Shown: piece after piece, positions 1 through 64,000 of the stretch | Layout: each line of letters opens with the position of its first letter | How positions within the stretch are numbered: the stretch's first letter is position 1 | DNA from: Candidatus Parcubacteria bacterium | GTDB lineage: Bacteria; Patescibacteriota; Patescibacteriia; PEXW01 | DNA: 64,000 nucleotides | Direction: 5' to 3' | Assembly: GCA_003597955.1 (NCBI GenBank) | Contig: QZJU01000021.1 | Coordinates: 1 to 64,000 of the forward strand | Made by a program: the position numbers and the translations under genes | Notes under the pieces: generated by a model | Told to the model about the DNA's origin: nothing | What the model saw: the letters and a program-made list of their open reading frames with translations, nothing else | The model's database searches: none

Positions 1-46
1 CTTCAAATAATCATTTACCCCCTTAACCGACGAGGCCTCATGACCC

Positions 47-85
47 CAAAAAGAAACCCCGGATGCAGCGAAGCGGAATCCGGGG
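47..85 (-). terminator. Hairpin terminator, leftward
   Basis: An 8-bp stem (CCCCGGAT with ATCCGGGG) closes over a loop containing GCAGCGAAGCGG. Read leftwards it is followed by a U-rich run. The loop resembles the AGCGAAGC loops of other palindromes in the window, so it may be a repeat used as a terminator. It lies beyond the stronger terminator of the next gene. Confidence 0.5.
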
Positions 86-107
86 AGTAGGTCATTTTAT
101 CAAATCT

Positions 108-143
108 GAAAAAAATAACCCGAGATTTTTCATCTCGGGTTTT
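108..143 (-). terminator. Rho-independent terminator of the NTP-transferase-like gene
   Basis: The stem AACCCGAGAT with ATCTCGGGTT is followed, read leftwards, by a run of seven U. The stem overlaps the stop codon of the upstream gene, so the terminator is built into the end of the coding region. Confidence 0.8.
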
Positions 144-912
144 GGGGAGCCAAATTATTTTTGGTTTTTTGCCGAAGGTGTTCCAAGGCATCAAATGTAT
201 CGATGCCTAAAATTTCTTCAGCCGTGCCGATTTGGAAAGTTTCCGCTCCATATATATGTGCGGCAGCTTCAGCCGCCACATAAACATGAATTTCACCTTC
301 ATGTTTTAGGGGCAGTTGCTTTAAACACAGCTGCAGCCACTTGGTATTGAAGCAGTAGGGGCCCGCATGGAGCTCCTGGGTTTTTTTGGCCGGAATAGGG
401 GATTTCACGATTGCTTCAAAGAATCCATTGACATCGCGACGAATGATTCCGCATTTTTTAAACCAGGGGTGATTGCGGTTGCCGTAAAAGGTGCTGATGG
501 TCACCAGTTTCCGGTTTTTACGATGCCGAAGCATGAAGTGATTCAGCTTAGCAGGATTTAAATTCGGCTGGTCACCCATTAAAATCAGCAAGTGTTCGCA
601 ATTCGGCAAAACCCTTTGTTCAATGGCGGCACGCAGGGCGTCTACCGAACCCGTGGCTTGGCTTTGGCCAGCGAAGCGGATGACGGGCGGCACGGCAGCG
701 CGGAAATGCTCGGACAATTCCGGCTTTATCACCAAGGTGATTTGCTCGGGATTTAACCCGGCTTTGATGGCTTTGTCCACGACCCAAGCGATTACCGGTC
801 GACCATTGAAGTCAGCCAGGTTTTTAGCTTTGGTGCCTAAACCCGGATCCTGCGGATGTTTGCGATCACCGGCAGCCAAAATCACGCAGCCAAAATCATT
901 TAAAATTTCCAT
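130..912 (-). CDS. MobA/GlmU-like nucleotidyltransferase domain protein
   Basis: 260 residues forming a single Rossmann-like nucleotidyltransferase domain. It begins with a version of the sugar-nucleotide signature (LAAGDRK, residues 12-18) and has a GDQP motif near residue 112 that would hold the metal-binding aspartate. Known: such proteins transfer NMP to a sugar phosphate or cofactor. No GlmU acetyltransferase domain follows, and the substrate cannot be read from sequence. The gene is monocistronic. Its promoter lies against inverted-repeat element A and its terminator overlaps the stop codon. The start ATG has no strong ribosome site. The fold assignment is fairly sure, the reaction is not. 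Confidence 0.75.
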   Translation of the reverse strand: MEILNDFGCVILAAGDRKHPQDPGLGTKAKNLADFNGRPVIAWVVDKAIKAGLNPEQITLVIKPELSEHFRAAVPPVIRFAGQSQATGSVDALRAAIEQRVLPNCEHLLILMGDQPNLNPAKLNHFMLRHRKNRKLVTISTFYGNRNHPWFKKCGIIRRDVNGFFEAIVKSPIPAKKTQELHAGPYCFNTKWLQLCLKQLPLKHEGEIHVYVAAEAAAHIYGAETFQIGTAEEILGIDTFDALEHLRQKTKNNLAPQNPR

Positions 913-949
913 TTATTTCCCTTTTCAAAGAGTTTTTGATTTTCACATA

Positions 950-978
950 ACCCTAACAAAAAACCCGCAGGCAGTCAA
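950..978 (-). promoter_or_regulatory. Promoter of the NTP-transferase-like gene
   Basis: Leftward -35 TTGACT (973-978), a 17-bp spacer and -10 TAGGGT (950-955). The -35 ends exactly where the CCCC border of inverted-repeat element A begins at 979. Confidence 0.65.
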
Positions 979-1083
979 CCCCGCACCACTTTCCGCATTA
1001 AGCCTTAAATTTAAGGCAAAGACATTTGCTCGGCCGAATATCTTTGCACCATTGTAAACGCTGCGCCGGAAAGTGGTGCGGGG
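979..1083. repeat. Inverted-repeat element A (105 bp)
   Basis: The terminal arms CCCCGCACCACTTTCC (979-994) and GGAAAGTGGTGCGGGG (1068-1083) are perfect 16-bp inverted repeats. An inner pair, AAAGACATT and AATATCTTT, matches at 8 of 9 positions. TCAA flanks both borders as a direct repeat. The left border touches the -35 box of the leftward gene. No coding capacity. Same family as elements B, C, D, E and F. Confidence 0.85.
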
Positions 1084-1099
1084 TCAACCCCCGTAACTA

Positions 1100-1128
1100 A
1101 AAACCCCCAGTCTTTAGCCGGGGGTTTT
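1100..1128 (-). terminator. Terminator of the acidic helical protein gene
   Basis: The stem AAAACCCCC with GGGGGTTTT lies 17 bp beyond the stop codon of the leftward gene. The T and A runs make it potentially bidirectional. Confidence 0.75.
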
Positions 1129-1144
1129 AAATTGAACTTAAATT

Positions 1145-1993
1145 TTAGGTTTCGATTTCGGGGCTGGATTCAAACATTTCCGCTTCGTCGAAGACTTCTT
1201 GAAAATCAATTCTTTTGACTCCGCCTTTGCTGCCGCCCTGTTTTGTTAGCAACTCTTTCATGGCGCCCAGCCGTCGAGTGAAGGCGTCAGGCTCCAGTTC
1301 ATCGGCCGCTTCAGCCACGGCTTCTAATTTTTCAATTTTTGGAAAAAGCACCGGCTCTTGGTCCTCCAGGTCTTCCAAGATTTTTTTAGCTTCAGCCAAA
1401 TCTGAAAGGCATTCGCGGATATTGCCGATCATCAAGGCGCTGGCGGCCTGGCCGTATTTGGCGCAGGCGGCCGGGCCCCTTTCTTTGTTCGAGATCTCGC
1501 CGCGCTTTTCAAATGCATCGGCAAAGGCTTTTTCCGCGGACGCATAATCGCCGGCTAAGAACGCCAAATCCGCCATTCGATCCGTGCTGTGCAAAAACTC
1601 CGAAACTTCACGGGTAAGTTTAGCTTCAGGCACCTCCTCCAAATTTTCCGGAAGCTTTTCGCCCGCGCGTTTTTTGGCCTGCTGATAATAAGTCAGGGAA
1701 GTTTCCAGTCGGTCATTTCCTGCATGACCGCCGTACAAGAGCGCTTCGCCGAGTTTTATTTCTAATTGGTTTTGCAATTCCGGAGGCATTTCCGGGATCT
1801 GTTCAATCAGTCTCTCGGCCAGCTGTCCAGCTAAATCTGGATCAGCCTGTTCGCCTTTAGTTAGTGAATTAACGACCTCGGTGAACTTATCCACCCCGCT
1901 TTCGGGCGATGCCTCAAAAGCGCTTTGGATTTCCATGAAACTGGATTCCAGTCTTTCTTCCGGGGAAACTTCGTTTTCAGAAAATGCTGACAT
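1145..1993 (-). CDS. Acidic helical-repeat (TPR-like) hypothetical protein
   Basis: 282 residues, strongly acidic, with no signal peptide or membrane segment, so probably cytoplasmic. Helical pairs rich in Ala, Leu and Glu recur from about residue 60 to 230 (for example around YYQQAKKRAGE and FADAFEKRG), suggesting tetratricopeptide-like repeats and a protein-binding scaffold. The C-terminus is acidic. No catalytic motif is visible. The gene is a single transcription unit, with a promoter at 2028-2056 next to element B and a terminator at 1100-1128. Family not recognised; the repeat assignment is an inference from periodicity. Confidence 0.7.
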   Translation of the reverse strand: MSAFSENEVSPEERLESSFMEIQSAFEASPESGVDKFTEVVNSLTKGEQADPDLAGQLAERLIEQIPEMPPELQNQLEIKLGEALLYGGHAGNDRLETSLTYYQQAKKRAGEKLPENLEEVPEAKLTREVSEFLHSTDRMADLAFLAGDYASAEKAFADAFEKRGEISNKERGPAACAKYGQAASALMIGNIRECLSDLAEAKKILEDLEDQEPVLFPKIEKLEAVAEAADELEPDAFTRRLGAMKELLTKQGGSKGGVKRIDFQEVFDEAEMFESSPEIET

Positions 1994-2027
1994 AATTTTT
2001 TTAAGTTAATTTGGAAAAGTTAGTTTT

Positions 2028-2056
2028 AGCCTAAAGGCATTGGAAAAGAATGTCAA
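2028..2056 (-). promoter_or_regulatory. Promoter of the acidic helical protein gene
   Basis: Leftward -35 TTGACA (2051-2056), a 17-bp spacer and -10 TAGGCT (2028-2033). The CCCC border of element B starts four bases beyond the -35 box. Confidence 0.7.
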
Positions 2057-2060
2057 TGAA

Positions 2061-2163
2061 CCCCGCACCACTTTCCCCAAAAACACCGCCTATATTAATA
2101 GATATTCATTCGGAGAAAATATCTTCAAACCAAATTCTCAATTGATTGGAAAGTGGTGCGGGG
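2061..2163. repeat. Inverted-repeat element B (103 bp)
   Basis: It has the same perfect 16-bp terminal arms as elements A and C, with a different interior. An inner perfect inverted repeat AGATATT/AATATCT sits near the centre. It lies between the rRNA terminator and the promoter of the leftward gene at 1145. Its borders lack the TCAA direct repeat seen at A, C, D and F. Confidence 0.85.
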
Positions 2164-2171
2164 TAAATAAC

Positions 2172-2196
2172 AAAAAACCAATACTTGTGTATTGGT
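2172..2196 (-). terminator. Terminator of the 23S-5S unit
   Basis: The stem ACCAATAC with GTATTGGT, followed leftwards by a run of U, lies just after the last 5S sequence. Confidence 0.8.
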
Positions 2197-2319
2197 CTAA
2201 TTATTTTTTGAAGTATAGAGTACTTGGCACCGGCCTACTCTCCCCCTGAAGGAGTACCATCAGCACTGACTGGCTTCCCGCCAGAGGCGGGTCCGCCTAT
2301 GTCGGAAACTTCTGAGTTC

Positions 2320-2490
2320 GCCCCGCACCATGAAAAAATTAAGCGTATAATACCTGGCACCGGCCTACTCTCCCCCTGAAGGAGTACCATCAGCACTGAC
2401 TGGCTTAACTTCTGAGTTCGGGATGGGATCAGGTGTGGCCCAGTCGTTTGGGGCACCAGGAATTATATTCTCAATTTTCAGGTGCGGGGC
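2320..2490 (-). repeat. Stem-bounded unit carrying the inner 5S
   Basis: The ends GCCCCGCACC (2320-2329) and GGTGCGGGGC (2481-2490) are perfect inverted repeats. Complementarity continues inward with gaps almost to the 5S termini, giving a long pre-5S processing-type stem. The outermost bases are the same CCCCGCACC that ends inverted-repeat elements A to D. The unit sits between the CATCCC and GAACTC segments of the outer 5S. Confidence 0.75.
2351..2460 (-). rRNA. rrf: 5S ribosomal RNA (inner, intact copy)
   Basis: About 110 nt. Read leftwards it begins TGGTGCCCCAAACGACTGG, contains the conserved CCGAACTCAGAAG and ends GGCCGGTGCCAGG, with a complementary terminal helix. It is the only uninterrupted 5S in the window and lies downstream of 23S in the same transcript. 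Ends are placed to within a few bases. Confidence 0.9.
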
Positions 2491-2602
2491 AAGGGATGCG
2501 GTCCCGCACTCGCACTGCGTAGTGCGGGAGGATCAGGTGTGGCCCAGTCGTTTGGGGCACCGGAAACTCTATACTGCAAAATTTTTAAAGGCGACAAAAA
2601 AA

Positions 2603-2719
2603 TTATTGGCCAGCAATGGTGGCCGGGCTTAAAAGCAGGACCACGGCAATTGCTACGCTGGTTAAGATTAAAGCTAAAATTAAAGCCAAACCTTGGCCGC
2701 GTTTTAAATGCAGAGACAT
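2603..2719 (-). CDS. Possible 38-residue single-span membrane peptide in the 23S-5S spacer
   Basis: A short reading frame in the rRNA spacer. It has a basic start with KRGQG, then an uninterrupted hydrophobic stretch of about 23 residues. The RGQG-plus-hydrophobic pattern recalls Flp-type pilin starts. There is no good ribosome site, and it would be translated from an rRNA precursor, so it may be chance. Confidence 0.3.
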   Translation of the reverse strand: MSLHLKRGQGLALILALILTSVAIAVVLLLSPATIAGQ

Positions 2720-3118
2720 TTTTTCAAATTTGTAAGGAATTATTAACCGCTTTTGGAAACGGATGACTTTATTTTACCCTCCTCCGCTAGTAAAATCTAG
2801 CGTCGAAAGGCCAAACCATGGCGGCTTTTTAAAAAGCGCGTCCCACGGTTGCCGCTGGCTCGATTAGTACGCTTCGGCTCAAACCCTTTCGGGTCTTACA
2901 CCTTGCGCCTATCAACCTTGTAGTCTACAAGGGAGCTCATAATGATACCTAATCTTGAAGGAGGCTTCACGCTTAGATGCTTTCAGCGTTTATCCCGACC
3001 GAACGTAGCTACTGGGCAATGCCGTTGGTACGACAACCCATCCACCAGAGGTTCGTCCTTCCCGGTCCTCTCGTACTAGGGAAGAATCTTCTCAAGTATC
3101 TGCGCCCGCAATAGATAG

Positions 3119-3155
<37 letters not shown>

Positions 3156-3201
3156 ACGTACCGCTTTAATTGGCGAACAGCCAAACCCTTGGGAGCTTCT
3201 C

Positions 3202-3242
<41 letters not shown>

Positions 3243-3753
3243 GGGTCGTCGATGTGGACTCTTGGACCCGATCAGCCTGTTATCCCCAGAGTAACTTTTA
3301 TCCGTTGAGCTTCGACCATCCTACTATGGATCGTCGGATCACTAACTTCTACTTTCGTAGCTGCGCGACTTGTAGGTCTTGCAGTCAAGCCGGCTTGTGG
3401 GTTTGCCCTACGCGCACGGTTTCCATTCGTGCGTAGCCGACCTTTGTAAACGCCTCCGTTACATTTTAGGAGGCAACCGCCCCAGTTAAACTACCCACCA
3501 GACACTGTTCAGATCCCCGGTAAGGGGAAGTTGTTAGATGACGCATAAACACAGCGTGGTATTTCATTGGCGACTCTGTCCCGCCCAGAGGCGGAACTTC
3601 AAAGTCTCCCACGTATGCTCAGCAGCGCATACCCGTCAACAATGTCAAGTTGTAGTAAAGCTTCATGGGGTCTTTTCGTCTAATTGCGGGTAACGAGCAT
3701 CTTTACTCGTCTTGTAATTTCACCGAGTCCCTGGTTGAGACAGTTTTCAAGTT

Positions 3754-3811
<58 letters not shown>

Positions 3812-4051
3812 GATTATAGTTATCGCCGGCGTTCGTCAGCGCTTCGGTTCAAGGCTTGCACCTCTCCCCTTAACGTTCTGACACTGGCCAGGCATCAGCC
3901 CCTATACTTTGCCTTTCGGCTTTGCAGGGACCTGTGTTTTTGGTAAACAGTCACTTGAAATCATTAGTTGCACCCCGAACCACTCGCTCCGTTCCACTCC
4001 GCTCGGGTACGGGACAGGCCCCTTTTGTCGTGCTGGACATTTGGGGGCTTG

Positions 4052-4093
4052 CCCTGTATCCGAACGCAGCAAAGCGAAGTGAGTGGTACAGGG
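4052..4093. repeat. Palindrome in 23S, copy 1
   Basis: The stem CCCTGTA/TACAGGG closes a loop containing CGAACGCAG and GTGAGTGG. It lies in a variable region of 23S, and the loop recurs at 4649 and 5428. Confidence 0.6.
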
Positions 4094-4586
4094 AGGCCTT
4101 ATTGCTAACTTACGGCCACTTTTTTGCCGAGTTCCTAAACCAGGGTTCTCTCGTTCACCTTGGCGCTTTTACGCCGATCCACCTGTGTCGGTTTACGGTA
4201 CGGTCAGCAAACAACCAAAAACCGGCTAACTTTTCTAGGCGAAATGCATTTGCACATTGCAGTCATCTTTCGACTTCCGCTGCCCCCGTCTTGCGACAGG
4301 GACGCACATAACCAAATTACGTGCGCAAACTTTTTTCGCGTCCTTAAACCGGATAATTATTTGCTGGTGCAGGAATATTAACCTGCTGTCCATCATCTAC
4401 GCCTTTTAAGCCTCGACTTAGGACCGACTCACCCTGGGACGACTTGCGTTGCCCAGGAAACCTTGGATTTTCGGTGCGCAGGGTTCTCGCCTGCGTTTTT
4501 GTTACTTATACCAACATTCGCACTTCCCGCCGCTCCACGAGAGTTTCCACTCTCACTTCATCGCAGACGGGAACGCTCCTCTACCA

Positions 4587-4618
4587 CCGTGCACCACTCG
4601 CTATGCTCGGATGCACGG
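4587..4618. repeat. Palindrome in 23S, copy 2
   Basis: The stem CCGTGCA/TGCACGG closes a loop containing CCACTCGCTATGCTCGG, similar to the complement of the loop in copies 1 and 3. Confidence 0.6.
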
Positions 4619-4648
4619 CTAGCGCCCCTTATTAAAAAAGGACACTTG

Positions 4649-4682
4649 CCGTGTTACCCGAACGCAGTGAGTGGTACACGGT
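4649..4682. repeat. Palindrome in 23S, copy 3
   Basis: The stem CCGTGTTACC/GGTACACGG closes over CGAACGCAGTGAGT. The same 20-base core occurs at 5434. Confidence 0.65.
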
Positions 4683-4741
4683 TCTCAACTTCGGTAGACC
4701 GCTTGAGCCCCGATACATTTTCGGCGCAGAGCAATTTGACG

Positions 4742-4793
<52 letters not shown>

Positions 4794-5352
4794 CGTTGTC
4801 AAAATCGCTCAACCACCTTTACCACTTAGCGATCATTTAGGGACCTTAGTTAGAGATCATGGGTTCTTCCCCTCTCGTCCAGTGAAGCTTAGACCTCACG
4901 GACTGACTCCTGAATTAAATTTCGCGGTATTCGGAGTTTGGTTGGATCGTGTAGGCTTTCGCCATCACAATCCATTCAGTAGCTCTACCCCCGCGAAGTA
5001 TCATTCAAGGCTAGCCCTAAAGCTATTTCGAGGAGAACCAGCTATCGCCGAGTTCGATTGGAATTTCTCCACTACCCACAGCTCATCCCAGAGTTTTGCA
5101 CAGCTCACGGGTTCGGTCCTCCTCCCGCCTTTCGGCGGGATTCAACCTGGCCATGGGTAGATCACCCGGCTTCGGGTCTTGTCAACAGAATGTTAAATAT
5201 ATGAAACGAAATTCGGATTTATCCGAAAATCGTTTCAAATATTTTTTCGCGCTAAAATTAACGCTCGCTTTCACTGTGGCTCCGGCCTTTTCGGCCTTAG
5301 CCCACTCCGTTGAACAAACTCGTTGGTTCATTCTTCAATAGGCACGCCGTAA

Positions 5353-5384
5353 CCATGCACCAGTCGCTGTGCTCCGGTTCATGG
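5353..5384. repeat. Palindrome in 23S, copy 4
   Basis: The stem CCATG/CATGG closes a loop with CCAGTCGCTGTGCTCCGG, a relative of copy 2. Confidence 0.5.
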
Positions 5385-5427
5385 CAAGTCCCCGCAAACC
5401 TCGATTTTATTCGAAGTGCAGAGGCCT

Positions 5428-5462
5428 GCCGAGTTACCCGAACGCAGTGAGTGGTACACGGC
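5428..5462. repeat. Palindrome in 23S, copy 5
   Basis: It shares TTACCCGAACGCAGTGAGTG with copy 3 but sits in a different helix of 23S, with partly adapted stem bases. Confidence 0.6.
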
Positions 5463-5526
5463 CACGACTGTTTGTAAGCATACGGTTTCAGAGACTATTT
5501 CATCCCCCTTCCGGGGTGCTTTTCAC

Positions 5527-5558
<32 letters not shown>

Positions 5559-6465
5559 ACAATGTGTATTTAGCCTTGGGACGGTAGTCGTCCCGGATTC
5601 CTATAGGATTTCACGTGTCCCACAGTACTCGAGAGTATATGTCGTAGAGCTAAACCAGTTTCGCCTACCGGACTATCACCGTCTTTGGTCTGCCGTTCCA
5701 GGCAGTTCAACTACTGATTAAAGAAGCAATTCTCACTGCTCGGGCCTTGCGGCCTGAACAACGAGAAAAACTCCGTATGTCCCTACCTCAGAGTCGCAAG
5801 CTCTGATAACACAATCTCGCAACGCCTTCCTGACAGCCGCTTGCGCGTCTCTCCCTGCCTTGCGGCAGGGTACATCAGAAAGATTTTGGCTGTTCCCGTT
5901 TCGCTCGCCACTACTCAGGGAATAACCACAACGATATGAACTTGTACACCAAAAAGATGTGCAGTTCATATTGTTGCAGAATTTTTTTCTTTTCCTCTGG
6001 GTACTAAGATGTTTCAATTCCCCAGGTCTGCTCACTAACCCTATGAATTCAGGTTAGCGTTTCTGTCCATTCCGACAGAAGGGTTGCCCCATTCGGACAT
6101 CTCCGGATCAAAGGTTGCTTGCCACCTCCCCGAAGCTTTTCGCAGGCTGCTACGTCCTTCATAGCCACATTGTACCAAGGCATCCACCGTACGCCCTTAT
6201 GCGGCGACCATGGCACGGCTCTTAAATCAAGCCGCACCCGGATCGTCATCCGTCTCCAAAAGTTGTTCACTTGGTATAAAAAGTGATATTGGAGACAATA
6301 AATAATTCTTACAAATTAAAAATTTTGCGTTTAATAAAAAATTATGTTCTTTTGTTCGTTACCTTGGTATTCAGTTTTCAAGGTTCACGCTTGGCTTTAT
6401 AAATGATGCTTCTCTGCAGGGGAATCCCTTTGTTTTTTTACAACGGGACAGGCTCTATTGAGAAA

Positions 6466-6490
6466 CAAAAAACCCGTGCTAGGCCGGGCT
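6466..6490 (-). terminator. Terminator-like hairpin in the 23S leader
   Basis: Read leftwards, a short stem (AGCCCG with CGGGTT) is followed by a run of U about 120 bases after the promoter and 250 bases before 23S. It could attenuate transcription or end a leader RNA. The stem is weak. Confidence 0.35.
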
Positions 6491-6608
6491 TCAAATCACC
6501 CTTAAAAATAAGGCAATGACATTAGCCAGCCATGGTATTTAAGTTAAGGGTAAGTTCGCTCATTTGCTTGGTTTCTTGAAGAAAATTAAGGATTTTCGTT
6601 CGAATAAA

Positions 6609-6637
6609 AGTATAACCTCATCCCGAACTATTGTCAA
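6609..6637 (-). promoter_or_regulatory. Promoter of the 23S-5S unit
   Basis: A near-consensus leftward promoter: -35 TTGACA (6632-6637), a 17-bp spacer and -10 TATACT (6609-6614). The leader of about 390 bases (6213-6602) holds CTTGAAAACTGAATACC, typical of rRNA precursor spacers, and several hairpins. No other gene was seen in 6214-6685. Confidence 0.85.
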
Positions 6638-6685
6638 GAGGGGGATTAAAAGATAGTTTGAAAATGAGCCCAGGTGGTGAAATTG

Positions 6686-6740
6686 CCCTGAACCACTGAA
6701 GGGTTCAGGGCGACCCAGCACCCTTAAGTGGTGCCGGGTG
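6686..6740. repeat. Double palindrome upstream of a GIY-YIG gene
   Basis: Two adjacent hairpins: GCCCTGAACC/GGTTCAGGGC and ACCCAGCACC/GGTGCCGGGT. The pair separates the 23S promoter from the GIY-YIG gene. Confidence 0.6.
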
Positions 6741-6756
6741 GTATACGCGCATAAAT

Positions 6757-7011
6757 ATGCATTACGTTTATATCCTACAATTATCGAATAAACAAAATTA
6801 TTGCGGCACCACAAGGGATTTGAGGAGGAGACTTGCCGAGCATAAAAACGGCAAGAGTCCATTCACAAAAAACAGGTTGCCGGTGAAGCTGATTTTTTAT
6901 GAAGCTTTTTGCAACAAATTAGACGCCGAAAAAAGAGAAAGATATCTTAAAGGCAGTAAAGGCAAATACACTCTGCGGGCGATGCTGAAAAATACTTTAC
7001 AAGATAATTAA
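6757..7011 (+). CDS. Small standalone GIY-YIG nuclease-like protein
   Basis: 84 residues, made up almost entirely of the GIY-YIG domain. YVYIL starts the first strand and NYCGTT replaces the usual YxG(x)T pattern. The conserved arginine lies in the DLRRRLAEH helix, and a KREKYLKG-like segment (KRERYLKG) is near the end. Known: the short UPF0213/YhbQ-type branch; the cellular role is poorly defined. It lies just after a double palindrome and eight bases before tRNA-Leu. Three relatives are in the window (17599, 37537, 38158). Confidence 0.85.
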   Translation: MHYVYILQLSNKQNYCGTTRDLRRRLAEHKNGKSPFTKNRLPVKLIFYEAFCNKLDAEKRERYLKGSKGKYTLRAMLKNTLQDN

Positions 7012-7018
7012 TTTGTTT

Positions 7019-7105
7019 GCCGCCGTGGTGAAACTGGTAGACACGCAAGGTTTAGGACCTTGTGGGGGCAACTCCATGTCGGTTCGAGTCCGACCGGCGG
7101 CACCA
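7019..7105 (+). tRNA. tRNA-Leu (anticodon TAG)
   Basis: The acceptor stem GCCGCCG/CGGCGGC, an anticodon loop with TAG, a long variable arm and the T arm GGTTCGAGTCC give a class II tRNA. CCA is encoded at 7103-7105. Confidence 0.95.
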
Positions 7106-7199
7106 GTAAGAAAAGGATTAATATAGGGTAGTGTGACGATTTATCACTCCCTGGCAGGGTAAGTACTGTTATTGGCACAATTATTTAGTAAATTTTAAT

Positions 7200-7537
7200 A
7201 TGATTTTCAAAATTTTAACAATCGTAAACTTAATCATACTGATCTATATTATGTTTCGAATGAGAGACTATGATAAGTTAGTGAATGATAAAAAACAACG
7301 AGATTTTCTTGAAGGAAAAAAGCGTCAACGGGGAAAGAAATAGTTAAATTTTTTGGAAGCGAGGAAGAAGCAAAAAAACATTATGAAAAAGAAACCTTGG
7401 ATGATCTTGATGAAGCTTATAAGCAATCTTTGGAAAGAGGCGGTAAACCGATTGAAGGCTATGATGAATTTATAAAAAAAGAATACTCAAAGCTTGATAA
7501 TAAAAATGACAAAAAAGAATTCGCCGATAAAGAATAA
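7200..7537 (+). CDS. Small membrane protein read across a -1 frameshift (or a frameshifted pseudogene)
   Basis: The first frame (7200-7343) gives 47 residues, with one membrane span at about residues 4-20 and then a charged tail. The second frame continues without its own start from the same region to 7537, giving about 70 more charged residues, such as YDEFIKKEYSKLD. The frames overlap at A AAA AAG (7316-7322), in the correct zero-frame phase for dnaX-type -1 slippage. Joined, they give about 112 residues that read as one protein. Alternatives are a homopolymer sequencing error or a decayed gene. The AT-rich base use matches the next gene. Family not recognised. Confidence 0.5.
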
Positions 7538-7553
7538 TTATAGTTATTAAAAC

Positions 7554-8237
7554 ATGATTGACGCTACAAAAAATATAAGATTTACGATACCTCCTTTTAT
7601 TTTTGCATTATTTGTACTCTTGGCTCAATTTTTTATTCCTGAAAAGCTTGATTTTATACCTGAAAAATTACATTTTCTCTTTTCAAAAACAAGTGAATTA
7701 AACACATTAATAACAAGCGCATTGGCAATTGTAGCCATAGGCTTTATTTTTTCGAGTGTTGCAACCTTAATAACAAGACTCGGGGGTTGCTTACAACCAA
7801 AGTGGAAAGAAAAATATAGGATTAAATTAAGAGAACTATCCGGTCAGGAAATAGATGCCGATAAGCCAAGTTTTAAAAATGAATTTATCGAATGGTTGTC
7901 TCATAATGAAGCGCCAAATAATATCAAAGATAATATCCAAAAAAGGTGGGAATGGTTTCAAATTAATATTAGTTCTGCAATTGCTACAACCGCATCAGCG
8001 TTTTACTTGTTAATATTGAATAGCGAAATTATTTATAAGAATTCTGATATAAGCCCATTTTACTTTTTGATCATTGTTGTTTTTATATCCATTTTTATTC
8101 AAAATGCAATTGATAATTATAAAGACGTTACTGAGGCAGATAATTTACTAGTTGAATTTATCACAAAGCGGGTTAATATAAACAAGATAGAAAGTCCTTC
8201 AAATCAGGTTAAATGTAAGTATTCGAAGGACACTTAA
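7554..8237 (+). CDS. Hypothetical multi-span membrane protein
   Basis: 227 residues. Hydrophobic segments at about 10-28, 50-75, 140-155 and 163-182 suggest four membrane spans, with a charged soluble loop (about 80-135) between the second and third. AT-rich with many Lys, Ile and Asn codons, unlike the surrounding core genes, so it may have been acquired. It starts 16 bases after the frameshifted gene and is probably co-transcribed. No family recognised. Confidence 0.65.
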   Translation: MIDATKNIRFTIPPFIFALFVLLAQFFIPEKLDFIPEKLHFLFSKTSELNTLITSALAIVAIGFIFSSVATLITRLGGCLQPKWKEKYRIKLRELSGQEIDADKPSFKNEFIEWLSHNEAPNNIKDNIQKRWEWFQINISSAIATTASAFYLLILNSEIIYKNSDISPFYFLIIVVFISIFIQNAIDNYKDVTEADNLLVEFITKRVNINKIESPSNQVKCKYSKDT

Positions 8238-8284
8238 TTAAAAATGTCCTACCAAGGAGTAATAATTGAAGAAAGTTTGGAATC

Positions 8285-8350
8285 TACGAATTACGAATAA
8301 TCCTACGAAAATACGAATTAATACGAATGTACGAATTATTACGAATTTCC
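8285..8350. repeat. Cluster of TACGAA repeats
   Basis: Seven TACGAA units start at 8285, 8292, 8304, 8312, 8322, 8330 and 8340, with an eighth degenerate CCGAAT after them. Spacing is 7-12 bases, roughly one per helical turn. It lies between two convergent genes (ending at 8237 and 8372). It could be an iteron-like protein-binding array or simple expansion. Confidence 0.7.
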
Positions 8351-8371
8351 GAATAATACAAAATAACGCCT

Positions 8372-8725
8372 TTATCCCGTAACTTGCACTACACCCTTCA
8401 AGACCGTGGAAAAAAGCGCCCAGGAGGTTAAGACTAAAAACACGCCGACCACGGCGCCGGAAATTATTTTTTTGGCGTGCTCCAGCCGATCTTCATTGCC
8501 GCTGGCCGTCAGCCAGACCGCGCCGCCGTAAATGACCATAATCACGGAGATTAACCCAATCAAGCCCAAGACAAAACTAATCGCATTAATTAGCAGCGGC
8601 TTTAATTCCGTGGCGGCCAAGCCGGTTTGCGGCCCGAGGTCTTCAATGGTAAAAGCCCATACCGGTTTGGCAATTAAGCCAAAAGCTAAAAAGGTTAGGG
8701 AAAACAAGCCAGAAATTTTATTTCG
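8372..8725 (-). CDS. TrbC/VirB2-like pilin (T4SS pilin family), paralogue 1
   Basis: 117 residues from the ATG of MRNKISG. A longer TTG start at 8767 is possible but would put extra charge before the signal peptide. A signal peptide ends near AKPVWA, followed by a short polar segment and two hydrophobic helices, FVLGLIGLISVIMVIYGG and the C-terminal SGAVVGVFLVLTSWALF, joined by the polar loop GNEDRLEHAKK. Known: this two-helix hairpin is the T4SS pilin layout, common in Patescibacteria. First of three tandem paralogues (next 8789, 9258). It lacks the FTSTDLKQTV sequence of the other two and is the most diverged. Confidence 0.8.
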   Translation of the reverse strand, partial: RNKISGLFSLTFLAFGLIAKPVWAFTIEDLGPQTGLAATELKPLLINAISFVLGLIGLISVIMVIYGGAVWLTASGNEDRLEHAKKIISGAVVGVFLVLTSWALFSTVLKGVVQVTG

Positions 8726-8788
8726 CATCTTTAAATTTTGATTACAAAAAATCCGCCAAGCCTCCAACCGGCTGATTAACGGCCTTCC

Positions 8789-9148
8789 TTAACTCGTCAC
8801 TTGGGTGGCTGATTTAAGCACAAAGTTGACGATTGCCCAGGCGAGAATTATCACAATTAAGCCCACCAAGGCGCTGACTATTAGTTTTTTCGCCCGTTCG
8901 GCCTTGTCTTCCTTGCCGCCCGCGCCGACTAACGAAAATATGCCGAAAATAATCATGACCAGGGCAATCAAACCCAAAAGGCCCAGAACAAAGCTGATGA
9001 CATTCAAAACCGTCTGCTTCAGATCTGTGGAAGTAAAGCCGATTGAGCCGGCAAAAGTGTCATCAAAAGAAAGAGCCAAGGCCGTGATTGGCAGCAAAAG
9101 TGCAAATGAGATTGCGCTGGCAAGAAGGAAGTTTTTGGTCAATTTCAT
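8789..9148 (-). CDS. TrbC/VirB2-like pilin, paralogue 2
   Basis: 119 residues. Signal peptide to about ALA (residue 25), then SIGFTSTDLKQTVLNVISF leading into two membrane helices around the loop GKEDKAERAKK. It is about as long as paralogue 3 and shares GSIGFTSTDLKQTVLN with it exactly, so the two are recent duplicates. The glycine-glycine pair of the loop is kept but the tryptophan before it is lost (FSLVGAGG against FIWLTAGG), a possible functional difference. No strong ribosome site is visible. Confidence 0.8.
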   Translation of the reverse strand: MKLTKNFLLASAISFALLLPITALALSFDDTFAGSIGFTSTDLKQTVLNVISFVLGLLGLIALVMIIFGIFSLVGAGGKEDKAERAKKLIVSALVGLIVIILAWAIVNFVLKSATQVTS

Positions 9149-9199
9149 AAAGGCAAAAAAAATTAAAGCTGCTTAAATTTTAGCAAAAATTTGGAAAAA

Positions 9200-9237
9200 C
9201 TAAAAACCCCTGGGTCTTTAAACTTCGGGGTTTTTAG
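9200..9237 (-). terminator. Terminator after pilin paralogue 3
   Basis: The stem CTAAAAACCCC with GGGGTTTTTAG lies about 20 bp past the stop of the leftward gene at 9258, and would make the third pilin a separate transcript or attenuate the two genes after it. Confidence 0.75.
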
Positions 9238-9257
9238 TTTAATTAAAATTATAGTTG

Positions 9258-9620
9258 TTAGCTGGTGACTTGCGCCGTGGTTCTTAATACGAAGTTGACG
9301 ATTGCCCAAGAAATTAAGACAACCACTAAGCCGATTGCGGCCGAAGAAATGATTTTTTTGGCCGTGTCAACCTTGTCTTCATTGCCGCCCGCGGTCAGCC
9401 AGATAAAGCCGCCGTAAAGGATCATGATGACTGCGATTAGACCCAAGAGGCCCAAAACGAAAGTAATAATGTTAAGCACCGTTTGCTTCAGATCTGTGGA
9501 AGTAAAGCCGATTGAGCCGGCGAAGGAGGTGTCAAAAGAGAGAGCTAAGGCGCTCATTGGTAAAGCCAAGACACCCAGTGTCGCAGCCGAAGCGATTAAA
9601 TGTTTTTTGGTTAGTTTCAT
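9258..9620 (-). CDS. TrbC/VirB2-like pilin, paralogue 3
   Basis: 120 residues. Signal peptide ending near ALA (residue 26), the paralogue signature FTSTDLKQTVLN, then two membrane helices with the loop WLTAGGNEDKVDTAKK. First gene of the array, with the best expression signals: promoter 9670-9697 and a strong ribosome site (AAAGGGGGTGGG) before ATG. It is probably the most abundant product. No VirB4-like ATPase or other secretion gene is in the window. Confidence 0.85.
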   Translation of the reverse strand: MKLTKKHLIASAATLGVLALPMSALALSFDTSFAGSIGFTSTDLKQTVLNIITFVLGLLGLIAVIMILYGGFIWLTAGGNEDKVDTAKKIISSAAIGLVVVLISWAIVNFVLRTTAQVTS

Positions 9621-9669
9621 ATACCCACCCCCTTTCTGATATTGCTTTATATTATTTTTATCTATTTAA

Positions 9670-9697
9670 AGCCTAACTGATTTTGCTTAAAAGTCAA
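9670..9697 (-). promoter_or_regulatory. Promoter of the pilin array
   Basis: Leftward -35 TTGACT (9692-9697), a 16-bp spacer and -10 TAGGCT (9670-9675). The region 9621-9947 is otherwise non-coding and holds a perfect palindrome and the rightward lipoprotein leader. Confidence 0.7.
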
Positions 9698-9787
9698 TGT
9701 TTATGGCGGTTTAGTATAAGCTTTTTAATAAAAATGTCAAGGCCAAAGGTTAAAATTCGATAAGTTAGTTCTATTATATGGGTGACC

Positions 9788-9809
9788 CAGCGCCGTCGCG
9801 ACGGCGCTG
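9788..9809. repeat. Perfect 22-bp palindrome
   Basis: CAGCGCCGTCG is followed directly by its exact complement, then TTTT. It lies in the divergent region between the pilin array and a lipoprotein gene. It could be a terminator of a short rightward RNA or a protein-binding site. Confidence 0.7.
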
Positions 9810-9947
9810 TTTTATCGTGGATAACTCGGCCTTTTTTGGCGTTTTTTCGTGTTAGGCTTAATTCAGAAGAGAAACGCCATTCATTTAATTCCTGGAAAGG
9901 AGGTGAGTGGCAAAAACCAATAATGTTCTTTTAAAAAGGAGGATCCT

Positions 9948-10496
9948 ATGTACAGGATTCTTATGCCCGTGGCGTTGCTGCTTGCCTTGGGGTTGGTCGG
10001 TTGTAGTAATGACTCAAGACAGCCGGTCGAGCCTAAAAGTGAAACCGAGGGAGTAGCTCTTGATTGTCCTGATTTCCCTGAGGTGTTACCTGCAGGTATA
10101 ACAATTGAGGATGTTAAGGGCTCTCTGGATAAAAAGGCTATTGTCCCTTTCCAAATGCTCATTCCTGAAGTGCTTGAAGAGCTGGGCAGCTCATTTCGTC
10201 CAGAGGAATATTATATTGATACCTCAGGTCTTCATTGGGGACATCCCAAAAATATTGCGGAAAAGGTGTCGGGTGATTGCTACCACCCATATGGTTTGAG
10301 TATAGTCGGGGGTTTTCATTTTGTTTATTGGTTTTCCTACCGACCGCCAAGTTATAATGCATACATGGCGTGGATACCAATATATGCGCAACCCTACGGT
10401 TCGAATGGGATTCTTGTCCAAAAACGTGATATCTGCTGGATTTGCAATTGCAATCCATGGTGCGCACTTTTATGGACATGGATTTGCGCGAAATGA
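9948..10496 (+). CDS. Cysteine-rich lipoprotein, hypothetical
   Basis: 182 residues. Lipoprotein signal with lipobox LVGC, giving an acylated Cys at residue 19, followed by a PVEP motif also found just after the lipid cysteine of the 11952 protein. The C-terminus is unusual: an aromatic and cysteine-rich tail (CWICNCNPWCALLWTW) that may form disulfides. Excellent ribosome site (AAAGGAGGATCC), with a second SD-like sequence 50 bases earlier. A TTAGGCTT -10-like box lies near 9853. No enzyme motif recognised; surface location inferred. Confidence 0.75.
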   Translation: MYRILMPVALLLALGLVGCSNDSRQPVEPKSETEGVALDCPDFPEVLPAGITIEDVKGSLDKKAIVPFQMLIPEVLEELGSSFRPEEYYIDTSGLHWGHPKNIAEKVSGDCYHPYGLSIVGGFHFVYWFSYRPPSYNAYMAWIPIYAQPYGSNGILVQKRDICWICNCNPWCALLWTWICAK

Positions 10497-10565
10497 TCAT
10501 TTGGATGGGGCGACTTAATTTCAAATCGTCCCATCCATACAGTATTTATTTGCAGGTTTTATAAT

Positions 10566-10940
10566 ATGAAAGTTCAAAAAAGTATTCTTTTTAGTCTAAT
10601 AACCATTATATTCTTTGGTGTTATCGCCTTCCTGATTTTTTGGGTACCAAGTTTTTTTGTTGAAGAATTTAGTTATGTAAATATTAACTTTACTAATAAT
10701 ATTTTGAATGTTTCGACTGTTCCAGACGACCTTTTTGAAAAGTCCGTCAGCAGATGGACAGACGTATCGGCAAATTTCAGAAATGAAAGCCAAAACACGT
10801 GCATTGTCGTTTTAAAGTCTGCCAAATTAGATAAGAATTTTAATCTAAACCCAGGATCAGAATACGGAATTATTCTTCCAAAGAAAGAAGATATTATTAT
10901 TACATTCTGCGAAGTTCAGAAAACCATCCGGGTAAATTAA
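10566..10940 (+). CDS. Hypothetical membrane-anchored protein
   Basis: 124 residues. A membrane span at about 8-30 is followed by a predicted extracytoplasmic, beta-rich domain with two cysteines (near residues 79 and 118). AT-rich and Asn-rich. It follows the lipoprotein gene by 70 bp in the same direction and may share its transcript. No family recognised. Confidence 0.6.
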   Translation: MKVQKSILFSLITIIFFGVIAFLIFWVPSFFVEEFSYVNINFTNNILNVSTVPDDLFEKSVSRWTDVSANFRNESQNTCIVVLKSAKLDKNFNLNPGSEYGIILPKKEDIIITFCEVQKTIRVN

Positions 10941-10951
10941 TCATTATTAGT

Positions 10952-11232
10952 ATGACTTTCAAATTTTACAACATTTTAAAACTTACAAGTTTTGCTTTAG
11001 TCGGGGCATGTGCGCTTTTACGCTGGATTTTTTCGGCTCTTTATATCTCCCAGTCAGTATCTCTTCTTCCTTGACTTTGAATATTGGCACTAGAGTTGTT
11101 GCCTTGTTGGGAGCAATTGCCGCCCTGATTTTTTTGAAAAACCCCAAAAAAATTCCAACCTTTTTATTTTTGCTCGGCTTCGTGTTTGTTAATAAGTTGT
11201 TTGAAGGCTTGATAGTTGAATTGTTTACCTAA
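10952..11232 (+). pseudogene. Small membrane protein gene with a probable frameshift
   Basis: An ATG frame at 10952 encodes a hydrophobic start (NILKLTSFALVGACALLRW) but stops near 11074. A frame shifted by -1, open from 11008, carries two further membrane helices (VVALLGAIAALIFL, FLLGFVFVNKLFEGLIV) to 11232. Together they read as one three-span protein of about 93 residues. Without a shift, only the 74-residue 11008 frame would be made, with a poor start. No slippery sequence was found, so decay or sequence error is more likely than programmed shifting. Confidence 0.45.
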
Positions 11233-11261
11233 TTTAGCATTCTAAGACATTACCTAAAACA

Positions 11262-11729
11262 ATGAGAAAAATTTACCCAAGAAAAATAATAATTATCTCC
11301 TCTCTCACCGCATTTTTTTCTATATTGCTTTTATTAGTTCGAAGTATTTTTAATAATCCAGATTTATTAAGAAGTTTAGGTTATTTTATTGTGCCAATTT
11401 TACCGGTTTTAATTGTAGTTTTCAAATCTAAAGACTTTCCGTTATTGATAAAAAATCTAAGTTTATACTTTTTGATTTACGAAATAATTTTAACCGCGGC
11501 CGAACCGTTTGTTTATAAATTTTGGGTGCGCTATATGACCCCGGCCGGTGAGTCCTATTCCAGTTATGAATTGCACGCCCTGTATCCGCAAGTTGGACTA
11601 ATGTTCCTGGTGGTCCTATTTTTGGCCGCGTTATTACTCTTTGTGCTTTATCATTTTATTTTAGCAATAATAAAGATAAAGCTAGTAAATAAACCAAAAC
11701 CAAAAATCGAGGGTATTCAAAGTAATTAA
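11262..11729 (+). CDS. Hypothetical four-span membrane protein
   Basis: 155 residues. Predicted membrane spans at about 9-27, 36-54, 64-82 and 112-138, with a short outside loop holding PAGESYSSYELHALYPQ. Basic at both ends. The base use is AT-rich, like its neighbours. No catalytic motif or family recognised. The next 220 bases (11730-11951) hold no convincing gene. Confidence 0.6.
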   Translation: MRKIYPRKIIIISSLTAFFSILLLLVRSIFNNPDLLRSLGYFIVPILPVLIVVFKSKDFPLLIKNLSLYFLIYEIILTAAEPFVYKFWVRYMTPAGESYSSYELHALYPQVGLMFLVVLFLAALLLFVLYHFILAIIKIKLVNKPKPKIEGIQSN

Positions 11730-11951
11730 AATCTGGAAAGGCTTTGAATACACCTCACTAAATCACAGTAACTGCTTGTTCTTTAAAACCAAAAGTGAGG
11801 TGATGAGTTTTGCCAAAAGATTTGGTTGGCAAGCCAAGACATCAAAGGGGCTGGGGCTAAAAAGTCGTAAACTAAATCATTGTTAACTGAAATGTTGAAA
11901 AACTTTCTTACTTTATCTTTATGTAAATGAAGATATTTAGGAGAAAAGGTC

Positions 11952-12674
11952 GTGAAAACTTTAAAGTTTTTCTTGAGTCTGGCCTTGCTGTTTGGCTTGG
12001 CCATGGGCAGTCTAATGTTTATGCAGGGGTGTTCGGAGGAGAAGCCGGTTGAGCCGATTATTCAGGCGGATCTTCCAGATTCTAATATTGACATGCAGGC
12101 GGAAAGGGTGAATGGTCCAGCCTGGGAAAATAATGTTTTGAGCGAGGTTTGTTATGCTCTTTCTCAATCCCGTTCTGGTTACTCTACAAAAAGCTGGAAT
12201 GGTTATGCCATGGGCGATTGGCCGTATCCTTGGCAAGGCGACTGTTGCAACGCCCTGGGAAAAGTAACCAGCTATATGTATGGTGGCTGTACAAGCTGTC
12301 GTGGTAGTCTGGGACTGTGGTTAGGCCAGTATCAGCAAGGCGGTGAGTGCAAGTTTTTTGTGAATCTGGTGCTTTATCGTTCTTCGTATGGTTTTCCTGG
12401 CGGACATTTGATTTTACCTGGCGGTACCTACTCATATTATGGAGCACAAAATTGGCGCAATGCCGGTCCTGGCTGGATAATACAGAGCGCTTCTATGCCG
12501 CATACAGCAATTGTTGTCGCGAATTACGGTTATGGTCTTAGTGTGATTGATGCCAATTGGGTAGGTGGCAGAGGAAGTTATGCCATTGCCAGACATATTA
12601 TTTACGCTGGCACTCTCGACGCTAATGGTTTTGTTGCCTATCGTCCAACCGACGCCTGTGTCTTAACTCAGTAA
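11952..12674 (+). CDS. CHAP-like cysteine peptidase/amidase lipoprotein
   Basis: 240 residues from a GTG start with a GAGAAAAGG ribosome site. Lipobox MQGC gives an acylated Cys near residue 27, followed by KPVEP, shared with the 9948 lipoprotein. The catalytic-type order is visible: GGECKFFVN with Cys near 132, then PHTAIVV with His near 183, then VIDANW with Asp/Asn near 198. Known: this Cys-His-Asn order typifies CHAP/NlpC-like hydrolases that cut peptidoglycan. Four more cysteines at 96-115 may form disulfides. Inferred role: cell-surface wall hydrolase. Followed by a hairpin terminator at 12689. Confidence 0.65.
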   Translation: MKTLKFFLSLALLFGLAMGSLMFMQGCSEEKPVEPIIQADLPDSNIDMQAERVNGPAWENNVLSEVCYALSQSRSGYSTKSWNGYAMGDWPYPWQGDCCNALGKVTSYMYGGCTSCRGSLGLWLGQYQQGGECKFFVNLVLYRSSYGFPGGHLILPGGTYSYYGAQNWRNAGPGWIIQSASMPHTAIVVANYGYGLSVIDANWVGGRGSYAIARHIIYAGTLDANGFVAYRPTDACVLTQ

Positions 12675-12688
12675 TGTATCACCTCTAA

Positions 12689-12720
12689 ATCGGGAAAGGG
12701 CTACAAAGCCCTTTCCCGAT
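12689..12720 (+). terminator. Hairpin after the CHAP-like gene
   Basis: A perfect 13-bp stem (ATCGGGAAAGGGC with GCCCTTTCCCGAT) over a 6-base loop. The U-run is weak, so termination may be partial. Confidence 0.6.
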
Positions 12721-12760
12721 CGATCTCAAAATTTTTGATTTGATAATGCATAATGAATCC

Positions 12761-13906
12761 ATGACGAAGTTGTTAAAAATATTTTTTATTATATTAGTCA
12801 TACCAATAATTGCGATATTAACCGCAGTATTTTTTGTAATTTATAACAATAAGACAACAACTCAATTAATTAAATATGCCGACACAAAAAATCATTACAG
12901 CTTTTTAATGCCGTCTTCGGTAAAGCCTATTGCCACAAACCTGACAATTTTTGAGGACTTTCAGCAATTCACCGTACCCTTTTATTTATCTGAAGGCGGA
13001 GAGTTGATACCAATGATACAAGCCCTGGTCATAAACATAAAAAACTCAAGCGATCCAACCAAGAAAACCCCATCCACATTGGATGAATTTGTGTCTACAC
13101 GATTGGCTGATTTTGGCAATAATCCCGTGAAAACATCTTTTATAATAGATGAACACTCTGCTCAAAAAGTTTGTCGCACTGACTCGCATCGCTATTGCGC
13201 TATATTTGTTATGTTAAAGGACAATCAAGATGTTCTTGCATTGTCTTTGACATACCCACTCCAGGGCCTAAGAAGTAATAGACCAGATATTGTTATGGAA
13301 TCAGCTTATAATACAATGATTACCTCGTTAACATTTTTAATTAATCCGAAATCGTCAATTAATTCAGCTAACACCCTAAATACTAATAAAAATATTCCAG
13401 TTACCAGCGGTGATCCTTGGTGGTATGGAATTGGTACCTTTCAGCAAGGAAAATATTATAATTCGGAATGCAATCTAGCGCTTAATATTCCCGCTGGATG
13501 GTATCTGCAACAGCAGCAATATTACCCCGCCGACACTGAGTCGACTGATTCGACGGATCTGCCAAGATGTTTTGCGCAATTTGGCGATGATAACAAAGAT
13601 TGGAAAGTTCAGATTGTGAGTCAAGCGAACCCAACAAATTTGAGTTTAGAAGATTGGGAAAAACAGCAAATGCAATTTGACACGCCTTTCGCGCCAAAGA
13701 ATTTTGGCGAGGTTAAAACCCTATTTTTACAAAGGAGCCCTCGCGATTTGATTGAAGAAAGTTATATGCAAATTGCCATCGCCGCTACCAAAGACTGGGT
13801 ACACACTTTGCAGTACCTTGATCATCGAAGTCAGCAACCCAACCATAGCGCCTTTACTTCACTTATTGCTACGCTTCGAGTCTATGCCGATACCCTTACT
13901 CCATAA
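12761..13906 (+). CDS. Hypothetical membrane-anchored extracytoplasmic protein
   Basis: 381 residues from the ATG of MTKLLKIFF. One membrane span (about 5-28), then a large soluble part in two halves joined by an Asn/Thr/Ser-rich linker (about 208-222). Each half ends with a similar helix (YNTMITSLTFL, and HSAFTSLIATLRVY), which suggests an internal duplication of one domain. Only a few cysteines. No enzyme motif. The 36256 protein has the same plan (single anchor, linker, paired halves) but no clear identity. Surface location inferred. Confidence 0.6.
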   Translation: MTKLLKIFFIILVIPIIAILTAVFFVIYNNKTTTQLIKYADTKNHYSFLMPSSVKPIATNLTIFEDFQQFTVPFYLSEGGELIPMIQALVINIKNSSDPTKKTPSTLDEFVSTRLADFGNNPVKTSFIIDEHSAQKVCRTDSHRYCAIFVMLKDNQDVLALSLTYPLQGLRSNRPDIVMESAYNTMITSLTFLINPKSSINSANTLNTNKNIPVTSGDPWWYGIGTFQQGKYYNSECNLALNIPAGWYLQQQQYYPADTESTDSTDLPRCFAQFGDDNKDWKVQIVSQANPTNLSLEDWEKQQMQFDTPFAPKNFGEVKTLFLQRSPRDLIEESYMQIAIAATKDWVHTLQYLDHRSQQPNHSAFTSLIATLRVYADTLTP

Positions 13907-14139
13907 TAAACCTAAACTCCGATTTTAAGAAAGAATGAATGTCATCATAACGAGTTAAAAAATATAATATTCCCGATACTATGTTACAAACCCTAACCTT
14001 TTATTAAACCCAAAACCGAACACCCGGGTCTTGGAAAGGAGACACCCGCGTGCTCGGCGATTTTGTCCGGACACCTACAAGCTTTTACGCTTTTTCGGCA
14101 TCCAGAATAAAAGTATGAACTTCCATTTAAAAAAGTCAA

Positions 14140-14243
14140 CCCCGCACCACTTTCCATTAAAAACACCCTTTAAATATGGGGGTATTTACAATAAACGAAC
14201 ATCTTTAGTAAAAAGCAAATCTAATTTGGAAAGTGGTGCGGGG
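14140..14243. repeat. Inverted-repeat element C (104 bp)
   Basis: Perfect 16-bp arms identical to elements A and B, with TCAA at both borders. The left border touches TTGACT (14134-14139), with a TACTTT box 18 bp beyond, but no leftward gene follows, so that promoter is an orphan. The right side leads into ssb. The stretch 13907-14139 has no gene. Confidence 0.85.
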
Positions 14244-14308
14244 TCAAGCAAATTTATGAATTTTTTTCTAAAATTAGCCATTTTTTACAATGAAAGGGGG
14301 TGCAAATT

Positions 14309-14719
14309 ATGAACTTAAACAAAGCTGTTTTGATGGGCAATTTAACGCATGATCCCAAGGTCAAGGCTTTAAGTGGCAAACAAAAAGTCGCCACTTTTTC
14401 GGTGGCAACTAATCGTGCTTGGCGGGATTACAAAACAAAGGCGACCAAAGAAGCCGTGGAATTCCACCCAATCGTTGCTTGGGGAAACTTGGCCAGCATC
14501 ATTGAAAAGTATTTGAAAAAAGGCGACCGAGTTTATGTGGAAGGCCGTTTGGCCACTCGCAAGTGGGAAGATAAAAATAAGTTGAAACATGAACGCACAG
14601 AAGTGGTTGCGCAAAACTTAATTATGTTGGGCTCCGCCCGGAAAGGCGCGAAGCCCCAAGCAGTCGCAAACGCGGTTGCGCCAGAAGAAGGCGCGCTGGA
14701 AGAAGTTCCGGTCGCCTAA
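14309..14719 (+). CDS. ssb: Single-stranded DNA-binding protein
   Basis: 136 residues, one OB fold (about 1-105): NLNKAVLMGNLTHDPKVK at the start, FSVATNRAW, FHPIVAWGNLASI and GDRVYVEGRL are standard SSB segments. The ATG at 14309 is preferred over GTG at 14300 because the ribosome site GAAAGGGGG lies just upstream. The C-terminal tail is short and ends EEVPVA, without the usual DDDIPF-like tip that recruits partners. Inferred role: coats single-stranded DNA in replication and repair. It lies downstream of element C. Confidence 0.95.
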   Translation: MNLNKAVLMGNLTHDPKVKALSGKQKVATFSVATNRAWRDYKTKATKEAVEFHPIVAWGNLASIIEKYLKKGDRVYVEGRLATRKWEDKNKLKHERTEVVAQNLIMLGSARKGAKPQAVANAVAPEEGALEEVPVA

Positions 14720-14778
14720 TTTTGGTTGGTTCATTTTTAATTTAGTCATTAACTTTTTTTGATTTCGTCCTCTTGTCA

Positions 14779-14810
14779 ACTTTCCGTCTAAAGAAAACTT
14801 AGGCGGAAAG
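14779..14810. repeat. Small palindrome between ssb and the Gre-like gene
   Basis: A 13-base arm pair starting ACTTTCCG and ending CGGAAAGT, with two mismatched positions, over the loop GAAAA. It is preceded by GTCAA, as elements A, C, D and E are, and shares CTTTCC with their arms, so it may be a deleted relative. It could also terminate ssb weakly. Confidence 0.45.
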
Positions 14811-14829
14811 TCATAAAGGGAAGAAAAAT

Positions 14830-15054
14830 ATGCCAGAAAAAAATATTGAGATCGGCGACATAGTGGAATTAACAATCAATGATCGGCAATTAAAACTTCA
14901 AATTGTTAACGGTCCAGGCGACATCAGCCAGGGCGTGATCAGCGCGATCGCGCCTCTGGGTCAGGCAATTTTAGGCCGAAAAGCCGGCGATGTCTGTTCG
15001 GTGACTGTACACCCGCCAAAGGTTCTGAAAATTGAGATTAAGAAAGTAATATGA
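14830..15054 (+). CDS. Gre-family C-terminal domain protein without the coiled coil
   Basis: 74 residues. It matches only the FKBP-like C-terminal half of GreA/GreB: IGDIVELTI at the start, then ISAIAPLGQAILGRKAGD, typical of the Gre C-domain, and a final strand. Known: this half binds RNA polymerase, while the missing N-terminal coiled coil stimulates transcript cleavage. Inferred: a competitor or modulator rather than a cleavage factor, like Rnk/GreA-C proteins. The stop overlaps the start of the lamin-tail gene by four bases, so the two are translationally coupled. Confidence 0.75.
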   Translation: MPEKNIEIGDIVELTINDRQLKLQIVNGPGDISQGVISAIAPLGQAILGRKAGDVCSVTVHPPKVLKIEIKKVI

Positions 15055-17009
15055 AAAAATATTTATTTTTATTGCCTGTATTTTTAATATTTTGCCTGGT
15101 TTCGGCCCAAGCTGAATCCGCAAATCACATTGTCATCAGTGAAATCCAGATTGGCGGCGCCACTGGCTTTAGCACGGACGAATTCGTGGAGCTTTATAAT
15201 CCGTTGGATACGGCGGTTGATCTGGGTGGCTGGCAATTGATCAAAAGAACCGCCAGTGGCGCCGCTTATCCTTTGCTTGAAAATTTTGAAGCCATCCAAA
15301 TTCCTGCGCATGGCTATTTTTTAATCGCGCATCCTACTGGTTATCGAGGCTCGGTTGCGCCCGACACCAGGTACTCCACGAACAATTCCATTTCCGCGGA
15401 TAATAGCGTGGAATTAGCGAACAGCCAAGGTATCGTTGACCTGGTGGGCTGGGGCAAAGCCAGTAATTTTGAATTCGCGGCAGCAATTCCGCCTGGCCCA
15501 GCCAAGAGTCTGGAAAGAAAAGCTCTGCCCGGTTCCACGGCGGAAAGCATGCAGGACGGCGGCGCGGATGTTTTTCGGGGCAATGGCGAAGACATGGATA
15601 ATAACGCCAATGATTGGGTGGTCAGAAATTTGCCCGAACCTCAAAGCGCGAATTCAGAATTGGAATTCATTACTGCGCCAGCGCCACCAGCAGCTGACCA
15701 GAATTTGAATCAGAATTCAAATCAAAACTCAAACCAAAATTTTAATCAAAACCTCAACGCACCAATTGCAAACTTATATGCCGGCCCGAAATCCGTTTTA
15801 ATCAGCGAGATTTTTCCAAACCCCAAAGGCGATGATGCCAAATCGGAGTTTATCGAACTTTTTAATTTTGGCGAAACCGCGGTGAATTTAAAGGATTGGA
15901 AACTTGAGGACACGAGCAAAGGCGCATATGTTTTGCCGGAAATTGCCTTAGCGTCTAATGGTTGGCTGGTTATCAAAAGGAGCGACTCGGGCATTGCCCT
16001 GAATAATTCAGGCGGAGAGACGGTGAACTTAATAACGCCCGATGGCGCAATCGTCGCCAGCGCGCATTACCCAGAAAGTGCGCCGGAAAATCAAACTTAC
16101 GCTTTAATTGATAAAACCTGGGTTTGGAGCGGAAAGCCGACGCCTGGCGCGGAAAATTCGTTTTTAGATCCCAATCAGGCGCCGGTGGCGATTATTAAAG
16201 AGCTGGAAACTAATTTCAAAATCCGAGAGGAAATAAAATTTTCCGCAGCCGACTCATATGATCCCAACAAAGACGATCTGGACTTTCAATGGGATTTTGG
16301 CGACGGCCACAAGGCCGAGGGCGAGAAAGTGACGCATAAATTTTTAAAACCCGGCAAGTTCACCATAACGCTTTTGGTAAAAGACTCGAAAAATAAAACC
16401 GGGGAAAAGAAAATTTTTGTGCAAGTTTCCGATTATCAAAAAAGCCAAGCCGTGACCATTTCTTCGCTTTTGCCCAATCCGAGCAATGAGGAAACTGAGT
16501 GGCTGGAGTTTTTTAATGCCGACAAACAAGCCGTGGATTTGACGGGTTGGGCTCTGCGTTCGGGCAATCGGGTTTTAAATTTGACCGAAAGAATTCCAAG
16601 CCAGGCAATTTTGCGTTTGACGGAAACGGATTTAAATTTCGCTTTAAAAAATTCCGGCGGCTTAATCGAACTCCTTGATCCAGACGGCAAAATCATAAGC
16701 CGCGCGAATTACCCAGCGGCAAAACCCGGACAAATTTTAAGCCGGAATTCCAGCGGCGATTTTTTGCCCCGCGGAAGTTTAGAAATTACCGCGGCTTTGA
16801 ATAACAATGTAAACACGGCCTCAGGCCAGGTTGCTGGCGCCGTGACCCAGAAAACCGATTCTGCCTCCACTCCGGAAAAAATAAATTTAAGCGGGGAAAA
16901 CCAAAATTCATTGCCCTGGTGGACCTGGGTAATAATCGTCGGCGTTTTGGGATTGGCTTGGCTGGGCTATGAATTATGGCGCCGGCGGCAGAAAGCCGAC
17001 GCCGCTTAA
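15051..17009 (+). CDS. Secreted lamin-tail/PKD surface protein with C-terminal anchor
   Basis: 652 residues. Signal peptide (1-21), then lamin-tail domain 1 (about 25-190, with FVELYNPLDTAVDLGGWQL), an Asn/Gln linker (about 222-236), lamin-tail domain 2 (about 250-365), a PKD domain (about 380-458, with WDFGDGHKAEG), lamin-tail domain 3 (about 462-570), a Thr/Ser-rich spacer and a C-terminal membrane helix followed by RRRQK. Known: lamin-tail and PKD modules are adhesive surface folds. Inferred role: cell-surface attachment or structure. The ATG overlaps the Gre-like stop. Confidence 0.85.
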   Translation: MKKYLFLLPVFLIFCLVSAQAESANHIVISEIQIGGATGFSTDEFVELYNPLDTAVDLGGWQLIKRTASGAAYPLLENFEAIQIPAHGYFLIAHPTGYRGSVAPDTRYSTNNSISADNSVELANSQGIVDLVGWGKASNFEFAAAIPPGPAKSLERKALPGSTAESMQDGGADVFRGNGEDMDNNANDWVVRNLPEPQSANSELEFITAPAPPAADQNLNQNSNQNSNQNFNQNLNAPIANLYAGPKSVLISEIFPNPKGDDAKSEFIELFNFGETAVNLKDWKLEDTSKGAYVLPEIALASNGWLVIKRSDSGIALNNSGGETVNLITPDGAIVASAHYPESAPENQTYALIDKTWVWSGKPTPGAENSFLDPNQAPVAIIKELETNFKIREEIKFSAADSYDPNKDDLDFQWDFGDGHKAEGEKVTHKFLKPGKFTITLLVKDSKNKTGEKKIFVQVSDYQKSQAVTISSLLPNPSNEETEWLEFFNADKQAVDLTGWALRSGNRVLNLTERIPSQAILRLTETDLNFALKNSGGLIELLDPDGKIISRANYPAAKPGQILSRNSSGDFLPRGSLEITAALNNNVNTASGQVAGAVTQKTDSASTPEKINLSGENQNSLPWWTWVIIVGVLGLAWLGYELWRRRQKADAA

Positions 17010-17044
17010 GCAATCAGCGCAATTGGTGTATAGTTTAGGGTATT

Positions 17045-17455
17045 ATGGTTTTAATCGGCAAGAAAATCCCCAAACGCAAAATCCGGCCGCTGATTTTAGT
17101 GGTGGAAGACGAATTGTCCGTGGCCTCGGCTTTGCGGGAGTCACTGGAAGAGAAGGATTACAGCGTGGCCGTGGCCAAAGACGGCATTGAGGCGATTGAA
17201 AAAGCGCGGACTTTAAAGCCCGCGGCGATTATTTTGGATTTAGGCTTGCCCAAGCAAAACGGCCTGCAAGTCATTGAACGGTTGCGCTCCACCAAGGCGG
17301 ATTTCACCACGCCGGTCATCGTGCTTTCCCAAGTGGAAAGCAGCGTGGTTTTGCAGAAGTGTGAAGAGCTGGGTATGGCTTGCTATTTTGTCAAAACCCA
17401 CACCTCGGTCCAGAAAGTAATTGATACCGTACTAAAGACGGTGCCGGTTAAATAA
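17045..17455 (+). CDS. Single-domain response regulator
   Basis: 136 residues, one receiver domain with a basic N-terminal extension. The acidic pair is in VVEDE (about 20-22), the phospho-acceptor Asp in IILDLGLP (about 66), the conserved Ser/Thr in VIVLSQ and the Lys in YFVKTHTS (about 116). No output domain and no kinase nearby. It may act by phosphotransfer or protein binding. A TATAGT box lies only 12 bases before the ATG, so the leader is very short. Confidence 0.85.
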   Translation: MVLIGKKIPKRKIRPLILVVEDELSVASALRESLEEKDYSVAVAKDGIEAIEKARTLKPAAIILDLGLPKQNGLQVIERLRSTKADFTTPVIVLSQVESSVVLQKCEELGMACYFVKTHTSVQKVIDTVLKTVPVK

Positions 17456-17456
17456 A

Positions 17457-17498
17457 TCCAGCACCTTCCCGCGAGGCATTCTTTCGAAGGTGCTGGAT
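17457..17498 (+). terminator. Hairpin after the response regulator
   Basis: A perfect 11-bp stem (TCCAGCACCTT with AAGGTGCTGGA) right after the stop codon; no clear U-run. Confidence 0.5.
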
Positions 17499-17598
17499 AA
17501 AGTTAAGGAGAAAAGACAAGAACGACGAAAATTCGTTTCTTTTTGATTTTTAATTTATTCGAATTTTTTTATAAAAGACAGATGCACCTCCAAAAAAA

Positions 17599-17883
17599 AT
17601 GAAAAAATTCAAATATCACGTTTACATAATGGCGAGCAAAAGCGGCACAATATACATTGGCGTTACTAGCAATTTGATGCGTCGAGTTTTTGAACACAAA
17701 AATGGTTTACTTGAAGGATTTACCAAAAAGTATAAATGCAAAAGATTAATCTACGTTGAGGAAACTAACAATATTTGCGATGCAATCGCCAGGGAAAAAC
17801 AACTAAAAAAATGGCGTCGCGAAAAGAAAGTTAAACTTATTAATAGCCTAAATCCCGATTGGAAAGACCTAAGCGAGGAATAA
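17599..17883 (+). CDS. Small standalone GIY-YIG nuclease-like protein
   Basis: 94 residues. YHVYIMASKSGTIYIGVT carries the GIY and YIG strands, and NLMRRVFEHK the conserved Arg. The family-typical end (REKQLKKWRREKKVKLINSLNPDWKDL) is complete. Known: UPF0213/YhbQ-like branch. It is followed six bases later by palindromic repeat P1. Closest relative in the window is the 37537 protein, which shares the REKQLK and SLNP ending. Confidence 0.88.
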   Translation: MKKFKYHVYIMASKSGTIYIGVTSNLMRRVFEHKNGLLEGFTKKYKCKRLIYVEETNNICDAIAREKQLKKWRREKKVKLINSLNPDWKDLSEE

Positions 17884-17888
17884 GCATT

Positions 17889-17978
17889 TGTCATTCCGAC
17901 CGGAAGGAGCCTAAGGCGACTGAAGCGGAGGAATCTCGCAATATTTGTTGAGATCCCTCGACTACGCTCGGGATGACA
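17889..17978. repeat. Palindromic repeat P1 (90 bp)
   Basis: Ends TGTCATTCC and GGGATGACA are imperfect inverted repeats, with inner GAGGAATCTC/GAGATCCCTC arms. A related sequence (about 66 bp) lies upstream of the sigma gene promoter at 30861-30926. Known: TGTCATTCC-type palindromes are dispersed in many uncultivated bacteria. Confidence 0.75.
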
Positions 17979-18072
17979 ATGCGATAGAATAGGATAATGC
18001 CAGCGAGTAATACATAAATGGCTAAAATTAGATAGTTGCGTAGATTCTTAAATCATCCCCAGCCGGGGTGCC

Positions 18073-18100
18073 TTGACATTTTACCAGTTTGATGTATACT
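18073..18100 (+). promoter_or_regulatory. Promoter of the 18196 gene
   Basis: -35 TTGACA (18073-18078), a 16-bp spacer and -10 TATACT (18095-18100). It rules out the longer coding start inside this site. A CCCCAGCCGGGG palindrome sits just upstream. Confidence 0.85.
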
Positions 18101-18195
18101 GGATTGTTCATTGTTCTTCAAAAAACGAGGGCAAAAATGTCCTCAAGTGTGGTTCCGACAGAATTCGGACAATTGTACTTAAATGGAGGTATGCG

Positions 18196-18849
18196 ATGTC
18201 GAATCGTGAGCTTTCAGTTCATCAAGAACACGAATTTCTCGGTCGCTTAGAAGAAGCTGGTCTGGACAAAGCGTCTGCACAGTCGGTTATTGACAACAAA
18301 GAACTTGCCAGGCAGGTTGTTGGTTTAATAAAGTCCGGTGGTCAAGCCTCGGGTACAGCAGGCGTCCCAGTCTGTGCCTTCCCTACCTGGAAGACCATCG
18401 AGCTCGGCACCCATAAGGATGTCAAAGCGCTCCGTAAGGCAATGGAGAACGCGGGCATCAGAGTCGGTGACTATGCGAGTTCGATGCTTAAGCACTCGAT
18501 GTTCACGCTCGCTTCAGCACTTGAACTGGTACGTGTTTCGGTAGCCGATCTCGGTTTCCCCAGTGGTGCCACTCGCGCTCAGATCTACGAGGCCGCCCTG
18601 TGCAATGGCCTCTCCCTTTGTCCCGCAGAAGTCGGTCCGCAAGTGCGCCTGCAGTACATGGATCAACCGAAAGGCGAGCGGTTTTTTATCGCTATGGAGC
18701 CAATTCCCGACTCTGTCGGGAACCCGCTCGTGTTCTATGTCGAGCGCGCTGACGTTGCTCGTTGGCTCATCGGCCGCTGGAGCAAGCCCGACTACGTCTG
18801 GTATGGCGACGACCAGTGGGTGTTCTGTCGCAGCAAGAAAAGCGCTTAG
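18196..18849 (+). CDS. Hypothetical protein, strong promoter and ribosome site
   Basis: 217 residues. The ATG at 18196 follows AATGGAGG and lies about 90 bases after the promoter. The N-terminal third is helical and polar. The central part holds FPTWKTIELGT and a segment like a small helical DNA- or protein-binding unit. The later part has LCPAEVGPQVRLQY and an RFFIAMEPI strand. No membrane segment or known catalytic motif. GC-richer than neighbours. The expression signals look optimised, suggesting an abundant cytoplasmic product. Family not recognised. Confidence 0.7.
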   Translation: MSNRELSVHQEHEFLGRLEEAGLDKASAQSVIDNKELARQVVGLIKSGGQASGTAGVPVCAFPTWKTIELGTHKDVKALRKAMENAGIRVGDYASSMLKHSMFTLASALELVRVSVADLGFPSGATRAQIYEAALCNGLSLCPAEVGPQVRLQYMDQPKGERFFIAMEPIPDSVGNPLVFYVERADVARWLIGRWSKPDYVWYGDDQWVFCRSKKSA

Positions 18850-18899
18850 CACTCATAACTTTCCCTTGCCCTTTAATTCTTTCCCCTTAGCCCTTTCGA

Positions 18900-18930
18900 A
18901 ATCCCTCTGGAACTTCCCAGAGGGATTTTT
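18900..18930 (+). terminator. Terminator before polA
   Basis: The stem AATCCCTCTGG with CCAGAGGGATT is followed by a T run; classic intrinsic terminator. Confidence 0.88.
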
Positions 18931-18968
18931 AATTTGCGCCTGATTTTCCGCCAAGGTAATCTATATTC

Positions 18969-21725
18969 ATGAGTTCAGCCAAAGTTTTACTCGTTGACGG
19001 CAACGCTATTATTCACCGCAGTTTTCACGCTTTGCCGCCTTTGACCACCAAAGACGGCACCATGGTTAATGCGGTATATGGTTTTGCCATCGCGTTGTTA
19101 AAAGCCTTGAAGGAAATCAAGCCCAGCCATGTTGTGGTGGCTTTTGACAAAAAAGGCCCGACTTTTCGGGACGAATTGTACGAACAATACAAAGCCACGC
19201 GCGTCCAGGCCGCCCAGGAACTTTATGACCAAATTCCATTAGCCCATGAACTGGTGGCGGCTTTTAATTTTCCAGTAGTGGAAGCGGATGGCGTGGAAGC
19301 CGATGATGTCATTGGTACTTTAGCGCGCAAGATAACCAAAACCGGAGACCGGGCGGTGATTCTGACCGGTGACATGGATACTGTGCAATTGGTTTCAGAC
19401 AAAGTTTCGGTTTTCAGTTTGCGCAAAGGCCTAAGCGACACGGTTTTGTACACGCCTAAAGAAGTTAAAGAGCGATACGGCTTTGGCCCGGAACAAATTA
19501 TTGACTACAAGGCCTTAAGAGGCGATCCTTCGGACAATATTCCGGGCGTTAAAGGCGTGGGCGAAAAAATCGCAACGGATCTGATTTTAAAATTCCAAAG
19601 CATTGATAATTTGTATCGGATTTTGGAGCACCAGCCCAAGAAAGCAAAAAATTTGCCGGAAAAATTAAAATTAAAACTGCTGAATGAAAAAGAGCAGGCG
19701 TATTTAAGCAAAAAGTTAGCTACGATAAAATTGGATGTGCCTTTGGAATTCGACTTGGCCGCGTCAAAAGTAAAAAATGCCGACGCCCAAAAGCTCCACG
19801 ATTTGTTCATAAAATGGGAATTCAAAAGCTTAGTCGGCAAAATCACCCAATTGGTCAATGAACCCGAAGCTGAACTGGCCGAGGTCAGCCGCAAAACTTC
19901 TGACCAAGGAGTTTTAATCGGGCGAGCCAAGGAAAAAGTGGATTATAAGCTGGTTGAAACCGAAGCTGATTTTAAGAAACTTTTGAGCGAACTAAAGGCG
20001 CGGGATTTTTTGGTTTTGGATACGGAGACTTCCAGCCTGAATGTTTTTGACGCGAAATTGCTGGGCATCAGTTTTGCCTGGCTGCCGAAAAAGGCTTTTT
20101 ATGTGCCAGTGACCAACAAGAAATGGCTAGCCAAACTAAAACCGATTCTTGAAAACCAAAAAATTAAAAAATGGGGGCATAATTTGAAATATGACGCCAA
20201 AATTTTGGAATTGGCCGGGATTAAACTAGCCAATCAGGATTTTGATTCCATGGTGGCGTCATATTTATTGAACGCGGGCTCGCGCAGCCACGATTTGGAT
20301 ACCCTGGCTTTTACGGAATTCGGCCACCAGATGATCCCCATAGAAAATTTAATTGGCAAAAAAGGCAAAGGACAGTTGAACATGAGCCAAGTTCCGACCC
20401 CGCAAATCGCGGAGTATTCCGGTGAAGACGCGGACTACACCTTGCGTTTGTGTAAAAAATTCGCATCAGCGCTTGAGCAGCAAAAGTTAATAAAATTATT
20501 TCAGGAGATTGAAATGCCTTTATTGCCGGTATTGGAGAAAATTGAGCTTAACGGCGTGAAGATCGATTCCGGATTTTTGAAAAGTTTAAGCCGGAAATTA
20601 ACCATCCAGCTAAAACAACTGGAAGCCCGAATTAAAAAAATCGGGGGCGAGGATTTGAATGTCAATTCGCCCAAACAATTAAAGGAAGTTTTGTTCAACC
20701 GTTTGAAGCTTTCTGTCCAGGGCATAAAGAAAACTAAAACCGGAATTTCTACGGCTGCCGGGGAATTAGAAAAACTCCAAGGGCTGCACCCGATAATTGA
20801 TTTAATTTTGGATTACCGGGAGCTGCAAAAACTTTTGTCCACCTACATTGACGCCTTGCCGGCATTGGTTCAAAAACCGACTGGCCGGGTGCATACAGAT
20901 TTTAATCAAACCGTCGCGGCCACTGGCCGGCTTTCCAGCTCTAACCCGAATTTGCAGAATATCCCAATTCGCACTGAACTTGGCCGACAGATTCGCAAAG
21001 CTTTTATCGCCGAAGATGGCTACAAGCTGATTTCCGCGGATTATTCCCAAATTGAATTGCGCATTGTGGCTAGTTTGGCCGATGAAAAACAGATGATTGA
21101 AGCTTTCAAGGCCGGCGCTGACATTCATCGCGCCACGGCCGCGGAAATTTTCGGCGTGCCCCCGGAAAAAATCACCGATGAGCAGAGGGACGCGGCCAAA
21201 GAAGTGAACTTCGGCGTGCTTTATGGCATGGGCATCTGGGGCTTGGCCAGCCGGAAAAAAATCAGCACCCAACATGCCCGGGATTTCATCGACCGGTATT
21301 TCGCAACCCGGCCGAATGTCCAGAAATTTTTGGAAGTGACTAAAACTTTGGCGCGCCAGACCGGATATGTGCAAACCCTTTTCGGCCGCAAAAGGTTTAT
21401 GCCGGAGATGAATTCTTCCATGCCCCAAGTCCGAGCCGCGGCCGAAAGAATGGCGGTTAATTTTCCCATCCAAGGCACGGCCGCGGATTTGTTGAAACTG
21501 GCCATGATTGAAGTTGACAAAGGCCTGGCTAAAATTAGCCCCCGTACCAAAATGATATTGACGGTTCACGACGAACTGGTTTTTGAAACTCCAGACTCAG
21601 AGGTAGATAAAGTTGCCAAATTCGTTCGTGGAACCATGGACAATGTTTATAAGCTAAAAGTTCCGATTGCCGTTGAGGTAAAGGCGGGGGAGAATTGGGA
21701 GGAAATGGAAAAATTAAGTCTTTAA
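18969..21725 (+). CDS. polA: DNA polymerase I
   Basis: 918 residues, full length. The 5'-nuclease domain (about 1-290) starts VLLVDGNAIIHRSFHAL and has the acidic cluster VEADDVIGT. The 3'-5' exonuclease domain (about 325-510) keeps the catalytic DTE (near 350), so proofreading looks intact, unlike in many Gram-positive enzymes. The polymerase domain (about 540-918) has motif A DYSQIELR (about 689), the O-helix RDAAKEVNFGVLYGM and motif C VHDE (about 865). Role: gap filling and primer removal. A TAATCT box seven bases before the ATG suggests a leaderless message. Confidence 0.97.
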   Translation: MSSAKVLLVDGNAIIHRSFHALPPLTTKDGTMVNAVYGFAIALLKALKEIKPSHVVVAFDKKGPTFRDELYEQYKATRVQAAQELYDQIPLAHELVAAFNFPVVEADGVEADDVIGTLARKITKTGDRAVILTGDMDTVQLVSDKVSVFSLRKGLSDTVLYTPKEVKERYGFGPEQIIDYKALRGDPSDNIPGVKGVGEKIATDLILKFQSIDNLYRILEHQPKKAKNLPEKLKLKLLNEKEQAYLSKKLATIKLDVPLEFDLAASKVKNADAQKLHDLFIKWEFKSLVGKITQLVNEPEAELAEVSRKTSDQGVLIGRAKEKVDYKLVETEADFKKLLSELKARDFLVLDTETSSLNVFDAKLLGISFAWLPKKAFYVPVTNKKWLAKLKPILENQKIKKWGHNLKYDAKILELAGIKLANQDFDSMVASYLLNAGSRSHDLDTLAFTEFGHQMIPIENLIGKKGKGQLNMSQVPTPQIAEYSGEDADYTLRLCKKFASALEQQKLIKLFQEIEMPLLPVLEKIELNGVKIDSGFLKSLSRKLTIQLKQLEARIKKIGGEDLNVNSPKQLKEVLFNRLKLSVQGIKKTKTGISTAAGELEKLQGLHPIIDLILDYRELQKLLSTYIDALPALVQKPTGRVHTDFNQTVAATGRLSSSNPNLQNIPIRTELGRQIRKAFIAEDGYKLISADYSQIELRIVASLADEKQMIEAFKAGADIHRATAAEIFGVPPEKITDEQRDAAKEVNFGVLYGMGIWGLASRKKISTQHARDFIDRYFATRPNVQKFLEVTKTLARQTGYVQTLFGRKRFMPEMNSSMPQVRAAAERMAVNFPIQGTAADLLKLAMIEVDKGLAKISPRTKMILTVHDELVFETPDSEVDKVAKFVRGTMDNVYKLKVPIAVEVKAGENWEEMEKLSL

Positions 21726-21746
21726 AGAAAGTTTTTTATTAATGTC

Positions 21747-21767
21747 ATCCTGAATTTATTTCAGGAT
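21747..21767. repeat. 21-bp palindrome, also at 37831
   Basis: ATCCTGAA and TTCAGGAT arms around a 5-base centre. The identical 21-mer, inverted, is at 37831-37851. Confidence 0.75.
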
Positions 21768-21834
21768 TTATATATAAAACAAATACGACTTAATCTTTGA
21801 GTCAGATTTTATTGTTAAGTCACGATTTATTTTA

Positions 21835-21906
21835 TTAGGGGCCAGGGGCTTCCCGCAACAAGTGCGGGATTAACTCCGTTTCGAAGGCCGCCCCCTAGGC
21901 CCCTAA
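21835..21906. repeat. Palindromic element (72 bp)
   Basis: Imperfect terminal inverted repeats (TTAGGGGCCAGGGGC and GCCCCCTAGGCCCCTAA) enclose a small hairpin TCCCGCA/TGCGGGA. The rest of the 21726-22040 gap holds another TGTCATTTCG-type palindrome arm near 21935-21992 and a terminator; no gene. Confidence 0.65.
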
Positions 21907-21992
21907 TAACCCCTACCCCGCCGCGATTGCTAAGCGCAGAGCTCCCTCGCCCGTTCCTCGACTTTGCTCAGGACACCCTCTCGAAATGACAG

Positions 21993-22023
21993 AAAAAAGG
22001 CGAACCCAAGTGGCTCGCCTTTA
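21993..22023 (-). terminator. Terminator of the 22041 gene
   Basis: Stem AAGGCGA with TCGCCTT followed leftwards by a U run, 18 bp after the stop codon. Confidence 0.8.
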
Positions 22024-22040
22024 AAGATTCATTAGTCAAT

Positions 22041-22499
22041 TTAACTCCAGAGTTGAGAGTCAGCCGGTTTACTGGTCAGCCAAGCATAGTGCCTGAGAAG
22101 TTCCTTGAAAGACTCTTCTCTGGCTTTTGTAACCTTTGATAATTGATCACTAGCTAAGCCTACTGCTCCCTCAAGTTGTCCAAAGATGTTGTTTACATAT
22201 TCTCGTAGCCGATCATCTATATCAATGTTTTCGGCGTGTTTTTCGGTAAACACTTCAGCAGTATTAAAATCAAAACCTGCTGGATGCTTGTCATTGTACC
22301 AAACTTCAATTCCCTTTTCAGTGAAAAAAATAGTATGACTTTTTCCACCGCCAATATACCCCACAAAGCACCCAAGACGCGTGGTTCCATCGGAAAAGCG
22401 TTGTTCTTTCTGAAGCAAAGCTATTGCGGGCTTGACCAGATGACGCAGAAGCTGTATTCTTTGAAATTTTTCTTGAGCAGTTAAATTTTTTTCGATCAT
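22041..22499 (-). CDS. Hypothetical cytoplasmic protein
   Basis: 152 residues, mostly helical, with a central beta segment (LGCFVGYIGGGKSHTIFF, then IEVWYND). The GGGKS piece recalls a P-loop but lacks the full GxxxxGK[ST] spacing, so ATP binding is not claimed. Strong signals: promoter TTGACA-17-TAAGCT and ribosome site CAGGAGG. No family recognised. Confidence 0.65.
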   Translation of the reverse strand: MIEKNLTAQEKFQRIQLLRHLVKPAIALLQKEQRFSDGTTRLGCFVGYIGGGKSHTIFFTEKGIEVWYNDKHPAGFDFNTAEVFTEKHAENIDIDDRLREYVNNIFGQLEGAVGLASDQLSKVTKAREESFKELLRHYAWLTSKPADSQLWS

Positions 22500-22553
22500 T
22501 AATAACCTCCTGAATTTTACTTTAGTCTTTTTTAAGTAGCGATATTTTTAACC

Positions 22554-22582
22554 AGCTTAATTGTAGTAGATTTGTTTGTCAA
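22554..22582 (-). promoter_or_regulatory. Promoter of the 22041 gene
   Basis: Leftward -35 TTGACA (22577-22582), a 17-bp spacer and -10 TAAGCT (22554-22559). Confidence 0.75.
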
Positions 22583-22652
22583 CTTAACAAAAGATTACCG
22601 CGCCTACCTACGGTAGATTCTCAGAATGACAACAATAAAATTCCATTCGTAA

Positions 22653-22709
22653 GGGGAGGAGTTTCGGTAAAACCACCCCCTTTACCAAGAAGGGGATTTA
22701 GGGGAGGTT
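22653..22709. repeat. Palindromic GC-rich repeat before holA
   Basis: GGGGAGG on the left and GGGGAGG on the right surround CCCCCTTTACCAAGAAGGGG, which folds on itself. CCCCTAAATCCCC-type repeats are widespread in environmental bacteria. No gene in 22500-22768. Confidence 0.55.
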
Positions 22710-22768
22710 AATAAAAAAAGACGAACCACAGTTAGCGGTTAAGTTTGTAGGCGTGCTAAAATGCGCTT

Positions 22769-23851
22769 ATGGATTTGATTATTCTCCACGGCGCAGACAC
22801 TTTTCGCTCTAAAAAGAGACTGCAGGCTTTGCGCGAGGGCTTTAAAAAGAAGTATGATCCATTGGGCGCGAATATCACTGCTTACCAAACCCCTTTTGAT
22901 TTGGCGCAAATACGGAACAGCCTAGGCCAGACCGGGATGTTCGCCAAAAAACGGCTGGTGGTTTTGTATGACTTTTATTCTACGGCAGCGTTAGTAGAGC
23001 AGGAAAAATTTAATGACTGGTTGGCGGCAGACGCTTTTCCCGACGCGGTTATTTTGTGCTGGGAGAGTAAAGACCTGTCCGCCACTTCGAGCAAAGCGAG
23101 ACAAGCGGGTTCAGGCAAGTCAGAAAAAATTAAAAAATCAAAATCAACTTTAAAAGCAAAAAAATTCAAAACCCCGGCCGTAAAAGTCAGTTGGCCGGAA
23201 CACGCCAAAGTAGAAGTTTTTGAGCCCTTGGCCCAAGCGCAGTTATTGGCCTGGATCCGGCAGGAAGTTAAACGGCTGGGCGGAAGCATTGCGCCAGACG
23301 CGGTAATGCAGCTGGCAAATAATCTCGGGCCAGACTTATGGGCTTTGAGTAATGTTTTAGCCCAATTAGTGGCCGCATCCGCCACGGCTGCGCCTGGTGC
23401 TGACGGGCGAGCTGCTGCCGGCGACCGACCTATAGATTTAAAAACCGTGAATGCCTGGACCCAGCTGCCAATGGATGAAAATATTTTTCATTTTACCGAC
23501 GCCTTGAGCGCCCGGAATCTGGCCGAAGCCCTGACGCTTTTCCAATCGCAATTGAATCTGGGTGTCCACCCGCTGGTTTTGCACTCAATGTTGATTCGCC
23601 AGGTCCGGACCTTGGTAATGGTGGAAGAGGGCGTGAAGCAGGGCCTGGCTCCGGGTGCGATTGCCGAGGAAAGCAGTTTACATCCTTTCGTCGCTCAAAA
23701 GGCAGTGATGTCGGTTAAGCGTTTCCAGCCAGGTGAATTGAAAAAATTATTCATCCAGTTGACTGAATTGGATATAGAGATGAAGACTGGAAAGATTGAA
23801 CCCGAAATCGCCCTGGCAAATTTCATTGCCCGGGTTTGTGTGGTTAGTTAA
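22769..23851 (+). CDS. holA: DNA polymerase III delta subunit
   Basis: 360 residues. The N-terminal AAA-like domain (1-140) begins MDLIILHGADTFRSKKRL, then come the delta-type middle and the C-terminal helical collar (FHFTDALSARNLAEAL to IEPEIALANFIARV). Role: opens the sliding clamp and loads it with tau/gamma and delta-prime. Residues about 102-135 are a Ser/Lys/Gly-rich insert (SSKARQAGSGKSEK onward) coinciding with a palindromic stretch in the DNA near 23074-23115. A second low-complexity stretch at about 205-222 (ASATAAPGADGRAAAGD) may be another insert. Extended -10 TGCTAAAAT ends six bases before the ATG, so the message is probably leaderless. Confidence 0.88.
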   Translation: MDLIILHGADTFRSKKRLQALREGFKKKYDPLGANITAYQTPFDLAQIRNSLGQTGMFAKKRLVVLYDFYSTAALVEQEKFNDWLAADAFPDAVILCWESKDLSATSSKARQAGSGKSEKIKKSKSTLKAKKFKTPAVKVSWPEHAKVEVFEPLAQAQLLAWIRQEVKRLGGSIAPDAVMQLANNLGPDLWALSNVLAQLVAASATAAPGADGRAAAGDRPIDLKTVNAWTQLPMDENIFHFTDALSARNLAEALTLFQSQLNLGVHPLVLHSMLIRQVRTLVMVEEGVKQGLAPGAIAEESSLHPFVAQKAVMSVKRFQPGELKKLFIQLTELDIEMKTGKIEPEIALANFIARVCVVS

Positions 23852-23855
23852 AAAA

Positions 23856-24116
23856 TTACTTTTTGTTTAAGGCTCTTGCCAGCCGGGATTTTTTGCGGGC
23901 GGCCGTGTTTTTGCTGATGATATTTTTCCGCGCGCCCTTATCCAACAGTTTGGCGACCTTTAAGATTTGAGTTTTGGCCTCGTCTTTTTTACCGCCGACA
24001 ATCAATTTCCGGGCTTTTTTCAATTCCGCTTGGAGCTCATTTTTAAGCTGGCGGTTTGCCGCCGTGCGTTTAATTGTTTGCCGGGCGTGTTTGATGGAAG
24101 CTTTCTTGATGGGCAT
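23856..24116 (-). CDS. rpsT: Ribosomal protein S20
   Basis: 86 residues, very basic, all helical. It starts MPIKKASIKHARQTIKR and ends with the S20 signature KGARKNIISKNTAARKKSRL. Normal family length. Role: primary 16S-binding protein of the 30S subunit. Convergent with holA (five bases apart). It is 42 bases downstream of the cytidylyltransferase gene, probably in the same leftward transcript as uvrB. Confidence 0.95.
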   Translation of the reverse strand: MPIKKASIKHARQTIKRTAANRQLKNELQAELKKARKLIVGGKKDEAKTQILKVAKLLDKGARKNIISKNTAARKKSRLARALNKK

Positions 24117-24158
24117 ATTCAGGTTTGAATTTTTAGCTAATTAGATTTAAAAAAGTTA

Positions 24159-24584
24159 TCATGCTTTTTGCTTTTTCGCAAGCCTTTTAAGCAACCGACT
24201 TTTGTATTTTTTGGGCTGAAAAGCCGGCAGGCGGACGACCCGGGTTAGTAGTTTTCGTTTTTTTAGTTCCCGACGGAGGTTTTGGGTGAAGGCCCTTTGG
24301 TCATAGCCCAAGGCTAAAATATCGGGCTTTAATTCTTTGATGATTTTCAGCTTATCTTTGGCTAACTTGCCCAGCACGGCGCGATCAACCCATTTAACCC
24401 TTTTGACCATTTTCAAGCGGAAGCGCTCTGGTTGCCAGGGCAATTTACCTTTTACTTTTTTTACGGTTTTGTCACGCGCCACAACCACGGTCAAATAATC
24501 GCCCAAAGCTTTGGCTTTTTTGAATAGGAAAAGATGGCCTGGGTGGAGATGGTCAAAAGTTCCGGTGACAACGATTTTTTTCAT
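24159..24584 (-). CDS. Cytidylyltransferase-like nucleotidyltransferase
   Basis: 141 residues, one domain. GTFDHLHPGH (about 7-16) is the GTFDxxHxGH-type signature that binds the nucleotide. Known: the family includes glycerol-3-phosphate cytidylyltransferase and archaeal-type FAD synthase; the length fits these small enzymes. The ISSTxxR-like C-terminal motif is not clear and the tail is very basic (KKYKSRLLKRLAKKQKA). Substrate not assignable. Three bases separate it from the uvrB stop, so it is in the uvrB operon. Confidence 0.82.
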   Translation of the reverse strand: MKKIVVTGTFDHLHPGHLFLFKKAKALGDYLTVVVARDKTVKKVKGKLPWQPERFRLKMVKRVKWVDRAVLGKLAKDKLKIIKELKPDILALGYDQRAFTQNLRRELKKRKLLTRVVRLPAFQPKKYKSRLLKRLAKKQKA

Positions 24585-24587
24585 AAT

Positions 24588-26621
24588 TCACCTTTTAAAT
24601 TTTTTGCGCCTGGGTCGGCGCCGGTTCGCTTCCTCGGGTTTTAATAACCTGATCTGATCCCGGATATTCGCGGCTTTTTCAAATTCCAAATTTTGCGCGG
24701 CCAGACTCATCTGGTTTTCCAAATCTTTCAACACATAAGGAATTTCTTCTTTCGGAACTTTTTGCGGATTAAAGATTATTTTTTCCTCCTCGGATTTTTT
24801 GCCGGCTAAGCGGGATTCCCGAATAGCCTTAATTATGGTTTTGGGCGTAATGTTGTGTTTTTGGTTGTATGCTTTTTGAATTTTTCGGCGTCGTAAAGTT
24901 TCCGAAATCGCGGTTTGCATGGATTTTGTCACACGGTCAGCGTACATAATCACACTACCTTCAACATGCCTGGCGGCCCGACCCATGGTTTGGATCAAAG
25001 CGGTGTCAGAACGTAAATAACCCTCTTTGTCCGCATCCAAAATAGCCACCAAAGAAACCTCGGGCAAGTCCAAGCCCTCCCGTAAAAGATTGATGCCCAC
25101 CACCACATCGATTTCGCCGGTGCGCAAGGTGCGCAAAATTTCCAAGCGGTCAAAAGTTTCCACATCCGAATGTAGATATTCAACCTTAATGTCCAAATCC
25201 TTTAAATACTCGGTCAGGTCTTCGGCGATTCTTTTGGTCAAAGTGGTAACTAAGACCCTCTGGCCTTTTTCCACGCGTTTTCGAATCTGTTCCAGCAAGT
25301 CGTCAACTTGATTTTTGGTCGGCTTGACTTCAATCTTGGGATCCAGCAAGCCCGTGGGCCGGATCAATTGTTCGACAATTTGTCCGGCAGAGCCGGATCC
25401 GGCTTTGCCGGATTGGCTATGGGCTTTTTCATATTCCCGAGGCGTGGCGGAAACAAAAATTACCTGGTTTATCCTTTTTTCAAATTCCGTAAATTTTAAA
25501 GGCCGATTGTCGTAAGCCGCGGGCAAGCGGAAGCCGTAATCAATTAAAGTTTTTTTGCGGGCTTTGTCGCCTTCATACATGCCGCCGATCTGCGGCACGG
25601 TCATGTGGGATTCGTCTATAAATAAGAGGTAATCTTTTGGAAAGAAATCCATCAAAGTGTAAGGCGGAGTGCCGGGTTGGCGGCCGTCAAAATACCGGGA
25701 ATAATTTTCAATGCCCGAAACAAAGCCCGCGGTCCGTAGCATCTCCAAATCAAAATTGATTCTTTGCTTCAACCGCTCGGCTTCCAATAATTTATCGTTG
25801 GCTTTAAACCACGCCAAGCGTTCTTTTAAATCCTTTTCTATTTTGGCCAAGGCCAGTTCCATCCCTCCGGGGTCAGTCACATATTGGGTGGCCGGGTAAA
25901 TATCCACGCTTTCCAATTTCGACGCGTTTTTGCCGGTCAAGGCATCAACTTCTTCAATTTTTTCAATCTCGTCGCCGAAAAAATAAATTTTGTAAAGCCG
26001 GTCTTCAGAAAAGCTCGGAAAAATTTCCACCACCTCGCCCAAGACTCGGAAAGACCCGCGCCAAATGTCCAGGTTCCGCCTTTCGAATTGCATGGCTATC
26101 AGTTTGTTCAATAATGCCTGCCGTTTTAGCGTTTGGCTTTTTTTCAGAGCCAAAACGCCTTTTTGGTATTCCGCGGGCGAACCCAAGCCGTAAATGCAGG
26201 AAACCGAAGCCACGATAATCACATCCCGGCGGGAAAGAATGGCCTGGGTGGAGGCGTGCCGCAGCCTGTCAATTTCTTCATTGATGTCCGTTTCTTTTTC
26301 GATGTAGGTGTCGGTTTTGGGGATATACGCTTCGGGTTGGTAGTAATCGTAATAGGAAACAAAATAGTGCACGGCGTTTTGGGGGAAAAATTCCTCAAAT
26401 TCACTGGCTAATTGCGCGGCCAGGGTTTTATTGTGGGAGATAATCAGGGTGGGCCTTTGGGCTTCGGCAATCACCTTGGCCATGGTAAAAGTCTTGCCGC
26501 TGCCAGTCACGCCTAAAAGCGTCTGGCCGGTGTAGCCCGATTTCAGGCCTTTTACCAACTTTTCAATAGCCTGCGGTTGGTCGCCGGTGGGCTTAAATAG
26601 CGCGCGTAACTTGAAATTCAT
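24588..26621 (-). CDS. uvrB: Excinuclease ABC subunit B
   Basis: 677 residues, full length. Walker [10 protein letters not shown] (about 38-46), the beta-hairpin [12 protein letters not shown] (about 90-102), the DEAD-like box DESHM, helicase motif [10 protein letters not shown] (about 540) and a C-terminal UVR domain (about 633-668) that contacts UvrC. Role: damage verification in nucleotide excision repair. An insert at about 400-413 ([13 protein letters not shown]) after [11 protein letters not shown] is encoded by a perfect palindrome at 25383-25412. Extended -10 TGCTATAGT lies 10 bases before ATG, so probably leaderless. Confidence 0.97.
25383..25412. repeat. Perfect palindrome inside uvrB
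   Basis: TCCGGCAGAGCCGGA (25383-25397) is followed by its near-exact complement up to 25412, one central mismatch pair aside. It is translated in frame and sits in a loop region of UvrB between the SATP motif and IVEQLIRP. Confidence 0.75.
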
Positions 26622-26748
26622 AAGCAGACATACTATAGCATTAACGCGGATGGGATTTTGAATCCGCGGCGGCTTGAATTTTAGTAGTTAAAGGGTGTAA
26701 GTTAAAATTACCCAAAAACCCAAGATTTTCCAAAAAACGGAGATAAAA

Positions 26749-27069
26749 ATGTTAGTTGAAAAAACAGGAACGGTTCTTTTGCCAAAGCCCAAGAGGCGAA
26801 AACACAAGGGTAAATTATCCACGCCCGAAGCCAGACGCGAGTACCAGCGGCGCTATTATCAATTGCACAAGCAAAAGGCCAAGGAATACCAAAGGCAATA
26901 TAATTTGACCCACAAGAAAAAGAATCACCCGTCGACTAGGGGCAAATTAGGTTCTCGGCCAAACAGGCAAACCGTTTTCAATGCCGGTGATATTATGGAT
27001 AGCCCGCCGGGAAAACTGGAAAAGCGTCTAAGCCGGATTTTAGCGGCAGAAAGCGATTTTACGAACTAG
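26749..27069 (+). CDS. Small basic hypothetical protein
   Basis: 106 residues, highly basic and Gln/Tyr-rich. The middle (about 30-60) is a tandem helical pattern, REYQRRYYQLHKQKAKEYQRQYNL, with two similar YQR-YxL units, suggesting nucleic-acid binding. The C-terminal 30 residues are less charged (PPGKLEKRLSRILAAES). Weak GGAGA ribosome site, strong terminator right after. No family recognised. Confidence 0.6.
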   Translation: MLVEKTGTVLLPKPKRRKHKGKLSTPEARREYQRRYYQLHKQKAKEYQRQYNLTHKKKNHPSTRGKLGSRPNRQTVFNAGDIMDSPPGKLEKRLSRILAAESDFTN

Positions 27070-27087
27070 CGCCTTTGGGCATTAGGT

Positions 27088-27124
27088 ATCCTCCTGTTAG
27101 ATTTTTTAACAGGAGGATTTTTTT
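27088..27124 (+). terminator. Terminator after the basic protein gene
   Basis: The stem ATCCTCCTGTTA with TAACAGGAGGAT is followed by a run of T. Confidence 0.9.
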
Positions 27125-27130
27125 AAAAAA

Positions 27131-27164
27131 TAAAAACCGCTGTTATTTTAAATAGACAGCGGTT
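27131..27164 (-). terminator. Terminator of the sigma-factor cluster
   Basis: Stem AACCGCTGT with ACAGCGGTT followed leftwards by a U run, just after the sigma gene stop. Confidence 0.85.
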
Positions 27165-27165
27165 G

Positions 27166-28452
27166 TTAAGCGTCAGAATTTAACCAGTAGCTTTGCAAAT
27201 TCCGAGACCGATTGGGTTTTCGAAGTTTGCGCAAAGCCTTTTCTTTAATCTGCCGGACTCTTTCGCGCGTAAGACTAAAGCGCGCGCCGATTTCTTCCAA
27301 AGTCAGGGCTACTTCTTGGTTTAGGCCAAAGTACAGACTAATAACCTCGGCTTCCCGTGGGGTTAAAGTATCCAAGACGCAAACGACTTCTTGGGTTAAA
27401 CTAGTGCGCAATGCCGGTTTATGAGGCGATACTGTTTTTTCGTCAGGGAGGATATTGGATAAAGACTCATCACCATCTTCGGTTACCGGCGCATCCAATG
27501 AAATTGCGGACTTGTTCAGTTCCATAGTCATTACGACTTCTACTTCGGCAAGCTCCACGGCTTGGGCGACTTCTTCCACCGAAGCCGCGCGCCCCAGAAT
27601 TTGTTCAATTTCAGCTTTGGCTTGGTTGATTTTGGTCAGAGCGCCAACTCGGTTTAGGGGAATGCGCACGGTCCGGGAGTTTTCCGCCAAGGCCGTTAAA
27701 ATGCTTTGGCGAATCCACCAGACGGCATAAGAAATAAATCGGAAGCCACGGGTTTCGTCGAATCTTTTGGCAGCCTTGATCAACCCCAGATTGCCTTCAT
27801 TGATTAAGTCAGCTAAATCCAGGCCCCGGTTTTGGTAATACTTAGCCACGGAAACCACAAAGCGAAGATTGGCTTGGATCAAACTCCATTCTGCCAGCCG
27901 GTCGCCTTGGCGGATTGATTCTGCCAGCCGGATTTCTTCGGCTTGCGTTATCAGTGGAATTTGACCGATTTGCCGCAGGTAGATATCCAAGGATTGTCCT
28001 TCACTGGCGATTGCCAGAAATTTCCTTTTGGTTTTCTCAGCGTCAGCCCGATTGGACACGGCTAGCGTATCCTGAAGGTCGAGCTGAAGGTTGCTGAAAA
28101 CTGGGGCAAAGAACCACCAGACGAAAATTTCCAAGACTTCCCAAAAAAGCGCGGTCGGCAGAAGCGTGGCTTTGATTTTCCAGTCTCTTGGCACCAGCTG
28201 ACAAAACTCTGACCATGCCCAGGTTTTGGGCTGACCATTGAAAGGAAACAAGTTCAGCAGCCAAGGCCTTTCGCCGGCGATTTGCCAGAACCGATCTTCG
28301 TTAATTTCTTTGACCAGCGACGGGATTTTCTGAATGTTTTCGGAATTTAAGTTGACCGCGATGTTGTTGCGCTGACAGAAATTAAGCAGCTCTGTCGCGT
28401 CGCAAATCTGCATTTGCTCCAGCAGCAAGCGTAAAAACTTGAGCCCGGTCAT
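27166..28452 (-). CDS. Primary-type sigma-70 factor with a novel N-terminal domain
   Basis: 428 residues. Residues 1-125 are an unrecognised aromatic-rich helical domain ending LFWEVLEIFVWWFF. Then come region 1.2 (DIYLRQIGQIPLIT, about 156-169), region 2 (NLRFVVSVAKYYQNRG through FRFISYAVWWIRQSI, 195-251), region 3 (VEEVAQAVELAEVEV) and region 4 with helix-turn-helix (TLEEIGARFSLTRERVRQIKEKALRKLR, about 384-411). Region 2.4 and region 4 look like housekeeping sigma and should read TATAAT/TTGACA. It lacks the acidic region 1.1. Last gene of a leftward sigma cluster. Ribosome site AGGAGGTG. It may be the main sigma or a specialised copy; no second primary sigma is in the window. Confidence 0.88.
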   Translation of the reverse strand: MTGLKFLRLLLEQMQICDATELLNFCQRNNIAVNLNSENIQKIPSLVKEINEDRFWQIAGERPWLLNLFPFNGQPKTWAWSEFCQLVPRDWKIKATLLPTALFWEVLEIFVWWFFAPVFSNLQLDLQDTLAVSNRADAEKTKRKFLAIASEGQSLDIYLRQIGQIPLITQAEEIRLAESIRQGDRLAEWSLIQANLRFVVSVAKYYQNRGLDLADLINEGNLGLIKAAKRFDETRGFRFISYAVWWIRQSILTALAENSRTVRIPLNRVGALTKINQAKAEIEQILGRAASVEEVAQAVELAEVEVVMTMELNKSAISLDAPVTEDGDESLSNILPDEKTVSPHKPALRTSLTQEVVCVLDTLTPREAEVISLYFGLNQEVALTLEEIGARFSLTRERVRQIKEKALRKLRKPNRSRNLQSYWLNSDA

Positions 28453-28473
28453 TTCACCTCCTTTCTGGGGTTT

Positions 28474-29310
28474 TTACACCCGTGTCAAATTGGATTTTGA
28501 TGCACTTTGGAAGAAATTCAGCAAGCGCGCATAAATTATCGGCAAGATGCCAATTCGCTTGGCCTGCGTCGCAATGTCGTTCGTGGCCGCCTGGCAAAAA
28601 AACTCCGACATCAAGCAGTTGCGCTGTTTGCAGAAAGTTTCGATCTGGCGCAAAGCATCGCTGCCAATCCATAAGCCGTCGAATTGCTTGAGTAATTCCT
28701 CAAAAATTCCTTCGGAAATGCCCAGCGCGCGAGCTTCGGTTCCAATTTTTTGGTATTCGACTATGCGGTGGAAAATTTGTGGCAAGGTGGTATTGTGTTC
28801 CAAGCAATAATGCTGCAGACTCTCGGCGATTTCCGGCCTAAGCGCCAAATTTCGAATTTTTACAGGAGCTTGGCCGGCCGAGGTTGGTTGCTTGTCGCGG
28901 ATTTTTAGGACTTTTAGTTCTTCGCCCGCATTTTGCCAGAGAAAAAAATCCCAGGCCTGCTGGAGCTTAAGCCAATTTGGCCGGGGACTGGTCTTAAAAA
29001 AGCTTGGCGGCAAAGTTTTTTTAAGACCCTGCAAATTTGTTTCACCTCGGCTTTTTAGTTTTTCCAGTAGCGTCAAAGCCCAGTTGTGTTTTTTTACGTA
29101 TTGCCAAAAATCCCGTGCTGAAAGTTTTTGGGCCTTAAGCTCAACTGGCGGCCCAGAACAGGCCAGCAGATTCGCAAACCAAACGCAGTCTTTCAAGAAC
29201 GCCCAGAGGGCTTTTTCCGAAAAACTGGCCGGGTCCGGGAAACGGGCTTTTAGCTGGCAAAAGTAAAACCAGACCGAAGGTCTGGAAATTTGGTTTTTTA
29301 GAGTTTTCAC
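28474..29310 (-). CDS. Paralogue of the sigma N-terminal domain, without sigma regions
   Basis: 278 residues. Residues 12-138 align throughout with residues 12-141 of the sigma factor at 29460: VWFYFCQLKARFPDPASF against VWFFFEELKKLFPDVSSY, then DFWQYVKKHNW against DFWLYAKKHEW. The rest (about 150-278) is helical with no sigma region; it has a repeated theme (QIFHRIVEYQKIGTEARALGI and MSEFFCQAATNDIATQAKRIGI), which suggests two copies of a small helical unit. Inferred: a regulator or antagonist using the shared domain to bind the same partner. Own promoter at 29373-29401. Confidence 0.7.
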   Translation of the reverse strand: MKTLKNQISRPSVWFYFCQLKARFPDPASFSEKALWAFLKDCVWFANLLACSGPPVELKAQKLSARDFWQYVKKHNWALTLLEKLKSRGETNLQGLKKTLPPSFFKTSPRPNWLKLQQAWDFFLWQNAGEELKVLKIRDKQPTSAGQAPVKIRNLALRPEIAESLQHYCLEHNTTLPQIFHRIVEYQKIGTEARALGISEGIFEELLKQFDGLWIGSDALRQIETFCKQRNCLMSEFFCQAATNDIATQAKRIGILPIIYARLLNFFQSASKSNLTRV

Positions 29311-29372
29311 CTTATATCGCTCCCAATTTTGAATTGTTAAACAACAATTTTTGTTCGCTTTTTATTAGACCC

Positions 29373-29401
29373 AACCTACTTTAAAAACCCTTTAAAGTCA
29401 A
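29373..29401 (-). promoter_or_regulatory. Promoter of the 28474 gene
   Basis: Leftward -35 TTGACT (29396-29401), a 17-bp spacer containing GTTTTTAAAG and -10 TAGGTT (29373-29378). Very similar to the sigma-gene promoter at 30832. Confidence 0.75.
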
Positions 29402-29414
29402 CTTCGCCCAAGTC

Positions 29415-29466
29415 AAAAACAAAAACTGTTAGCTTGCTTTGCTTTTAGCAAATTTTTAGCTAACGG
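29415..29466 (-). terminator. Terminator of the FliA-like sigma gene
   Basis: Stem GTTAGCT with AGCTAAC around an A/T-rich inner hairpin, followed leftwards by U-rich sequence. Confidence 0.65.
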
Positions 29467-30770
29467 TTGGATAAAGAACGTGGAGGCAAAGGCGTTTTTT
29501 TGAAATCCCAGCCGCCCTGGCCATCGGGTTGGGGCACAGGAAATCCGAATTGGTCATACATCAAACAGCGAAGTATATGAATGGCGCGGGTATGAATTTG
29601 GGAAACGCGAGATTCGCACAACTTTAGCAATCTGCCGATCGCTTTCAGGCGAAGCTCGTGCCAGTAATAATACCTAATCACGGTTGCCTGCTGGGGACTA
29701 AGCTCATTGGCAATCGCGGTTTTTAAAAATTCGTAAATCTTTTGGCGGTCAATGGTTTCCAAAAGCGTGGGTGTCAGCAAATCCTCAATTAAATCAATCC
29801 TTTCGCGCTTATCGTCTTCGCTCCAAACCCCTTCGTTCAGCGAATGCATAACACCGCTGTAGTGGCAATCTGCCAACATTTTCTGCAGGTCTTTAAGCTC
29901 CACCCCCAAAGTCCGGGCGAGCTTTTCAGAACTGGACGATTTGCCGAATTTTTGTTCAAGTTCGCGAATTTTGTTTTGCAATTTCCGATTTTGAGATTTT
30001 ACCCCCCGCGGAACCCAATCCAGCTCTCGTAGGTAATCCAAAATCTCGCCCCGAATCCGATAGGTGGCGTAAGTTTCAAATTTTACGCCAAGCTCTGGAT
30101 TATATTCGTCCAGCGCTTTGTAAAGCCCCAGAAATCCAACTTGAACAAGATCCGCTAATTCAGTTTGGGGCGGAAAGCCTAAAATCATGCGGCCGGCCAA
30201 GTTTTTGACCAAAGGCAGGTAATATCGGCCAAAGGCTTTTTTCACCTCGTTGCGCAGCGGCCCTTTTGGGCATCTTGCAAAGTAATGAAATTTTAAACCT
30301 GGCGGCAAAAACCCCCTGACAGTCTGCGGGTAATATTTTCCGTCATCGACCAGGATTTTAAAACGCGCGAATTTTTCCGCCGTTAACTGCCAAAAGAAAA
30401 ACTCCAAGGCCTGGTTAAATATGTTCCAGTGTTTGCGGCTGTGCAGGTAAAAGTACGCGTCAGGTAGCAGACGCTCAAGATCTTCCGTTAGAATCAAGCC
30501 ATTTTGCTTTTCGGTTTCTTCCAAAAATTCCAGGCACCATTCATGCTTTTTGGCATAAAGCCAAAAATCTTTCATCGACATGATTTTCGTCGGTGTCAGG
30601 GTGCGACCGTCGCCCGATGTGAGCAAAGTTTTTAACCAGTCGGTTTTTCTGACCCGGGGCCAGAAATTATTTGGGGAATAACTTGAGACATCAGGAAAAA
30701 GTTTTTTTAATTCCTCAAAGAAAAACCAAACGGAAAAATGTCCGTTTTCGGAAAACTGACCCATCTCCAC
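29460..30770 (-). CDS. FliA/SigB-type alternative sigma factor with a novel N-terminal domain
   Basis: 436 residues. Residues 12-141 are the same unrecognised domain as in the 28474 protein. From about 175 it is a group 3 sigma: region 2 (VKNLAGRMILG, LADLVQVGFLGLYKALDEY, VKFETYATYRIRGEILDYLREL), the FliA-type WVPRGVKSQNRKL (252-264), region 3 (SEKLARTLGVELKDLQKML) and a region 4 helix-turn-helix (LKAIGRLLKLCESRVSQIHTRAI, about 375-397). No flagellar genes are present. Strong AGGAGGTG ribosome site. Inferred role: directs a stress, surface or cell-cycle regulon, perhaps gated by its N-terminal domain. Confidence 0.88.
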   Translation of the reverse strand: MEMGQFSENGHFSVWFFFEELKKLFPDVSSYSPNNFWPRVRKTDWLKTLLTSGDGRTLTPTKIMSMKDFWLYAKKHEWCLEFLEETEKQNGLILTEDLERLLPDAYFYLHSRKHWNIFNQALEFFFWQLTAEKFARFKILVDDGKYYPQTVRGFLPPGLKFHYFARCPKGPLRNEVKKAFGRYYLPLVKNLAGRMILGFPPQTELADLVQVGFLGLYKALDEYNPELGVKFETYATYRIRGEILDYLRELDWVPRGVKSQNRKLQNKIRELEQKFGKSSSSEKLARTLGVELKDLQKMLADCHYSGVMHSLNEGVWSEDDKRERIDLIEDLLTPTLLETIDRQKIYEFLKTAIANELSPQQATVIRYYYWHELRLKAIGRLLKLCESRVSQIHTRAIHILRCLMYDQFGFPVPQPDGQGGWDFKKTPLPPRSLSNR

Positions 30771-30831
30771 CTCCTTTTTTGTCTGGTTGTTTGTTAAAGT
30801 CCGATTTTCGGGTAGGAGTTTTGTTTAAATT

Positions 30832-30860
30832 AACCTAACTTAAAAACTTCCAAAGGTCAA
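30832..30860 (-). promoter_or_regulatory. Promoter of the FliA-like sigma gene
   Basis: Leftward -35 TTGACC (30855-30860), a 17-bp spacer with GTTTTTAAG and -10 TAGGTT (30832-30837). A P1-type palindrome half adjoins the -35 box. Confidence 0.75.
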
Positions 30861-30926
30861 CTCCGTACAAATATACCGAGATTCGTCCGCTCCAGGCACC
30901 CGTGGCGCCTTCCGGTCGCAATGACA
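30861..30926 (-). repeat. Half copy of palindromic repeat P1 next to the sigma promoter
   Basis: Read leftwards it starts TGTCATTGCGACCGGAAGG, later has GCGGACGAATCTCG and ATATTTGT, matching the first two thirds of P1 at 17889. It ends directly at the -35 box. Confidence 0.7.
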
Positions 30927-30958
30927 ATTACGACAACCACTTTTTCCTAAAATAAATA

Positions 30959-30982
30959 CCCCGCTTTTTTAAAAAAGCGGGG
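30959..30982 (-). terminator. Terminator of the 31-33 kb regulator pair
   Basis: A perfect 12-bp palindrome starting CCCCGCTTTTTT directly after the stop of the 30992 gene. Confidence 0.7.
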
Positions 30983-30991
30983 TTTAAAGGT

Positions 30992-31816
30992 TTAACTTTT
31001 CTGTATCGCCCGGTGTAGGCGAAGATACTGTATAGGATCATTGGCCGTAAGCACGCCCTGTTCAAACAGATATTGGGCGACCTGGAGCAAATCCGTATCT
31101 TTCTCGGTTTCCAAGTCGACTAACAATTGCATAGGTTGGACATTGCGTTGGTTGCAGAGTTCCATAAACTTCTGGTATTGCTCTGAACTTAAGCCCCATT
31201 GGGACGGTCCTGGCTGATTAGTTTGGGCCAGTCCAGTCGGTCCAGCACTTTTGTTGGTAGCTCCGGATTTGTGACCCTTGCCGACTGGCGCAATGTTCCA
31301 TTTTTTTCGCCACTGCCCAATATCGAAAGGCGATAAGGAATAATTATAAGGTTCGGTTGCCAGTTGCTGGCTTAAAGCCCGGTCACTGCCGGTCTGCATC
31401 AACAGCTGCCGAAAAGCCACTCTGGCGAATTCTTCAGAATTAAACCTGCCGACAAAATTCTGCATGGCTTTAGCTACCTTGCTTAAAGGTCTTGGCTTTT
31501 TTGTCTTGGCCCCGGAAGGCTTTAACAATTTTGCCAATTCCCCAGTAAAGCCCAGGCTGACAAATTCGGCTTGGTGCGCATTTACCCATTCGCGCAGCCG
31601 GTTTAGCTTCACGCCAAACTGCCTGGCCACCCGGCGCCAAGAATTTTTTGAAGCCCTGTATAGCTTCATAATTTCATTGACGGTTAAACCGACATTGCCG
31701 TTGTCCAAAAGCCGGGATTCGGCCCGGGTTTTGGTTTCGGGCTTTACCGAGCGAGGGTTTATGTTCCGAGCTTCGAGCATTTGCCTAAACCAAAGCCATT
31801 CATAATTGTTTCCCAC
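30992..31816 (-). CDS. Putative DNA-binding regulator in the sigma cluster
   Basis: 274 residues, basic. A helix-turn-helix-like segment at about 55-80 (SWRRVARQFGVKLNRLREWV), a second at about 140-172 (SDRALSQQLATEPYNYSLSPFDIGQW), a Gly/Thr/Pro-rich linker (about 180-205) and a helical C-terminus. The second unit resembles a segment of the 31831 protein (NQTKAAKAMEK then ISQREFSGLLKLAG). Its start lies 14 bases after the 31831 stop, with ribosome site AAGGAGG, so the pair is an operon. Function inferred from the helix-turn-helix pattern only. Confidence 0.65.
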   Translation of the reverse strand: MGNNYEWLWFRQMLEARNINPRSVKPETKTRAESRLLDNGNVGLTVNEIMKLYRASKNSWRRVARQFGVKLNRLREWVNAHQAEFVSLGFTGELAKLLKPSGAKTKKPRPLSKVAKAMQNFVGRFNSEEFARVAFRQLLMQTGSDRALSQQLATEPYNYSLSPFDIGQWRKKWNIAPVGKGHKSGATNKSAGPTGLAQTNQPGPSQWGLSSEQYQKFMELCNQRNVQPMQLLVDLETEKDTDLLQVAQYLFEQGVLTANDPIQYLRLHRAIQKS

Positions 31817-31830
31817 TTTTCCTCCTTGGT

Positions 31831-32784
31831 TTAGGCGTTTTTAGACTTCGGCCGTCTGATGGCCGGGTGTAGTGCGGGTATGCCTGCGAGTTTGAGCAGG
31901 CCACTGAATTCACGCTGGCTGATTTTGAAACCTCTGATGCCCTTGTCGCGGACCACGAATTTTTCCATCGCCTTTGCGGCTTTGGTTTGGTTGCCGGTCA
32001 GTTGATAAGTTTGCTTCAGCCATTGCACGGCTCCTGAATTGCTACCCGTAGCTTCGGCTAGGGCCTGGAATTTCGGCATGGCAAAAAGCCTGTCCGGTCC
32101 GGTTAAGCCCCTTCTGGCTCGCGGCTTTTTGGGTTCTGTTCCGCGTCCGGACGCAACTTTGGTTTTTTGCTGCCGTGCGATTTCATCTTTTGGCCTTTGG
32201 CCTCTGCCCAGACGAAAATTCAGATTGCGCTGGAGAATGCTGCGCAAGGTTCCTGGTTTGATATCTACGCCGAGCTTCTGGCTAAGATATTCAGCTACCT
32301 GCGAATACGTGCCATGCTTGGCAAAAAGCTCCTTGGCAGTTATGGTGTTTTTCACAAAAGCCAAAATCTGTTGAGTCATCGAAGTTGGGCTGGGCCTGCG
32401 ATTCGACCTGGCTTTTTTGAAACGTGCTTTGGGAATTCGCGGTTTTCGGGTTTTGGGTCTTTTGGGTTTTCGCTTCAGGGTTTTGGCGCCGAAAAGCGTG
32501 GGCAAGGCCGGCCAGCCTTTTCTTTCCGAAAAGCTGGTCATAAATTCCAACAAATGAATGCATTCCTCGGGTCCGGCGGTTTTTTGTAAAGCCTCGGGCA
32601 CATTGCCGAAAATCACTTCTGGCGTAAAGCCTCCGGCTTCGCCTGCCGCGGCAACCAAATCAATGACCCAAGGGTGAGCTTGGACAAAAACATCGAAATC
32701 GAATGCCGGCAAGCTGCCAGTGGCGACTCCCAGCAAAACCTGAAACAGGTTAAGGTTGGCAGAATTTTCCCTTACTTTAGCCAT
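31831..32784 (-). CDS. Putative DNA-binding regulator, first gene of the sigma cluster
   Basis: 317 residues. An N-terminal hydrophobic helical domain (about 10-90, with AHPWVIDLVAAAGEAGGF) recalls the aromatic N-terminal domains of the cluster's sigma factors. A very basic linker (about 103-132, KRKPKRPKTRKPR) follows, then helix-turn-helix-like units at about 155-185 (YSQVAEYLSQKLGVDIKPGTL) and 260-300. Ribosome site AGGAGG. Its promoter overlaps an inverted-repeat operator candidate shared with ruvA. Identity unknown; DNA binding is inferred. Confidence 0.65.
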   Translation of the reverse strand: MAKVRENSANLNLFQVLLGVATGSLPAFDFDVFVQAHPWVIDLVAAAGEAGGFTPEVIFGNVPEALQKTAGPEECIHLLEFMTSFSERKGWPALPTLFGAKTLKRKPKRPKTRKPRIPKARFKKARSNRRPSPTSMTQQILAFVKNTITAKELFAKHGTYSQVAEYLSQKLGVDIKPGTLRSILQRNLNFRLGRGQRPKDEIARQQKTKVASGRGTEPKKPRARRGLTGPDRLFAMPKFQALAEATGSNSGAVQWLKQTYQLTGNQTKAAKAMEKFVVRDKGIRGFKISQREFSGLLKLAGIPALHPAIRRPKSKNA

Positions 32785-32884
32785 TTTTCCTCCTTATGGG
32801 TTTTTGGCCTATTTTTTAAGGCTTGCTTAATTTTTTAATTTGCTTTTTCGATTTTTAAGGTTTAGGCAAAAATGCCTTCGGCTA

Positions 32885-32913
32885 ACCTTAAAATTTTTTG
32901 GAAAACTTGTCAA
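32885..32913 (-). promoter_or_regulatory. Promoter of the sigma/regulator cluster
   Basis: Leftward -35 TTGACA (32908-32913), a 17-bp spacer and -10 TAAGGT (32885-32890). Confidence 0.7.
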
Positions 32914-32921
32914 TTTTCCAA
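32898..32921. promoter_or_regulatory. Operator candidate between ruvA and the sigma cluster
   Basis: Perfect inverted repeat TTGGAAAA (32898-32905) and TTTTCCAA (32914-32921) with an 8-base spacer. It covers the leftward -35 box and lies just upstream of the ruvA -10 TATACT (32927-32932), so one bound dimer could affect both. Confidence 0.6.
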
Positions 32922-32942
32922 AATGCTATACTTTAATCACTT

Positions 32943-33533
32943 ATGATCGCTTTTCTTCGCGGGCAAATTACGGCTTTGACGGTGAAATCCGTAATCTTGG
33001 AAGCCAATGGCGTGGGCTACCGCGTATTCGTGACCCCGCAAACCATGGCCAGTTTGGAATTAAACCAAATCCGTGGTCTGCACACGCATCATCACCAGCG
33101 CGAAGACGCCCAAGAGCTGTATGGATTTTTGACTGGCGAAGAGCGGGACATGTTTGAAAAGCTTCTGAGCGTCAATGGCGTTGGGCCAAAATCCGCTTTA
33201 GGCGTTTTATCCCGGGCCAGCGTTTCGGATATTGTCAGGGCCGTGCAAGCGAATGAAATTGGGATGCTGACCAAAGTTTCGGGCATTGGTCCCAAAACCG
33301 CGGAGCGGATTGTGCGGGAACTGAACGGTAAATTGGATTCGCAATTTTTGGTCAGCGCGGACAAATTAACCCAAAGCCAGACAAATGACGATGCGGATGC
33401 AGTGACGGCTTTGGAGCAATTGGGTTATACCAGCGCCGAAGCCCGAAAAGCGCTGCAGGCTTTGCCCAAAGAACTCAAAGATCCGGCCGCCAAAATTAAA
33501 GCGGTTTTAAAAAGCCACGGCCGGGCCAAATAA
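32943..33533 (+). CDS. ruvA: Holliday junction helicase subunit RuvA
   Basis: 196 residues, normal length. OB-fold domain I (MIAFLRGQITAL to about 65), a helix-hairpin-helix domain (LLSVNGVGPKSALGVLS and LTKVSGIGPKTAERIV) and the C-terminal domain III (about 145-196) that contacts RuvB. Role: tetramer that binds four-way junctions and positions RuvB. Extended -10 TGCTATACT ends ten bases before ATG, so probably leaderless. ruvB and ruvC are not adjacent; the next gene starts one base after the stop. Confidence 0.96.
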   Translation: MIAFLRGQITALTVKSVILEANGVGYRVFVTPQTMASLELNQIRGLHTHHHQREDAQELYGFLTGEERDMFEKLLSVNGVGPKSALGVLSRASVSDIVRAVQANEIGMLTKVSGIGPKTAERIVRELNGKLDSQFLVSADKLTQSQTNDDADAVTALEQLGYTSAEARKALQALPKELKDPAAKIKAVLKSHGRAK

Positions 33534-33534
33534 T

Positions 33535-34581
33535 ATGGAAGCGCAACTCTGGTCAGACCAAGAGCTTTGGGAAAGTTTTTTAACCCGGATAAGGCAGGCA
33601 CCGTTCCAGCAGTCTTGGGCTTGGGGCGAATTTCAAAAAGCCCGGGGCACGGAAGTTTTAAGATTTGCGGCAATCCAAAACCAAAAAATTGTGGGGCTGG
33701 TCCTGGCTTTAATCGAACCCTGGCGCTTTGGACAAAAGACCTTAACGGTTTTTTCCGGGCCCGTGATTGATTTTAATTTAAGTCCGCGAGTCTACGCGGA
33801 AGCTCTGGGCTTGTTGGTTAAAACTTTGGCAGCGGAAGCCCGGTCCCGCCAATGCCTGTATTTCCACATTGAACCAGGTCTTGAAAAAAACCAGGAGTCA
33901 GTTTTCAAGCCCGTAGCCGCGGAAAATAAATTAGTTATAACCAAAGCCTTTCAACCAATCGACACTTTAATTTTGGATTTAAAGCCTTCTGCCCAAGCGC
34001 TTATGCAAAAAATGCACGAAAAAACCCGGTACAACATTCGCTTGGCTGAAAAAAAAGGCGTTAGCGTGGAAAGTTTTTCCGGCCAATCGGCTAAGGCAAA
34101 GATTCCAATTTTTTTGAAAATCAATGCGGAAACTTCGGCGCGGGACAAATTTTTAAGCCACACCCAAAATTACTACGAAAAAATGGCGGAAATTCTGCCG
34201 GAAGAAATGCTGAAGGTATATTTGGCCAGTTCTGAGGATCAACCCATTGCCGCGAATATCGTCATAACCTATGCCGACACCGCGACTTATCTGCATGGCG
34301 CTTCCAGCAATCAACTTAGGAACCTGATGGCTCCGCATTTGCTGCAGTGGCGGCAGATCTTGGACGCGCAAGGCGCGGGCAAAAACTGGTACGACTTTTT
34401 CGGCGTTCAGACCGAGAACCGACAGCGCCAAACCAGCGCGGGTGCCAGCTGGGCAGGCATAACCCGGTTCAAACAGGGTTTTGGCGGCCGAGTGGTTTCC
34501 TACCTCGATGCCTACGAGTTGCCAATCAAACTGGGGTGGTATAGACTTTTAAAAGTTAGAAATTTATTTAAAAAATTATGA
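33535..34581 (+). CDS. FemAB-family aminoacyltransferase
   Basis: 348 residues. It has the FemX/FemAB double GNAT-like fold: PFQQSWAWGEFQKARG near residues 22-37, the conserved basic segment KMHEKTRYNIRLAEKKGV (about 158-175) and the C-terminal GAGKNWYDFFGV and FKQGFGGRVVSYLDAY. Known: such enzymes add amino acids from aminoacyl-tRNA to the peptidoglycan stem peptide of lipid II, forming interpeptide bridges. Inferred role: cell-wall cross-bridge synthesis at the membrane. It follows ruvA by one base and overlaps the next start by four. Confidence 0.88.
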   Translation: MEAQLWSDQELWESFLTRIRQAPFQQSWAWGEFQKARGTEVLRFAAIQNQKIVGLVLALIEPWRFGQKTLTVFSGPVIDFNLSPRVYAEALGLLVKTLAAEARSRQCLYFHIEPGLEKNQESVFKPVAAENKLVITKAFQPIDTLILDLKPSAQALMQKMHEKTRYNIRLAEKKGVSVESFSGQSAKAKIPIFLKINAETSARDKFLSHTQNYYEKMAEILPEEMLKVYLASSEDQPIAANIVITYADTATYLHGASSNQLRNLMAPHLLQWRQILDAQGAGKNWYDFFGVQTENRQRQTSAGASWAGITRFKQGFGGRVVSYLDAYELPIKLGWYRLLKVRNLFKKL

Positions 34582-35303
34582 TCCGGACCGTGGTGATTTC
34601 TGCGGCTGGCAAAGGCACGCGCATGAAAGAATTGGCTAAGGACAAGCCCAAACACATGATTGATGTGAACGGCAAGCCTTTTTTGTGGTACTTGCTGGAA
34701 AATTTGCGCGCGGCGGGCTTTGATGACTTAATCGTCGTGGTCGGGCATTTGCGCCAGCACATCGAAGAGTTTGCCGAAACTTATCCGCACAAGCTCACGA
34801 TTGTAAATCAGTTCGCCATCATGGGCGAAGACAAATACGGCACGGCCGTGCCGGTTTTGGCAGCGCGCGAAGCCGTAAACGGTAAACCTTTCTTAGCGGT
34901 TTACGGCGATAACCTGTATTCGGTGCGGGACTTAAATGCCATGAACCATGATGACGGCAAATGCTATGTCGGCGCTCTGCCGCACGAGAATTGGCAGAAA
35001 TACGGCGTCTTGATTCCAGGCGAGAACAACCGCTTGAAAGAAATCATTGAAAAACCCGATCATGATGTGGGTTCGAAATTGATTAACACTGGCTTGTTTG
35101 CCTTTACCCAGGAAATTTTTGAAGCTTGTGAAAAAGTCAAACCCACGCCGCCCAAAGACGAATTGTATCTGACCGACGCCGTGACCGAATTAGCCAAACA
35201 GAACAAGGTTTTCATCCAGCCCATTCAGGACTATTGGAAAGATTTCGGCTCGCCCGAAGATGTGGGTGCGGTCAGCCAGTTTTTGAAAGAAAGAGGGGAA
35301 TAA
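34578..35303 (+). CDS. Sugar nucleotidyltransferase
   Basis: 241 residues. The NTP-transferase start VVISAAGKGTRMKELAKDKPKHM carries the G-x-G-T-R-M and PK signatures, with VYGDNLY as the metal-binding region (about 110-116), then IIEKPDHD and a C-terminal FGSPEDVGAV. Known: family of glucose-1-phosphate thymidylyl/uridylyl and mannose-1-phosphate guanylyl transferases; the length fits a minimal single-domain enzyme. Sugar and base not determinable. The start overlaps the FemAB stop, so it is co-translated. Confidence 0.88.
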   Translation: MIRTVVISAAGKGTRMKELAKDKPKHMIDVNGKPFLWYLLENLRAAGFDDLIVVVGHLRQHIEEFAETYPHKLTIVNQFAIMGEDKYGTAVPVLAAREAVNGKPFLAVYGDNLYSVRDLNAMNHDDGKCYVGALPHENWQKYGVLIPGENNRLKEIIEKPDHDVGSKLINTGLFAFTQEIFEACEKVKPTPPKDELYLTDAVTELAKQNKVFIQPIQDYWKDFGSPEDVGAVSQFLKERGE

Positions 35304-35312
35304 TTTTTTAGA

Positions 35313-35387
35313 GCCCCCATAGCTCAACGGATAGAGCGTAGGCCTCCGAAGCCTGAGATTGAGGTCCAATTCCTCATGGGGGCACCA
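35313..35387 (+). tRNA. tRNA-Arg (anticodon CCG)
   Basis: Acceptor GCCCCCA/TGGGGGC, D arm AGCTCAACGGATAGAGC, anticodon loop CTCCGAA with CCG, T-arm region GAGGTCCAATTCCTC and an encoded CCA end. Confidence 0.95.
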
Positions 35388-35408
35388 TTACACAAAGCGA
35401 CCTAAGCC

Positions 35409-35493
35409 TTGACAACTTAACGGGTCACACTCCAATGCTTGACATCAGGGCGTCTCTTTGGCGCTTGACATAAAATAATAACCGTGTTAAATT
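35409..35493 (+). promoter_or_regulatory. Promoter with three TTGACA boxes for the 35554 gene
   Basis: TTGACA occurs at 35409, 35439 and 35465. Only the last has a matched -10 (TAAATT, 35488-35493, 17-bp spacer). The upstream copies share the GCTTGACA or CCTTGACA context and may be decoys or relics. Confidence 0.7.
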
Positions 35494-35553
35494 CATTTGA
35501 AACTTAAAAAGAGAAAATAGACTAAAAAGTACCTTTAAAGGAGGATTTTTCAG

Positions 35554-36087
35554 GTGGTTACAGCAAGACAGATAGCAGCACTAAAGTATTTAATTTTTGT
35601 CACTAGGACTGACATCCCACTCACAAAGCAAATATTGGCATTCCTGATTGATCGCTCTGAAGAGCTGACTAAAGATGTTTGCCTGACGCTTGTGGCTGAT
35701 CGGGAAGGGTATTCTGGTAAAGAGATTCATGCCCTCGCTTTGGCTTTGGACGAAATTCGCAGCCGAATACATCTTAACGAACTGCTCCTGGCCATGGGAT
35801 GTGAACTTATATTTAGCTTTCATTATGGGGATTTTGATCCCAGCCGAAGTGACAAAATCTTTAGTACGGCGGGCCAGTTCGCTGGCGCCCCCGAACATTT
35901 AGTCTCGACGGATCCAGAACTCGCCCAAGAAGGCATGCCAATGAGATATACCTTCTGGCTTTCTAGGGGGTATTACTCAAGACAAGCAACGCTTGTCATT
36001 GCAACGCGAGAGACGCTTGAACAAATTGACTTGAAGAGGCCGGGCTTGTACCCCCTTCAAGAACCTGCCTTAATGAAAATATCCTAA
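35554..36087 (+). CDS. Hypothetical cytoplasmic protein
   Basis: 177 residues from a GTG start with an excellent ribosome site (AAAGGAGG) 10 bases before it. The N-terminal 40% is helical (KYLIF, FLIDRSEELTKDV) and the C-terminal part is beta-rich (MRYTFWLSRGYYSRQATLVIATRETL). No membrane span, metal site or catalytic motif. Like the 18196 and 22041 genes, it pairs a consensus promoter and strong ribosome site with an unknown product. Followed by a terminator at 36094. Confidence 0.65.
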   Translation: MVTARQIAALKYLIFVTRTDIPLTKQILAFLIDRSEELTKDVCLTLVADREGYSGKEIHALALALDEIRSRIHLNELLLAMGCELIFSFHYGDFDPSRSDKIFSTAGQFAGAPEHLVSTDPELAQEGMPMRYTFWLSRGYYSRQATLVIATRETLEQIDLKRPGLYPLQEPALMKIS

Positions 36088-36093
36088 TAACTA

Positions 36094-36127
36094 AGGTCTC
36101 GTGTCTAAAAATGCGCGAGACCTTTTT
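36094..36127 (+). terminator. Terminator after the 35554 gene
   Basis: The stem AGGTCTCG with CGAGACCT is followed by TTTTT. Confidence 0.9.
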
Positions 36128-36255
36128 GATTTGTTGCATTTATGGCCAAAAAGCGCCAAAATGACGGTGCATAATTAACTTGCTGACTTTGGTATCAGTT
36201 GCCGGCCTTAAACCCAAAAATTTTTTCAATCTAATTTAGCGAGGAGCCAAAATAT

Positions 36256-37299
36256 ATGAAAAAAAATTTAATCATCATAATTTGCGTCATAGCCGCCCTG
36301 GCGATCGGCGGTGTTGCCTACTGGCTGGGCACGCGGTCAGGCGCTGAAAATAAAAACATCAATCAGGCCTCTGGCAATGCCAATGCCGCGGCATTGGCTA
36401 ACTCGCCGACACCGAATCTCACTTACGAAACCTACGCCAACCACGACCCGCTTTACACTTTTGTCGTGGTCAAAGAATGGACCAGCATTGCCCCGGCTGA
36501 AGTCCAGAAATCCCTTACTGAAGAACAGCGAAACGGCTATGAAATAAAATACTACGCTTCTAACCCAGATTCGGTCGTACTGGCCGTTTCAGAAAAAAGA
36601 TCCACAACCCTGACTTCAATGTCCGCTATTGTTGCTAATGACAAAACCAAATCCCAGGCAAATAAAAATATCACTTTGGTTGACGAAAGGGTAAACCAAG
36701 CCGATGCCCGGACGGAAATGCTTGTCACTTCCAGCGCTAACACTTTTTCGGTTTATTCCCGCTACCTCGTAATTAATTCAACCGGCACGGAAACCCGGTG
36801 GGCCTTGATGGAAGTGACCGTGCCTGCCAGCCGCACCAGCCAATACGCCAGTGTTGTCACCCGTTTACTGGATTCCTTACAGATCGCCGGCGCCAGTGTT
36901 AATACCAACCAAGCCAGCGCCGTTGAAGGCTTTAGTGTCGGCGGTGAAAAAGTGAATGACCCGGTATATAAGGAGAAATTCACTTCAATCCAGCTCGGAA
37001 AGCTCACGAAAAACAGCTCGCCCCAATCAGCTGCCTATGGCATTTCCAAAATGGATTACAGCGAAGAAGATTTGGCTTACCAAATCAATACCACAGACGC
37101 TTTTCCTGTCCAAACCCAAATGACAATCAAGGCTTATGACTATGCCGCGGGCAAGATTTTTGCCGGCGAACAAAAACTGGACGTCAAACGCGGGTCAAAT
37201 GGCTTCTGTTGTTTTTCTCCACCAGGCCAGGGGCGATATCAATACCTTTTTTATCTGGGGACAGACCTGGTTAAGACCATTGAGCTGACTTCCGAATAA
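36256..37299 (+). CDS. Hypothetical membrane-anchored extracytoplasmic protein
   Basis: 347 residues. One N-terminal membrane span (about 4-24), an Asn/Ala-rich linker (about 30-50), then a domain with PsbP-like strand patterns (YTFVVVKEWTSIAP to VVTRLLDSLQIAG, about 68-215) and a second domain (about 225-347) with adjacent cysteines CC near 321. Ribosome site GAGGAG. Architecture parallels the 12761 protein. No family recognised with confidence; location outside the cytoplasmic membrane is inferred. Confidence 0.65.
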   Translation: MKKNLIIIICVIAALAIGGVAYWLGTRSGAENKNINQASGNANAAALANSPTPNLTYETYANHDPLYTFVVVKEWTSIAPAEVQKSLTEEQRNGYEIKYYASNPDSVVLAVSEKRSTTLTSMSAIVANDKTKSQANKNITLVDERVNQADARTEMLVTSSANTFSVYSRYLVINSTGTETRWALMEVTVPASRTSQYASVVTRLLDSLQIAGASVNTNQASAVEGFSVGGEKVNDPVYKEKFTSIQLGKLTKNSSPQSAAYGISKMDYSEEDLAYQINTTDAFPVQTQMTIKAYDYAAGKIFAGEQKLDVKRGSNGFCCFSPPGQGRYQYLFYLGTDLVKTIELTSE

Positions 37300-37327
37300 G
37301 ATCGCTAATTTCTAGATTTAAACTAAT

Positions 37328-37510
37328 ATGATGGATATCAATGTCACAAAACGCGGCGGGGAAGCGGTTTACGGCCTGGGCTTCATCGGCGCGGTGATTT
37401 ATTACATTTCCACGGCCACGGGTTTTTGGGTGGGCGTTTTGGGTATTTTGAAAGCCTGCGTTTGGCCGGCTTTTTTTGTGTACCACGCGCTGAAATTCTT
37501 GGGAGCCTAG
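37328..37510 (+). CDS. Small two-span membrane protein
   Basis: 60 residues with hydrophobic segments at about 15-32 and 33-55, separated by a short TGFW turn, and a charged start (MMDINVTKRGGE). Conserved-looking and compact; function unknown. It precedes a GIY-YIG gene by 26 bases in the same direction. Confidence 0.65.
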   Translation: MMDINVTKRGGEAVYGLGFIGAVIYYISTATGFWVGVLGILKACVWPAFFVYHALKFLGA

Positions 37511-37536
37511 GTTTTGCCGTTTTTGATTAATAAAAA

Positions 37537-37824
37537 GTGACCTATTACGTTTACATCATGACGAATAAGTCAGATTCGGTTTTGTATATCGGTACGACTC
37601 GTAATCTTGAGCATCGCGTTTGGGAGCATAAGCATAAAAAAATACCCGGATTCACCAGTCGATACAATGTTATTAAGCTGGTATATTACGAAGAATTTTC
37701 CCTGGCTATGGAGGCGGTGGCGCGTGAAAAACAATTGAAAAATTGGCATCGCGAATGGAAAATGAATTTGATTAAAAGTCTAAACCCGTCATTTACTGAT
37801 TTAGCCGATGGATGGGATGCATAA
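37537..37824 (+). CDS. Small standalone GIY-YIG nuclease-like protein
   Basis: 95 residues from GTG. YYVYIMTNKSDSVLYIGTT gives the GIY and YIG strands, NLEHRVWEHK the catalytic Arg helix. It ends REKQLKNWHREWKMNLI and SLNPSFTDL, the same ending as the 17599 protein. UPF0213/YhbQ-like. Followed at once by a triple palindrome, as the 17599 gene is. Confidence 0.88.
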   Translation: MTYYVYIMTNKSDSVLYIGTTRNLEHRVWEHKHKKIPGFTSRYNVIKLVYYEEFSLAMEAVAREKQLKNWHREWKMNLIKSLNPSFTDLADGWDA

Positions 37825-37826
37825 TA

Positions 37827-37897
37827 AGAGATCCTGAAATAAATTCAGGATGAGGGACTTTTATATCCCTCATGCCGAACTTGTTTCGGCATCTCTT
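37827..37897. repeat. Triple-hairpin palindromic repeat after a GIY-YIG gene
   Basis: AGAGATCC and GGCATCTCT ends enclose ATCCTGAA/TTCAGGAT (21-mer identical to 21747), GAGGGA/TCCCTC and ATGCCGAA/TTCGGCAT. Confidence 0.75.
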
Positions 37898-37963
37898 GTC
37901 TTCAGTATCCCATTTTACGCACGCCTTGTTTTGAGATATGAACGGGCATAGAATTAATTTATT

Positions 37964-38155
37964 ATGAACGGCCAAAGCCGAAATAATATTTACCCAGGAC
38001 TCCGAGTGGCCATTGTCCAAAAACAAGACCAGTCCACGGGCAGACTGACCGAGGGGATTGTTAGAGATATCTTAACCAATTCTCCCACGCATCCGCACGG
38101 CATTAAAGTGAGGTTGGAAACCGGGGAAGTGGGGAGAGTGCAGGAAATTAGGTAG
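37964..38155 (+). CDS. YwbE family protein
   Basis: 63 residues, full length for the family. The YwbE pattern is clear: IYPGLRVAIVQKQDQSTGRLTEGIVRDILTNS, then HPHGIKVRLETGEVGRVQEI. Known: small conserved beta-rich protein of unknown function (DUF2196). Two bases separate it from the next gene, so co-transcription with the GIY-YIG and DUF3795 genes is likely. Confidence 0.9.
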   Translation: MNGQSRNNIYPGLRVAIVQKQDQSTGRLTEGIVRDILTNSPTHPHGIKVRLETGEVGRVQEIR

Positions 38156-38157
38156 AC

Positions 38158-38400
38158 ATGTATCATCTCTATATTTTGAAATGTAAAGATAAAACGCTGT
38201 ATACGGGCATAACCACGGACTTAAAGCGCAGGTTGCGGGAGCATAATTCTTCCATGCTCGGGGCGAAATATACGAAGAGCCGGCGGCCGGTAGAATTGGT
38301 TTATAACAAAGAATTCCGCACTCGCTCGGCGGCAACCAAGGCCGAAGCCAGGATTAAAAACCTATCGCGGGTGGAAAAAATTAGTTTAATTAAGAAATAG
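38158..38400 (+). CDS. Small standalone GIY-YIG nuclease-like protein
   Basis: 80 residues. YHLYILKCKDKTLYTGIT carries the GIY strand with YTG in place of YIG, DLKRRLREH the catalytic helix, and GAKYTKSRRPVELVY the typical middle. This is the YhbQ/UPF0213 branch proper, distinct from the 17599/37537 pair. It lies inside a tight group of small genes. Confidence 0.88.
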   Translation: MYHLYILKCKDKTLYTGITTDLKRRLREHNSSMLGAKYTKSRRPVELVYNKEFRTRSAATKAEARIKNLSRVEKISLIKK

Positions 38401-38404
38401 GCTT

Positions 38405-38788
38405 GTGCCGATAACCAAAAAATTTATCGCTCCCTGCGGTATGGACTGCGCCTTGTGCATGGCGTACCTACGTGAAAAAAATCACTGTTTTGGCTGCCGG
38501 CAGGTTGAAAAAAACAAGCCGGCAACCAGAATTAAGTGTCGGATTCGGGTGTGCAAAAACCGGAAAGGAAATTTTTGTTTCGAGTGTGATGAGTTTCCCT
38601 GTGAGCGCTTAAAACACATAGACAAGCGATATCACACAAAATACGAGATGAGTATGATTGAAAATCTGGAGTTTATCCGCGATCACAGTATTAAGAAATT
38701 CCTCCAGCGCGAACAAAAACGCTGGACAAAAGGCGATAAGATATATTGTGTTCATAAGCACAAGTATTATGCGCAAATTAAACCTTGA
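38405..38788 (+). CDS. DUF3795 cysteine-rich protein
   Basis: 127 residues from GTG. Cysteine pattern CGMDCALC (about 11-18), CFGC (about 28-31), a CRIRVC segment and NFCFECDEFPCERL (about 56-69) match the DUF3795 family, presumed to bind zinc or an iron-sulfur group. The C-terminal half is helical and basic. Its end overlaps the start of the next gene by 20 bases. Confidence 0.85.
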   Translation: MPITKKFIAPCGMDCALCMAYLREKNHCFGCRQVEKNKPATRIKCRIRVCKNRKGNFCFECDEFPCERLKHIDKRYHTKYEMSMIENLEFIRDHSIKKFLQREQKRWTKGDKIYCVHKHKYYAQIKP

Positions 38789-39335
38789 AGATCTAAAATC
38801 CGACAATGCGGAAACCAAATACCATTGCGCCAAGCAGGCGATTGCCCTGTCGGAAAAAAATCCAAAGGGTTTGTATCCCCAGCTTAAGGTATTTACCAAA
38901 TTATTAGACGGGGAAAACCGGGTTTTAAAGTGGGTGGCGATTATCATCATCGGCAACCTGGCTCGGGCAGATGCAAAAAGTCAAATTGATCGCCTGGTGC
39001 CAAAGCTGATTGGATTTCTTAAGGGCAAAGAAATGATTACGGCCAATAACGCGATAATGGCGCTCGGAAAGATTGCCGCCAGCAAGCCAAAGTTTAAAGG
39101 CAAGATATTCCAGGCGTTTTTAGGCGTGGAAAAAGCCGTGTACTACAACAAAGGCCAGGTTTCGCCCGAGTGCCGCAATATCGCTCTGGGCAAGGCTCTT
39201 GAAGTTTTTTCGCTTTTTAAGACGGATGTGCAAAAAAGCAGTGTCTTGCTGGCTTTTATCGGGCGCCAAGTCCGGAATTCACGACCAGCTACTGGTCGAA
39301 AAGCCAGGGTTTTGCTGAAAGCCTTCAAACCTTAA
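38769..39335 (+). CDS. HEAT-repeat-like hypothetical protein
   Basis: 188 residues from the ATG of MRKLNLEDL; longer upstream starts would run deep into DUF3795. Paired helices recur (VLKWVAIIIIGNLARAD, TANNAIMALGKIAAS, CRNIALGKALEVFSLF), a HEAT/armadillo-like solenoid of about four repeats. Basic C-terminus. Inferred role: protein or nucleic-acid binding scaffold. Overlap with the DUF3795 gene suggests translational coupling. Confidence 0.7.
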   Translation: MRKLNLEDLKSDNAETKYHCAKQAIALSEKNPKGLYPQLKVFTKLLDGENRVLKWVAIIIIGNLARADAKSQIDRLVPKLIGFLKGKEMITANNAIMALGKIAASKPKFKGKIFQAFLGVEKAVYYNKGQVSPECRNIALGKALEVFSLFKTDVQKSSVLLAFIGRQVRNSRPATGRKARVLLKAFKP

Positions 39336-39360
39336 ACCAAATTCGAATAAAAATAAAAAA

Positions 39361-39382
39361 CCGTCAGTTTATAAACTGGCGG
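39361..39382. terminator. Bidirectional terminator between the HEAT-like gene and prs
   Basis: Stem CCGTCAGTTT with AAACTGGCGG, flanked by A and T runs on both sides; serves convergent genes. Confidence 0.85.
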
Positions 39383-39393
39383 TTTTAGAAAGT

Positions 39394-40320
39394 TCAGCTT
39401 TCATTAAGTTGAGTTATCAAGCTTGCGATAATTGGCGCTAAGGACAAGACTTGGATTTTGTCAAGGCGTTTTTCCCAAGGCAGGTAAATGGAATCAGTGA
39501 TGAAAACTTTGGTAATCGAAGGCATTCTTTTTAGTTTTTGAATGGCCCCGCCAGACAGAACGCCGTGGGTGGCCATAATTATCATTTCATCAGCCCCAGC
39601 CTTTTTAATTTCTTTTGCTGTCGAAATCAGAGTGCCAGCCGTGCTGATTTCATCGTCTCGGAAAATTACAATTTTTCCGTGCAGATCCTCTTGGATGCAA
39701 TTGGATTCCGCTAGGTCATGTTCAGGTCGTTTTTTAATCACCCGAACCAAAGATACGCCCAAGACATCAGCGAATTTCCGGGCCGTGGAAGTCCGACCGC
39801 GATCAGGAGTTAGCACAACGCATTTGGAAAGATCAGTGCCTTTCAGGGCTTCGGCAAAAAGTTGATTCGGGTCAATTACATAGGTTTGGGCCGGCTTATA
39901 GTAATCCAAGAGCACGGGGGCGTGCGGATCGCAGAGCACAATGTCAGTGGCCCCACGGGAAACCGTAATTTCGGCCATCATTTTAGCCATCATTGCTTCG
40001 CCGCCATCTTTATCCCGTTCCTGCCGACGGAAGCCCATAAACGGCATTATAACCACAAGTTTTTTGGGTTTTTGCCGTTCAATAATATCCATTAACGCCC
40101 ACAGTTCAATGTAATTGGTCGGTGCATAAGTTGGCGTGGATTGGACAATGAAGACATTTTTGCCACGGATAGTGGCATAACCCGGAATTCGGTACCAAGG
40201 TTCGTCATCGGCAAAAATCTCTTTGTCCAAGTCACCAATCTGTTGGCCGAGAAGTTCAGACACGGCCGAAGCGAGCTTATAATTCGCTTTACCGCTAAAA
40301 ACCAAAAAATTCTCTGACAC
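39394..40320 (-). CDS. prs: Ribose-phosphate pyrophosphokinase
   Basis: 308 residues from GTG with ribosome site TGGAGG. The two-domain PRPP synthase fold: N-terminal FLVFSGKANYKLASAVSELLG, MPFMGFRRQERD (about 95-107), LCDPHAPVLLDYY, and the PRPP-binding loop RDDEISTAGT (about 222-231). The catalytic flexible loop usually has KRR; here it is IKKRPEHD, an altered form seen in diverged homologues. Role: makes PRPP for nucleotides. Promoter -35 touches inverted-repeat element D. Confidence 0.92.
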   Translation of the reverse strand: MSENFLVFSGKANYKLASAVSELLGQQIGDLDKEIFADDEPWYRIPGYATIRGKNVFIVQSTPTYAPTNYIELWALMDIIERQKPKKLVVIMPFMGFRRQERDKDGGEAMMAKMMAEITVSRGATDIVLCDPHAPVLLDYYKPAQTYVIDPNQLFAEALKGTDLSKCVVLTPDRGRTSTARKFADVLGVSLVRVIKKRPEHDLAESNCIQEDLHGKIVIFRDDEISTAGTLISTAKEIKKAGADEMIIMATHGVLSGGAIQKLKRMPSITKVFITDSIYLPWEKRLDKIQVLSLAPIIASLITQLNES

Positions 40321-40368
40321 GCAATACCTCCAGAGTTTTTTAAAATATCAATTTTTGTTTAGTAATAT

Positions 40369-40398
40369 ATCTTAAGTTAAGGTGGGCGCGGCTGTCAA
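40369..40398 (-). promoter_or_regulatory. Promoter of prs
   Basis: Leftward -35 TTGACA (40393-40398), an 18-bp spacer and -10 TAAGAT (40369-40374). The CCCC border of element D begins at 40399. Confidence 0.7.
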
Positions 40399-40565
40399 CC
40401 CCGCACCGCTTTTTAAATGGGCGTCGTTTTAGCTGTGGCAAGCAGTATCGTTGTGAGTTTTTAGTTGTGGTTTTAAAAATTAACCAAGAACCACGCCCTA
40501 AAACGATACCGATATCTATACCCAAAACCTCTAGCCACAACCATTTATCGGAAAGTGGTGCGGGG
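40399..40565. repeat. Inverted-repeat element D (167 bp)
   Basis: Ends CCCCGCACCGCTTT and AAAGTGGTGCGGGG are inverted repeats with one mismatch, with TCAA at both borders. Inner arms CGTTTTAG/CTAAAACG and AAATGG/CCATTT make a nested structure. The interior is shared with element E, including CAACCATTTATCGGAAAG at 40538-40555. Confidence 0.85.
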
Positions 40566-40586
40566 TCAACCCCCTTAAACCAATGT

Positions 40587-42455
40587 TCATTGGGTTCCGC
40601 TGGCATGCGAAAGGATTAAGCGGTCCCGTGTGCTGAAAAAATTAAGTACGCCCAAACGGGAAAAATTCGTGCTTTTAAAAACCGTGATTTTCGGCTGGAC
40701 CGTGCCGCCATAGCTGGCCAGAAAATCCGCTTTGCCGTCGTAATCAAAATCTGCCGCGCTTAAACGCACGCCTGCCCGCTCGACGGTTCGGAAGGCGCGG
40801 TAATCCGGCCGCAGTTTTACGATATTGGTGCCGCGCAAGGCAAATACCCTGACAATCGGCGCATAGTTTCTTAGCGGGCCCACAATTATTTCCGCAGTAT
40901 TGTCTCCGGCCAAATCTGCCGTGGTAATTTCCAAACCAGAATTTGCCGAATCCAAAATATTGTTTTTCGCCGCGATCTGCCTAAGCCCCGTGCCTTGCAA
41001 GCGAAAAATCCTCAACATCCGGCTGCCAGTTCCAGCTGGCGCGGTAATGATTTCATCCCGGCCGTCCGCGTTTAAATCTCCGCCGGCCAGGCTGATGCCA
41101 TTGCGATAACCTGAAGCTTCGGCGTTGAATTCTCTATAAATCTGGGTATAGCGGCTTTGTCGGAAACCAAAAATCCTCACATTCGGCGTGCCTCTTTGTT
41201 TGGCCACAATTATTTCCGCGCTGTTGTCGCCGTTCACATCGGCCAAGGCCAAATTAACCCCGTCGCGATAAGCCGGACCATAAGGCAGAAAGGTGGCGAC
41301 AAGCGAACCATCGGGCCGGAAAATTTTCACCTGGCCTTGGCGGCCGCCATTGGGAGCCACAACGATTTCGCTTTGGCCGTCTTTGCCCAGGTCGCCCGCG
41401 ACCACTTGCATGCCGTTGCGAAAGCTGGTTTCAAAGGCGCTGAATTCTTTTTGCAAAACGCCGTTGAAATCCTGAACCCGGATTGTAGGCGCACTGCCGC
41501 GTTCCACGGCGGCGACCAAAAAAGTGTTTAAGCGCACAGTAAAGGACACGCTGGCCACCGAGGGATCAATGTTTCCGGCTTGGTCGCGGCTGCGCACATA
41601 AAAAGTGTGTTCGCCGTTTTTCAAATTATCAATAACGATCGAAGTTTGCGTAGTCCAGTTTGACCAACCCAGGTTATCCAGCCGAAAGCTAAAGCTCAGA
41701 TTCTCGGCCGCAGTCACATCATCCAGCCCTGTCCAGGTAAAAGTGAATGTCGGCCGGGTTTGTGTGGCCGTGGGCGCGGCGGTTATTGCGGAATTCGGCG
41801 CGACCGAATCTGCGTTTTGATCCATGGGCTGGTCCACGGAACAGCTCCGGCTCTGCGTCGGTTGATTGGTTTGCGTGCCGCACGCCGCCTGGTCAGTGCA
41901 AGTTCGGGTTTGCTGGCCGTCTGTGCAAGCGGTCCAGGCTGTGCAGGTCCAGTTTTCGACGCACAGCGGAAAAGAAACTGCGGCAGTTTTTTTGGAAGCG
42001 ATGTTGGATATCGCGGAAAGATTGCCGGCTTCGTCCGAGGTTTTTAAGGCAAAATAATAATTCTGATTTGGCTGGAGATTGGCAACCAGCAGACTTTCGG
42101 TCTGGCCAGCGGGCTTTGGGGTTGGGGGATTGGCTAGCGGGGTTGCCAATGCCCAGCTTGCTTCGGAAATCGCAGTTGTGTTGTAGCGGATTTGGTAGGC
42201 GGTAGCCTGGCCCGTATTGCCGTCATCACCCGGCGCTGTCCAGGTTAAAGTAATGGAATTGGTAGCGTCATCAACCGCGGCTTTGACCGTCGGCCCCAGA
42301 TATTCCGGCGCCTGAAAGTCCGGACTCGTGGCTTGCGCAAAAAATACGGCTGAAGCCAAGCCTGCCCAAAACAAAACAATCGCCAAAGCTAAAATTGGGT
42401 GGACGCTGACCTTATTTTTTATTTCAGTTTGAGCGATAAAAGTCACAGGGCGCAT
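40587..42455 (-). CDS. Secreted FN3/FG-GAP surface protein
   Basis: 622 residues. N-terminal membrane/signal helix (about 20-42), a fibronectin type III domain (about 55-158), a cysteine-rich thrombospondin-like module (about 163-205, CVENWTCTAWTACTDGQQTRTC), a linker, an Ig-like domain (about 215-308, SFRLDNLGW to DQAGNIDPS), then about six FG-GAP/VCBS-type repeats (about 315-600; GDLNADGRDEI, ADVNGDNSAEI, ADFDYDGKADF) whose D-x-[ND]-x-D loops would bind calcium. Inferred role: cell-surface adhesion. A hairpin just before the stop region may terminate it. Confidence 0.82.
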   Translation of the reverse strand: MRPVTFIAQTEIKNKVSVHPILALAIVLFWAGLASAVFFAQATSPDFQAPEYLGPTVKAAVDDATNSITLTWTAPGDDGNTGQATAYQIRYNTTAISEASWALATPLANPPTPKPAGQTESLLVANLQPNQNYYFALKTSDEAGNLSAISNIASKKTAAVSFPLCVENWTCTAWTACTDGQQTRTCTDQAACGTQTNQPTQSRSCSVDQPMDQNADSVAPNSAITAAPTATQTRPTFTFTWTGLDDVTAAENLSFSFRLDNLGWSNWTTQTSIVIDNLKNGEHTFYVRSRDQAGNIDPSVASVSFTVRLNTFLVAAVERGSAPTIRVQDFNGVLQKEFSAFETSFRNGMQVVAGDLGKDGQSEIVVAPNGGRQGQVKIFRPDGSLVATFLPYGPAYRDGVNLALADVNGDNSAEIIVAKQRGTPNVRIFGFRQSRYTQIYREFNAEASGYRNGISLAGGDLNADGRDEIITAPAGTGSRMLRIFRLQGTGLRQIAAKNNILDSANSGLEITTADLAGDNTAEIIVGPLRNYAPIVRVFALRGTNIVKLRPDYRAFRTVERAGVRLSAADFDYDGKADFLASYGGTVQPKITVFKSTNFSRLGVLNFFSTRDRLILSHASGTQ

Positions 42456-42568
42456 TAAATCACTGTATTTTTATTTTTAGTATTTGAATCATAACAGATT
42501 TTTGTGAATTTGTCAAAAAGTGAATCCGTGATAATCTTTAAGTGCTTAAAAAATAATCAAAAAATTTT

Positions 42569-42808
42569 ATGCCAACCATTCATAATCACCAGATTGACGG
42601 AGACTCAGACGGCCTGCACGCCATTAAACAATTGGACAGCGAAGAATTTGAAGTTCTTTTCGAGCACGCCAAAAGGCACGGGGAGGCGAATTTTGAAGGC
42701 ACCATAAAGGGCAAAAGGCTGAATTTTAAATTAATCCGAGAATCCGACGGCACCCACCGCGTGGAAAGCGAGGGCAAGGAAAGTTCCCACACCAGCGGCT
42801 GGTTTTGA
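42569..42808 (+). CDS. Small acidic/histidine-rich hypothetical protein
   Basis: 79 residues. Alternating strands, KQLDSEEFEVLFEHAKRHGEANFEG then KRLNFKLIRESDGTHRVES, with nine histidines; no signal peptide. Its stop codon overlaps the possible TTG start of the translin-like gene, so the two are probably co-translated. Unknown function. Confidence 0.6.
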   Translation: MPTIHNHQIDGDSDGLHAIKQLDSEEFEVLFEHAKRHGEANFEGTIKGKRLNFKLIRESDGTHRVESEGKESSHTSGWF

Positions 42809-42819
42809 TCATAGCGAAA

Positions 42820-43383
42820 ATGAAATTATTTAAGCGCTTAAAAAAAGATCTAGACAGACAAAAGTCTTTTCGGGAAAAAGTCATCAGCGAATCCCGCAAA
42901 GCTCTGCAAGATTCCAAATTAGCAATTTTTTCCGTCCACCGGTATGAAACAAAGAATGCGCAAAAATTACTGGCCGAGGCAGAAAAAATTTTGAAAAAAG
43001 TTTTAAACGAAAGCAAAAGCGAACCGAAATTTTTGAATGACGGCAATATTTTGGCGGCCTTGGAAGAATACGGCGAAGCCTGGCTGGTTCTGGAATTCGC
43101 TAACGGCAAGAAACTGAATTTCCCAAAGCGCCCCGAATTGCCGCCCGATCAAAAAGTCGGCGCATTAGCCGATTTCACCGGGGAAATGGTGAGGTTGGCA
43201 ATTTTAGAAGCGACCCAGCGGAATGCTAAGAGGGTCGAAGAAATTTATAAAAGCGTTCACGAAGTGGTTAAACACTTGGCCGAAGCCGACTTAACCGGCC
43301 CAAGCCGCCAGAAATTCGACGACGCCAAAAGAAACCTAAAACGCCTGGAAGAAATTCGTTACGATCTAAGTTTGCGGAAATAG
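42820..43383 (+). CDS. Translin-family protein
   Basis: 187 residues from ATG (a TTG start five codons earlier is possible). All-helical. Translin-like features are SFREKVISESRKALQDSKLAIFSVHR at the start, the middle LAALEEYGEAWLVLEFANGK and PPDQKVGALADFTGEMVRLAI, matching the conserved LADLTGE region. Known: translin/TRAX proteins form octameric rings that bind RNA or single-stranded DNA; some prokaryotic members exist. Nuclease residues of TRAX cannot be confirmed here. Inferred role: nucleic-acid binding. Confidence 0.7.
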   Translation: MKLFKRLKKDLDRQKSFREKVISESRKALQDSKLAIFSVHRYETKNAQKLLAEAEKILKKVLNESKSEPKFLNDGNILAALEEYGEAWLVLEFANGKKLNFPKRPELPPDQKVGALADFTGEMVRLAILEATQRNAKRVEEIYKSVHEVVKHLAEADLTGPSRQKFDDAKRNLKRLEEIRYDLSLRK

Positions 43384-43404
43384 AATACAAATGACCGGAT
43401 CCAT

Positions 43405-43475
43405 GAACGCGGGCTGGGACGCCCGCGTTCGGAAAGCGGGTGAGTAAGTTATTTTGCTCAATCGCGGGCGTCCCA
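43405..43475. repeat. Palindromic element after the translin-like gene
   Basis: A perfect 13-bp inverted repeat TGGGACGCCCGCG/CGCGGGCGTCCCA (43415 and 43463) overlaps a second hairpin GAACGCGGG/CCCGCGTTC. Confidence 0.7.
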
Positions 43476-43506
43476 ATCCGCGAGGTCTTTTATGAAAACA
43501 AAATAA

Positions 43507-43535
43507 TGCCTCTGAAAGTTTCAGAGGCATTTTTG
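43507..43535. terminator. Bidirectional terminator (translin-like gene and RNA candidate)
   Basis: A perfect stem ATGCCTCTGAAA/TTTCAGAGGCAT, with a T run rightwards and U-rich sequence leftwards. Confidence 0.85.
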
Positions 43536-43761
43536 AACAGAATGAACGGGCGGAATTTTTGGGAGGTCTTTTTCCGCAAAGCCTTGAGTCTTTCGACTCG
43601 ATTGCATTCGTATCGTTCTTTACGAATATTCAACCAGCGGGTATCTATCGCTAGGCGATCATGACCTCGGAAAGGACAATGAACATAGGGCTTACCTCCG
43701 CAATGTCCAGTATCGGGTTCTTATGCTTAGTTCCGTCTGGTGACAAGCGAGGGCGTCGGTT
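43536..43761 (-). ncRNA. Structured non-coding RNA candidate
   Basis: A non-coding stretch with its own leftward promoter and a terminator at its end. Read leftwards it folds into successive hairpins: GGACATTG/CATTGTCC (one mismatch), TCGC/GCGA, ATTCGTA/TACGAAT and GAGTC/GACTC with a GAAA tetraloop, and GAGGTC can pair with GACCTC further on. About 225-260 nt. Known RNAs were considered: RNase P, tmRNA and SRP signatures were not matched; a 6S-type RNA is possible from size and shape. Identity unresolved. Confidence 0.6.
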
Positions 43762-43767
43762 AAACCT

Positions 43768-43796
43768 AATTTACCAACAAAATTCGCTAGCGTCAA
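43768..43796 (-). promoter_or_regulatory. Promoter of the RNA candidate
   Basis: Leftward -35 TTGACG (43791-43796), a 17-bp spacer and -10 TAAATT (43768-43773); predicted start near 43761. Confidence 0.7.
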
Positions 43797-43863
43797 TTTA
43801 GAATTAAAGTGACTCCAAAATGATTATCTGGGCAAGGGAAGGGCGTGCTAAAATACTTCTACT

Positions 43864-45906
43864 ATGTCAAAGTTTGTCCTGAAAAAGTCCCCGATTAAAC
43901 CCTTAAAAATCGATTACGCCAAAGAATTGAACGCCGAGCAATTGGCGGTCGTCCAGAACGGCGACGGGCCGGTTTTGGTTTTAGCCGGGGCAGGTTCGGG
44001 CAAAACCCGCACCATTGTCTACCGCGTGGCCTGGCTTTTGGAGCACGGGGTTTCACCTAACAGAATTTTATTGGTGACATTCACCAACAAGGCGGCGAAG
44101 GAAATGCTGGTCCGCGTCCAAGAATTATTGGGCGATGTGCCCAGCCCGATTTGGGGCGGGACTTTTCACCATGTCGCCAACCGAATTTTAAGAAAATACG
44201 CTAAATTGGTGGGCCGCACTTCAAATTTTTCCATTTTAGACGAAGAAGACAGCCGGAGCCTAGTGGCGGCCTGCCTTTCAGATTTAAACATCGATACCCG
44301 GCAAAAACGTTTTCCTTCGGCCTCGGTAGTCCAGCATTTAATTTCTTTTGTCCGGAACACCCAGGCTGATCTGGCCGAAATTGTTGCCGGCAAGTTGCCG
44401 AATTCCAACCACGCCGCGGATCAAATTAAGGAGATCGCCAAGCGATACGAAGCCCGGAAGCAGAAACAGAATTCCATGGATTTTGACGATTTGTTGGTGT
44501 TGTTTCTGAAATTATTGACCGACCACGCTGAAGCCAGGAAAAGGCTGCAAGAGCAATTCCAATATGTTTTAGTTGATGAATTTCAGGACACCAACGCCCT
44601 TCAGGGTCAGATCGTTAAAAATTTGGCGGACAAGCACGGGAATTTACTGGTGGTGGGCGATGACGCGCAGAGCATCTATGCTTTCCGCGGGGCGGATATA
44701 AATAATATCCTGGAATTTCCAAAGAATTTTCCCCAAACCAAGGAATTCAAACTCCAAACCAACTACCGTTCCGTTCCGGAAGTTTTAAACGTGGCCAACG
44801 CGGTGATTGCCTATAATGTCGAACAGTACCAAAAGGTATTAAAGCCAAATCGTTCGGGCGGCGAGCGGCCAAAATTAGCGCCCTGCCGCGATGAGAATCA
44901 AGAAGCGGCATACATTGCCCAGCGGGTTTTGGAATTCCAGGCCACGGGCATGAAATTAGCCGAGATTGCGGTTTTGGTAAGGGCCGTAAGCCATACCCAG
45001 GCGATTGAATTTGAACTGGCCAAGCGCGAAATCCCGTACCTGGTTCGCGGTGGTTTGCGGTTTTTTGAAAGGGCGCATATAAAGGATGTGGTTTCTCACC
45101 TAAAAATTTTGGCCAACCCCAATGACGAAGTCGCCTGGTTGCGGGCTTTGGGTTTGCAGGTCGGCGTTGGTCCGAAAACCGCCACCGAGGTTTTTTTAAG
45201 GTTACAAGAAAAGAATATTGGGGTTAAAGAATTGGCCAAAGTTAACTTTACGGAATTAGTCGACCGCCGCGCCAACCGGGGCATAGAAATTTTTCAAAAA
45301 ACCTTGCGCTTAATGCTGGTCGCCGGCTATAAGGATAAAAAAACCGGGGAAACCGTTTTCGCCCCCCAAGATTTAATTAGGATTATTGCCACCAGCGATT
45401 ATGTGGATTATTTGCGGAGCCAATATCCGAACGCTGACGAAAGGCTGCAGGACTTGGAGCAGCTGGCCTTGTTTGCGGGAAAATACAAGTCTTTGAATTC
45501 TTTTTTGGCGGATGTCAGTTTGCAGGAAGCATTTAGCGCGGGCGCGGCAGTTTCGGCCGAAAACGATGACGCGCTTATCTTATCCACCGTGCATCAAGCC
45601 AAAGGCCTTGAATGGGAAGCGGTTTTCGTGCCGCGTTTGACCGAGGGCGGCTTCCCTAATGCGCGGGCCTTGGATGAGCCTATGGGCATTGAAGAAGAAC
45701 GGCGACTTTTTTACGTAGCGGTCACGCGCGCTAAAACTTGGCTGACTTTGACTTACCCGCTTTTGCTAAATCCCGCTGGCTCGATGATTCTGACTCGGCC
45801 GTCCAGGTTCATTGAAGAAGTTCCGGAAAGCCAACTGGATCGGGTTGAGATTGAAGAAGAAGCTTTTGGCGAATGGGACGGCACTGAACGCATTATTCAA
45901 ATCTAA
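43864..45906 (+). CDS. UvrD/PcrA-type DNA helicase
   Basis: 680 residues. Superfamily 1A motifs in order: Q motif LNAEQLAVVQ, Walker A LAGAGSGKTRT (about 40-50), TFTNKAAKEM, motif II VDEFQDTN (about 236), GDDAQSIYAFRGA, QTNYRS, and motifs V-VI STVHQAKGLEWEAVFVP and EERRLFYVAVTRA. It lacks the C-terminal Tudor-like tail of PcrA. Role: 3'-5' helicase in mismatch and excision repair. Extended -10 TGCTAAAAT lies nine bases before ATG, so probably leaderless. Convergent with the 2H gene. Confidence 0.93.
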   Translation: MSKFVLKKSPIKPLKIDYAKELNAEQLAVVQNGDGPVLVLAGAGSGKTRTIVYRVAWLLEHGVSPNRILLVTFTNKAAKEMLVRVQELLGDVPSPIWGGTFHHVANRILRKYAKLVGRTSNFSILDEEDSRSLVAACLSDLNIDTRQKRFPSASVVQHLISFVRNTQADLAEIVAGKLPNSNHAADQIKEIAKRYEARKQKQNSMDFDDLLVLFLKLLTDHAEARKRLQEQFQYVLVDEFQDTNALQGQIVKNLADKHGNLLVVGDDAQSIYAFRGADINNILEFPKNFPQTKEFKLQTNYRSVPEVLNVANAVIAYNVEQYQKVLKPNRSGGERPKLAPCRDENQEAAYIAQRVLEFQATGMKLAEIAVLVRAVSHTQAIEFELAKREIPYLVRGGLRFFERAHIKDVVSHLKILANPNDEVAWLRALGLQVGVGPKTATEVFLRLQEKNIGVKELAKVNFTELVDRRANRGIEIFQKTLRLMLVAGYKDKKTGETVFAPQDLIRIIATSDYVDYLRSQYPNADERLQDLEQLALFAGKYKSLNSFLADVSLQEAFSAGAAVSAENDDALILSTVHQAKGLEWEAVFVPRLTEGGFPNARALDEPMGIEEERRLFYVAVTRAKTWLTLTYPLLLNPAGSMILTRPSRFIEEVPESQLDRVEIEEEAFGEWDGTERIIQI

Positions 45907-45909
45907 AAA

Positions 45910-45940
45910 AATCCCGTCAAGTTTTTTGGTTGACGGGATT
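45910..45940 (-). terminator. Terminator of the 2H phosphoesterase gene
   Basis: The stem AATCCCGTCAA with TTGACGGGATT is followed leftwards by a U run; it also lies just past the helicase stop. Confidence 0.82.
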
Positions 45941-45948
45941 AGGCAGGA

Positions 45949-46452
45949 TCAGTTGAGCGTCCGCCAGCCTCTGTCCCCGGAATTTTTGCAATAGACGCTT
46001 AACTGGCGAGGTATGAAATTTCCCTTGAAATCAGAGGTGGTCAACTCGGTCAGCAATTGGTCGAGTGATTCGCCCAGCACATTTCTGGCGACGGTAATAT
46101 GAAAAGTTGAGGTTTCATCCTGAAAAGGGCTAAGTTTAGGCAGCACCCGGCAAACCGCGTCCTGGGCCGTTTGCAGAGTTTTGCCTTCGCAGCCGAGGTA
46201 AACCACGTTCTCCTGGTCCCCAGACATAAAGGTGTTGGCTCCGCCGTATTTAACCGCCGAGTTGACGACCTCAAGTCTGGCAATTTCTTGCAGGGCCGCC
46301 TGTTGTTCGGCGCCTAAATTGAAAGGCCGAATGATGGTAATGTGCGGGGGCAGGCTCGGGTCTGCGTTGGGCTGAAAATTTTTGCGAAGCGCGAGAATGC
46401 GCTTGGTCAGAATTTCTGGCAACAAAAAAACAATCACATACTTGGTTTCCAT
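45949..46452 (-). CDS. 2H phosphoesterase (LigT / 2'-5' RNA ligase-like)
   Basis: 167 residues from the ATG of METKYVIVF, which follows ATGGAGG closely. The two catalytic HxT motifs are present: PPHITIIRP (about 36-44) and TFHITVAR (about 117-124). Known: 2H enzymes open cyclic phosphates or act on 2'-5' RNA bonds. Substrate unknown. Promoter TTGACA (46520-46525), 16-bp spacer, TAGGGT (46498-46503). Length typical. Confidence 0.85.
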   Translation of the reverse strand: METKYVIVFLLPEILTKRILALRKNFQPNADPSLPPHITIIRPFNLGAEQQAALQEIARLEVVNSAVKYGGANTFMSGDQENVVYLGCEGKTLQTAQDAVCRVLPKLSPFQDETSTFHITVARNVLGESLDQLLTELTTSDFKGNFIPRQLSVYCKNSGDRGWRTLN

Positions 46453-46497
46453 TTTTCCTCCATGAACCATGTTTAATTTTTTTAGTTTTATCTAAAT

Positions 46498-46525
46498 ACC
46501 CTAGCAAACCCTGGAAATTTGTCAA
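46498..46525 (-). promoter_or_regulatory. Promoter of the 2H phosphoesterase gene
   Basis: Leftward TTGACA, 16-bp spacer, TAGGGT; a member of the TAGG-type -10 group in this window. Confidence 0.65.
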
Positions 46526-46570
46526 AGGCCAATGTTAAAAAGCTACGGAATAAATTATAATCAAGACAAC

Positions 46571-47857
46571 ATGCCTACCCACAAAACTCAAGATTTATTT
46601 GATCAAAGATTGGAAAAAGAATTCGGACGCCACGCGCCCTTGGCCGACCGGATGCGGCCGGAAAAACTGGAGGATTTTTTCGGCCAAACGGAGATAATCG
46701 GCCAGGGCAAGCTGTTGCGCCAAGCCATTGAAAACGACGAAATTTTTTCCATAATTTTCTGGGGGCCGCCGGGCAGCGGCAAAACCACTTTAGCCAGGAT
46801 TATCGCCAAACTGACCAAGTCGCATTTTGAACAAATTTCGGCCGTAACTTCGGGCCTGGCGGATTTACGGGCGTTGGTCAAGCAGGCGCTGGAGAGGCGG
46901 AAGTTCCAGAATTTACGGACCATTCTTTTTGTGGATGAAATTCATCGCTGGAACAAAGCCCAGCAGGATTCATTTTTGCCTTATGTGGAAAACGGCACCA
47001 TTACTTTAATAGGCGCCACCACAGAAAACCCGTCTTTTGAAGTGATTTCGCCGCTGCTTTCCCGCGCCCGGGTTTTTGTTTTGGAAAGGCTGGGCGTTCC
47101 GGAATTATCCAGAATTGTGAAGCGCGCTTTATTGGATAAAGAAAGAGGTTTGGGCAAGGAAAAAATTAAGCTTGAGGCCAAGGGCATAGATGTTTTATTG
47201 GCCGGATCAAACGGCGATGCCCGGACTTTATTAAATGCTCTGGAAATCGCGGTCAAAGCCACAGCCAAAGACGCAAAAGGCGTTAAACATATTAAAACCC
47301 AGACCGTGGAAGAAGCTTTGCAGCACAAAGCTTTAATGTTCGATAAAAAAGGCGAAGAGCATTACAATGTGATTTCGGCTTTCATTAAATCCATGCGCGG
47401 GTCAGATCCGGACGCGAGCTTGTATTGGTTGAATCGTTTGGTGGAGGCCGGGGAAGATCCGGAATTCATTGCCCGGCGCATGGTGGTTTTTGCTTCGGAA
47501 GATGTGGGCTTGGCTGATCCAAATGCGCTTGCCGTGGCCGTGAATGTTTTTCAAGCCGTGAAGCTAATCGGCTATCCCGAATGCCAGATAAATTTGGCTC
47601 ACGGCGTGGTTTACTTGGCATTAACTCCGAAAAACAACACGGCCTATATGGGCTTAATGAACGCCAAGCAAGACGTGAAAGATACTTTAAATGAGCCCGT
47701 GTCTTTGCATTTGCGCAACGCGGTCACGGATTTGATGAAAGATTTGGGCTATCACAAAGGTTATAAATACAGCCATGATTATGATAAAGAGGAGGGTAAA
47801 CAGGAATATTTGCCAAAGAAATTAGTAGGTCGGAAGTATTTTTTTCCAAAAAAATGA
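46571..47857 (+). CDS. rarA: Replication-associated recombination protein A (RarA/MgsA)
   Basis: 428 residues from the ATG of MPTHKTQDLF. AAA+ ATPase: PLADRMRPEKLEDFFGQ, Walker A WGPPGSGKTT (about 63-72), Walker B ILFVDEIHRWNKAQQD (about 119-134), sensor GATTENPSFEV, then the family C-terminal region (YNVISAFIKSMRGSDPDASLYWL, HGVVYLALTPKNN). Role: clamp-loader-like ATPase acting at stalled forks with SSB. TATAAT ends nine bases before ATG. The stop overlaps the RAYT start by four bases. Confidence 0.95.
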   Translation: MPTHKTQDLFDQRLEKEFGRHAPLADRMRPEKLEDFFGQTEIIGQGKLLRQAIENDEIFSIIFWGPPGSGKTTLARIIAKLTKSHFEQISAVTSGLADLRALVKQALERRKFQNLRTILFVDEIHRWNKAQQDSFLPYVENGTITLIGATTENPSFEVISPLLSRARVFVLERLGVPELSRIVKRALLDKERGLGKEKIKLEAKGIDVLLAGSNGDARTLLNALEIAVKATAKDAKGVKHIKTQTVEEALQHKALMFDKKGEEHYNVISAFIKSMRGSDPDASLYWLNRLVEAGEDPEFIARRMVVFASEDVGLADPNALAVAVNVFQAVKLIGYPECQINLAHGVVYLALTPKNNTAYMGLMNAKQDVKDTLNEPVSLHLRNAVTDLMKDLGYHKGYKYSHDYDKEEGKQEYLPKKLVGRKYFFPKK

Positions 47858-48402
47858 AATTGCCGCGGTTTAACGAAGCAGGTTATGCGCATTTTGTTAC
47901 GTCTAAAACCTATAAAAGCCGAAAAGTTTTTGACAATAAAGAGTGTTGTGAAATTCTGGTTGAGGATTTGAACTTTTATGCAAAGAAGTTAAATTTTGAA
48001 ATTTTAGGTTATTGCGTGATGCCGGAACACCTTCATTTAATTGTGCAGTGGGATGCGGAGAAACATCCGAAATTAACAATTTCGAAAATAATGCAAGCGA
48101 TAAAAAACCATTCTGCAAAAGAAATCGCTTTTTATTTAAAAACGGGTAGGCGAAAGCCCTCGCTTTCGCCATATTCAAAAGACGCGAGCGAGGGCTCGCG
48201 TCTACCCGCGAACTATAAATGGCTTGATCGTGGTTTAGTCCATACTAATTCGCTTGTAAAAATCTGGCAAGCCTCATTCTACGACTTCAACATTTATTCG
48301 GAAAGAATTCTTAACCAAAAATACACCTACATTTATTACAACCCGGTCCGCGCGGGCTTGTGTGAAAAGCCCGAGGATTGGCCGTGGACTTCCATCAAAT
48401 AA
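47854..48402 (+). CDS. REP-associated tyrosine transposase (RAYT, Y1/HUH family)
   Basis: 182 residues. The HUH motif is PEHLHLIVQ (His at about 58 and 60). The family C-terminus YIYYNPVRAGLCEKPEDWPWTS is intact, and the catalytic Tyr is probably near residue 134-148. Residues about 97-117 (GRRKPSLSPYSKDASEGSRL) are an insert encoded by two inverted REP hairpins. Known: RAYTs are IS200-related single-copy transposases thought to mobilise REP palindromes. The ATG overlaps the rarA stop, so it is co-translated with a host gene. It looks intact. Confidence 0.9.
   Translation: MKLPRFNEAGYAHFVTSKTYKSRKVFDNKECCEILVEDLNFYAKKLNFEILGYCVMPEHLHLIVQWDAEKHPKLTISKIMQAIKNHSAKEIAFYLKTGRRKPSLSPYSKDASEGSRLPANYKWLDRGLVHTNSLVKIWQASFYDFNIYSERILNQKYTYIYYNPVRAGLCEKPEDWPWTSIK
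48144..48207. repeat. Inverted REP pair (BIME-like) inside the RAYT gene
   Basis: REP1 (48144-48170) is GGGTA then stem GGCGAAAG/CTTTCGCC with loop CCCTCG. REP2, on the other strand (48207-48181), is GGGTA then stem GACGCGAG/CTCGCGTC with the same loop. Differences between the stems are compensatory. GTAG beside the stem matches the known REP tetranucleotide. The spacer is 10 bases. Confidence 0.85.
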
Positions 48403-48429
48403 AAAACCAGTCCCATAAATGAGACTGGT
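48403..48429 (-). terminator. Terminator of the DUF218 gene
   Basis: Stem AACCAGTC with GACTGGTT, U run leftwards, 18 bp after the stop codon. Confidence 0.8.
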
Positions 48430-48446
48430 TAATGAGCGATTTTTCA

Positions 48447-49073
48447 TTATGCAAACTGGAGTTTTGGTAAGTATGGCTCTGGGATTTCCACCAGGTCGCC
48501 CGCTTCAATGTACTTAAGAATACGCTCGATTTCTCCTTCAATCGTCTTGTCCGAAACCACGAAGTTGTTAGGTGGCTGCGGCGAGTACACCCAATAGCGC
48601 AGGTTTTCATTCGCCGGCGCATTTTTAGGTATTGTCCTGGCCACCCGGGCCATGTGATACCAACTGGTGATGACCACAACATTACCTTGGCTGTTGAGAA
48701 TGCGCGGTTCGGTGTTAAGAACCGTGAATTGGGACTTGGTGTTTCCATGAGGCCTGGCCCCGCAATCGACGCAAGCAATGCGTCCAGCTGGAATGTCACA
48801 TTCGAGCGCTGTTTTTAGCATCATGGGGAGCTGATTACGCTCGCCGTTAAGCATGATCCAGGGATTCCGAGAACCCATTGTAAAGTCGAGAACTGCGGCC
48901 GAGTAAATTCTGTCAATATTTTCCTCGCTCCATTCGGCAATGATTCTTCCGCCACGCATCGCCGGTGGCCCTGAAAGCACCATTATGCCAATTGGCGATT
49001 CAAGCGGCAGTATGCGACCGTCCGTTTTGGCAAGCAGGATTTCCCCGCGCAAAGTTTCTGCAGAGATTTTCAA
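48447..49073 (-). CDS. DUF218 / YdcF-like protein
   Basis: 208 residues from TTG at 49073, chosen because TTGGAGG lies six bases before it. DUF218 features: GIMVLSGPPAMRGGRII at the start of the fold, ENIDRIYSAAVLDF, WIMLNGERNQLPMM, then VDCGARPHGNTKSQF and VVVITSWYHMARVARTI, matching the NT...VTSxxHxxRA pattern. No membrane span, unlike ElyC. Known: YdcF-like fold of uncertain function. Promoter TTGACA-17-TAATGT lies at about 49112-49140. Confidence 0.78.
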   Translation of the reverse strand: MKISAETLRGEILLAKTDGRILPLESPIGIMVLSGPPAMRGGRIIAEWSEENIDRIYSAAVLDFTMGSRNPWIMLNGERNQLPMMLKTALECDIPAGRIACVDCGARPHGNTKSQFTVLNTEPRILNSQGNVVVITSWYHMARVARTIPKNAPANENLRYWVYSPQPPNNFVVSDKTIEGEIERILKYIEAGDLVEIPEPYLPKLQFA

Positions 49074-49149
49074 TGTATACCTCCAATATCTCAATTTGTT
49101 TTTTTGAACCGGTTACATTACCATAATTAATATAGCCTGTCAATGCTTT

Positions 49150-49521
49150 ATGCCCAAACACCCTAAAAAAGTTTTTCAGAACAAAATGTCCTGGGGCGAC
49201 AAAATCGCGATTAAGATCGCGGATTTCACCGGGAACATGGTTTTTGTCTGGCTGCATGTCTGGTTGTTTACGCTCTGGATCGGCGTGAATTTAATCGCTC
49301 GGGAATTCGCTTGGGATCCCTACCCGTTCAATTTTTTGACCATGGTGGTTTCTCTGGAAGCCATTTTTCTTTCCACCTTTGTTTTGATCGCCCAAAACCG
49401 GGAAGCAAAAAGGAATGAAATTCGGGAACAGCTGGATTTTGAGGTAAATGTTAAGGCGGAAAAGGAAATTCTGGAAATTAAAGGCTTGTTAGCGAGGCTG
49501 GAGAGAAAGCTAAAGAAATAA
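49150..49521 (+). CDS. DUF1003 membrane protein
   Basis: 123 residues. Two membrane helices (about 28-48, FVWLHVWLFTLWIGVNL, and 62-82, FNFLTMVVSLEAIFLSTFVLI) with the family motif DPYPFNFL between them and QNREAKR after, then a charged coiled coil (about 85-123). This is the standard DUF1003 layout. Role unknown, perhaps a cyclic-nucleotide-gated-like small membrane protein. Confidence 0.88.
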   Translation: MPKHPKKVFQNKMSWGDKIAIKIADFTGNMVFVWLHVWLFTLWIGVNLIAREFAWDPYPFNFLTMVVSLEAIFLSTFVLIAQNREAKRNEIREQLDFEVNVKAEKEILEIKGLLARLERKLKK

Positions 49522-49553
49522 TTAATAAAACAAGAAAAAGCCAATTGTCTTGA

Positions 49554-49655
49554 CCCCGTTAGAGTTTTTAACTTATTTTTCTAAGAAATAATAATATCTT
49601 TATCATCAAGATGTTAATATATTTAAAATTACGGGAATTTAAAACTCTAACGGGG
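49554..49655. repeat. Inverted-repeat element F (102 bp)
   Basis: Bounded by CCCC and GGGG like elements A to C but with different arms: CCCCGTTAGAGTTTT and AAAACTCTAACGGGG (perfect, 15 bp). Inner AATATCTT/AAGATGTT arms match at 7 of 8 positions. In reverse orientation both borders carry TCAA, one shifted by a base. The right border is two bases from the TTGACA of the rightward promoter. Confidence 0.85.
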
Positions 49656-49656
49656 A

Positions 49657-49685
49657 TTGACAGATGCTGGCCGATTTGTTAATGC
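49657..49685 (+). promoter_or_regulatory. Promoter of the 49704/49858 genes
   Basis: -35 TTGACA (49657-49662), 17-bp spacer, -10 TAATGC (49680-49685). Confidence 0.65.
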
Positions 49686-49703
49686 AAAGATAAGTTCTTT
49701 GAA

Positions 49704-49865
49704 ATGAAAAAATTCTTCGGTCAAAACCGACTGCGTTCAAGCGGCATTTTAGCCGATTTAGCGCGGGCAATTACGCCTGAAGAAAACCTTCGGCTCTTAG
49801 GCTCCGGCCCGTTTGCGATAGAATTGGGAAGGAGGGAAAGAGAAGGAGAGCATAGTCATGTCTGA
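49704..49865 (+). CDS. Possible 53-residue leader protein overlapping the 49858 gene
   Basis: An ATG frame starting MKKFFGQNRLRSSG with a helical middle (ILADLARAITPEENLRLLG) and a charged end. Its TGA overlaps the ATG of the next gene by eight bases, and it begins about 12 bases after the predicted transcription start. It has no ribosome site and may be leaderless. Uncertain. Confidence 0.4.
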   Translation: MKKFFGQNRLRSSGILADLARAITPEENLRLLGSGPFAIELGRREREGEHSHV

Positions 49866-50691
49866 TTTAGTTGAAACCGTCGCGGTTAAGGCCAATTGTT
49901 GCAAATGCGACAACCCTAAAAATTTTTGGGTTTTTGGCAATTTAACCCAATGCGCAGTTGTCGCCAGCCAAAACAAATTAATTCTGCGGAAAGATTTTGG
50001 TAGAAGAATCGGTATTAATCATGCCGTAATGATTGAGTGTAAGAATTGCCATCGGCTGACCGTGCATTTGCCGGTTAGACAGAAAGATATTTGGAATTTT
50101 TCTTTGGTCGCACCATACAAAGACAATTGGAAGACGATTAAACCAAGAGGTTGGCGGAGAAATGTTCGTTTTATCTGGCCTGATGAAGAGTTTTTGGACA
50201 TTAGTAAGCGCGATCTCATGAATTGTATTGCAATCAAAATTTCCTTACCAAAACAGGCGTCATCATTTTGGACAATTCGGTTTTTGCACTCGCCCCGTAA
50301 TAATTTTCGACGGTCATATCTATGTGGCACAGCCTTCGATATGTTTAGTAGTTATATCAAGGGTGATTACAAAGAATTTAGAAATGGTTTTAGTGAGTAC
50401 AAAAACAGAGCTGCGGGTGAATTAATCGAAGATGTCCAGCTCGAATTGAATCGACTTCACAACCTTAAGCAAGAAAAGGAAGTGCTGTCGTTAGCGGTCG
50501 AGCGAGCCATTATTGCTCTGTATCAAGCCCGGCACATTTCAAAGTCCGTCAAACTGAAAGAAATTCGCGAAAATCTACAACAGGCCCTGACCCAAGTTGG
50601 CATGCCATTGCTCAAGCTGGAGGAGTCTGAACCAATTAAGAAGGCTGATGTACTTATCGCTGAAACTTCTGGTTCGGGCACTGGCGAATAG
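49858..50691 (+). CDS. Hypothetical zinc-ribbon-like protein
   Basis: 277 residues. CCKC (about 14-17) and CKNC (about 61-64) form a split CxxC pair that could bind zinc. A basic aromatic middle (KPRGWRRNVRFIWPDEEF) and a C-terminal helical region with coiled-coil character (about 195-250) follow. Ribosome site AAGGAGGG, then GAAGGAGAG nearer the ATG. No family recognised. Driven by the promoter beside element F and followed by a terminator. Confidence 0.65.
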   Translation: MSDLVETVAVKANCCKCDNPKNFWVFGNLTQCAVVASQNKLILRKDFGRRIGINHAVMIECKNCHRLTVHLPVRQKDIWNFSLVAPYKDNWKTIKPRGWRRNVRFIWPDEEFLDISKRDLMNCIAIKISLPKQASSFWTIRFLHSPRNNFRRSYLCGTAFDMFSSYIKGDYKEFRNGFSEYKNRAAGELIEDVQLELNRLHNLKQEKEVLSLAVERAIIALYQARHISKSVKLKEIRENLQQALTQVGMPLLKLEESEPIKKADVLIAETSGSGTGE

Positions 50692-50699
50692 TTATTTTT

Positions 50700-50728
50700 T
50701 AACCCACTCAATTTTTATTGAGTGGGTT
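50700..50728 (+). terminator. Terminator after the 49858 gene
   Basis: The stem AACCCACTCAAT with ATTGAGTGGGTT lies 8 bases past the stop codon. Confidence 0.8.
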
Positions 50729-50729
50729 C

Positions 50730-50758
50730 TTGATTTTTAGGTCAATTTTTGCTATACT
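50730..50758 (+). promoter_or_regulatory. Promoter of the DUF3048 gene
   Basis: -35 TTGATT (50730-50735), 17-bp spacer, extended -10 TGCTATACT (hexamer 50753-50758). It overlaps the preceding terminator's end. Confidence 0.75.
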
Positions 50759-50786
50759 ATCCATACTGAAAATAAAAATAAATACC

Positions 50787-52076
50787 ATGCTACAATTACA
50801 GCCAATGAAAAGACTTTTTTTATTGCCAGCCGTAGTTTTATGTGCCGCTGGTTTTTTGGTTCTGGCTAAACCAGCTGCGGCTTTAGACCGCGCTCTTGTT
50901 TACGGACCCAAAGCCGATGCCAATATTCTGGACCAGCCTTTAAAGATCGCGGGCATTATTCCGGTCAACAGTCGAGTATTTTTTGTGCTCAATGGCAGAG
51001 TCATTGGTTCTGCTGGTGCGCAGAAAACGAAGAACAAGAAAGCCACAACTTCGGCTTTCTCATTTACTTATAAAAAAACTTTGAAGGCGGGAACCTACGC
51101 TTTGGAAACCCAGGTCTACAAATCCGGGGAGTGGAGCGACAAAACTTCACAAAGTATAACTGTACCGGCAAAGTGGCAGCGGAAAATCGACGGTATGCAG
51201 GTCAAGACCTCAGAATGGAATAAATTGCCAATCGGCATAATGATTGAAAATACACCCGACGCTCGGCCTCAAGCTGGATTGGGCCAAGCCAGCGTGGTTT
51301 ATGAAACTTTGGCTGAAGGCGGAGTCACCCGCTTCTTGGCTATTTTCCCCCAGGCAACCAAACCGAAATTAGTAGGGCCAGTACGATCCAGTCGGCCGTA
51401 CTATGTGGACTGGGCCAAAGAATACGACGCGATCTATCTTCACGCCGGCGGCAGCCGTGACGCTTTGAATGAAATTGGCAAATTAAAAGTCCGGTCTTTT
51501 GACGCGCTGACAAAAAGAGCTTACAGTTTTACTTTCCGCAAGTGCGTGGGCGTGCACTGCTTGTTCACGGACAAAGCCCGCTTGCAGGGCTTGGTTAACA
51601 AATACAAATTAACCACCCAAAATGCCATTTCCCAAGGCTGGATATTCAAAAATGATGTGCCCTTAAAAAATCGGCCAAAGCACTCCAAAAAAATTACCAT
51701 TGATTTCAACGGCCGGACTTATCGCGTGGACTGGCAATACGATCGCAAAACCAATCGCTACAAAAGGTGGAACGGCGGGGTGATAGCCAAAGATCGGAAC
51801 ACGGGCAAGCAGTTAACCGCGGCAAATATAGTGGTTATGCGCGTGCCCAAAGAAAAAGTTTTGGATCGGAAGCTCCGGATTTCGTTGAAATTAACGGGCA
51901 AAGGCAGTGCGACATTGTATCGCGACGGCAATGCCATCAATGTTCAGTGGCGAAAAGCCTCTGCCTCGGCCCGAACGAAATTCTATTCCAAAGCCACTGG
52001 TAAAGAAATTGAATTCAATCGCGGCCAGACTTGGATAGAAGTCGTGCCCGGCACTCGCAAAGTCACTTATCGCTAA
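50787..52076 (+). CDS. DUF3048 (YerB-like) secreted protein
   Basis: 429 residues from the ATG at 50787; the ATG at 50805 is an equally good alternative. Signal peptide (MKRLFLLPAVVLCAAGFL, cleavage near AAALD), a beta-rich N-domain (about 35-120), then DUF3048: LPIGIMIENTPDARPQAGLGQASVVYETLAEGGVTRFLAIF (split motif, about 150-190), VGPVRSSRPYYVDWAKEYDAIYLHAGGS and the C-domain. Known: YerB-type, exported, function unclear, common in Patescibacteria. Predicted start of transcription near 50765. Confidence 0.9.
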   Translation: MLQLQPMKRLFLLPAVVLCAAGFLVLAKPAAALDRALVYGPKADANILDQPLKIAGIIPVNSRVFFVLNGRVIGSAGAQKTKNKKATTSAFSFTYKKTLKAGTYALETQVYKSGEWSDKTSQSITVPAKWQRKIDGMQVKTSEWNKLPIGIMIENTPDARPQAGLGQASVVYETLAEGGVTRFLAIFPQATKPKLVGPVRSSRPYYVDWAKEYDAIYLHAGGSRDALNEIGKLKVRSFDALTKRAYSFTFRKCVGVHCLFTDKARLQGLVNKYKLTTQNAISQGWIFKNDVPLKNRPKHSKKITIDFNGRTYRVDWQYDRKTNRYKRWNGGVIAKDRNTGKQLTAANIVVMRVPKEKVLDRKLRISLKLTGKGSATLYRDGNAINVQWRKASASARTKFYSKATGKEIEFNRGQTWIEVVPGTRKVTYR

Positions 52077-52080
52077 AAAA

Positions 52081-52494
52081 ATGAAGAACCCATTTTCCAT
52101 CGCGTTTGTTATCGTGGCCGTTTTGATTTTTTCCGGTTGCACTTTTGGCAAGAAAATCACCAACACCGCAGGCGAATTAACCAATGATGCCGGCAAGTTG
52201 GTCAACAAGGCTACCGGTATTACCGATATCGGCATTAAGCAAGCTGCGGATTTAAGCTTTGCTAAAGCGCGGGCTAAAGAATTTTACAGTTCTTTCATCG
52301 CCCAAGGCGAAGACTTAAGTTCGGGTCCTTGCCTTTCGGATAATTTAACTACGGGTTGGGTGGCGGATTTGGTGCATAACCCCCGGCAGCCGATTGATGA
52401 CGATCCAAAAAACCAGTGTCCAAGTTTTGTGAACGGTCAAAAGCAGCATTTTGTAGAACTGGATTTAAATGGAAATTTTGTTAGAGGGCAATAG
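52081..52494 (+). CDS. Small lipoprotein, hypothetical
   Basis: 137 residues. Lipobox FSGC gives an acylated Cys at residue 20; the signal helix is about 5-19. Next comes a Thr/Asn/Gly/Lys-rich helical repeat (TAGELTNDAGKLVNKATG) and a C-terminal part with two cysteines (CLSDN, QCPSF). Four bases after the DUF3048 stop, so same operon. No family recognised; surface attachment inferred. Confidence 0.72.
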   Translation: MKNPFSIAFVIVAVLIFSGCTFGKKITNTAGELTNDAGKLVNKATGITDIGIKQAADLSFAKARAKEFYSSFIAQGEDLSSGPCLSDNLTTGWVADLVHNPRQPIDDDPKNQCPSFVNGQKQHFVELDLNGNFVRGQ

Positions 52495-52520
52495 CTAATT
52501 TTAAAGAGAAAATAAAAAAA

Positions 52521-52549
52521 GTCGTGGGTCTTACTTGACTCACGACTTG
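52521..52549. terminator. Bidirectional terminator
   Basis: The stem AGTCGTGGGTC with GACTCACGACT sits between the lipoprotein gene and the convergent ParB-like gene, with an A run on the left. Confidence 0.82.
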
Positions 52550-53820
52550 TTTAATGATGAGCGTTTAAGTTTTGAATGGTGATTCTCGAATTTGGGTAGA
52601 GCAGCGAGCAGTTGCTGCGTGATGGCATCGGCTTTGAAAATCTGTTTTTGGGCCTTTTGCCACGATTTTTGTTTTAGAATTTTTTGCAAATGGCCGTGCA
52701 AAATTTCCAATTGTGCGATGAGCGCTTCAAAAACCCGGAGCGGGCTTCTTTCGGAAAAAGGCGAATCCGGTAAGCCCAGCAGGCCTTGTTGAAAAAGCTT
52801 GATAACATTCCGGATATAGTGCAGTTCCACCCACAGCGCGCGGATGCAGTTTTTTTCAACCGTGGCGCGGATTCGGGCTTTTTGTCGGGCCTTCAATTGT
52901 TCGGCCTCGAATATTCCCAAAAGTTCAATCTGACCGGAGTTCAGGTTTCGCAAATGCTTGCTGACCAGTCCGTGGAAATCGGTCACTTTGTAGTTTTTCA
53001 CTAAGGCGTTTTTAAACCACCAACTTTTGATTTGCGCCAGCGTTTCTCCGTTTTGTTGCAACCGGGCCAGCTCAATCGCAATGCCATAGGGGATTAAGCC
53101 CGTTTTGACCGCCCGCTGTATGGAAGCGGGCAACCGGCAGTAACGTAAAGCGTTGCTGACAGTTTGGGGACTGCGGCCCACCTGCAAGGCAAAATGTTTG
53201 AGCGTATAAGTGGTGTTGATGCCTTTAATCAGTCGAAAAAGCATATCGTAAACATAAGCTTCGTCCTCGGGCGGAATGGCCATATGCGTGTTTTCCGAAA
53301 GCTGCAAAAACAAAGCGGGCAAAGCGGAAATGCCTCGACACAGGTTAATCCGGATTTTTTCTTTTCGAAAATGTTTCCGAAAGCACTCGCCCGGCTTAAG
53401 CTTAAAGTTGGTTTCCCGGCAAACTTCACAGCCGGTTTCCCACAAGTATTTGCATGCCCGCAAGCGCCTTTCTCCAGCCAGCAAAACATAGTAGCGATTT
53501 CGGCCTTTTATGGTTTGGGATCGAAATTGCTTGAGGCGAAACCGGGTGCCCCACAACTGGTTAATGGTTCTTAAGTACTGCCAAAAGCCATTTTCGGTGA
53601 ATTCCGCGATGGTTGGCGGATGCAAAAGGCCTTTTTGGGCTAAGTCATTGCCCAGTTCGGGAATATTTTCGAATTTTTGCCTGGGTTGCGGCAGCACGAT
53701 GATCGAAAAAATCTCAATTTCGCTGGGAATATATTTATAGGGCTGGGAGCCGTTGCCCAAAAGATTCGCGAAAGCGTCCAACCGGTTTGGGGTTTTTGAG
53801 GTGGGCGGGATTTTCGCCAA
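52540..53820 (-). CDS. ParB/Spo0J-like DNA-binding protein
   Basis: 426 residues from TTG with ribosome site AAGGAGG. ParB N-terminal domain (about 35-175): VLPQPRQKFENIPELGNDLAQKGLLHPP and the nucleotide-box region LLAGERRLRACKYL (about 112-125), then LQLSENTHMAIPPEDEA. A KorB/ParB helix-turn-helix follows at about 210-255 (HFALQVGRSPQTVSNALRYCRLP). The C-terminal half (about 290-426) is a long helical region. No parA neighbour. Large inserts in the N-domain (CEVCRETNFKLKPGECF) are unusual. Promoter beside element E. It may be a specialised regulator rather than the chromosome ParB. Confidence 0.8.
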   Translation of the reverse strand: MAKIPPTSKTPNRLDAFANLLGNGSQPYKYIPSEIEIFSIIVLPQPRQKFENIPELGNDLAQKGLLHPPTIAEFTENGFWQYLRTINQLWGTRFRLKQFRSQTIKGRNRYYVLLAGERRLRACKYLWETGCEVCRETNFKLKPGECFRKHFRKEKIRINLCRGISALPALFLQLSENTHMAIPPEDEAYVYDMLFRLIKGINTTYTLKHFALQVGRSPQTVSNALRYCRLPASIQRAVKTGLIPYGIAIELARLQQNGETLAQIKSWWFKNALVKNYKVTDFHGLVSKHLRNLNSGQIELLGIFEAEQLKARQKARIRATVEKNCIRALWVELHYIRNVIKLFQQGLLGLPDSPFSERSPLRVFEALIAQLEILHGHLQKILKQKSWQKAQKQIFKADAITQQLLAALPKFENHHSKLKRSSLNKS

Positions 53821-53864
53821 AACTGCCTCCTTTCTTAATTTTTTTAAAGTACGATTTTGGTTAT

Positions 53865-53893
53865 TTTTTACACCCCGTGTGGCGGTAAGTCAA
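53865..53893 (-). promoter_or_regulatory. Promoter of the ParB-like gene
   Basis: Leftward -35 TTGACT (53888-53893), 17-bp spacer, -10 TAAAAA (53865-53870). Element E begins at 53894. Confidence 0.6.
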
Positions 53894-54026
53894 CCCCGGA
53901 TTCCTTTTAAAAGAAGGCGTCGTTTTGGTTGTGGTTAAAGCTTAATTAAAAACTATACCCTTAAAACGGTACCGATATCAATACCTAAGACCTCTAACCT
54001 CAACCATTTATCGGAAAGGGCGTGGG
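53894..54026. repeat. Inverted-repeat element E (133 bp, diverged ends)
   Basis: The interior matches element D: GGCGTCGTTTT, AAAACG then TACCGATATC, ACCTCTA and CAACCATTTATCGGAAAG (54001-54018). The left end is CCCCGGATTCC and the right end GGAAAGGGCGTGGG, so the terminal repeats have decayed. GTCAA precedes the left border. Confidence 0.75.
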
Positions 54027-54077
54027 TTAAGAAAATTCCAGCTGTTTTTTTGCAAAAAATGTGCTAGGTTTTTACAT

Positions 54078-54677
54078 ATGCCCCATCCCGTGCCCGTAAT
54101 GTTAAAAATTGCCCGATTAGCTTTTGGATTTTGGCTCTTTGTAGAAATTTTAAGTTGGGTCAAAATTTTGCCTTTGACTTTAGAATTTACCTGGCTGGGC
54201 TTGGTGGTGACCGCAAGTTTCGCCTGGGGGATTTTAGAAATTATTTCTTGGCGCTTGCGGAGAGTCGGTGCCCGCAACCTTTGGGGTCTGACTTATTTCG
54301 CGGCCTTATTCAGTCAATGCGTTGACGCTTTTGGCGATATCTCTAGATTCTATGGCAAGTTCGGTTGGTATGATCAATTTGCGCATTTTGTTGGCGGCGC
54401 CGTAGTAGCCTTGGTGATTTTTGATTTGCTCTTGGCCTTGCAGGACTCGGGCAGATTAAATTTACCGGCCAAGGGCCGGGCCATTATTGCCATTTGCGTT
54501 TCAATGGCAGCCGGCAGTCTTTATGAGCTAGAAGAATATGGCGAAGATGTGTTTTTCAACAGCAACCGTCTGGGCAATGCCTTTGATACGGGCAATGATA
54601 TGTTCCTGAATACTTTGGGCGCCGCGGTTTTAATCTGGTTGATATATTTTATCAGGCGCCGGCGCAAACTATTATGA
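54078..54677 (+). CDS. YjdF/DUF2238-like membrane protein
   Basis: 199 residues, about six membrane spans. Family residues: WYDQFAHFVGGAVVALV (about 95-111), ISMAAG-like AAGSLYELEEYGEDV (about 145-160) and the closing FDTGNDMFLNTLGAAVLIW (about 173-191), which puts Asp, His and Glu within the membrane. Known: function not established. Extended -10 TGCTAGGTT ends ten bases before ATG, so near-leaderless. The stop overlaps the Mur ligase start by four bases. Confidence 0.82.
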   Translation: MPHPVPVMLKIARLAFGFWLFVEILSWVKILPLTLEFTWLGLVVTASFAWGILEIISWRLRRVGARNLWGLTYFAALFSQCVDAFGDISRFYGKFGWYDQFAHFVGGAVVALVIFDLLLALQDSGRLNLPAKGRAIIAICVSMAAGSLYELEEYGEDVFFNSNRLGNAFDTGNDMFLNTLGAAVLIWLIYFIRRRRKLL

Positions 54678-55996
54678 TTAAACAAATAGTAAAAAAATTT
54701 TTGCCTAGGCCGTTAATAAAAATTTACCACAGCTTGGTTGCCCGCCTGGCGGCGGGTTGGTACGGCCTGCCCTCTCGCAGGCTTTTGGTTATTGGTGTAA
54801 CCGGAACCAAAGGCAAGTCGACGACCGTGAATATGATTGCCCATTTGCTGGAAGCCTTGGGTGAGCGCGTGGCTTTTTTTTCCACGGTACAAAGAGGGAT
54901 TATGAGCGCGCGCTTGACGAATCGCAGTAAAATGACCATGCCTGGCCGGGGTGAACTGCAGAGATTTTTAAGGGAGGCGGTGCGGGCAGGGTGCACGGCA
55001 GCCGTGTTGGAAGTTTCCTCCGAAGGTTTGGCTCAAGGCCGACATTTAGGCATTGCCTTTGATGGCGCCGTGCTTTTGAATCTAACGTCGGAGCATATCG
55101 AAGCGCATCAGGGTTTTCGGAATTACCGGCAGGCCAAAGAAAGGTTGTTCGCCGGCTTAAATCGGCCGTGGCGAAAGATTTTGCATGACAAAGAAATTCC
55201 AACCGTTATCGCTGTGAACGCCGATGAAAAATTTGCTTTTAATTATTTGCGTCATGCCGCAGACCGGCGTTTGGCCTGGACAATGACTAAAAACGGTGTC
55301 AAAGATATTCCGGGTTTGCAAATTTTTAGAGCGCAAGAAATTGAATTATCACCAGCCGGTTCCAAATTCAAAGTAAACGGCATTTTGGTTAAACTTCCAC
55401 TCGTCGGCGAATTTAATGTTCAAAACGCCTTAGCCGCAATGACGACATTAACCGGCTTTGGTTATGAAGTAAAAAAATTAATATACGCCTTGGCTTCAGT
55501 ACCGAAAACTCCTGGCCGACTGGAAGAAGTGAAATTAAATTCCGCATTCAAGGTTTTTGTGGATTACGCGCATGAGCCGGCGAGCTTGCAAGCCGTTTAC
55601 AATGCAGTCAAATTGTTTCAACCCAAGCGCTTGTTAACTTTGTTGGGCAGCCAAGGCGGTGGCCGTGATATTGCCAAGCGGAGCGTGATGGGCGCGCTCG
55701 CCGCAAATTCCGCGAACATTGTTTTTGTCACCAACGAAGATCCCTATGATGAGCCGCCGGAAAAAATCGTGGCTGATGTCGCCCAGGCGGCCGACAGCGT
55801 CGGCAAAGCAAAAGTTTTCGCAATTCCGGATCGACGCTTGGCGATTCGAAAAATGTTGAGCTTGGCCCAACCGGGCGATGTTCTGCTTTTAACCGGGAAG
55901 GGCGGGGAAGAAGTCATGGCCATTTCCAAGGGCAGATTGATTCCCTGGGATGACCGTCAGGTTTTGCAGGAAGAATACTTAAAAAATACCCAGTAA
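54674..55996 (+). CDS. Mur ligase, MurE-like
   Basis: 440 residues. It lacks the usual N-terminal UDP-binding domain of MurE, starting with a short helix before the ATPase core. P-loop VIGVTGTKGKSTTVNMI (about 39-55), VLEVSSEGLAQGRH, NLTSEHIEAHQGF, the carbamylated-lysine region YRQAKERLF, the C-terminal domain start VDYAHEPASL and SQGGGRDIAKRSVMG, NEDPYDEPPEKI (about 355-366) and GKGGEE. The DDP-type motif is NEDPYDE, near the DNPR region that sets amino-acid choice in MurE. Role inferred: adds the third amino acid in peptidoglycan precursor synthesis. Confidence 0.85.
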   Translation: MIKQIVKKFLPRPLIKIYHSLVARLAAGWYGLPSRRLLVIGVTGTKGKSTTVNMIAHLLEALGERVAFFSTVQRGIMSARLTNRSKMTMPGRGELQRFLREAVRAGCTAAVLEVSSEGLAQGRHLGIAFDGAVLLNLTSEHIEAHQGFRNYRQAKERLFAGLNRPWRKILHDKEIPTVIAVNADEKFAFNYLRHAADRRLAWTMTKNGVKDIPGLQIFRAQEIELSPAGSKFKVNGILVKLPLVGEFNVQNALAAMTTLTGFGYEVKKLIYALASVPKTPGRLEEVKLNSAFKVFVDYAHEPASLQAVYNAVKLFQPKRLLTLLGSQGGGRDIAKRSVMGALAANSANIVFVTNEDPYDEPPEKIVADVAQAADSVGKAKVFAIPDRRLAIRKMLSLAQPGDVLLLTGKGGEEVMAISKGRLIPWDDRQVLQEEYLKNTQ

Positions 55997-56023
55997 ATAC
56001 AGGCGGATAATACATTATTTAAG

Positions 56024-56359
56024 TTATCCACAGGTTGTTGATGCTTCTGCCTTGACAGGGGGTGAAGTTTATATTACTTTCAATTCATATATTTAAAAGG
56101 CTTTGCCTAAGAAATTTTAAGCTTGGGCTCCATAAAGCTCCCCTAAGATAATACTCGGGGAAATCCATTAAGGAAATTCATGTTAAATTCATAAAGCAAG
56201 AACAGGGCTTGTAAACTCTTTCCGTTTTATTTGTGCACGGGTGGAGAGCTTTTGATTCTGTCTTGGAAAATTTCAATTGCGCTTGACAGCGATTAAAAAA
56301 TTCACTAGCCAGAGAAATTATTTAAGAAAATTTAAAACAATTCCTTCAATAATTTTCCT
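56024..56359 (+). promoter_or_regulatory. rpoBC promoter and long leader, with one DnaA box
   Basis: A perfect DnaA box TTATCCACA (56024-56032) lies 19 bases before -35 TTGACA (56052-56057), 17-bp spacer and -10 TACTTT (56075-56080). The transcript then has a leader of about 270 bases with possible stems (CCCC at 56142 with GGGG at 56157). No reading frame of note. The leader may hold a regulatory structure. A single DnaA box is not an origin. Confidence 0.6.
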
Positions 56360-59300
56360 ATGCAAAAAAAGCGACATACCGTACATCACGAAGGGGCAAT
56401 TGCCGGCTATAACCGAAAGTCTTTTACTAAGATTCGGGAAGCCACGGCTTTGCCGGATTTGATAGAAATTCAAAAACGCAGTTACCAATGGTTTTTTGAA
56501 GAGGGCTTAAAAGAACTTTTTGATGAAATTTCACCAATCCGGGATTTTATCGGGCGAGATTTGGAATTGTATTTTTTAAATTACTATCTGGACGAACCCC
56601 GCTTTGACGAGCTGACGGCTAAGGCTAAGAATGTCACTTTTGAAGCGCCGTTGCGGGTGGCAACAAAATTAGTTAACAAAAAAACCGGGGAAATTAAGGA
56701 ACAGGAGATTTATTTGGGTGATTTTCCATTGATGACCGATCGCGGAACTTTCATTGTCAACGGCATCGAAAGAGTTGTGGTCAGCCAGCTGATTCGAAGC
56801 GCTGGCGTTTTTTTCACTTCGGAACTAATACGCGGCCGGAAATACTACGGCGCCAAAATTATTCCCAACCGAGGCGCTTGGCTAGAAATCGAAACCGATG
56901 CTCAAGATGTCATGTGGGTGAAAATTGATCGTAAACGTAAAGCGCCGATCACGGCTTTGCTGCGGGCTTTTGGTTATGGCACAAACGAAGAGATCATTGA
57001 ACTTTTTAAAACCATTGATACCCATTCCGAGCGCCGGTTTATTGATGCAACTTTTAAAAAAGACCCCAGCCGTTCCGAAGCCGAAGGCTTGAAAGAAGTC
57101 TATAAAAGAATCCGGCCGGGTGATTTGGCAACCACGGATAATGCGCGAGAATTAATTACCAAAATGTTTTTTAGTTTTGATCGGTACGACTTTGGACGCG
57201 TTGGTCGCTATAAACTAAACCAGCGTTTCAATTTTAATTTCCCCAACGATCCCAGTCACCGGGTTTTACAAAAGGAAGACCTCCTGTCAATCTTGCAGAT
57301 GATCATTAAATTAAATCTAAGCCAAAAAGACGCAGATGACATTGACCATTTGGGAAATCGTCGCGTTAGAGCCATCGGCGAATTAGTTCAGAATAAATTC
57401 CGGGTTGGGCTTTCGCGCATGGAAAGAATAATTAAAGATCGGATGTCGACTTTGGACATTACCACAATTACGCCTAATCAATTAATTAACGCCCGGCCGA
57501 TCATTGGTGCCATCAAAGAATTTTTCATGTCATCCCAGCTTTCGCAATTTATGGACCAGACTAATCCGTTGGCCGAGCTGGAACACAAGCGGCGTTTGTC
57601 GGCCATGGGGCCGGGCGGCTTATCGCGTGAACGGGCGGGCTTTGATGTTCGGGATGTGCATCGTACCCACTACGGCCGCATTTGCCCGATCGCCACGCCT
57701 GAAGGTCCAAACATCGGTTTGGTCGGTCATTTGGCAAGTTATGCGCGAGTGAATGATTTTGGTTTTATTGAAACGCCTTTCCGAAAAGTTGTCCATGACG
57801 TGCCCAATGACGGTAAAGCCGCAGTGGGTGAAATTGCCCGAGAGGATATCGGCGACATTATCAAAGCAGGTCAGGATATTTCCGAAGTCCAAGCCAAGGC
57901 TTTAGCAAAATTGGAAATCGAAACCGTGCCGGTTAAAGCCAGGGTGACCAAAGAGGTTGTTTATCTCGATGCTTTTACCGAAGAGCGACACGTTACAACC
58001 GCCGCCACCACGCCAACCGACGAAAACGGGTATTTTTTGGTAAATCGCACGGAAATTCGAATGCATGGGGAACCGACCACCGGCCCAACAGACAAAATTG
58101 ACTATATGGATGTTTCACCTAACCAGATTATTTCCATTGCCACATCTTTAATTCCTTTTGTGGAACATGATGATGCGGCGCGGGCTTTGATGGGCACGAA
58201 TATGCAGCGGCAGGCTGTTTCTTTGGTCCGGCCCGAATCGCCGGTAATCGGTACGGGCGTGGAAGCCCGCGCCGCCCAGGATTCGGGGCAAGTTATTTTG
58301 GCCAAACAAGCAGGTGTAGTCACTTCGGTCGATGCTAGCCATATTGAAGTTTTGGAAGATGACGGTAATTTACGAACTTATCGTTTGGGTAAATTCGTCA
58401 GATCTAACGCCTCGACCTGTATGAACCAGAAGCCAATTGTGGAAAAACATCAAAAAGTGAAGGCCGGCGAAGTTTTAGCTGATGGCGCGGCCACGGACCA
58501 TGGCGAATTAGCATTGGGCCAAAATGTAATAGTCGCTTTCATTCCCTGGGAAGGCGGAAATTACGAGGACGCGATTTTAATTTCTGAAAGATTGGTGCAA
58601 AAGGATCGTTATACCTCCATTCACATTGAAGATTTTGTCATTGATGTGCGCGACACGAAATTGGGACCGGAAGTGGTTACGCGCGATATTCCGAACATCG
58701 GCGAAGAGAAGTTGCGCAATCTAGACGAAGAAGGCATTGTCAGAATCGGCGCGCAGGTTTCGTCTGGCGACATATTGGTCGGTAAAATCACACCCAAAGG
58801 CGAAACCGAGCTTTCTGCGGAAGAAAAATTACTTCGAGCGATTTTTGGCGAAAAAGCCAAAGACGTAAAAGACAGCTCTTTATATTTGGAGCATGGCGAG
58901 CATGGCAAGGTCGTGGATATTAAAATTTTTTCTCGCGAAAAAGGCGATAAGCTGCCTTCCGGAGTTATAAAGAGCATTCAGGTTTCGGTGGCGCAATTAC
59001 GAAAAATTCAAGTTGGCGATAAAATGGCCGGTCGGCACGGTAACAAAGGCGTGATTTCCAGAGTGGTCGCGGCGGAAGATTTGCCGTACCTGCCAGACGG
59101 CACGCCCGTGGATATTGTTTTGAATCCTTTGGGCGTGGCCTCGCGTATGAATTTGGGGCAGATTTTAGAAGTTCACTTGGGCCTAGCCGCCAAGACCTTA
59201 GGTTATAAATTAGTCAGCCCAGGTTTGAACGGCGTTCCCGAAGACATAATCCGGCAAGAATTGAAAAAAGCGGGCTTTCCAGAGAATGGAAAAATGCGGC

Positions 59301-59788
59301 TGATTGACGGGCGCACGGGCGTGCCTTTTGATCAACCCGTCACCGTCGGCGTTATGTATATGATGAAGCTCATTCACATGGTGGAAGATAAAATTCATCA
59401 ACGCTCCATCGGTCCATACTCGCTAGTGACCCAACAGCCACTTGGTGGCAAAGCCCAATTTGGCGGCCAAAGATTTGGTGAAATGGAAGTTTGGGCTCTG
59501 GAGGCTTATGGTGCGGCCCATACACTGCAAGAAATGCTAACCATAAAATCTGATGATGTGGTGGGCCGGAGCAAGGCCTACGAGTCCATCATCAAAGGCG
59601 AGGCTATTCAAAGGCTGAATATTCCGGAATCCTTTAATGTTTTGGTGCGGGAACTAAAAGGCCTGTGTTTGGATGTGGAATTGATTGGTGCGCAAACCGA
59701 ACCCGTGGAAGAGCTACGGGCCAAACCCGCCGCCGAAAATCTCAAGCCAACCTTGCCCGAAGAGGCGGTCAAGGATTCCGATAATTAA
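56360..59788 (+). CDS. rpoB: RNA polymerase beta subunit
   Basis: 1142 residues, colinear with bacterial beta but short, without the large lineage insertions. IQKRSYQWFFEEGLKELFDEISPI at the start, the rifampicin region SQLSQFMDQTNPLAELEHKRRLSAMGPGGL (about 393-422), HYGRICPIATPEGPNIGLVGHLA, the active-site region GEKGDKLPSG-like REKGDKLPSG, GRHGNKGVIS (about 893-902) and the C-terminal clamp KAQFGGQRFGEMEVWALEAYGAA. The rifampicin region looks wild type. No clear ribosome site before ATG. It heads the rpoBC operon; rplL is not adjacent. Confidence 0.98.
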   Translation: MQKKRHTVHHEGAIAGYNRKSFTKIREATALPDLIEIQKRSYQWFFEEGLKELFDEISPIRDFIGRDLELYFLNYYLDEPRFDELTAKAKNVTFEAPLRVATKLVNKKTGEIKEQEIYLGDFPLMTDRGTFIVNGIERVVVSQLIRSAGVFFTSELIRGRKYYGAKIIPNRGAWLEIETDAQDVMWVKIDRKRKAPITALLRAFGYGTNEEIIELFKTIDTHSERRFIDATFKKDPSRSEAEGLKEVYKRIRPGDLATTDNARELITKMFFSFDRYDFGRVGRYKLNQRFNFNFPNDPSHRVLQKEDLLSILQMIIKLNLSQKDADDIDHLGNRRVRAIGELVQNKFRVGLSRMERIIKDRMSTLDITTITPNQLINARPIIGAIKEFFMSSQLSQFMDQTNPLAELEHKRRLSAMGPGGLSRERAGFDVRDVHRTHYGRICPIATPEGPNIGLVGHLASYARVNDFGFIETPFRKVVHDVPNDGKAAVGEIAREDIGDIIKAGQDISEVQAKALAKLEIETVPVKARVTKEVVYLDAFTEERHVTTAATTPTDENGYFLVNRTEIRMHGEPTTGPTDKIDYMDVSPNQIISIATSLIPFVEHDDAARALMGTNMQRQAVSLVRPESPVIGTGVEARAAQDSGQVILAKQAGVVTSVDASHIEVLEDDGNLRTYRLGKFVRSNASTCMNQKPIVEKHQKVKAGEVLADGAATDHGELALGQNVIVAFIPWEGGNYEDAILISERLVQKDRYTSIHIEDFVIDVRDTKLGPEVVTRDIPNIGEEKLRNLDEEGIVRIGAQVSSGDILVGKITPKGETELSAEEKLLRAIFGEKAKDVKDSSLYLEHGEHGKVVDIKIFSREKGDKLPSGVIKSIQVSVAQLRKIQVGDKMAGRHGNKGVISRVVAAEDLPYLPDGTPVDIVLNPLGVASRMNLGQILEVHLGLAAKTLGYKLVSPGLNGVPEDIIRQELKKAGFPENGKMRLIDGRTGVPFDQPVTVGVMYMMKLIHMVEDKIHQRSIGPYSLVTQQPLGGKAQFGGQRFGEMEVWALEAYGAAHTLQEMLTIKSDDVVGRSKAYESIIKGEAIQRLNIPESFNVLVRELKGLCLDVELIGAQTEPVEELRAKPAAENLKPTLPEEAVKDSDN

Positions 59789-59796
59789 TTATTTTT

Positions 59797-62700
59797 ATGC
59801 CTGAAGACAACCAAGCTTTAAAAGACTTTTCCGCCATTCGTTTGAAATTAGCTTCGCCTGACGCCATCAAGCATTGGTCGTATGGCGAGGTGACCAAACC
59901 CGAAACCATTAATTACCGAACGCAAAAACCGGAAAAGTCCGGACTTTTTGCCGAAGAGATTTTCGGCCCCACTAAAGATTGGGAATGTTATTGTGGCAAA
60001 TACAAAAGAATCCGTTATAAAGGTATTGTCTGCGATAAATGCGGAGTTGAAGTGACGCGCGCTTTAGTCAGGCGGGAAAGGATGGGACATATAGAATTAT
60101 CCGCACCAGTTTCGCACATCTGGTTTTTACGTGGCGTACCTTCGAAAATCGGCTTGATTTTAGATCTCTCTATTCAAGATTTGGAAAAAGTTATTTATTT
60201 TGCTTCTTTTGTTATTACCGGCGTGGATGAAAATTTGCGAAAAGAAACATTAGCGCAGATTGAAGCGGAATTGGAAGCCAAGCGAAAAAGCATTGAGGCG
60301 GACGCGCAAAGAGTCGGTAACGAAATTCAGGCTAAGAAATTAAAAGATTTGGAAACAATTAAAAATAGCCCTGAAAAATTGAAGAAGATTGAAAATCAAG
60401 TGACCGATGCTTTGGCGGCCAACGCCGCGCGCAAAAACGAACGCCTGGAAGCCTTGAACGCGGCCGCGGCCGTCGCCCGGAAAGAACTGGCAAATTTGCA
60501 GGTAAAACAAATTATTTCCGAAAGCCAGTATCACGATTTGTCTTTGAAATACGGTCACGTCTTTGAAGCTGGTATTGGCGCTGAAGCCATCCACCAACTT
60601 TTAAAGCGGGTGGAGTTAGATCAGGAAATAAAAGGCTTGGAAAAAGACCGTCGTTCTGGTTCGGAAGTTAAACAGAAAAAGGCCGTAAGGCGATTAAAGC
60701 TTTTTCGGAATTTGAAAACTAACAATTTGCGGCCCGAGTGGACGATTCTGACGGTCATTCCAGTAATCCCGCCGGATTTACGGCCTATGGTTCAGCTGGA
60801 CGGCGGTCGTTTTGCCGCCTCGGATCTTAATGATTTGTATCGGCGGGTAATCAATCGCAATAACCGCTTGAAGCGGCTTTTGGAATTGAACGCGCCCGAG
60901 GTCATTACTCGCAATGAGAAACGGATGCTCCAAGAAGCCGTAGACGCTTTGATTGACAACGGCGCCCGACACGGCAAAACGGTCACGGCAGCCACGGGCC
61001 AAAAAAGGCAATTAAAATCCATCGCTGATATGTTAAAAGGTAAGCAAGGGCGCTTTCGGCAGAACCTATTGGGTAAGCGCGTGGATTACTCTGGTCGTTC
61101 GGTCATCGTGGTGGGTCCCCATTTGAAGCTTCACCAATGCGGTTTACCCAAACGCATGGCATTGGAATTGTTTAAACCCTTTGTTATCGCTCAGTTGATC
61201 AAGCGGGAATATGTTCACAATGTCCGCAGCGCGAATCGGTTTATTGAAAGTGATCGCAGCGAGGTCTGGGATATTTTGGAAGAAATCACCAAAACCTCGC
61301 ACGTTCTTTTAAATCGCGCGCCAACTCTTCACCGCCTGGGCATCCAAGCGTTTCAGCCGGTTTTAATTGAAGGTAAGGCCATTCAAATTCACCCTATGGT
61401 CTGCACGGCTTTTAATGCGGATTTTGACGGGGATCAAATGGCCGTCCACGTTCCGTTGACCGAAAGCGCCAAAAAAGAAGCAGCCGAACTAATGCTTTCG
61501 GCCAAGAATTTATTGAAGCCCGCGACCGGCGCGCCTGTGGTCACACCTTCTCAAGATATTGTTTTGGGCTGCTTTTATCTAACCATGTTGCGGCCCCAGG
61601 AAAAGCCTTTTGCCTTTGTAGGCGCTGATGAGGCGCAATTAGCCTTCGCCATGGGCCGGATAAAACTACATGATGAAATCATCGTTCGGCAAGGAAAAGA
61701 GAAACTTAAAACCACTGTGGGGCGACTGGTTTTTAACGCTAAGTTGCCCGAGGGCTGGGAATTCATAAACCAACATTTAGACAAAAAATCTTTGTCAAAA
61801 TTAGTGGGCCGTTTTATTCAAAAGGTGGGTGTGGAAAAAACGGTTGCTTGCATAGATGCTTTGAAGAATTTAGCTTTTGAATATCTGACCAAGTCCGGCA
61901 TTAGTTGGGGTATGGATGATTTGATTATCCCCAAGGAAAAGGCGGAGATTTTGGCGGCAGCGGATAAAAAGGTTGACGAACTGAATCATAATTATGAGAT
62001 GGGCCTATTGACCGATGAGGAAAGGCACAACCGAATTATTGAAGTCTGGGATCAAGCCAAAATTAACATTCAAAAAGCCTGCAAAATTACATTGGATAAA
62101 TTCGGTCCGGTTTTCAGCATGATTGAGTCAGGCGCGCGGGGCAGCTGGGGCCAAACCACGCAAATGATGGGTATGAAGGGCTTGGTGACCAATCCGGCCG
62201 GAGACATTATCGAATTGCCCGTGCGTGGCAGTTTCAAAGAGGGCTTTGAGGTCTTGGAATATTTTATTTCCACTCACGGCGCTCGCAAAGGTTTGTCGGA
62301 TACGGCCTTAAGAACTGCGAATGCCGGCTATTTAACTCGGAGATTGATTGATGTGGCTCAAGATATTGTCATTAGCGAAGAAATGTGTGAAGACGCCGAG
62401 GGCGTAGTGCTTTCCAAAACCGATTCCGAAGTTTTCGGGGAAACTTTAGCGCAAAGAGCCTTGGGTCGGACGAGTCTGCAGAAAATTCTTGATCCCAAAA
62501 CCAAGAAGATTATAGTTGCGAAAAATGGTTTAATTTCTGAAGAAATTTTACCGGCTTTGGAATCTTTGGATTTGGATGAAATTCGGATTCGTTCGGTTTT
62601 AACTTGCCGATCGAGTCGCGGATTATGCGCCGCCTGTTACGGTTATGATCTTGGTCATAATCGGCCTGTGAAATTAGGCACTGCGGTTGGTATCATTGCC

Positions 62701-63684
62701 GCGCAATCCATTGGCGAACCAGGCACGCAGTTGACCATGCGGACTTTCCATACTGGCGGTGTGGCCGGCCAAGACATCACCCAAGGTTTACCCAGGGTTG
62801 AAGAATTATTCGAAGCCCGGCCTGTTAAAAAACCCGCAATTTTGTCGGCCGTGTCAGGCACCCTGTCCATTCAGGAGGGCGAAAAAGGCGAAAAGCTTCT
62901 GCGCATAAACTATCGGGGCAGCACCGATGACCTGTATCCGCTTAAGCGGGGCTTCAAGCCAGTGGTCAAAGACGGTGAAATAGTGAAGGCCGGAGAAAAA
63001 TTAGCTGAGGCCAAAGGCAAGGACCCGATCTCGGCTATTAAAGGCGGCCGCGTGGTAATTCAGGACGACCAACTTTCAGTTAAGCGCGAAGAGGATAAAA
63101 TCCAAGAATACTCAGTTCACCCCGGCGACACGCTTTTGGTCAAAGACGGTGATTTGGTGAATATCGGAGATCAGTTGACGGAAGGCAGTCTGGATCTGCA
63201 TCAGCTTTACCACATGAAAGGCGAACGCGCCGTGCAGAATTATCTGATTCAGGAGATTCAGTATATTTATTCTTCCCAGGGACAGAAATTAAACAGCAAA
63301 CATCTCGAAGTCATTGTTCGCCAAATGTTCTCCCGGGTGTATGTGCATGAAGCTAATGAGACAGAGCTGATTTCGGGTGAAATAATTGAACGCACCCAGT
63401 TTGACGCGGCCAATGTCAAAGCCGAGACAAAAGGCAAAAAGCCAGCCAAGGGTGAAATTTTGCTGTTTGGCATTACCAAGGCCTCCTTATCCATTGACAG
63501 TTTCCTTTCCGCCGCCTCTTTCCAAGAAACCGCCCGAGTTTTAATTGACGCGGCAGTTTCAGGCAAAGTCGACAGACTACGCGGTTTAAAAGAGAATGTT
63601 ATTATCGGCAAATTGATACCAGCGGGGACTGGCTATAAACCCGTTGAAAGTCCCGTAGACAAGGACCAAAAAGCGAAAAGCTAA
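59797..63684 (+). CDS. rpoC: RNA polymerase beta' subunit
   Basis: 1295 residues. N-terminal zinc site CYCGKYKRIRYKGIVCDKCG (about 64-82), a helical charged insert (about 140-235, EAELEAKRKSIEADAQR to AAVARKELAN) in the clamp, the catalytic NADFDGDQMAVH (about 540-551), the bridge helix/trigger-loop region ESGARGSWGQTTQMMGMKG, the second zinc site CRSSRGLCAACYGYDLG and HNRPVKLGTAVGIIAAQSIGEPGTQLTMRTFHTGG. The start is eight bases after rpoB. Role: catalytic subunit of RNA polymerase. Confidence 0.98.
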   Translation: MPEDNQALKDFSAIRLKLASPDAIKHWSYGEVTKPETINYRTQKPEKSGLFAEEIFGPTKDWECYCGKYKRIRYKGIVCDKCGVEVTRALVRRERMGHIELSAPVSHIWFLRGVPSKIGLILDLSIQDLEKVIYFASFVITGVDENLRKETLAQIEAELEAKRKSIEADAQRVGNEIQAKKLKDLETIKNSPEKLKKIENQVTDALAANAARKNERLEALNAAAAVARKELANLQVKQIISESQYHDLSLKYGHVFEAGIGAEAIHQLLKRVELDQEIKGLEKDRRSGSEVKQKKAVRRLKLFRNLKTNNLRPEWTILTVIPVIPPDLRPMVQLDGGRFAASDLNDLYRRVINRNNRLKRLLELNAPEVITRNEKRMLQEAVDALIDNGARHGKTVTAATGQKRQLKSIADMLKGKQGRFRQNLLGKRVDYSGRSVIVVGPHLKLHQCGLPKRMALELFKPFVIAQLIKREYVHNVRSANRFIESDRSEVWDILEEITKTSHVLLNRAPTLHRLGIQAFQPVLIEGKAIQIHPMVCTAFNADFDGDQMAVHVPLTESAKKEAAELMLSAKNLLKPATGAPVVTPSQDIVLGCFYLTMLRPQEKPFAFVGADEAQLAFAMGRIKLHDEIIVRQGKEKLKTTVGRLVFNAKLPEGWEFINQHLDKKSLSKLVGRFIQKVGVEKTVACIDALKNLAFEYLTKSGISWGMDDLIIPKEKAEILAAADKKVDELNHNYEMGLLTDEERHNRIIEVWDQAKINIQKACKITLDKFGPVFSMIESGARGSWGQTTQMMGMKGLVTNPAGDIIELPVRGSFKEGFEVLEYFISTHGARKGLSDTALRTANAGYLTRRLIDVAQDIVISEEMCEDAEGVVLSKTDSEVFGETLAQRALGRTSLQKILDPKTKKIIVAKNGLISEEILPALESLDLDEIRIRSVLTCRSSRGLCAACYGYDLGHNRPVKLGTAVGIIAAQSIGEPGTQLTMRTFHTGGVAGQDITQGLPRVEELFEARPVKKPAILSAVSGTLSIQEGEKGEKLLRINYRGSTDDLYPLKRGFKPVVKDGEIVKAGEKLAEAKGKDPISAIKGGRVVIQDDQLSVKREEDKIQEYSVHPGDTLLVKDGDLVNIGDQLTEGSLDLHQLYHMKGERAVQNYLIQEIQYIYSSQGQKLNSKHLEVIVRQMFSRVYVHEANETELISGEIIERTQFDAANVKAETKGKKPAKGEILLFGITKASLSIDSFLSAASFQETARVLIDAAVSGKVDRLRGLKENVIIGKLIPAGTGYKPVESPVDKDQKAKS

Positions 63685-63833
63685 AAAGCGCGGTAAAATC
63701 AGGTAAAAAATCGCAAAAAATTTTAGCGATGGTTGGGGGTTGCTTACAACTGAATTCTTTGGCTTGAACAGGGGATTTTTATGCAAAAAACCTAGCTTTT
63801 TTGTTTAAAAACTGATAATCTTAATAACACTTT

Positions 63834-64000
63834 ATGGCACAACGACTCAAGAAAAGCGAAAAAACCGGTACCCCGCAAAAATCAATCGAGCTCCCAAATG
63901 GCCGCAGTCGTTTAAATAAGACCGAAGGCCAAACGACAAAAAAATTAAAACCCGAAACCCGTCAAGGTGTTGTGATTACGGTTTTAATCGCTCTGGCCTT
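63834..64000 (+). CDS. Start of a membrane protein, possibly FtsK-like (partial)
   Basis: Only 55 codons are in the window. A basic, Lys/Thr-rich N-terminus leads into the first membrane helix (GVVITVLIALAL). LKPETRQGVVITVLIAL resembles the N-terminus of FtsK/SpoIIIE DNA translocases. The frame is open at the window edge, so identity is tentative. A weak hairpin at about 63709-63730 separates it from rpoC. Confidence 0.45.
   Translation, partial: MAQRLKKSEKTGTPQKSIELPNGRSRLNKTEGQTTKKLKPETRQGVVITVLIALA

Follow-up and report, generated by a model that had tools for sequence, protein, structure and literature searches.

A probably mobile family of short inverted-repeat elements at TTNA sites in a Kerfeldbacteria-like patescibacterium and its relatives

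Inverted-repeat elements of the window and the host genome

The window (64,000 nt of contig QZJU01000021.1) belongs to a genome of ~990 kb in 21 contigs from a Kerfeldbacteria-like patescibacterium, called G000 here. Element A (979..1083, minus strand) was found to be 105 bp long with perfect 16-bp terminal inverted repeats, and it is framed by a TCAA direct repeat at 975..978 and its twin at 1084..1087. A promoter-like site adjoins it (950..978, minus strand), consisting of TTGACT (978-973), 17 bp and TAGGGT (955-950), upstream of an NTP transferase gene at 130-912. Element B (2061..2163, minus strand, 103 bp) likewise has perfect arms, with minus-strand borders of TTTA and TTCA. Its promoter-like site (2028..2056, minus strand; TTGACA at 2056-2051, 17 bp, TAGGCT at 2033-2028) is located upstream of a gene at 1145-1993, the TTGAC box being 4 bases off the border. 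Element C (14140..14243, minus strand, 104 bp) has perfect arms and TCAA at both borders; it is situated upstream of ssb (14300-14719), yet its TTGAC faces away from that gene. The perfect 16-bp arms of A, B and C read CCCCGCACCACTTTCC and GGAAAGTGGTGCGGGG.

Element D (40399..40565, minus strand) is of a 167-bp subtype with the same arms (three mismatches in the left one) and TCAA at both borders, and its promoter-like site (40369..40398, minus strand; TTGACA at 40398-40393, 18 bp, TAAGAT) precedes a ribose-phosphate pyrophosphokinase gene at 39394-40320. Element F (53894..54028, minus strand), upstream of a ParB-like gene at 52540-53820, is a degenerate relative of D, with which it has GGCGTCGTTTT and ATTTATCGGAAAG stretches in common; it begins with CCCC after a left border of TCAA and has no intact right arm. 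Element E (49554..49655, plus strand, 102 bp) also has the form of an inverted repeat, but its arms differ (CCCCGTTAGAG and CTCTAACGGGG) and by arm sequence it is not a member of the family; a promoter-like site (49657..49685, plus strand; TTGACA-17-TAATGC) lies between it and an ORF at 49858-50691. No known RNA family (Rfam) was matched at the elements within the window.

An earlier, sequence-only reading had described all six as inverted repeats running from CCCC to GGGG, which is exact for A, B and C and true of D as the longer subtype; E departs from it in its arms and F in the missing GGGG end. The lengths which it assigned to A, B, C and F (105, 103, 104, and 102 bp) were recovered for the first three, F being about 135 bp. 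TCAA at both borders, reported for A, C, D and F, is exact in A, C and D, but the right border of F is GGGTTAAG. The outward-reading TTGAC placed 0–4 bases from one border was confirmed throughout (at 0 in A, C, D and F, 4 in B and 1 in E).

The longer type (131–167 bp) was seen at window positions 40399-40565 and 53894-54028 and also at C6:25168-25298, C7:7570 and L095:8249-8406, with arms that are the same or decayed and an interior of its own whose stretches are related (e.g., GGTTGTGG and GTATCGTTTT). The second arm family, CCCCGTTAGAG, was observed at window 49554-49655, L110:1962-2040 and L095:15180-15260, two of these being adjoined by TTGAC. One element in L095 has one arm from each arm family, which suggests recombination or a shared recognition of the CCCC/GGGG ends. 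At window 2224-2340, part of the 5S rRNA gene was seen to be duplicated (the intact copy is at 2352-2460); the edge of this partial copy has CCCCGCACCA, the same ten bases with which the element arm begins.

Sampling of G000 comprised 707 kb of stretches together with targeted loci, and the scans for duplications, −10 hexamers and multi-copy transposases reported below cover these 707 kb, about 71% of the genome. Perfect 16-bp arm pairs occur 13 times in G000 and single arms with up to two mismatches 69 times, the pattern read backwards giving 0 in both cases. In the 64-kb window, eight arm matches (up to three mismatches) were found, with 0.74 expected from shuffles and a largest shuffled count of 3. 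In total, G000 has about 36–37 elements, mostly of 101–111 bp plus the longer subtype.

In the orientation that puts TTGAC at the right-hand border, the usual form of a copy is TTGA-CCCCGCACCACTTTCC ... GGAAAGTGGTGCGGGG-TTGAC. The arm pattern across the family is CCC[CA]GCACCACTTT, the conserved 10-bp core being GCACCACTTT. Interiors within G000 are variable apart from a conserved centre (GATATTTGCC..G.TRAATATC), and in other genera the arms and the length persist with an altogether different interior. The interior has a weak folding advantage over shuffled sequence (mean z −0.83). A fold common to the interiors of different copies was rejected, as RNAalifold consensus folding supported the 17-bp arm stem alone. 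In size and structure, with 101–111 bp (131–167 bp in the subtype), 16-bp arms and no transposase gene, the elements agree with the definition of miniature inverted-repeat transposable elements (MITEs; 50–500 bp, terminal inverted repeats, no transposase gene).

Target duplication, promoters and apparent turnover between genomes

Exact 4-bp direct repeats (TTNA or TNAA) flanking 14-bp inverted arms were scanned for, with the reversed sequence as control. The scan of 707 kb of G000 yielded 22, that of G001, a same-genus relative (Kerfeldbacteria) used for the comparison of orthologous sites, yielded 11, and the reversed sequence gave none. The two flanks covary, TTGA being paired with TTGAC and TTTA with TTTAC. 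Outside Kerfeldbacteria, an exact 4-bp repeat flanks 18 of 63 elements (2.2 expected) and a 5-bp repeat one; repeats of other lengths show hardly any excess or none. Target-site duplication of the kind that characterizes MITEs is therefore a feature of the family. At some copies, near-identical ones included, the repeats are imperfect (TTAA/TTGAC and TAAA/TTGAC), an observation which counts against the explanation favoured below.

Near-identical copies were found in opposite orientations to TTGAC (C4:36043 and C17:81894; C6:71621 and C16:45802), so the TTGAC comes from the target. The insertion rule is a TTNA(C) target (TTGA, TTTA or TTCA, usually followed by C) and not the −35 box.

The association with −35 boxes is nevertheless real and larger than the intergenic TTGAC content explains. 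A −10-like hexamer at 16–18 bp follows 14 of the 20 TTGAC-flanked copies outside pilin genes, compared with 84 of 322 other intergenic TTGACs (Fisher p = 9e-5) and 5% of those in coding sequence. As the promoter fraction (70%) exceeds what TTGAC composition predicts, an additional factor is required, be it selection against copies at other sites or an attraction of the element to promoters. Copies at TTTA sites have no such promoter (C1:5568, C8:25679, C14:8007, and C17:24326), and copies also occur within prepilin genes, behind stop codons and, in other genera, in RNase P RNA.

Several sites filled in G000 are empty in G001, namely C20:9291, C5:10656, C4:66671, C16:29620, C17:25057, C17:24326 and C14:8007. 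At C17:25057 the empty site of G001 reads AAAGTCAAG and the filled one of G000 reads AAAGTCAA, the element and TCAAG; at C16:29620 the empty promoter is CAGATTTGACGAAACTTTCGGGTTCTGTTATACT and the filled one is the element followed by TTTGACGAAAAATTCCGGTTCTGTTATACT. In the reverse direction, the G001 copies L091 and L140 are located at promoters that are bare in G000. Both comparisons indicate insertion beside pre-existing −35 boxes, and presence/absence variation at orthologous sites, a further mark of a MITE, is thereby observed.

Both genomes are filled at C16:45802 (the rplU promoter), C12:2687, C6:46129 and the pilin site C16:8450; the counterpart of C6:24412 is degenerate. At the shared non-pilin sites, cross-genome similarity is 0.42–0.57 (the mean of any cross-genome pair being 0.52) vs. 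0.63–0.96 to copies of the same genome. Vertical descent is thus unsupported at the shared promoter sites, the copies being closer to their own-genome relatives. The exception is the pilin pair C16:8450 / L124, the most similar of all cross-genome pairs. These similarities point to turnover at promoters and to vertical inheritance at the pilin gene. That four of the comparable orthologous sites are filled in both genomes weighs against the explanation favoured below; the non-sister copies at these sites, the pilin gene excepted, could reflect repeated insertion or homogenisation.

The sequence-only reading had proposed a non-autonomous mobile element which duplicates TTGA and leaves the −35 hexamer intact, and this is borne out by the 4-bp duplications, the −10 enrichment and the empty and filled promoters, whose comparison it had suggested and which were found in both directions. 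Its statement that the element specifically occupies −35 sites was too narrow, given the TTNA(C) target and the copies at TTTA sites without a promoter, in prepilin genes and in RNase P RNA. The wider search that it called for yielded the additional copies in G000 and the related elements in many Patescibacteria described below.

Copies in prepilin and RNase P RNA genes and wider occurrence

In prepilin genes at C16:3459-8554, which adjoin a prepilin peptidase-like gene, and at C20:40309, the end of the element is the exact start of FTLIE (or FTFIE, FTLVE). The right arm is read there as AAA AGT GGT GCG GGG (K-S-G-A-G) and is followed by TTT ACT (F-T). The same element-then-FT layout was found in G001, in G003 and in other Patescibacteria (G024, L213, L257, L263, and L282), and in most of these prepilins the N_methyl motif begins where the element ends. 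Border codons are matched in pairs (TTCA/TTCA or TTTA/TTTA) in several prepilin genes. One G003 protein reads MRRSGFT/PHHF...MKSGAGFT/LIEV, which to judge from its sequence is an ordinary prepilin leader whose F-T codons were entered by an element that is now translated in the same frame. Prepilin peptidase would be predicted to cleave at the site rebuilt by the element. The prepilin copies across lineages may represent many independent events or few old ones. Among the pilin genes of C16:2500-9500 (L054), which have a leader element, two also have an element right after the stop codon (C16:4411 and C16:5864), and the mature coding region of these two sits between two elements.

In Kaiserbacteria CSSed11_315, three copies (L246:7411-7826) interrupt an apparent RNase P RNA gene, as read by sequence. 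One copy at L287:4496-4601 overlaps an RNase P class A match (E = 1e-25, below the gathering score of the family). The L246 and L287 copies adjoin the conserved GAGGAAAGTCC region.

The strict arm pattern was found in 3 of 95 relatives and the core pattern in 4 of 237 class members. Core matches in a species-wide collection amount to at least 112 stretches, and among the matches listed most are from Patescibacteria, in many of which related elements are present. Other genomes (L212, L218, L222, L205 and similar, from Actinomyces, Arthrobacter and a Bacteroidetes genome) have inverted repeats of ~100 bp with the GCACCACTTT core and other outer ends, which in Actinomyces and the Bacteroidetes genome are multi-copy. 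The Actinomyces and Bacteroidetes matches were rejected as members, since they share the 10-bp core and differ in their ends. Viral carriage was also rejected, the one viral match being poor and devoid of CCC ends. No earlier description of such elements in Patescibacteria was found in the open-access texts searched.

Nature of the element and its possible mobilising enzyme

Elements derived from IS200/IS605 insert next to short AT-rich sequences, of which TTGAC is an example. Unlike these, the elements described here have free orientation to TTGAC, flanks that covary as a duplication and arms that are identical inverted repeats; the target motif in fixed orientation without duplication was not found. 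Insertion of the IS200/IS605 type was rejected in view of the opposite orientations of near-identical copies and the covarying flanks. Most described bacterial repeat elements of the MITE kind have TA at their ends, unlike those described here. The Correia elements of Neisseria are MITEs of ~105–155 bp that are located near genes and affect transcription (PMC2229807, PMC10969869), but their promoters are internal, whereas here the −35 box lies outside the element and is the duplicated target.

In behaviour, the nearest known system is the Rickettsia palindromic element (RPE), a long stem-loop of 105–146 bp with terminal inverted repeats whose insertions lie between genes, in RNase P RNA and, in frame, within protein genes (PMC2229807). 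The prepilin leaders and RNase P RNA copies are insertions of the same two kinds. The sequences differ, as one of the two ends of an R. conorii RPE is CGTC (PMC3733652); the arms here are CCC[CA]GCACCACTTT and are not a CGTC-tagged palindrome. The Patescibacteria elements also differ in their fixed 4-bp TTNA duplication, their preference for −35 boxes and their use as prepilin leaders in several lineages. REPINs, which are associated with REP sequences and RAYT transposases, resemble the elements in having inverted conserved 16-mer ends around a hairpin-forming spacer that is kept in length and not in sequence (PMC3116915), and most host genomes of the Patescibacteria element have Y1_Tnp genes. 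In a REPIN each end is a REP (a small palindrome with a GTAG tag) and REP copies flank the cognate RAYT gene. The elements here have no GTAG tag, their arm is not a palindrome and they do not flank Y1 genes, and they have a target duplication and copies inside genes. By structure, the features of a MITE were all found except a known parent (PMC10969869).

The copies probably represent a mobile element of the MITE or palindromic-element type that is non-autonomous and whose TTNA duplication rebuilds the site entered. Two readings without mobility were weighed against this. That the element is a host regulatory module, with arms bound by a regulator and kept at chosen promoters, would agree with the strong −35 association and with the presence of the element in both Kerfeldbacteria genomes at the rplU promoter (C16:45802), C12:2687 and C6:46129. 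It is considered unlikely, however, in view of the many orthologous promoters that are filled in one genome and empty in the other, the shared non-pilin copies that are nearer to own-genome copies (0.63–0.96) than to each other (0.42–0.57), and the further copies that occupy pilin genes, follow stop codons or, elsewhere, lie in RNase P RNA. Individual copies may act as regulatory modules, which is not needed to explain the family. A set of transcription terminators or attenuators resembling transposons is highly improbable: the stems are strong (16–17 bp) and some directly follow a stop codon (C16:45802 and C16:4411), but no T run follows the stem, direct repeats stand at both borders and copies occur inside open reading frames.

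For the mobile element, the inverted repeats, fixed 4-bp duplication and free orientation suggest cut-and-paste-like integration by an enzyme acting on the identical ends. In G001, the targeted loci and 707 kb of G000, no pair of arms 200–5000 bp apart encloses a transposase, so that an autonomous parent with the same ends was not found within the searched sequence of the genome or its relatives. The term MITE-like is used in view of the extent of this search and because an element with other ends could mobilise the copies in trans. No clear fit was obtained with any of the transposase families tested, which counts against the favoured explanation. No multi-copy transposase genes were found in 707 kb of stretches of G000, and its sequence gave no match to rve, DDE_Tnp_1 or DDE_Tnp_1_4. 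An IS481-like gene of G001 (L144) was rejected as helper, as it belongs to rve, a family missing from G000. A candidate helper in the window is a Y1_Tnp gene (PF01797, RAYT/IS200-like; 47854..48402, plus strand), one of three in G000, which has no flanking arms. Of these three genes, two were seen to have unrelated GC-rich palindromes inside the reading frame (window 48143-48208 and L063:2478-2600).

Two proposals on the enzyme, both of them sub-hypotheses within the mobile-element reading, carry similar weight. The elements could be MITEs derived from an ordinary DDE-type insertion sequence, the autonomous copy having been lost, being rare or belonging to a family outside those searched. This is a tenable proposal, somewhat short of an even chance. 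In its favour are the terminal inverted repeats, the short target duplication of fixed length (4 bp) and the free orientation, which together form the classical signature of DDE enzymes; against it, three large DDE families are absent from G000 despite about 36 copies, near-identical ones included, and no transposase was found between long-spaced arms. The elements could also be REPIN-like and moved by a Y1 (HUH, RAYT/TIRYT) transposase whose gene lies at another place in the genome and which acts on a single-stranded hairpin, with insertion after TTNAC, a proposal that is given slightly less credence. REPIN anatomy is matched in the conserved 16-mer ends and the length-conserved, hairpin-capable spacer (PMC3116915), and TIR families tied to RAYT-like genes have been described (PMC3733652). 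G000 has three Y1_Tnp genes alongside its lack of rve, DDE_Tnp_1 and DDE_Tnp_1_4 matches, and Y1_Tnp was found in 10 of the 12 genomes with the element vs. 132 of 237 (56%) in the class. However, it is missing from the element-bearing G024 and G249, and arms beside Y1 genes do not exceed chance (an element lies within 2 of 10 loci and flanks the gene in neither). The covarying TTGA..TTGAC and TTTA..TTTAC flanks and free orientation are also unlike duplication-free IS200/IS605-type insertion, and the arm has no GTAG tag and is not itself a small palindrome.

Whichever enzyme moves the element, a transposase acting in trans would recognise the identical arms, the element would be joined in either orientation into the asymmetric TTNAC site, and a 4-bp stagger would duplicate TTNA. 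The original C would then stand behind the duplicate TTNA, so that entry into a −35 hexamer would leave an intact TTGAC at the edge of the element, and the promoter would survive with its upstream DNA swapped for the element. Where the F-T codons (TTTAC/TTCAC) of the prepilin GFTLIE motif are entered, FTLIE would stay intact and the right arm, in frame as K-S-G-A-G, would rebuild the prepilin peptidase site. As the entered site is rebuilt by the target duplication, most G000 copies would survive at −35 boxes and a few would be kept as prepilin leaders. A broader picture, on which we are evenly divided, is of a Patescibacteria-wide palindromic mobile family with a self-neutral TTNA(C) rule, whose arm supplies a functional prepilin cleavage site and which has repeatedly become a pilin leader and the upstream border of promoters.

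The genomes of Patescibacteria are tiny and gene-dense, and insertions in them should usually be harmful. If the proposed mechanism is true, a site-restoring duplication would explain how a mobile repeat persists in such genomes. The pairs of empty and filled promoters offer a clean system for measuring the effect of an upstream insertion and for finding the transposase. Through the prepilin copies, mobile DNA is connected with the N-terminal ends of type IV pilins, and these pilins may serve host contact in these bacteria.
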